Assembly: GCA_009786775.1 (NCBI GenBank)
Contig: WQRL01000001.1
Location: 1-20,271, forward strand
DNA length: 20,271 nucleotides
Origin: Oscillospiraceae bacterium
GTDB taxonomy: Bacteria; Bacillota; Clostridia; Oscillospirales; Oscillospiraceae
Direction: 5' to 3'
Position 1 is the first letter of the stretch, and each line of letters begins with the position of its first letter. The notes under the pieces were generated by a model that saw only the letters and a program-made list of their open reading frames with translations, made no database searches and was not told where the DNA came from. Position numbers and translations under genes: made by a program. Of the stretch, positions 1 to 20,271 are shown in pieces.

Positions 1-2
1 CG

Positions 3-3000
3 AATAACGAAAACAGACCAGTCTACGAAATAGATGAAAACCATGTGTATGACGAAAGCATCCCTATTATCTTAGACACAGACCCAGTAATAGCCTCCGC
101 AGTCGTTAACCCGGTTTTGCGCCGGATCATCAATAATGTTGCTGCCCTTTGGCGCAGGGGCTCAACAGGGGGCGGCCACACTGAAGAGGTGTACGTAACA
201 GGCGGCGCAGCGAACGCCTACACGCTCACAGTTCCTGAGCCAGTACCAAACAGCTTTTTGGTACAATTCCACGCTGCGCAGACGACTGAAGCCATTAATA
301 TCAATATTAATGGGCAAGGAAATCGTCGCATATTTGCCAGCGGCACAGCAAGTCCTCCGGCAAGTCTGCTTCGGGTTAACTCAATCTGGCGGGTTGTAGA
401 TAATGGCGCAGCGTTGATTTTAGTAGGTGGCTCACAACCGCTTACCACAACGCAAGCACAGGCGGAGGCTGGCACTTTTACGGGCATTACTCTTTGGACA
501 GCCCAGCGGGTCAGGCAAGCCATCAACGCCGTGACCAACCTGATTTCAGCACGGGTTGACTCCCTGGAGTCGGTTGTACAGGGCATCACCACGGGCAAAA
601 TCACCCTCGACCCCGAAAGCCCTAGGCCTTCGCTCGAAAGCATAACCGACCCGCAAGCATATACGCTGTACATTGTCGGTACAGCTCCGCCCGAGTTCTT
701 CATGCACATAAATGGTGTGTGGAAATCGCTGGGCAATCCTGTCGATATGTCTGGGCTGCTCAGGCCTGCTACCCCGACAGAACTCGGCGCAGTGTTGCTA
801 AGCAACCGCACGGGAAGTGCAGCAGGCAGTTCTGTGAGGGCGTTAGCTGTAATTGAGGTCGTGGACGCAGGGGTTGTAGACGCTAACGCATTCCTTTCAG
901 AAGGAATATGGGTCTTCTTTAACATAAGCGAAGCTATAAACTTTCCCGCTGTTGTAAATTGGGTTGGCACTAACTCGGCAGCGCAGGCTAGATTAGAAGT
1001 AAGGCGCGGACATCTCAATAGCAACCTTGGCACAAGGCATACTTTGACAAGTGGTGGAGGCCGAAGTTTTACGCGCCGCTGCATGAACGAAGCGGGCACT
1101 ACGTGGACGCCTTGGGAAACACATCTTACAGATGCCCGATTGACGCATCAAATCCCGAGTGACTGGAATGATTTAGTTGATCCAGGTGAGTATTTGTTTA
1201 ATGGGTCAGTCGCCGCTTTTCGGGCTGCGCTTCATGGGCCCGATATATCTCCGGAATTAACATCCGGCACCATTCGGTGCCATACTAGGGTGATTTTGAC
1301 GAGCACCAGCGGAATTCTTCAAATCTCGACTTTTCACGGGCCAGTATCTGCGGGAGCAGTGCTGCAGCTTTTGAGGTCGAGAGATTCTGTGTCTTGGGCT
1401 GACTGGATACGGGTTGCCACAAGCAATTCGCTTAGCCGGGTCTGGCACTCTCAAATGCGGCACCTAACTTCGTTGGCTGACAATACACAGGTGTATATAG
1501 CTAATGCCGGCGGGGGGACCGCAGATAAAAGAATAGCTATACCTGCATTTGACCCGGAAAAAGATGTTGGCAGAATTTTTAATTGGAGCATGGTTAACGC
1601 AAACTCCGCCGTATCGCCTAATTTGCAAGTCAATCAGGGCGCGGCTGACGTACGTCAGTCCATTTGGTATTTAGGCAGGCTGCTGACACACACCGCCCCG
1701 AACAGGCTAGTGGATATAATGCCGCCAGGCACCATAGCCCCCACCATCTGGGACGGAGAGCGCTTTCAGTTATTAGCGTCCCCCGGCGAAAATACGGAAA
1801 TTCCGATGGTTTCAAGCAGCTCATCCCACAGCTCATCTGCGAAAGCCTTTTCTCCATCTCCTGATAATTTTGGCGAAACAATGCCGGTAAATTTTGTTTT
1901 CGCAATGCGACTCAACGCAGGAAACACTGCTGCCGGACTCGACGCAACCGGCTTTGACGCGGTCGGACTCCCGGGAAGCATCCCCGTTAGGCACTTGGAT
2001 GGGTCAATACCGACGGATAGAGATGGAAGAACCGGCACTGCCATAGCCGGATATCACTTTGTAGTAATCTGGACAGGCACGCAATTCACCGTCCTGAACC
2101 GCATAAGGCCTGCTAACGAGTTGCCTGACAGGCGATTGGATGCGCTAGAGGCACTGATGAATGGCAGTGGAACTCCCCTTGAAGTTATAGAAACCACCGG
2201 CACCGGCACCGCATACATAATCAACCCGTCCCCTGCGATAACGGCGTTTGAGGATGGAATGACTTTTCGGATTTTCTTTCACGCCACAAACACGGGAACA
2301 AGCCCAACGCTTGCCTTGGCCGGCGTACCCGCTGAGCCTGGAGTGTCAGTTGTTCCAATTAGGCAACGTGCCGCTGCCACGGTGCACCACAACCAAATTG
2401 GTGCTGGCACTGTTTTCGATGTAGTAATGCGTGGTGGGTCTGCAATTCTTGTCGGCGCAAATGAGCTTGCGCAAGCATCAATATCCGAAATTGACGCCGG
2501 CACCTTCACAGGGATGAGGAATTATCGCGTAGTTGATTTGGCCAGAATGCAACGAAACACATTCCTGACAGGCCTCAACCCCGCATTAAGCGGCGAAATT
2601 ACTGAGGGTGACAGGGCTATAGAAGCCTGGGGCAAGGTTGCGAACTTCATGCGCCGATTTGGCAGGCGAAGCGAATTTCTTAATCTCCATGACTACCTGT
2701 CAAACGATGCCAAAGCAAGCGGAGTCACCCTTCTTGATACTTCATTTTTCAGGATAGATGCTGATGGCATTGTCACTATTCATGTGGATTTTTTGACAAA
2801 TGGCACTATATCAAGCGGTGAACTTTTTACAAATCTGCCGCCTGAATGGCTGCCTGCGCTAGTGGGCACCCTCGACCACTCGCGATACACTTTCACTTTC
2901 AGCGTATCTCCGGGTGCGATGGTGCCGACTATCCACTATGGGCACATTAATTTGGAGACCGGCACGCTTCAGGTAGAGGTGATGCATACTGCTGGGATGG

Positions 3001-3044
3001 CATCATTTACCCTCACACACGCACTGGTTCGGGCCGGTGCTTAA
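3..3044 (+). CDS. Phage tail fibre / receptor-binding protein, 5' partial
   Basis: The frame is open from the left edge, so the GTG at 45 is probably not the true start and the gene continues upstream. At least 1,014 codons are visible. Numbering from GTG 45, residues about 47-165 form a tail-fibre module ending in an 'AEAGTFTGI' stretch typical of tail-fibre modules. Residues about 265-460 hold pyocin-knob-like repeats (WTPWETHLTDA, WNDLVDPGEYLF, WADWIRVAT). Residues about 710-835 repeat the first module (TGTGTAYIINP through IDAGTFTGM). The last ~150 residues look like a beta-rich terminal domain. Such proteins sit at the tail tip and bind the host surface. No catalytic motif is seen. The lysis genes follow after 21 nt. 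Family assignment as a fibre is firm; the receptor is unknown. Confidence 0.85.
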   Translation, partial: NNENRPVYEIDENHVYDESIPIILDTDPVIASAVVNPVLRRIINNVAALWRRGSTGGGHTEEVYVTGGAANAYTLTVPEPVPNSFLVQFHAAQTTEAINININGQGNRRIFASGTASPPASLLRVNSIWRVVDNGAALILVGGSQPLTTTQAQAEAGTFTGITLWTAQRVRQAINAVTNLISARVDSLESVVQGITTGKITLDPESPRPSLESITDPQAYTLYIVGTAPPEFFMHINGVWKSLGNPVDMSGLLRPATPTELGAVLLSNRTGSAAGSSVRALAVIEVVDAGVVDANAFLSEGIWVFFNISEAINFPAVVNWVGTNSAAQARLEVRRGHLNSNLGTRHTLTSGGGRSFTRRCMNEAGTTWTPWETHLTDARLTHQIPSDWNDLVDPGEYLFNGSVAAFRAALHGPDISPELTSGTIRCHTRVILTSTSGILQISTFHGPVSAGAVLQLLRSRDSVSWADWIRVATSNSLSRVWHSQMRHLTSLADNTQVYIANAGGGTADKRIAIPAFDPEKDVGRIFNWSMVNANSAVSPNLQVNQGAADVRQSIWYLGRLLTHTAPNRLVDIMPPGTIAPTIWDGERFQLLASPGENTEIPMVSSSSSHSSSAKAFSPSPDNFGETMPVNFVFAMRLNAGNTAAGLDATGFDAVGLPGSIPVRHLDGSIPTDRDGRTGTAIAGYHFVVIWTGTQFTVLNRIRPANELPDRRLDALEALMNGSGTPLEVIETTGTGTAYIINPSPAITAFEDGMTFRIFFHATNTGTSPTLALAGVPAEPGVSVVPIRQRAAATVHHNQIGAGTVFDVVMRGGSAILVGANELAQASISEIDAGTFTGMRNYRVVDLARMQRNTFLTGLNPALSGEITEGDRAIEAWGKVANFMRRFGRRSEFLNLHDYLSNDAKASGVTLLDTSFFRIDADGIVTIHVDFLTNGTISSGELFTNLPPEWLPALVGTLDHSRYTFTFSVSPGAMVPTIHYGHINLETGTLQVEVMHTAGMASFTLTHALVRAGA

Positions 3045-3065
3045 TAAACGGGAAAGAGGTGGGCA

Positions 3066-3404
3066 GTGAGCACGTATCAAATAGTGTCAGTAATTCTAGG
3101 GTGCGGACTTATAACCGCGCTCGTGACAGGCGTCAAAGATTTTTTAATGTGGCGGCTAAAGCGCAAAGCTGCAAAAGAGGATGCCGAGGATGATGTAAAT
3201 GACACATTAAAAAAGGCCATAAGGCTAATCATGCAAGATAGAATCAAATACCTCGGCACTAAGTATCTCAACGATGGGCACATTTCAATCGAGGATTTGC
3301 GCGACATCGTAGCGATGCACGAATTTTACCACGATGAACTTCGGGGGAATGGGTTGCTTGATTACATCATGAGTGATGTAAAAAAGCTGCCAAAACGCAG
3401 CTAA
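3066..3404 (+). CDS. Small phage membrane protein of unknown function (possible holin accessory)
   Basis: This 112-aa protein starts at GTG 3066, preceded by AGAGGTGGG. Residues about 5-25 are one hydrophobic segment (IVSVILGCGLITALVTGV), followed by a basic stretch (WRLKRKAAK) and then a charged, mostly helical soluble part of about 80 residues. The positive-inside rule suggests the C-terminal part is cytoplasmic. It lies between the tail fibre and the holin, 13 nt before the latter, where many Firmicutes phages carry a small membrane protein. It could be a second holin or antiholin partner, but one TM segment and a long soluble tail are not decisive. I recognise no named family with certainty. 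Confidence 0.75.
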   Translation: MSTYQIVSVILGCGLITALVTGVKDFLMWRLKRKAAKEDAEDDVNDTLKKAIRLIMQDRIKYLGTKYLNDGHISIEDLRDIVAMHEFYHDELRGNGLLDYIMSDVKKLPKRS

Positions 3405-3417
3405 TAAGGAGGAAAAT

Positions 3418-3774
3418 ATGAGCAGATTCAATTGGAAAAAAATCATAAGAAGCCCAAAGCTGTGGATAAAGCTATGCAGCATTGCTGTAGCTTTATTTGC
3501 ATACTTTGGGCTAAGCGAAGTGGCCATAGAGGGGCTTAGAGAGCTTATAGCAATCATAGCTATACTCCTTGGGTACGCCTTTGCGGACGAGTGCAATGAT
3601 TCCCCTCAAAGCTCAGGTGCAGCCACTATAGTAATTGTATCAAATCTGGAAGAGGCATTGGACAAATATGCCGGGGAGAAAGCCCCACTAATCACCAATG
3701 CTGATGACATCGAATACAACAAAGACACCGCAGACGAGTTGCAGAACGGGGGTGTGGGCGATGGGATGGCTTGA
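3418..3774 (+). CDS. Phage holin, phiLC3-like
   Basis: This is a 118-aa protein with a strong ribosome binding site (AAGGAGG, 7 nt before ATG). The N-terminus FNWKKIIRSPKLWIK resembles the amphipathic start of phiLC3-family holins (NWK..., ...W...). Two hydrophobic segments follow at about residues 17-31 and 41-55, separated by a short turn. Holins oligomerise in the cytoplasmic membrane and release or activate the endolysin. Known family members are about 70-90 aa; here an extra acidic tail of about 55 residues follows the second TM segment. The stop overlaps the endolysin start by 14 nt, supporting a holin-endolysin pair with translational coupling. The fold assignment rests on the N-terminal pattern and context. 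Confidence 0.75.
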   Translation: MSRFNWKKIIRSPKLWIKLCSIAVALFAYFGLSEVAIEGLRELIAIIAILLGYAFADECNDSPQSSGAATIVIVSNLEEALDKYAGEKAPLITNADDIEYNKDTADELQNGGVGDGMA

Positions 3775-4525
3775 TAATATCACAAATTCCCTCCTAACGC
3801 TCTTTACGATGCTTTCCCCGCACCGAAGCAGCCCCCGAAACCGTCCAATCGCCAAGATAACAGTGCATCATAACGCAGGGAATATCCTGCTTCGGGCACT
3901 CGGCGAATGGCTGGCCAGGCTGACAACAAGGGCGTCCTACAACTACGGCATAAGCACCGCAGGGGAAAGTGCCCAATTTGTGGATGAGCGCGACCGCTCA
4001 TGGGCATCGTCCAGCCGGGAAAACGATAATGCTGCGGTAACTATCGGCGTGGCTAACAATCGGCTTGCACCGTACTGGACGGTAAGCGCAGCAGCATGGA
4101 ATAAGCTCATTGAGCTATGCGTAGATATCTGCTACCGCAACCCTGGTATTGTGCAGCAAGACGGCACAAGGGGGCTGTGGTATGACGGTACGCCGAGAGG
4201 CAGCCTGACCACGCATGATATGTTTGCCCGTACCGTATGCCCCGGTCCATACCTAAAGGCTCGGATGCCTGAGCTTTGCAGAGAGGTCAACCGCCGTTTG
4301 GCGGAGATTTTAGAGGAGGAAAATATGCCACGAATTAACAATATTAATGAAGTGCCGCCTGTGCACCAGCCAATGATAAGGCGCTTGATTGCGCAAGGTG
4401 TAATCAGAGGGAACGGCAATGTCGATGCTGAAGGGCTGCCGGCCGACATGGACTTGACCCTCGACATGATTAGACAGATGGCCTTTACTGAGAGGATGAT
4501 TAGCCGTAGTGAGATTGGCCAATGA
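3761..4525 (+). CDS. Phage endolysin: N-acetylmuramoyl-L-alanine amidase (Amidase_2) with C-terminal SLH-like domain
   Basis: I chose ATG 3761 (254 aa) rather than upstream ATG 3698, because the upstream 21 residues are only the holin tail read in another frame and because GGGGGTGTG lies just before 3761. The zinc ligands of the T7-lysozyme/PGRP family are visible: H36 in VHHNAG, H152 in TTHDMF and C160 in VCPGP, with the YNYGIS motif between them. The enzyme cuts the amide bond between MurNAc and L-alanine in peptidoglycan. Residues about 188-254 form a separate small helical domain (MPRINNINEVPP... to the end) of a kind often found at the C-terminus of clostridial lysins, presumably for wall binding. 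A strong internal ribosome binding site precedes this domain. There is no signal peptide, so release needs the holin. Confidence 0.9.
   Translation: MGWLDNITNSLLTLFTMLSPHRSSPRNRPIAKITVHHNAGNILLRALGEWLARLTTRASYNYGISTAGESAQFVDERDRSWASSSRENDNAAVTIGVANNRLAPYWTVSAAAWNKLIELCVDICYRNPGIVQQDGTRGLWYDGTPRGSLTTHDMFARTVCPGPYLKARMPELCREVNRRLAEILEEENMPRINNINEVPPVHQPMIRRLIAQGVIRGNGNVDAEGLPADMDLTLDMIRQMAFTERMISRSEIGQ
4313..4327 (+). promoter_or_regulatory. Internal ribosome binding site and in-frame ATG inside the endolysin gene
   Basis: GAGGAGG followed by AAAAT and an in-frame ATG at 4325 lies exactly at the junction between the amidase domain and the C-terminal domain. It is nearly identical to the ribosome binding site of the holin gene (AAGGAGGAAAATATG). 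Initiation here would give a 66-aa free C-terminal domain ending at the same stop (4525). Clostridial phage lysins CD27L and CTP1L are known to make such secondary products from internal starts. That it is used here is inference. Confidence 0.6.
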
Positions 4526-5655
4526 TGGAGAGGTTCGTTCATCCCTCTGGCGAGGACGAGAGGGACTACAGAATCCCGCAGTTTGTCCCAGGGCGGGACA
4601 TAATCCCAGATAAGGCTTTCTGCCTAGATTTGCCGCGGCTAAATGTGATTTTAGACCAGGGCAACATAGGTGCGTGTGTCGCCTACAGCGTAGGCACTTG
4701 TAAGTCCATCCTGGAGTACCAGGGCACTAACAAGTGGATAAAATTCTCGGCGATGATGCTCTACGGACACCGAAGACCAAACCACTGGCAAGGCCGTGGA
4801 ATGTGGCCCAGGGAAGCCCTGAGCAATCTGCGCCATGACGGCATGTGGCTAAAGCGGGATTTTAATACCCGGCGCGAGGTGCCCGAGTTATTTCCTTTCG
4901 TATCTCGTGCGAGGGCCGAGAATCCGAACTTAAACCGTGATGCCTTAAAGTTTCGAGTCTGCGGATATGCCCGACTCCGAAATGACAACGAAATCAAAAA
5001 AGCCCTGAGAAACGGGATGCCTGTAACCGCCAGCTGGGAGCTCTTTGAGAGTTTTAAGCAAACCGGCAGAAACGGGCGTGTGTCCGTACCCAGACCTGGC
5101 GAACGTCGAGTTGGTGCTCATCAAATGACCATAGTAGGCTGGACGGCAGATAACCACTGGATTGTCATCAACTCATGGGGTGTGCGGTTTGCTCATCAAG
5201 GCATGTACTACATACCCTTTGAATACGCACCTTATGAGATGTGGGGCGTGACAGATAAAATATTCCCTGCAAAGCTCAAGGCACGTGTCACGGAAATGAT
5301 TATCGGGTCACCGTGGCTCAATGTTGACGGCCAGATGCGTCCATTAGACGTGCCTGCTCAGATTATAGGCGGTAGGACATACTTGCCTGTGAGGGCGGTT
5401 ACTGAGGCACTGGGGGCCTCAGTAGAATGGAACCCGCACACAAGGGGAATCACCGTCCGTAGCGAAGAGCGGTTGATACGGTTGACTATCGACAGCACCA
5501 CCGTTGAGATTGACGGGCAGCGGCGCGCTATAGACGCTCCGCCAGTGCTTATAGACGGCAGGGCATTACTGCCAGTGCGATTTATCGCAGAACAGCTAAA
5601 TTCCGCCGTTGAGTGGAATCCAGTAGCCCAGCGGGTGACAATAAGAGCAAAATAG
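4522..5655 (+). CDS. Papain-like (C1A) cysteine protease with C-terminal copper-amine-oxidase-N-like repeats
   Basis: The 377-aa protein starts at ATG 4522 and overlaps the endolysin stop as ATGA. A second ATG follows directly. The papain catalytic set is complete: Q46 and C52 in DQGNIGACVAYS (Q-X5-C spacing as in papain), H200 in GAHQM, and N217 in INSWG. Residues about 263-375 are two tandem repeats ending in VEWNP..RGITV and VEWNP..QRVTI with LPVRAV/LPVRFI cores. This matches the copper amine oxidase N-terminal domain family (PF07833), common in extracellular proteins of Clostridia. There is no signal peptide, propeptide or TM segment. Position after holin and endolysin suggests export at lysis to cut a surface or S-layer protein. 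A role inside the cell, such as anti-host or structural-protein processing, is possible. Enzyme class is firm; target is unknown. Confidence 0.88.
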   Translation: MMERFVHPSGEDERDYRIPQFVPGRDIIPDKAFCLDLPRLNVILDQGNIGACVAYSVGTCKSILEYQGTNKWIKFSAMMLYGHRRPNHWQGRGMWPREALSNLRHDGMWLKRDFNTRREVPELFPFVSRARAENPNLNRDALKFRVCGYARLRNDNEIKKALRNGMPVTASWELFESFKQTGRNGRVSVPRPGERRVGAHQMTIVGWTADNHWIVINSWGVRFAHQGMYYIPFEYAPYEMWGVTDKIFPAKLKARVTEMIIGSPWLNVDGQMRPLDVPAQIIGGRTYLPVRAVTEALGASVEWNPHTRGITVRSEERLIRLTIDSTTVEIDGQRRAIDAPPVLIDGRALLPVRFIAEQLNSAVEWNPVAQRVTIRAK

Positions 5656-5659
5656 ATCT

Positions 5660-5702
5660 AAGCTGCTTTTGACCTAACCAGTCGAAAGCAGCTTATTTTT
5701 TT
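5660..5702 (+). terminator. Intrinsic terminator of the prophage late operon
   Basis: A 14-bp stem (5660-5673 with 5681-5694, one G-U pair, loop CTAACCA) is followed by seven T at 5696-5702. It begins 4 nt after the protease stop codon. Confidence 0.92.
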
Positions 5703-5757
5703 ACAGGAACAAGGTGAGTAATGGTGCGTAATGCTGGCGAAATCGCTACATTGAAGT

Positions 5758-5794
5758 ATCCCGACAGGACTAATTCTTGTCGGGATTATTTTTT
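5758..5794 (+). terminator. Second intrinsic terminator
   Basis: A 12-bp stem (5758-5769 with 5775-5786, one G-U pair, loop CTAAT) is followed by TATTTTTT. No gene is visible between the first terminator and this one (5703-5757). It may be a safety terminator that insulates the promoter at 5805, or the end of an unrecognised short RNA. The minus-strand side has no T run, so it works only for plus-strand transcripts. Confidence 0.85.
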
Positions 5795-5804
5795 CAGAAA
5801 AGCC

Positions 5805-5833
5805 TTGACATACTGCTAGTAGTATGATATACT
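5805..5833 (+). promoter_or_regulatory. Strong sigma-A promoter with extended -10
   Basis: TTGACA at 5805-5810 (perfect -35), a 17-nt spacer, and TATACT at 5828-5833 (5 of 6) preceded by TGA, which gives an extended -10. The predicted start near 5840 lies just before the ribosome binding site at 5842, so the leader would be only about 17 nt. Confidence 0.85.
5809..5833. promoter_or_regulatory. Candidate operator: alternating ATACT/AGTAT half-sites over the promoter
   Basis: CATACTGCTAGTAGTATG (5809-5826) is an 18-bp inverted repeat with one imperfect pair, filling the -35/-10 spacer. A second, overlapping inverted repeat, AGTAT-GAT-ATACT (5821-5833), covers the -10. The half-site thus occurs three times in alternating orientation. 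The placement predicts repression by steric block. The RHH protein encoded at 6163 is the obvious candidate repressor; this is inferred from proximity. Confidence 0.55.
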
Positions 5834-5856
5834 AAAGTCAGAAAGGAGGTTAAGCG

Positions 5857-5991
5857 ATGGGCAAGAAACCCAAAAGGAAAGCAGCCGCAACGACCCTGGC
5901 AAAGGTAACGCTTGCAACTGCAATCCTGAGTCTGATAAACACAGTAATCGCACTAATTATCGTGATTATCGGACTGCTAAGAAGTAGCTAG
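5857..5991 (+). CDS. 44-aa basic-hydrophobic membrane peptide, candidate type I toxin
   Basis: ATG 5857 has a near-perfect ribosome binding site (AAAGGAGGT, 6-nt spacing) directly behind a strong promoter. The peptide begins MGKKPKRKAAATT and then has one hydrophobic segment from about residue 17 to 41 (LATAILSLINTVIALIIVII within it), ending LRSS. This is a single-span membrane peptide with a basic N-terminus. I cannot assign it to a named family. Its size and hydrophobicity, its isolated transcription unit, and a converging minus-strand promoter at its 3' end fit a type I toxin such as those of the TxpA or BsrG groups, though those usually carry the charged part at the C-terminus. A small phage-encoded membrane regulator is the alternative. 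That it is translated is likely; toxicity is inference. Confidence 0.7.
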   Translation: MGKKPKRKAAATTLAKVTLATAILSLINTVIALIIVIIGLLRSS

Positions 5992-5998
5992 TAGCTAC
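5984..5998. repeat. Short perfect inverted repeat over the stop codon of the 44-aa gene
   Basis: GTAGCTA-G-TAGCTAC, centred on the TAG stop codon. As RNA it can form a 6-bp stem with a 3-nt loop on either strand, directly before the larger hairpin at 6000-6025. Confidence 0.6.
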
Positions 5999-5999
5999 A

Positions 6000-6025
6000 G
6001 AGAGGGAGGTTAATCCCTCCCTCTC
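6000..6025 (+). terminator. GC-rich hairpin after the 44-aa gene, weak terminator or RNA stabiliser
   Basis: A perfect 10-bp stem, GAGAGGGAGG (6000-6009) with its complement at 6016-6025 and a 6-nt loop, starts 9 nt after the stop. Only ACTTT follows, so it is a poor intrinsic terminator. It may cause partial termination with read-through into the RHH gene, protect the mRNA 3' end, or form the 5' structure of the predicted antisense RNA. Confidence 0.55.
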
Positions 6026-6054
6026 ACTTTAGCACTTACAGAGCCTATCGTCAA
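6026..6054 (-). promoter_or_regulatory. Candidate antisense promoter facing the 44-aa membrane peptide gene
   Basis: Reading the minus strand, TTGACG (6054-6049, 5 of 6), a 17-nt spacer, and TAAAGT (6031-6026, 4 of 6) preceded by TGC, an extended -10. Transcription would start near 6019 and run leftward as an antisense RNA over the hairpin and the 44-aa gene. No clear minus-strand terminator is seen within the gene. The call rests on motif match only. Confidence 0.5.
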
Positions 6055-6059
6055 GCGAA

Positions 6060-6179
6060 ATGACAGTTTTGCACGTAATCTTGATTGCGCTAATAGCCAT
6101 AGCGATACCGTTGTCGATATATGTTATTGTCAAAAGTGTGAGAATTATCAAGAGGGAAAAATATGGAAAAGAAGATTAG
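6060..6179 (+). CDS. Possible 39-aa single-span membrane peptide
   Basis: ATG 6060 opens a 39-codon frame: MTVLHVILIALIAIAIPLS followed by a basic tail (VKSVRIIKREKYGKED). This has a clear TM segment and positive-inside topology, which is unusual for a chance frame. It overlaps the first 17 nt of the RHH gene, so the two could be coupled. Against it, there is no convincing ribosome binding site before the ATG. It is a second small membrane peptide in the same cassette if real. Confidence 0.4.
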   Translation: MTVLHVILIALIAIAIPLSIYVIVKSVRIIKREKYGKED

Positions 6180-6363
6180 CAAGACATCATCAAGAGTAAA
6201 ACAACGATACAACGACAAGGTTTATTCCCAAGTAAGTGTTAGGCTAAAAAAAGCGCTAGTTTCGGAATGGGAGCATAAGTTAGAAGCTGACGGCGTGACC
6301 AAAGCTGAATTTGTGCGTAATGCCATTACGGAATACCTTTCTGGAATAAATAAAAAAGCGTAA
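6163..6363 (+). CDS. Ribbon-helix-helix (Arc/CopG-like) DNA-binding protein
   Basis: The 66-aa protein has ribosome binding site AGAGGG 6 nt before ATG 6163. Residues about 21-29 (YSQVSVRLK) form the DNA-contacting beta strand, helix A follows (ALVSEWEHKLEADG), and helix B is TKAEFVRNAITEYL. The basic N-terminus MEKKISKTSSRVKQRYNDK is shared by small RHH proteins of Firmicutes mobile elements. Such proteins dimerise and bind inverted repeats, usually to repress their own promoter or as antitoxins. The likely target is the half-site array at 5809-5833; this is inferred from proximity. It ends 5 nt before a strong terminator, so it closes the cassette that begins at the 5805 promoter. Confidence 0.82.
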   Translation: MEKKISKTSSRVKQRYNDKVYSQVSVRLKKALVSEWEHKLEADGVTKAEFVRNAITEYLSGINKKA

Positions 6364-6368
6364 CGGAA

Positions 6369-6406
6369 AACAGCCTGGCAGAAACTAATCTGCCGGGCTG
6401 TTTTTT
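6369..6406 (+). terminator. Intrinsic terminator after the RHH gene
   Basis: A 14-bp stem (6369-6382 with 6389-6402, one G-U pair, loop AACTAA) runs into a T run at 6401-6406. It closes the moron-like cassette. Confidence 0.92.
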
Positions 6407-6483
6407 GTTGTTATCTCCTGATAACAACACCGAACCGACCTTGTACAAATATAAAATACGGCGCATTCGGATTTGAAATGTTC

Positions 6484-6520
6484 TGGCGGAAGAGGTGGGA
6501 TTCGAACCCACGGTAGGTTG
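6484..6520. other. Candidate prophage attachment site in the tRNA-Ser 3' end
   Basis: The 3' half of the tRNA gene (CCA end and T arm) abuts the prophage side, which is the usual arrangement when a phage integrates by recreating the tRNA 3' end. The second copy of the core would lie left of the window, so the core cannot be delimited here. The extent given is a placeholder for the CCA end, acceptor 3' strand and T arm. Confidence 0.4.
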
Positions 6521-6572
6521 CCCTACACCGCATTTCGAGTGCGGCTCGTTATGACCACTTCGATACTCTTCC
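6484..6572 (-). tRNA. tRNA-Ser (anticodon CGA)
   Basis: On the minus strand the acceptor arm GGAAGAG (6572-6566) pairs with CTCTTCC, followed by discriminator G (6487) and an encoded CCA (6486-6484). The anticodon stem CCGCA/TGCGG encloses the loop CTCGAAA, which gives anticodon CGA, reading UCG. The long variable arm (about GTAGGGCAACCTAC) is the class II hallmark of tRNA-Ser. The T arm GTGGG-TTCGAAT-CCCAC is canonical. It is transcribed away from the housekeeping genes, with its 3' end facing the prophage. Confidence 0.96.
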
Positions 6573-6630
6573 GTATTTTCAGATTCCGTGAAGGGAAACT
6601 CAAAAAGAGTCATCCCCACTCAGGTTTATC

Positions 6631-6659
6631 TTGTGTAAATCAAAATACACGATTATAAT
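6631..6659 (+). promoter_or_regulatory. Sigma-A promoter for the Smr-domain gene
   Basis: TTGTGT (6631-6636), a 17-nt spacer, and a perfect TATAAT (6654-6659). The predicted start near 6666 gives a leader of about 40 nt before ATG 6706. Confidence 0.7.
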
Positions 6660-6670
6660 AGGTTTGTCAA
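6642..6670 (-). promoter_or_regulatory. Promoter of tRNA-Ser, overlapping the divergent promoter
   Basis: On the minus strand, a perfect TTGACA (6670-6665), a 17-nt spacer, and TATTTT (6647-6642), about 70 nt upstream of the tRNA 5' end. An alternative -10 (TATAAT, 6657-6652) has no good -35 at the right distance. It overlaps the plus-strand promoter almost completely. Confidence 0.55.
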
Positions 6671-6705
6671 TATTTGATTAAAACAAACACTAGGAGGCGG
6701 CCGGA

Positions 6706-7053
6706 ATGGGCGGACTGCTCAGGGAAGTTAATATAAAGCAAGGTATGCCGATTGTAAACGATGCTATCAAAAGGGTCACATATAACATCAAAAACGCAGG
6801 GCCGATGGGAGTTACAGTGATAAAGCTCATCCACGGGTATGGCTCATCAGGCCAAGGCGGCGGGATTAGGACTGAAACCCGGAAATATCTTGAAAGGCTC
6901 AAAAGCAAAAGAGAAATCAAGGGTTTTATAATAGGTGAAAACTTTTCAATATTCGATGAAGAGACAAGAAAAGCCTTCCTTGTCTGTGATGAGCTGCGCA
7001 AAGATAGCGACCTTGAAAGACATAATAATGGAATAACTATTGTTATTTTGTGA
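6706..7053 (+). CDS. Smr (MutS2 C-terminal-like) domain protein
   Basis: The 115-aa protein starts at ATG 6706 behind AGGAGG. The N-terminus has the Smr opening pattern (EVNIKQGMPIVNDAIKRV), and the core is VIKLIHGYGSSGQGGGIR, the LIHGxG loop of Smr domains in the variant followed by a glycine-rich turn and the conserved arginine. In other proteins this fold nicks or binds branched DNA or acts on RNA at stalled ribosomes; free-standing short forms have no settled function. The last ~45 residues (from about KREIKGFIIGE) are a short C-terminal extension. It is first in the rightward host gene run, with a 52-nt gap to folA. Family confidence is good; role is unknown. Confidence 0.82.
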   Translation: MGGLLREVNIKQGMPIVNDAIKRVTYNIKNAGPMGVTVIKLIHGYGSSGQGGGIRTETRKYLERLKSKREIKGFIIGENFSIFDEETRKAFLVCDELRKDSDLERHNNGITIVIL

Positions 7054-7105
7054 CCGAGGGTGTATAGTTTGTCCTTGAGGTTTATCGGAAGGGATTTTAG
7101 CTGTT

Positions 7106-7633
7106 ATGATTATTATTGCGGCTGTAGACAGAGCCTGGGGTTTAGGATATAAGGGCAAACAGACAATCATTTTGCCTGAGGATAGGAAGTTTTTCAAAGA
7201 AATAACGAGCGGTGGAGTTGTGATTGCAGGGCGCAAGACCTTTGAGGATTTCCCCGGAGCCCTGCCGGACCGCAAAAATATAATACTCACAAGAAACCTA
7301 GGCCTTACAGCTAAGGGAGTGACGGTTCTAAGTTCCTTAAAGCAAGTGCTTGCCGAAGTAGAGAATGAAGATCCCGCCAAGGTATTTATTGCGGGCGGGG
7401 GAGAGATATACAGGCAGTTTTTACCCATGTGCGAAAAGGCTTATATAACTAAGCTGGAAACCGTCACGGAGTCGGACACATATCTTCCGAACTTGGATGA
7501 ACTCGAAACGTGGTCAACAGAACGCAAAATAAAGTCAGGCGAATCATGCGGGATTCACTACACTTTTGAGATATATAAGAACACGCAACCCGAACCTTAT
7601 GCGAGCCCTGAAAGGAGCAAAGACAATGCATGA
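7106..7633 (+). CDS. folA: Dihydrofolate reductase
   Basis: The 175-aa protein starts at ATG 7106 (MIIIAAVDRAWGLGYKG). It reduces dihydrofolate to tetrahydrofolate with NADPH. The Met20-loop region (WGLGYKG), the acidic active-site residue in LPEDRKFF, the NADPH-binding motifs VVIAGRKTFEDFPG and NIILTRN, and VFIAGGGEIYRQFLP are all present in family order. The length is slightly above the usual ~160 aa because of a C-terminal tail (TQPEPYASPERSKDNA) that overlaps the thymidylate synthase start. It restores the dihydrofolate made by the next gene's product. It has the typical sensitivity-determining fold of bacterial DHFR, and nothing suggests it is a plasmid-type enzyme. Confidence 0.93.
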   Translation: MIIIAAVDRAWGLGYKGKQTIILPEDRKFFKEITSGGVVIAGRKTFEDFPGALPDRKNIILTRNLGLTAKGVTVLSSLKQVLAEVENEDPAKVFIAGGGEIYRQFLPMCEKAYITKLETVTESDTYLPNLDELETWSTERKIKSGESCGIHYTFEIYKNTQPEPYASPERSKDNA

Positions 7634-8363
7634 ACTATTAGTAAAAGGCAACTCACTTCCCGAGGCCTACCACAACGCCCTTTTGGCACTTTATGAAAAC
7701 AATGATGAGCTGCCATGTCCTGACTATAACACAAATCAGAAAGAAGCCTCTGTTACATTTGTGGCTGAAAAGCCTCTACAGGAACCCATGATTAGCAAGC
7801 TCTTTATCGGAGACCCTCGTTCACTGGAGCAATACAGGCAGGAAATGCTAGATGGCATACTGGACTTTGAAGTTGAGCGGGGTAACTGGGAATATACCTA
7901 TCACCAGCGTATGGAAAAGCAGATTCCGTGGCTTATAAGCGAACTTCAGCGTAACCCCGACTCCAGGCGGGCTGTTGTAATCATACGTGACGAAACCGAT
8001 CTGGACACTGAATCGCCCGCCTGCCTGCAAATTCTGCAATATATGATCCGTGGCGGGGCGCTTCACTGCAAGGTGGTATTCCGCTCAAACGATGCGACAA
8101 AAGCCAGCTTCATGAACGCATATGCCCTGGTAATGCTGCAGAAACGCATAGCAGAAGCCGTTGGGGTGCCTGTAGGCAGCTATACGCACAGGGCACATAG
8201 CTACCATGTCTATGAGCGTGATTACGACATGTTTGAAGGTTATATAAAGCGCATACGGGCCGGCGGCGAGCTGGCATATTATTACGATGGCGACTGGGAT
8301 GAGCAAATGGAAGAGGCCAAACCTGGTATCGCGCAGATGGTTGAAGAACTCAAATCAAGATAG
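7626..8363 (+). CDS. thyA: Thymidylate synthase (ThyA-type)
   Basis: I chose ATG 7626 (245 aa), which has AAAGGAG upstream and overlaps folA by 8 nt; an upstream ATG at 7566 would overlap folA by 68 nt. The enzyme makes dTMP from dUMP with methylene-tetrahydrofolate. The catalytic cysteine is C133 in ESPACLQ. The phosphate-binding RSND is at 153-156, and the sugar-binding H and Y occur in HSYHVYERD. The sequence is divergent from E. coli ThyA and shorter, like versions I know from Clostridia. By hand alignment the base-reading Asn177 of E. coli falls on F in SFMNAYAL, with an Asn two residues on, so a dCMP hydroxymethylase-type activity cannot be strictly excluded. The folA neighbour strongly favours thymidylate synthase. 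Confidence 0.88.
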   Translation: MHELLVKGNSLPEAYHNALLALYENNDELPCPDYNTNQKEASVTFVAEKPLQEPMISKLFIGDPRSLEQYRQEMLDGILDFEVERGNWEYTYHQRMEKQIPWLISELQRNPDSRRAVVIIRDETDLDTESPACLQILQYMIRGGALHCKVVFRSNDATKASFMNAYALVMLQKRIAEAVGVPVGSYTHRAHSYHVYERDYDMFEGYIKRIRAGGELAYYYDGDWDEQMEEAKPGIAQMVEELKSR

Positions 8364-8376
8364 GGGCTGGTGCATA

Positions 8377-9486
8377 TTGGAACTGAAATTTAGCGTCCCA
8401 TGCCTTTTTGGCATTGAAGGACTTTGTGCAGATGAACTTAAACGAATGGACATAAGCGATGTGCGTGCCGAGAATGGGCGAGTTCTATTCTCAGGCACTC
8501 AGGCGGACATGGCGAAAGCTAACATAAACCTGCGGACAGGGGAGAGGGTTCTGCTTGTAGCAGGCGAGACGAGGGCGGACACATTTGACATGCTATTTGA
8601 AGGTGTCAAGGCCATGCCGTGGGAGAACTATATTCCTGTCGGCGGGGAGTTTCCGGTCAAAGGTCACAGCCTTGGTTCAAAGCTGCATTCCATCCCCGAT
8701 TGCCAGAGGATAGTGAAAAAAGCCATTGCCGAACGGCTTAAGGCCAAGTACAAGGTAGAATGGTTCAAAGAAGATGGCGCAAAATATCAGGTTCAGTTTG
8801 CCATAATGAACGACATTGCGGCTTTGTATATCGACACCACGGGGGCGGGGCTGCACAAGAGGGGGTATAGGCCTCAGGGCAATGCCGCCCCCCTGAGAGA
8901 AACTCTGGCGGCCGCCATTGTCAAGCTCTCAAGGTATAGAGGCCGCGAACAGGTCTGTGACCCCTTTTGCGGCTCCGGCACAATCCCGGTTGAAGCTGCA
9001 TTGGCGGCTGTAAACCGCGCCCCCGGCATAAACCGCCTGTTCGCCGCTCAGAAATGGGTATGGGCTAAAGAGCAGATTTGGACGGATGCAAGGGAAGAGG
9101 CCAAGGACCGCGAGTATAAGGGGACATATGATATCTGGGGCGGAGATATTGACCCTAAGAGCATTGAAATTGCATCCGCAAACGCAAAGCGGGCAGGGGT
9201 TTCAGAGCACATCCGTTTCAGCGTAGCCGAAGCCGCAGACTTCCACCGCGAGGAACCGGGGGGGATTATTATGACCAATCCGCCATATGGTGAGCGTGTC
9301 ATGCTGGCAAGTGAAGCCGAGGCGATTTACAGGCGTTTTGGAGTGGCGGTAAAAAACCTTGATAACTGGAAAGCATACATACTATCATCACACACCGAGT
9401 TTGAGCGCACATTAGGCAAGAAAGCCGTAAAAAAGCGCAAACTATATAACGGCATGATCAAGTGTGATCTTTTCATGTATTATTAA
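8377..9486 (+). CDS. THUMP-domain class I rRNA methyltransferase (RlmL/YpsC-like)
   Basis: I chose TTG 8377 (369 aa, starting MELKFSVPCLFGIEG) because this matches the conserved start of the family and has AGGGG upstream. ATG 8287 would overlap thyA by 77 nt with unrelated residues. Residues about 40-150 correspond to a THUMP RNA-binding domain with its flanks. The SAM-binding motif I is CDPFCGSGTIPVEAA from residue 194, and the catalytic NPPYGER begins at residue 301, the signature of N2-guanine or similar base methylation of RNA. It is homologous to the RlmL N-terminal half, which makes m2G2445 in 23S rRNA; the exact target here is inferred. It follows thyA by 13 nt and is probably cotranscribed with it. 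Confidence 0.88.
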   Translation: MELKFSVPCLFGIEGLCADELKRMDISDVRAENGRVLFSGTQADMAKANINLRTGERVLLVAGETRADTFDMLFEGVKAMPWENYIPVGGEFPVKGHSLGSKLHSIPDCQRIVKKAIAERLKAKYKVEWFKEDGAKYQVQFAIMNDIAALYIDTTGAGLHKRGYRPQGNAAPLRETLAAAIVKLSRYRGREQVCDPFCGSGTIPVEAALAAVNRAPGINRLFAAQKWVWAKEQIWTDAREEAKDREYKGTYDIWGGDIDPKSIEIASANAKRAGVSEHIRFSVAEAADFHREEPGGIIMTNPPYGERVMLASEAEAIYRRFGVAVKNLDNWKAYILSSHTEFERTLGKKAVKKRKLYNGMIKCDLFMYY

Positions 9487-9528
9487 CTAGTATTTGCATC
9501 ACAAAAATGGTTTCGGAGGTATGCTTGT

Positions 9529-10446
9529 TTGAAGCACCTATTCATCATCAATCCAGTCGCCGGCGGTAAGAAAAATCGAATTGAAGAACTCAAAAGCGAA
9601 ATTGAAACATTTGCGAAGACCCTGAGCGACCCGTATGAGATATATATAACCAAAGCCCCGCTGGATGCGACGCGGAAGATTGCCGAATACCCCAGAGATA
9701 ATGAAATGCTGCGCGTTTACGCCTGTGGCGGTGACGGCACTCTCAACGAATGCGCTAACGGTGCAGCAAATCATTCCAATATTGCCATAACCCAATACTC
9801 AAACGGGACAGGCAATGACTTCATCAAAACTTTCGGCCAGGAGAATTTGGGCAAATTCCGAGACCTCAATGCACTTGTAAGCGGCACTGTGTGCCCGCTG
9901 GATCTTATTGACTGTAGCGGGCGCTACGGGATTAACATAGCATCCGTGGGAATAGATGCCCGGGTGGGCCGTGATGTGCACCGCTACAGTGGATATCCCC
10001 TAATCGGAGGCTCGACAGGATATATTGTGGCACTGCTTGTAAATGTCATTAAAGGTGTCACCCAGAAATTCAAGATTAAGCATGAAGGGAAAATACGCGA
10101 AAAAGTTATAACCCTCGTCTGCGCTTGTAACGGAAGGTTTTATGGCGGCGGCTTTAATCCGGTGCCAGAGGCACTGCCTGATGACGGGATTTTGGACTAC
10201 CTTGTAGTAAACGGCGTTTCCCGCTTTAAGGTTGCGCAGGTAGTAGGCAAGTACGCCAAAGGCCTGTTCCGTGAGTACCCGGGTTTGATAGAGCACATAA
10301 GGGGCGAAAATCTGGAAATTTTAAGCGACAAACTGTTCATCGTAAACATTGACGGTGAAATTATAGAAACGAAGCACATCTATTTCAAAGTAGCACCGAA
10401 AGCCCTAAACTTTATTTTACCCGCCGGAATTAAAAACATTCAGTGA
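9529..10446 (+). CDS. Diacylglycerol kinase-family lipid kinase (DgkB/YegS-like)
   Basis: The 305-aa protein starts at TTG 9529, placed 8 nt after CGGAGGT; the ATG at 9521 is out of frame. The family motifs are NPVAGGKK near the N-terminus, GGDGTLNE for ATP binding (residues about 67-74), and the NGTGNDF phosphate-binding loop. The C-terminal beta-sandwich contains FYGGGFNPVPEALPDDGILD, the typical DAGK signature with the conserved DDG. The enzyme phosphorylates diacylglycerol or a similar lipid, recycling it to phosphatidic acid at the membrane face. It has no TM segment, unlike DgkA. It is the last gene of the rightward run; no clear terminator follows within 10447-10560. Confidence 0.9.
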   Translation: MKHLFIINPVAGGKKNRIEELKSEIETFAKTLSDPYEIYITKAPLDATRKIAEYPRDNEMLRVYACGGDGTLNECANGAANHSNIAITQYSNGTGNDFIKTFGQENLGKFRDLNALVSGTVCPLDLIDCSGRYGINIASVGIDARVGRDVHRYSGYPLIGGSTGYIVALLVNVIKGVTQKFKIKHEGKIREKVITLVCACNGRFYGGGFNPVPEALPDDGILDYLVVNGVSRFKVAQVVGKYAKGLFREYPGLIEHIRGENLEILSDKLFIVNIDGEIIETKHIYFKVAPKALNFILPAGIKNIQ

Positions 10447-10566
10447 ACAAAAACGAAATTTCGCCAAAAACCGAGAAAAACAGCCAATACATAGAGAAAA
10501 TAGCAGGTATTTGCATGTAAAGGCGGATTTTAGACGATTTTATGGCAATAATGGCAGATTTCCGTG
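10447..10566. other. Intergenic stretch between the lipid kinase and the groES promoter
   Basis: A-rich sequence with no convincing open frame, terminator or repeat; only a short ACGAAATTTCG palindrome at about 10452. The lipid kinase transcript may end by another mechanism or read into groES. Confidence 0.4.
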
Positions 10567-10595
10567 TTGCTAAAGTTGCCCTATTCGATTATTAT
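10567..10595 (+). promoter_or_regulatory. Sigma-A promoter of groES-groEL
   Basis: TTGCTA (10567-10572), a 17-nt spacer, and TATTAT (10590-10595). The predicted start near 10602 puts the CIRCE element at the very 5' end of the transcript. Confidence 0.7.
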
Positions 10596-10600
10596 TGTAA

Positions 10601-10637
10601 CTGCGTTAGCACTCTATCTCGAAGAGTGCTAACGCAG
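10601..10637. promoter_or_regulatory. CIRCE operator (HrcA binding site)
   Basis: The consensus TTAGCACTC (10606-10614), a 9-nt spacer, and GAGTGCTAA (10624-10632) match perfectly. The repeat continues for 5 more paired bases on each side, giving 14-bp arms that begin CTGCG. HrcA binding represses the chaperonin operon at normal temperature. The element also overlaps the leader RNA. hrcA itself is not in the window. Confidence 0.97.
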
Positions 10638-10651
10638 AAAAAATGTAATAA

Positions 10652-10981
<330 letters not shown>

Positions 10982-10992
10982 GGAGGAAATAA

Positions 10993-12621
<1,629 letters not shown>

Positions 12622-12644
12622 AAATCAGTTCAAAATGATAATGC

Positions 12645-12682
12645 AAAAAAATCGGGGAGTGCAAAAGCACTCTCCGATTTTT
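12645..12682. terminator. Bidirectional terminator between groEL and the acyltransferase gene
   Basis: A 12-bp stem (12651-12662 with 12667-12678, one G-U pair, AAAA loop) is flanked by six A on the left and a T run on the right. It can therefore end both groEL (plus) and the converging acyltransferase transcript (minus), whose stop is 22 nt away. Confidence 0.92.
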
Positions 12683-12704
12683 GCTGTCCATAAATTGCCT
12701 CCGT

Positions 12705-13973
12705 TTACTCCCCCTTCGTCATCAAAACACGGGAGGAAAACCTCTGGTGGGCGACTTCGCCCAGTAGGGCGTACATTGCGCTGCGCCTGGGGTCGTCCGG
12801 GGAGAACCTGTAGATATTCCCGGTGGAAAAAATCTGAAAATTATCATTATACTCAAAAGGCAGCGCGGGCACGGTTTCCACGGGGAAGAACACTTCGCAG
12901 TCCTCGCCGCCGAGCTTGCCTACAAATGTAAACCCCGAGGGGTCCACACGCAAGACACCTGAGCCTGTGGTAATCGCGCCGTCACGGTACTTAGAACCTG
13001 TCACATGGACGGAAACGGGGATTTTCAGAGGCTCCATATCCTCGCGGAGCCACTTAGAGATTTGATTCGCCTGCTCTGCATACCAGCTATGTATGCTCTC
13101 AGGAGCCACACTGCCGGAAAGGGCTGTCAGTCTGCCCCTGTTGTCCATTACTGCAGAATTGCCGCAGGCTGAGCACTGGAGCTGGTTGCCCTTGGTTGTC
13201 ATAGTTAGTTCCTTGCCGCATTTTGGGCACCAGTATAAAATCTTCTCAAGCCCCTCTGCCAGTCTTCTTGATGTAAAAGTTCTTATAGGCTTGCCGGAGC
13301 GGGCATTATCTTCGCCCCTTAACCTGGTGATTATGGCCTCATTAATCTCTTCGACGGATAGCGACTGGATTTCCTCTGCCGAAAAGAGATTGGCCATGCT
13401 CACCCTCACGCGTCCCAGGCGGATGCCTTTGCGCCAGTGTGGCACGCAGGTGTAGGCTCCGTCAATATAGCAGCTCACAACAGGCACGTTAAGATTCTTT
13501 ACGAGCTTGCCTGTAGACCTGTGTATTCCTGCGAATGACCCATCTGTGCTACAGCGTCCCTCGGGAAACAGCAAAATGCTTCCGCCGCGGTTTAGCACTG
13601 TCTTTACCTTCCTTATTGAGAGCACATCAGGTTCAAACTGGCTCTTGGGGATGCAGCCCATCACGGGCAATATTTTGCTAAGGGGCCTTTTGAAAAAATA
13701 TCTGTTTGACGTTACGGCATTAATCCTGCGCGGGTAAAAAGGCAGCATGACAAAGAGAAAATCAAGCATGGTGGAGTGGTTGGAGATGACAAGAAAAGGC
13801 CCCTCAGGCGGTACGAAGTCGCGCCGGCCGTCGTCGAGCCTAAAGAGCAGCTTGAGCATGGGGTATGCAATTATATACGCAAATCCATAAAGAAAAGCGT
13901 TGGGATGCTTGACTCTAATTTCACCTGTGCTGCCGTTTAATTTTGATTTTCTGACCTTCCGAACTCTTGCCAT
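12705..13973 (-). CDS. Lysophospholipid acyltransferase (PlsC family) with a zinc-ribbon C-terminal module
   Basis: The 422-aa minus-strand protein starts at the ATG at 13973-13971 behind AGGGGTGAT. The PlsC catalytic motif NHSTMLD (N65, H66, D71; HX4D) and the substrate-binding FPEGR (136-140) are present, as in 1-acylglycerol-3-phosphate acyltransferases that make phosphatidic acid. A hydrophobic stretch at about 28-45 probably anchors it to the membrane. Unlike the usual ~200-250 aa enzymes, it continues with a zinc ribbon, CPKC (249-252) and CSAC (267-270), and then about 140 residues of mixed, mostly beta sequence that I cannot assign. A regulatory or partner-binding role for this tail is possible. 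The acyltransferase call is firm; the exact lipid substrate is not. Confidence 0.87.
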   Translation of the reverse strand: MARVRKVRKSKLNGSTGEIRVKHPNAFLYGFAYIIAYPMLKLLFRLDDGRRDFVPPEGPFLVISNHSTMLDFLFVMLPFYPRRINAVTSNRYFFKRPLSKILPVMGCIPKSQFEPDVLSIRKVKTVLNRGGSILLFPEGRCSTDGSFAGIHRSTGKLVKNLNVPVVSCYIDGAYTCVPHWRKGIRLGRVRVSMANLFSAEEIQSLSVEEINEAIITRLRGEDNARSGKPIRTFTSRRLAEGLEKILYWCPKCGKELTMTTKGNQLQCSACGNSAVMDNRGRLTALSGSVAPESIHSWYAEQANQISKWLREDMEPLKIPVSVHVTGSKYRDGAITTGSGVLRVDPSGFTFVGKLGGEDCEVFFPVETVPALPFEYNDNFQIFSTGNIYRFSPDDPRRSAMYALLGEVAHQRFSSRVLMTKGE

Positions 13974-14033
13974 AAACTTAGTATCACCCCTATATAGTGT
14001 GTCATCTGCGGCATTATGCGCAGAGCCTCAATC

Positions 14034-14062
14034 ATTATATACGCGGCAACTCGCTTACGCAA
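14034..14062 (-). promoter_or_regulatory. Sigma-A promoter of the acyltransferase gene
   Basis: On the minus strand, TTGCGT (14062-14057), a 17-nt spacer, and a perfect TATAAT (14039-14034), about 60 nt upstream of the start codon. A small hairpin (CTGCG/CGCAG) lies in the leader. Confidence 0.65.
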
Positions 14063-14086
14063 CATAAAAAAGGAAAGAAGCGGTGC

Positions 14087-14114
14087 TTGAAAATGAGCAA
14101 AAAATGAATATACT
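14087..14114 (+). promoter_or_regulatory. Candidate promoter for the LuxR-family regulator, with a long leader
   Basis: TTGAAA (14087-14092), a 16-nt spacer, and TATACT (14109-14114). It would leave a leader of about 185 nt before ATG 14306. The leader (14121-14305) holds a small inverted repeat (TAGTC/GACTA near 14160-14175), two copies of CCATCTG/CCATCTA, and a GGCG/CGCC hairpin near 14267-14281. I see no known riboswitch and no gene in it. Confidence 0.45.
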
Positions 14115-14305
14115 GCATTTTTGCTGCCAAATACATTCATCCGCACCCGGGAATATTTTAGTCAGTAAGGACTATAGACATGCAGCGGACTGAGTGATTA
14201 AATTTTATTATGATAGAAAAAAGCTCTGTGCCATCTGGATAGTGTGTCCGCACCATCTAGTTGCAGGCGGCGTTACTCGCCAACAACAGATAGTGAAAAT
14301 ACTGC

Positions 14306-16894
14306 ATGAAAATGGAAACTAAAAACAACATTAAAACAGGCAACCTATATTTGACATCCCACTATATTAAGCGGTCACGGATTAATAATATTTTAGATCA
14401 GGTGGCATCTTGCAAACTTGTTTATGTTATTTCGGGAACAGGCTATGGCAAGACTCAGGCTGTGTCCCACTACATACAAGCACAACAGGATGCTGCTGTC
14501 GGATGGATGCAGCTTACTTTGAGTGACAATGCAGGCTCTCTTTTTTGGGAGAGCTTTACTCGGATGATTTCCTCCTATAATCCGGATTTGGCGGAAAGGC
14601 TAATGGGCTTCGGGTTTCCGAAAACTTCGGCACAGTTTAAGCTGGTAGCTGAAGTTATAAAGCATCCGCTGCACCGCTTTGAGAAGAGTTTTCTGGTGTT
14701 TGACGACTTTCATCTGATATACTCGAAGGAAATTTTTACATTTATAGAGCGTTGCGTTAACCAAAAGGTTCCGGGGCTGTGCATTATTGTAATCGCCAGG
14801 GAAGAGCCTGACATAAATATTATACCCCTTCTTTCTGGAGAAAATGTGGGGATTATCACTGAGGGTGACCTGAAATTTACGCAGGCGGAGGCCACAGATT
14901 TTTTCATACAGTGCGGAGTGCCGCTCTCCACAGGGGAACTATCTCAGCTTATGGATATGACAAAGGGTTGGGCTCTTGCATTAAACATGCTTTCAGCGAT
15001 TTTGACGAGAATGCCGAATAGCTATAAATATGCACTGAGCACCATGATGAAAAACATCTTTAAGTTTTTGGAAGCGGAAGCCTGGGAGGGCTTTTCAAAA
15101 GATGTGCAGAAGTCCATAGTGAAACTGTCACTGCTGTCGGATTTGCCGATTGTATTTGCACAAAGTTTTTCAGACGAGTCGGAGCTTTTGCAAAACACTC
15201 CGCTGCTTTCGCCTTTTATATGGTTTAGCCATTATACGGACAACTTGAAAATACACCCGCTCTACCTGGAGTTTTTGCAAAGCAAGCTATATGTCCTGTC
15301 CGACGAAGAAAAAAAGGAAACGTACTGCAAGGCGGCGCAGTGGTGCTGTGAAAATGCCTTTTATATGGACGCTGTTGCTTATTATGCTAAGCTGGGGCGC
15401 TTTGAGAGTATAGTCAAAACATTTTTTTCATACCCTTTCAAATTGCCCCGCAATACAAGTGAATATTTTCTGGGCATTTTGGAAAACATCCAGCCGTGCA
15501 GTGGAAATAAAAATGATGTGAGCTATCTGCTGCTGAAGAATTTTTTCGTTCCGCTGCTGCTGGTCGGAGCGGGCAAGTATGATGAAGCACAGGAGCGTTC
15601 CTTGGCTGTAATAAGGAAATGGGAGCGTGTGGACTCACCTGTTTCCGATGTGATTCTCTACAGCTCTTATAGCAACTTGGCATATATTGACATGTATAAC
15701 TGCACAGTTACGCACAACTATAATGCTCCAGAACTTTTGAAAAAATCCGTGGAATATTTTAAGCGCTCAGAAATCTTGCCTGAAGAAGCGGTGGCAGCCT
15801 TTTTTAGTGCCGATGTGCGCTCTTTTGCCTGCTTAGTCGGCGAGGGAGCAGCCTTGCAGGAATTAGAGCTTTTTTTGGAAGCGGTAAGGCTGACGGCGGA
15901 GTACAATAAAGAAACGCACTTTAATGTATTTGCAGGTTATGAGGACTTGGTCGCCTGCGAATATGCTTTTTTCAAAAACCAGCCTGAGCTTGCGAGGCGT
16001 CATGCCCATAGCGCAATGATTAAGGCGCAGGATAAAAAGCAATACAGCATTTCTGCGCTGGCGGAAAAATATCTGCTTAGAATTGCGGTGCAAGAGGGTG
16101 ATACAGCCCTTGCAAGAGGTATATTAAAGAATATGCGCTCGCATCTGGATAATAAAGATTTCCGAAACGGCCAGCTTTATTATGATTTGTATACGGGGAC
16201 GTTTTATGTGTCCATCGGGGTGTTGGAGCCTATTGCGCAGTGGCTTGTTTTGGATGAAAAAGAAATGATTTCCGGCATTAAAATCCTATCAAGGGAGCTG
16301 GTTGTGAGCGTATCTTATTATATCGCCGCAAAAAAATATCAGCAGGCATTGACTTTGCTCAATAACTCCCATCTAAGAGAGCCGCATGAGCGTTTTTTGT
16401 TCGGCGAAATAAGAATCTCAGTTCTAACTGCGGTGGCATTAGTGCGGACCGGGGATACGGAGGGGGCGCTGGAAGCCTTTGAAAAAGCCTATAGGATGTC
16501 CTTTGAGGGAATGTTTGAGATGTTTTTTATCGAGCTTAAGAAAGAACTTCACCCCGTAATTGCTGCGGCAATGGCCAGTGAGAGCTGCATGATACCCAAG
16601 CAGTGGCTAAAAACAATAGAGCGCAGAATGTCTATATACGCAAAAAAAACTGCGGTAGTCGCCGAGGCGATAAAAAGGGATCTAAACATAAAAGAATCTA
16701 TTGAGCTCTCAGAGCGCGAGCGGGAGATTTTAAGTGACTTATACCACGGCCTTTCACGGGAAGAAATAGCGGACAATAGGTATCTATCTATCAATACAGT
16801 CAAGAAAACCCTGCAATCAATATACATAAAGCTCGATGCCGCAAACAGCGTGGATGCCATACGTGTTGCGCTGGAGAGAAAACTTATTGGGTAG
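14306..16894 (+). CDS. ATP-dependent LuxR-family transcriptional regulator (LAL/MalT-type)
   Basis: This 862-aa protein starts at ATG 14306 (a second ATG at 14312 is possible; the ribosome binding site is weak for both). A STAND-type ATPase module begins with the P-loop GTGYGKT (44-50) and Walker B LVFDDFH (about 130-136). The middle ~550 residues are helical, TPR-like repeats of the MalT kind, the probable signal-sensing part. Residues 799-862 are a LuxR-type helix-turn-helix (LSEREREIL...SREEIADNRYLSINTVKKTLQSIYIKL). MalT-type proteins bind ATP and an inducer, oligomerise, and activate nearby promoters. No sugar-use genes are close; the only downstream neighbour is the large secreted protein, a possible target. 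The inducer is unknown. Confidence 0.92.
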   Translation: MKMETKNNIKTGNLYLTSHYIKRSRINNILDQVASCKLVYVISGTGYGKTQAVSHYIQAQQDAAVGWMQLTLSDNAGSLFWESFTRMISSYNPDLAERLMGFGFPKTSAQFKLVAEVIKHPLHRFEKSFLVFDDFHLIYSKEIFTFIERCVNQKVPGLCIIVIAREEPDINIIPLLSGENVGIITEGDLKFTQAEATDFFIQCGVPLSTGELSQLMDMTKGWALALNMLSAILTRMPNSYKYALSTMMKNIFKFLEAEAWEGFSKDVQKSIVKLSLLSDLPIVFAQSFSDESELLQNTPLLSPFIWFSHYTDNLKIHPLYLEFLQSKLYVLSDEEKKETYCKAAQWCCENAFYMDAVAYYAKLGRFESIVKTFFSYPFKLPRNTSEYFLGILENIQPCSGNKNDVSYLLLKNFFVPLLLVGAGKYDEAQERSLAVIRKWERVDSPVSDVILYSSYSNLAYIDMYNCTVTHNYNAPELLKKSVEYFKRSEILPEEAVAAFFSADVRSFACLVGEGAALQELELFLEAVRLTAEYNKETHFNVFAGYEDLVACEYAFFKNQPELARRHAHSAMIKAQDKKQYSISALAEKYLLRIAVQEGDTALARGILKNMRSHLDNKDFRNGQLYYDLYTGTFYVSIGVLEPIAQWLVLDEKEMISGIKILSRELVVSVSYYIAAKKYQQALTLLNNSHLREPHERFLFGEIRISVLTAVALVRTGDTEGALEAFEKAYRMSFEGMFEMFFIELKKELHPVIAAAMASESCMIPKQWLKTIERRMSIYAKKTAVVAEAIKRDLNIKESIELSEREREILSDLYHGLSREEIADNRYLSINTVKKTLQSIYIKLDAANSVDAIRVALERKLIG

Positions 16895-16951
16895 AGTTTG
16901 TGTGGGCTGTTAGAAAGTGCCTTGCACTGCACAGGTAATCAAATATTGCGG

Positions 16952-16990
16952 CTCCCCCTTCTGAACATATATATGAGAAGGGGAGTTTTT
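16952..16990 (+). terminator. Intrinsic terminator of the LuxR-family gene
   Basis: A stem with one bulged C (16952-16962 with 16976-16985) and an AT-rich apex is followed by five T at 16986-16990. Confidence 0.85.
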
Positions 16991-17016
16991 GTGAGATTTT
17001 TATCCTTTTGGGTGTA

Positions 17017-17048
17017 TTGGCGGATTTAAGAATAAATATAATTATAGT
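17017..17048 (+). promoter_or_regulatory. Tentative promoter region of the secreted beta-helix protein
   Basis: TATAAT (17037-17042) and TATAGT (17043-17048) are good -10 candidates, but the only -35-like hexamer, TTGGCG at 17017-17022, is 14 or 20 nt away. Poor spacing fits a promoter that needs an activator, which would suit control by the LuxR-family protein; this is inference. Confidence 0.3.
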
Positions 17049-17126
17049 GTAGGCACATCTCAGCTATGTGGACTTATATGGTCGGAATTGCGTGGTTGAG
17101 GGTGAAGCAAAAGGAGGAAGAATACC

Positions 17127-20100
17127 GTGAAACGTATTACAGCTATTATATTGTCGGCAGGTCTTTTAATAGGTTTGTTTGTGGCGCCGGTGGCTTCTGC
17201 CTACGAGGAAGATGCGGAAGTTCCGGAAATATATGCAGAGCCCGGCGAGGGCAGTTCGGAGATAGCTGAGGGCTTAGCCGAAGAGGCGGAAGACGCAACG
17301 GACGCAGCAACTGCCGATGGCTCAGAGCCATATGCAGAACTAGGTGATGGCGACTCTGATGTAGATGAAGGAGTGCCGCCCGGCGAAGAGGCTCCTGAGT
17401 TATCCGAAGATATTCCTGATGAGGCAGACACTTCTGAGGTGTCTGACAATGCTGACGAGGAGACAGCTTCTTTTGAGGGCTTCGGTGAACCTGATGATAC
17501 AGCCGGTGAGGCGGATATTTCCGATGAATCTGAAGATGCTCCTGATGATGCAGATGCATCTAATATATCTGTAGATACACCCGGTGGGTTAGATAACGCA
17601 GGGGAATCTGAAGAAGTGCCAGAGGGTGCGCAAGAAGATATAGACGGTGAGCCAGAGGCTTTAGAAGAGGAAGAAGATGCCGTGGAAGTTGACGAGGAAG
17701 AAGAGGATGAGGACGAGGACGGCGAAGAAGAAGAAGAAGAAGAAGAAGAAGAAGAAGAAGAAGAAGAAGAAGCCGAGCCCATAGAAATCTATGTTGAACT
17801 GGACTCTAACCGCAACGTAACAGTTTCTGCTTCCAAAGAAATTGAATATGAAATAATAGATATAGATGATGAAGGCGATATCTACGTAGTTTTGAAATTG
17901 GGGTATGAAACAAATGTTTCTGAAGAATACATCACTGTCGCCCTGCCTGAAGATTGGCGCTGGATGTATAGAGAAGATATAACCGGTGATGAAACTGACA
18001 AAAATATAATAATCACTCTATACAAGATAAGCACCGGCAACAATGCGCGCCAATCATCCACCATTTACTTTAGCCAAGAAGAGGTAGATGGCCCGGACAT
18101 ATGGTATGCCCTGCCTAACAGAGAAATCACCCTAAATCCAGAACCGGCAAACACCATATACACAAGGCTGATAGAATTAATACAGCGCGCATCGGCAAAT
18201 GAAATAACCCATATTATAATACCGGTTCACATCAACACAGGAAATATAACCGGGAACAACTCGGTGGCAAGGGTGGCTGCCGGAGCTACAGTTGTGCTAA
18301 TAGGAGCGAACCCAGATGCGGAAAGCGGGCAGGCTGTAATAAGCAATACAAGCAGTGGTATTACACAGACCTTCAGAGTGCGCGGAGACGGAACCGAGAA
18401 ATGTGCGCTGGTTTTGAGAAATGTTGCACTGCAAAATTCTAGTGAAAGTTCAGCACAGGCGGCACCGGTGAACCCACCGGCACCACTTGAAATAAGGGCA
18501 CAGATAGATAATGCCAGAGGCGGCAGCGTCGCAGTAGAGACCGGAGGGCACTTTGTCTTATGCCTTGGCGGAGAAATGAGGTACAACTCCACCTCATCTA
18601 ACGGAGCCGTAGATGTTCAAAACAGCAGATTTACAATGATGCCAGGCTCTTTAATACACAACAATGTAGCCGGCAACTCAGGCGGCGGTGTAAATGTTGA
18701 GGGCTCGGGTGCATTATTTAACATGTACGGTGGCATAATAAGGGATAACCTTGCCAGAGGCGAGTTTGCAAACTCGGGCAATATGAGAGCTGTTGGAGGC
18801 GGTGTGCTTGTACAGAACGGCGGCACATTTAACATGCGCGGCGGTGAAATATCAAATAACACCGCACGGCTAGGAGAAATTGCAGCAACTCCGACTAGCA
18901 GCAATGCTATCGTCACTTCAAGCGGTGGAGGTGTGTTCGTAACAGGTGCAAGATCTGCATTTATAATGCACAAAGGCACTATAAGCGAAAATAAAGCAAT
19001 CCGCACAAGATCTTCCTCTCTTCCTTCCGCAGATGATAGGCGCAGTTTCAGGGCGGGTAATGGCGGCGGTGTGTTCCTCGGCGGAGGTGCTTCGTTCACC
19101 ATGTTTGACGGACATATACAAAATAACCTCGCCACAGCCGATGCTAATAGCCCAGCAGGCTCCTGGGATGCGGGAAACCTTTCAAATGGCGGGGGCGTAT
19201 TCCTTGGCGGGACGGGCACCACATTTAACATGCTCGGCGGTGCAATTTACGGCAACAAGGCAGTGAGGACGGTTAACTCTACAGCTCCTACAGCTTCCGT
19301 CGCGGCGGTGTTTTTTGCCGGTAATGGCGGCGGTGTAACCGTATTTAACAATGCGGTATTTACAATGGATGGCGGCGAGATTTATGAAAACAGGGCTCTG
19401 TCTGAGGGCGCTGACCCTGCGCAAAGCTCCGCATCTACACTAATGGCGGCCAATGGCGGCGGTGTTTTTGTTGCGGGTTCCGGAATAGTAGGTGATCCAG
19501 AATCCGGCAGATTTATAATGAACGGAGGCGCAATAAGAGGTAACTATGCCATGGCTACAGCCTCAAATAATACGTCGCTTTCAGGTAACGGTGGCGGTGT
19601 CGGCGTTATGACCCGGGCAGGCTTTACTATGACAGGCGGGATAATAACCGGAAACTCTGCCATAGATAACAACCAGACGACCCCAGCTCACACATTTAGG
19701 CGCGGAAACGGTGCAGGAGTATATGTGAGATTTCCTACGGGCAACACAAGCTCTGCCATTGATATGAGCGGCGGTGAAATAAGGGGTAACAATAATTTGA
19801 CAAATCATGGCGCAGGGGTATTTATATCTAATGGGCGCATGGATGTCAGCGGCACAGCTCTAATTGAGGGCAATAATAGCCCCAAGCATGGCGGCGGAAT
19901 TTATGCAGATGGCAGCGGCATTTTGAACATAGATGGCGGAGCAGTAAGCAGAAACAACGCTGTGGGAAATGGCGGGGGTATTTACATAAGTTCCCGAGAC
20001 ATTACCCTCAACATGCGAAGCGGTTCAATAACTAACAACACAGCCTTCGACGGCGGCGGCTTGTTTATACCTCACTTAAACTTGAGCAGTAACTTAAACA

Positions 20101-20271
20101 GAGTCACCATAGACCCGCCTTCGGTATTTTCAGGAAATACCGCCCGCAACGGAGTAAGGGTTGATAGCCGCTTGGCGGCGGGCACGCGCTCCCGGATAAG
20201 GCCGGATACGGTGAGTGTGGCAGTGGTGGAGGAAAATCCTGCCGGGTCAGGTGTTTTCTCAGATGGAACCC
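17127..20271 (+). CDS. Large secreted surface protein with acidic spacer and Pmp-like beta-helix repeats, 3' partial
   Basis: GTG 17127, 9 nt after AAGGAGG, opens a frame that has no stop through the right edge (1,048 codons). Residues 1-25 are a signal peptide (MKRITAII...APVASA, cleavage likely after ASA). Residues about 26-215 are extremely acidic and rich in E, D, S, P and G, ending in sixteen E (200-215). About 216-370 is a folded-looking domain with no motif I recognise. From about 371 the sequence is a right-handed beta-helix, with at least 13 repeats of the form GGGVFV..G..F.M.GG.I..N.A from residue 519 on. Such repeats occur in adhesins and polymorphic outer-membrane-type proteins; the anchor must lie beyond the window. 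The likely role is cell-surface adhesion or interaction. No enzyme motif is seen. Confidence 0.9.
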   Translation, partial: MKRITAIILSAGLLIGLFVAPVASAYEEDAEVPEIYAEPGEGSSEIAEGLAEEAEDATDAATADGSEPYAELGDGDSDVDEGVPPGEEAPELSEDIPDEADTSEVSDNADEETASFEGFGEPDDTAGEADISDESEDAPDDADASNISVDTPGGLDNAGESEEVPEGAQEDIDGEPEALEEEEDAVEVDEEEEDEDEDGEEEEEEEEEEEEEEEEAEPIEIYVELDSNRNVTVSASKEIEYEIIDIDDEGDIYVVLKLGYETNVSEEYITVALPEDWRWMYREDITGDETDKNIIITLYKISTGNNARQSSTIYFSQEEVDGPDIWYALPNREITLNPEPANTIYTRLIELIQRASANEITHIIIPVHINTGNITGNNSVARVAAGATVVLIGANPDAESGQAVISNTSSGITQTFRVRGDGTEKCALVLRNVALQNSSESSAQAAPVNPPAPLEIRAQIDNARGGSVAVETGGHFVLCLGGEMRYNSTSSNGAVDVQNSRFTMMPGSLIHNNVAGNSGGGVNVEGSGALFNMYGGIIRDNLARGEFANSGNMRAVGGGVLVQNGGTFNMRGGEISNNTARLGEIAATPTSSNAIVTSSGGGVFVTGARSAFIMHKGTISENKAIRTRSSSLPSADDRRSFRAGNGGGVFLGGGASFTMFDGHIQNNLATADANSPAGSWDAGNLSNGGGVFLGGTGTTFNMLGGAIYGNKAVRTVNSTAPTASVAAVFFAGNGGGVTVFNNAVFTMDGGEIYENRALSEGADPAQSSASTLMAANGGGVFVAGSGIVGDPESGRFIMNGGAIRGNYAMATASNNTSLSGNGGGVGVMTRAGFTMTGGIITGNSAIDNNQTTPAHTFRRGNGAGVYVRFPTGNTSSAIDMSGGEIRGNNNLTNHGAGVFISNGRMDVSGTALIEGNNSPKHGGGIYADGSGILNIDGGAVSRNNAVGNGGGIYISSRDITLNMRSGSITNNTAFDGGGLFIPHLNLSSNLNRVTIDPPSVFSGNTARNGVRVDSRLAAGTRSRIRPDTVSVAVVEENPAGSGVFSDGT
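17724..17771 (+). repeat. (GAA)16 microsatellite encoding sixteen glutamates
   Basis: Sixteen uninterrupted GAA codons, inside a longer E/D-rich stretch that begins near 17670. All use the same codon, so it is a true trinucleotide tract and not just acidic protein sequence. Slippage would change spacer length in frame. Confidence 0.97.
18681..20145 (+). repeat. About 13 degenerate beta-helix coding repeats
   Basis: Each unit reads roughly GGGV-hydrophobic-x-hydrophobic, then F.M.GG.I..N.A, with linkers of variable length. The unit starts include GGGVNV, GGGVLV, GGGVFV, GGGVFL (twice), GGGVTV, GGGVGV, GAGVYV, GAGVFI, GGGIYA, GGGIYI and GGGLFI. DNA copies have diverged, with only the GGCGGCGGT core well kept, so recent amplification is unlikely except between the fourth and fifth units. 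Confidence 0.85.

Follow-up and report, generated by a model that had tools for sequence, protein, structure and literature searches.

The window opens a contig of 26,180 bases, of which it makes up the first 20,271, in a genome of 2.06 Mb (69% complete). Its left part is prophage-like by gene matches, and the phage-type genes neighbouring the operon studied here bear out the prophage setting claimed in a preliminary description of this DNA. Past two terminator-like hairpins the order is promoter, ORF1, ORF2, RHH gene, terminator-like hairpin and minus-strand tRNA-Ser; a DHFR gene (matched) and then a GroEL-type gene (assigned by eye) lie beyond the tRNA. The individual features are as follows.

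3418-3774: weak holin match (E 0.036)
3698-4525: amidase endolysin (PHROG 7698, E 1.6e-38; Pfam Amidase_2)
4522-5655: papain-type peptidase with a copper amine oxidase N-domain
5659-5695: further terminator-like hairpin upstream of the operon
5758-5786, plus strand: terminator-like hairpin between the upstream lysis-type genes and the operon
5805-5833, plus strand: sense promoter TTGACA-17-TATACT (11 of 12), its -10 box preceded by TG
5810-5825: palindrome ATACT-GCTAGT-AGTAT in the promoter spacer, putative RHH operator
5842-5849, plus strand: Shine-Dalgarno sequence of ORF1, AAAGGAGG, read directly
5857-5991, plus strand: ORF1, 44-aa peptide (best 17-residue hydropathy 2.94)
5984-5998: 6-bp hairpin spanning the ORF1 stop, which would be the second one in the predicted antisense RNA
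6000-6025: 10-bp GC-rich hairpin behind ORF1
6026-6054, minus strand: convergent antisense promoter TTGACG-17-TAAAGT (9 of 12), again with its -10 box preceded by TG
6060-6179, plus strand: ORF2, 39-aa hydrophobic peptide with a charged C-terminus, overlapping the RHH gene
6163-6363, plus strand: RHH gene, 66 aa, putative autorepressor (Pfam RHH_1, PHROG 876)
6363-6408, plus strand: terminator-like hairpin at the operon end
6484-6572, minus strand: tRNA-Ser(cga), possible prophage attachment site

The prophage likely ends at the tRNA-Ser, with its left end off the contig, and the operon lies near its right end. The 3′ end of the tRNA occurs once in its own genome (69% complete), and a second attachment site was not found there. 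The tRNA was also the sole Rfam match in the window, and 12 other loci gave none.

All the elements of the preliminary description were recovered at their positions, among them the near-consensus extended -10 promoter, the strong ribosome binding site, the 44-aa membrane-type ORF1, which is indeed present and hydrophobic, and the two hairpins at its 3′ end. The palindrome inside that promoter, ORF2 and the RHH gene had been missed and are read here. ORF1 carries a net charge of +6 N-terminal to its hydrophobic stretch and +1 after it. With 44 residues and a potential transmembrane stretch it falls within the size range of type I toxins (below about 60 aa); the charged C-terminus of such toxins is lacking in ORF1, while ORF2 has a charged C-terminal tail. 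ORF1 had no match in Pfam, NCBIfam or PADLOC, neither peptide fell into a toxin-like family, and at the Pfam cut-off the 44-aa peptide resembled none of the known families of type I toxins. Among 5.8 billion proteins ORF1 found only itself, and across 19 genomes of the genus its own match was the only credible one, two others having E values of 0.34 and 0.50. GenBank phages gave no match to ORF1 or ORF2 in a BLAST search whose low-complexity filter may hide such peptides. Since the 44-aa peptide has no sequence relative, any conservation described below is of the layout and not of this peptide.

An RHH gene and a palindromic operator

Against Pfam RHH_1 the RHH protein of the window scores 16.3 bits, below the 20.5 cut-off, and it matches PHROG 876, a transcriptional repressor, with E 3.4e-5. 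Its relatives in loci L106, L147 and L173 lie above the Pfam cut-off, and these matches through relatives place the window protein among the RHH proteins. The family is marked by the pattern T-S-x(2)-V-K-x(2)-Y-N-x-K-x-Y. An AlphaFold2 model built from 25 sequences (pLDDT 88, pTM 0.60) contains helices at residues 10-20, 30-43 and 47-65, and no strand was seen in this single-chain model. Foldseek returned six chains for the model at E ≤ 10 and none at E ≤ 0.001; five of the six (E 1.6 to 9.3) come from the toxin-antitoxin complexes RelBE, AtaTR, ParDE2, VapBC and ParDE1, which contain RHH antitoxin chains.

Searches for relatives of the window protein gave three besides itself in the protein database, two in genome contigs, and none in viral contigs (searched with peptide patterns) or GenBank phages. 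One relative lies on a Monoglobus plasmid with no operator nearby, and a second RHH query, from L173, found nothing in phages or plasmids. A relative in locus L022 led to a promoter of the same build as that of the window, in which the palindrome fills the spacer between the -35 and -10 boxes.

The palindrome ATACT-N6-AGTAT has one site in the window and none in 100 shuffles with up to 3 mismatches. A pattern derived from the window and L022 sites retrieved 12 viral stretches, and the strict pattern TTGACATACT-N6-AGTATG-N-TATA, searched in DNA alone, retrieved 84 viral-contig stretches. Among the 58 non-identical sites in viral contigs obtained by the DNA pattern alone and with at least 900 bases available downstream, an RHH gene (own profile, E ≤ 1e-5) followed within 900 bases on the same strand in 26. 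On the opposite strand downstream the count was 0/58, upstream it was 3/61 and 2/61 for the two strands, and at random places in the same loci 12/9278. The 32 sites of the 58 with no recognised RHH gene downstream include RHH-like genes that the profile missed (L158 and L028, by eye), and at some of them the promoter drives an unrelated gene. One such group has cores ending in AATCT: here the palindromic promoter precedes unrelated genes in L094, L104, L109, L125, L132, L157 and L160, and no RHH gene of the window's family was found near these seven.

The association also holds in reverse. Of eighteen loci gathered by RHH protein similarity, and hence independently of the motif, 5 contain palindromes within 900 bases, 6 in all, compared with a mean of 0.03 and a largest value of 1 in 29 permuted-arm controls; in two of the loci with a palindrome the RHH gene lies on the side that the operator faces away from. 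These data argue that the RHH protein quite probably binds the palindrome, and the position of the palindrome in the promoter spacer suggests that the protein blocks its own promoter.

Three large phage contigs (L028/L148, L030/L127 and L114/L135/L146; 83, 167 and 156 kb) carry 3 or 4 copies each of the operator-promoter, a regulon-like multiplicity.

Shared layout and convergent antisense promoter

The phage-like loci reached in this way have a common layout: the operator-promoter is followed by a short ORF1, a GC-rich hairpin and a convergent promoter on the minus strand, and then by ORF2 and the RHH gene. We read 43 distinct loci with an RHH gene downstream from the operator to the RHH gene and kept 39; those dropped were L115 and L165 (no ORF between promoter and RHH gene), L124 (22-aa ORF, weak RHH match) and L150 (two operator copies, 79-aa ORF). 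Two classes were defined after the loci had been read. Class A comprises 17 loci, including the window, with a hydrophobic ORF1 of 20-47 aa, and class B comprises 22 loci in which ORF1 and ORF2 are soluble.

Beyond the antisense promoter and ahead of the RHH gene, 15/17 class A loci have a second hydrophobic ORF (0.4 expected from shuffles), as do 0/22 of class B. ORF2 of the window has no clear Shine-Dalgarno sequence, as is true of many ORF2 genes in class A. The basic N-terminus of ORF1, which the preliminary description had taken to set it apart, is not unique, being shared by several class A peptides, while others have a basic C-terminus. In Pfam the 16 class A peptides searched gave nothing above the cut-off (best 0.022; TisB at 0.055 in one). 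Two ORF1 pairs had synonymous to non-synonymous counts of 4 to 11 and 9 to 27, with no sign of strong purifying selection; these pairs were drawn from the 35/39 loci that remain when L095, L103, L108 and L176, which lack an antisense promoter, are set aside.

Two side observations concern these peptides. The starts of class A ORF2 genes often lie at or adjoin the antisense -35 box, frequently with no ribosome binding site. L022 seems to hold two modules in tandem, since a second 29-aa peptide near-identical to ORF1 is encoded at L022:1958-2047, ahead of the first RHH gene.

In class B, an IS30-type transposase lies beyond the RHH gene on the same strand in 13 of the 22 loci, with at most 176 bases beyond the RHH start available in 4 of the other 9. 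It lies 218-254 bases past the RHH match in 12 of the 13, and two of the transposases match Pfam HTH_38 and rve. L128 is the only class A locus with such a transposase. The class B cassettes upstream of transposases are those of L100, L106, L118, L120, L134, L136, L162, L175, L177, L178, L033, L112 and L098. An XRE-like gene lies directly before the promoter in several class B loci (by eye; weak Pfam HTH_31 in L106).

The minus-strand promoter proposed in the preliminary description is present in the window, though by itself it does not rise above chance. Between 5000 and 7200, both strands together carry 11 promoter-like sites against 3.9 ± 2.0 in shuffles, and when the local 210 bases were shuffled, at least one such site arose on the minus strand in 21% of cases. 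At 9 of 12, the window's site is among the weaker ones, and it gains weight only because a promoter is conserved at the same place in other loci. Minus-strand promoters of at least 9/12 were found in 34/39 loci, of at least 10/12 in 28 and of at least 11/12 in 15. Once loci 80% alike had been thinned out, 23/28 still showed one of at least 9/12. The controls were low: 2/39 on the plus strand, 7% in shuffles and 5/39 in each of the neighbouring minus-strand stretches. Class A alone gave 15/17, or 16/17 in a wider stretch against 4.39 expected; the four loci lacking the promoter that are named above belong to class B. With the 44-aa peptide having no relatives, conservation of the 6026-6054 motif was assessed in architectural equivalents, where it is kept. 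RHH control alone, with the type I reading dropped, had been our first choice, which the antisense scan reversed.

For a hold-out, the prediction was fixed first and the strict pattern was then run against 398 genomes drawn by phylum and 391 drawn by class. The phylum draw returned the window's own genome only, and in the class draw 8/391 genomes matched, seven of them new. In these, an RHH gene lies 289-432 bases downstream on the same strand in 7/7, a hydrophobic ORF1 of 29-38 aa is present in 6/7, a minus-strand promoter of 10-12/12 lies 47-74 bases past the ORF1 stop in 6/6 testable loci, and ORF2 is hydrophobic in 6/6. L190 and L191 are near-identical, so the seven amount to about six independent cases. 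By eye, L187 has a hydrophobic ORF1 reading but ACG at the expected start codon, for which reason it stands outside the antisense test. Taken together, these comparisons of sequence leave little doubt that the shared architecture is real.

From promoter geometry the antisense RNA is predicted to start at about 6018-6019, some 27 nt past the ORF1 stop; in most loci the predicted start lies 26-49 nt past it. Behind ORF1, 31/39 loci have a stem that is 6 bp or longer and contains 4 or more G-C pairs (11% in shuffles), and the loop is GAAA in 19/39. Across the 35 loci with an antisense promoter, a terminator-like hairpin falls within the first 85 nt of the predicted RNA in 16 (3.7 expected) when 5 T in 8 are required and in 21 (9.1 expected) at 4 T in 8, the window passing only the latter. 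Such a hairpin makes a short antisense RNA possible, and the RNA may be short and RNAII-like as in pMV158; alternatively it may be long and extend across ORF1, as is described for modules of C. difficile (PMC6563280), and no clear terminator for a long RNA was seen. RNAalifold on the poorly aligning stretch between the ORFs gave three pairs only and hence no useful structure. In 16 class B antisense sequences, 80/80 and 79/80 stem cells were paired, against at most 73 and 67 with re-dealt arms, a count that is no evidence because the stems were chosen by best pairing. The conserved promoter points to an antisense RNA that is quite probably made.

Interpretation and relation to known systems

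The preliminary description had read the locus as a candidate type I toxin-antitoxin unit. Its short hydrophobic peptide and the convergent antisense promoter behind the stop stand, but the two-part unit of toxin and antisense RNA gives way to an operon, ORF1-ORF2-RHH, whose promoter palindrome is tied to RHH genes. Moreover, the antisense arrangement recurs in class B with a soluble ORF1, so that it is neither confined to membrane toxins nor a sign that a toxin is present. We propose, at about even confidence, that the operon combines a pair of small membrane peptides with an RHH repressor of its own and is under double control, resembling a type I toxin-antitoxin system with an added protein autorepressor. 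Self-repression of the operon would come about as RHH dimers occupy ATACT-N6-AGTAT, which lies between the -35 and -10 boxes, and thereby shut off the promoter. The convergent promoter behind ORF1, the conserved part of the second step, would give an antisense RNA that starts beside the GC-rich hairpin and pairs with the mRNA round the ORF1 stop and the stretch between the ORFs, and leaked mRNA would be removed or silenced; cleavage by RNase III is a guess by analogy with txpA/RatA. If repressor or antisense RNA dropped, for example when the element is lost or induced, ORF1 and ORF2 would enter the membrane and harm or arrest the cell. Comparative sequence analysis suggests the first two steps, and resemblance only the third. 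By analogy the two hydrophobic peptides are likely the effectors, and the chance that a peptide is toxic appears evenly balanced.

Because class B shares the cassette, a serious if rather unlikely alternative is level control of the pMV158 type with no toxin, in which the antisense RNA would act on ORF2 and the RHH gene, a feedback fixing how strongly the operon is expressed, and the peptides would be accessory phage membrane proteins, for instance for superinfection exclusion. Operator, hairpin, antisense promoter and RHH gene indeed recur in class B together with soluble ORFs and, in 13/22 loci, with the same-strand IS30-type transposase (12 of them at 218-254 bases past the RHH match), and the terminator-like hairpin in the first 85 nt of the antisense RNA (16/35 against 3.7) can be set beside pMV158 RNAII, which consists of one 8-bp hairpin and a 17-nt 5′ tail (PMC4485353, in excerpt). 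Yet the antisense target in pMV158 is repB translation (PMC4485353, in excerpt), whereas the window operon leads to a terminator and a tRNA, with no replication gene. The window's antisense RNA also follows the terminator rule only at 4 T in 8, and by eye a terminator seems to lie between the RHH gene and the transposase in several class B loci, so that the transposase may not be the antisense target.

That ORF1 and ORF2 form a holin/antiholin-like pair belonging to the neighbouring lysis genes would fit two adjoining small membrane peptides downstream of genes of which one matches an amidase endolysin (PHROG 7698, E 1.6e-38) and another, weakly at E 0.036, a holin. We consider it improbable, as the two terminator-like hairpins and the operon's own operator-bearing promoter separate it from the lysis genes and, by eye, the neighbours differ in other loci. 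Even less credible is that A+T-rich DNA at this place resembles an antisense promoter by chance: the window scan alone gives no significance, but 34/39 loci against 7% of shuffles and 2/39 on the plus strand, with 6/6 testable hold-out loci, argue strongly against it.

The operon of membrane peptides with an RHH repressor may be an undescribed kind of toxin-antitoxin-like module. The freely available published papers searched by title and full text described no RHH-autorepressed small-membrane-peptide operon with a convergent antisense RNA. More tentatively, and short of even confidence, we suggest that an undescribed, widespread cassette, an extended -10 promoter with the operator of an RHH repressor in its spacer together with a convergent antisense RNA that starts at a GNRA-type hairpin, is common to IS30-type elements and to phage two-peptide modules; the latter would form a toxin-antitoxin-like class of their own, neither type I nor type II, silenced by a protein at the DNA level and an antisense RNA at the RNA level as in plasmid copy-number control. 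If true, a protein autorepressor has been added to an otherwise type I-looking toxin-antitoxin control, and plasmid-style dual control is linked to prophage membrane peptides and transposases. The DNA signature, a spacer operator with a convergent promoter behind ORF1, would then find very short, unalignable phage peptide genes and make the toxicity of many tiny phage membrane peptides testable.

In Clostridia, type I toxins are described as small hydrophobic proteins with a convergent antisense RNA, carried on prophages (PMC6563280, in excerpt). The modules TxpA/RatA, BsrG/SR4 and C. difficile CD0977.1-RCd11 share with the window a short hydrophobic peptide, a strong ribosome binding site, a convergent antisense promoter close behind the gene and a prophage setting (excerpts of PMC6563280, PMC7699646 and PMC3531473). 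The window differs from them in its RHH gene and operator within the same operon, its second hydrophobic ORF, and the basic N-terminus of ORF1 in place of a charged C-terminus. Its predicted antisense RNA is possibly short and in that nearer to pMV158 RNAII than to RatA, whereas txpA and RatA overlap by about 120 nt (PMC3531473, in excerpt). The words 'CopG' and 'repressor' have 0 occurrences in the matching passages of PMC6563280 and PMC7699646.

Type II operons with RHH antitoxins (RelBE, ParDE, VapBC) resemble the window in that the RHH protein probably autorepresses its own operon. By contrast, no globular protein toxin stands beside the RHH gene of the window, where the other ORFs are short hydrophobic peptides, the next gene past the operon is a tRNA, and an antisense promoter is conserved. 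The class B IS30-type elements have the same operator-promoter, hairpin, antisense promoter and RHH gene as the window, but their ORF1 and ORF2 are soluble and a transposase (Pfam HTH_38, rve) follows, which the window lacks.

CopG of plasmid pMV158 is an RHH protein, and the repressor gene stands first in the pMV158 operon, whereas in the window it stands last. As far as the excerpt of PMC4485353 goes, this small repressor and a small antisense RNA jointly control one operon with repB, and thereby plasmid copy number, as the target. In the window the operon has no rep gene and ends at a terminator-like hairpin and tRNA-Ser; a putative RHH-type repressor, encoded in an operon with a palindrome in its promoter, and a predicted antisense RNA would nonetheless act on one operon there as well. 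By analogy, the control logic of this three-gene, RHH-linked operon appears closest to that of pMV158, with its CopG and RNAII.
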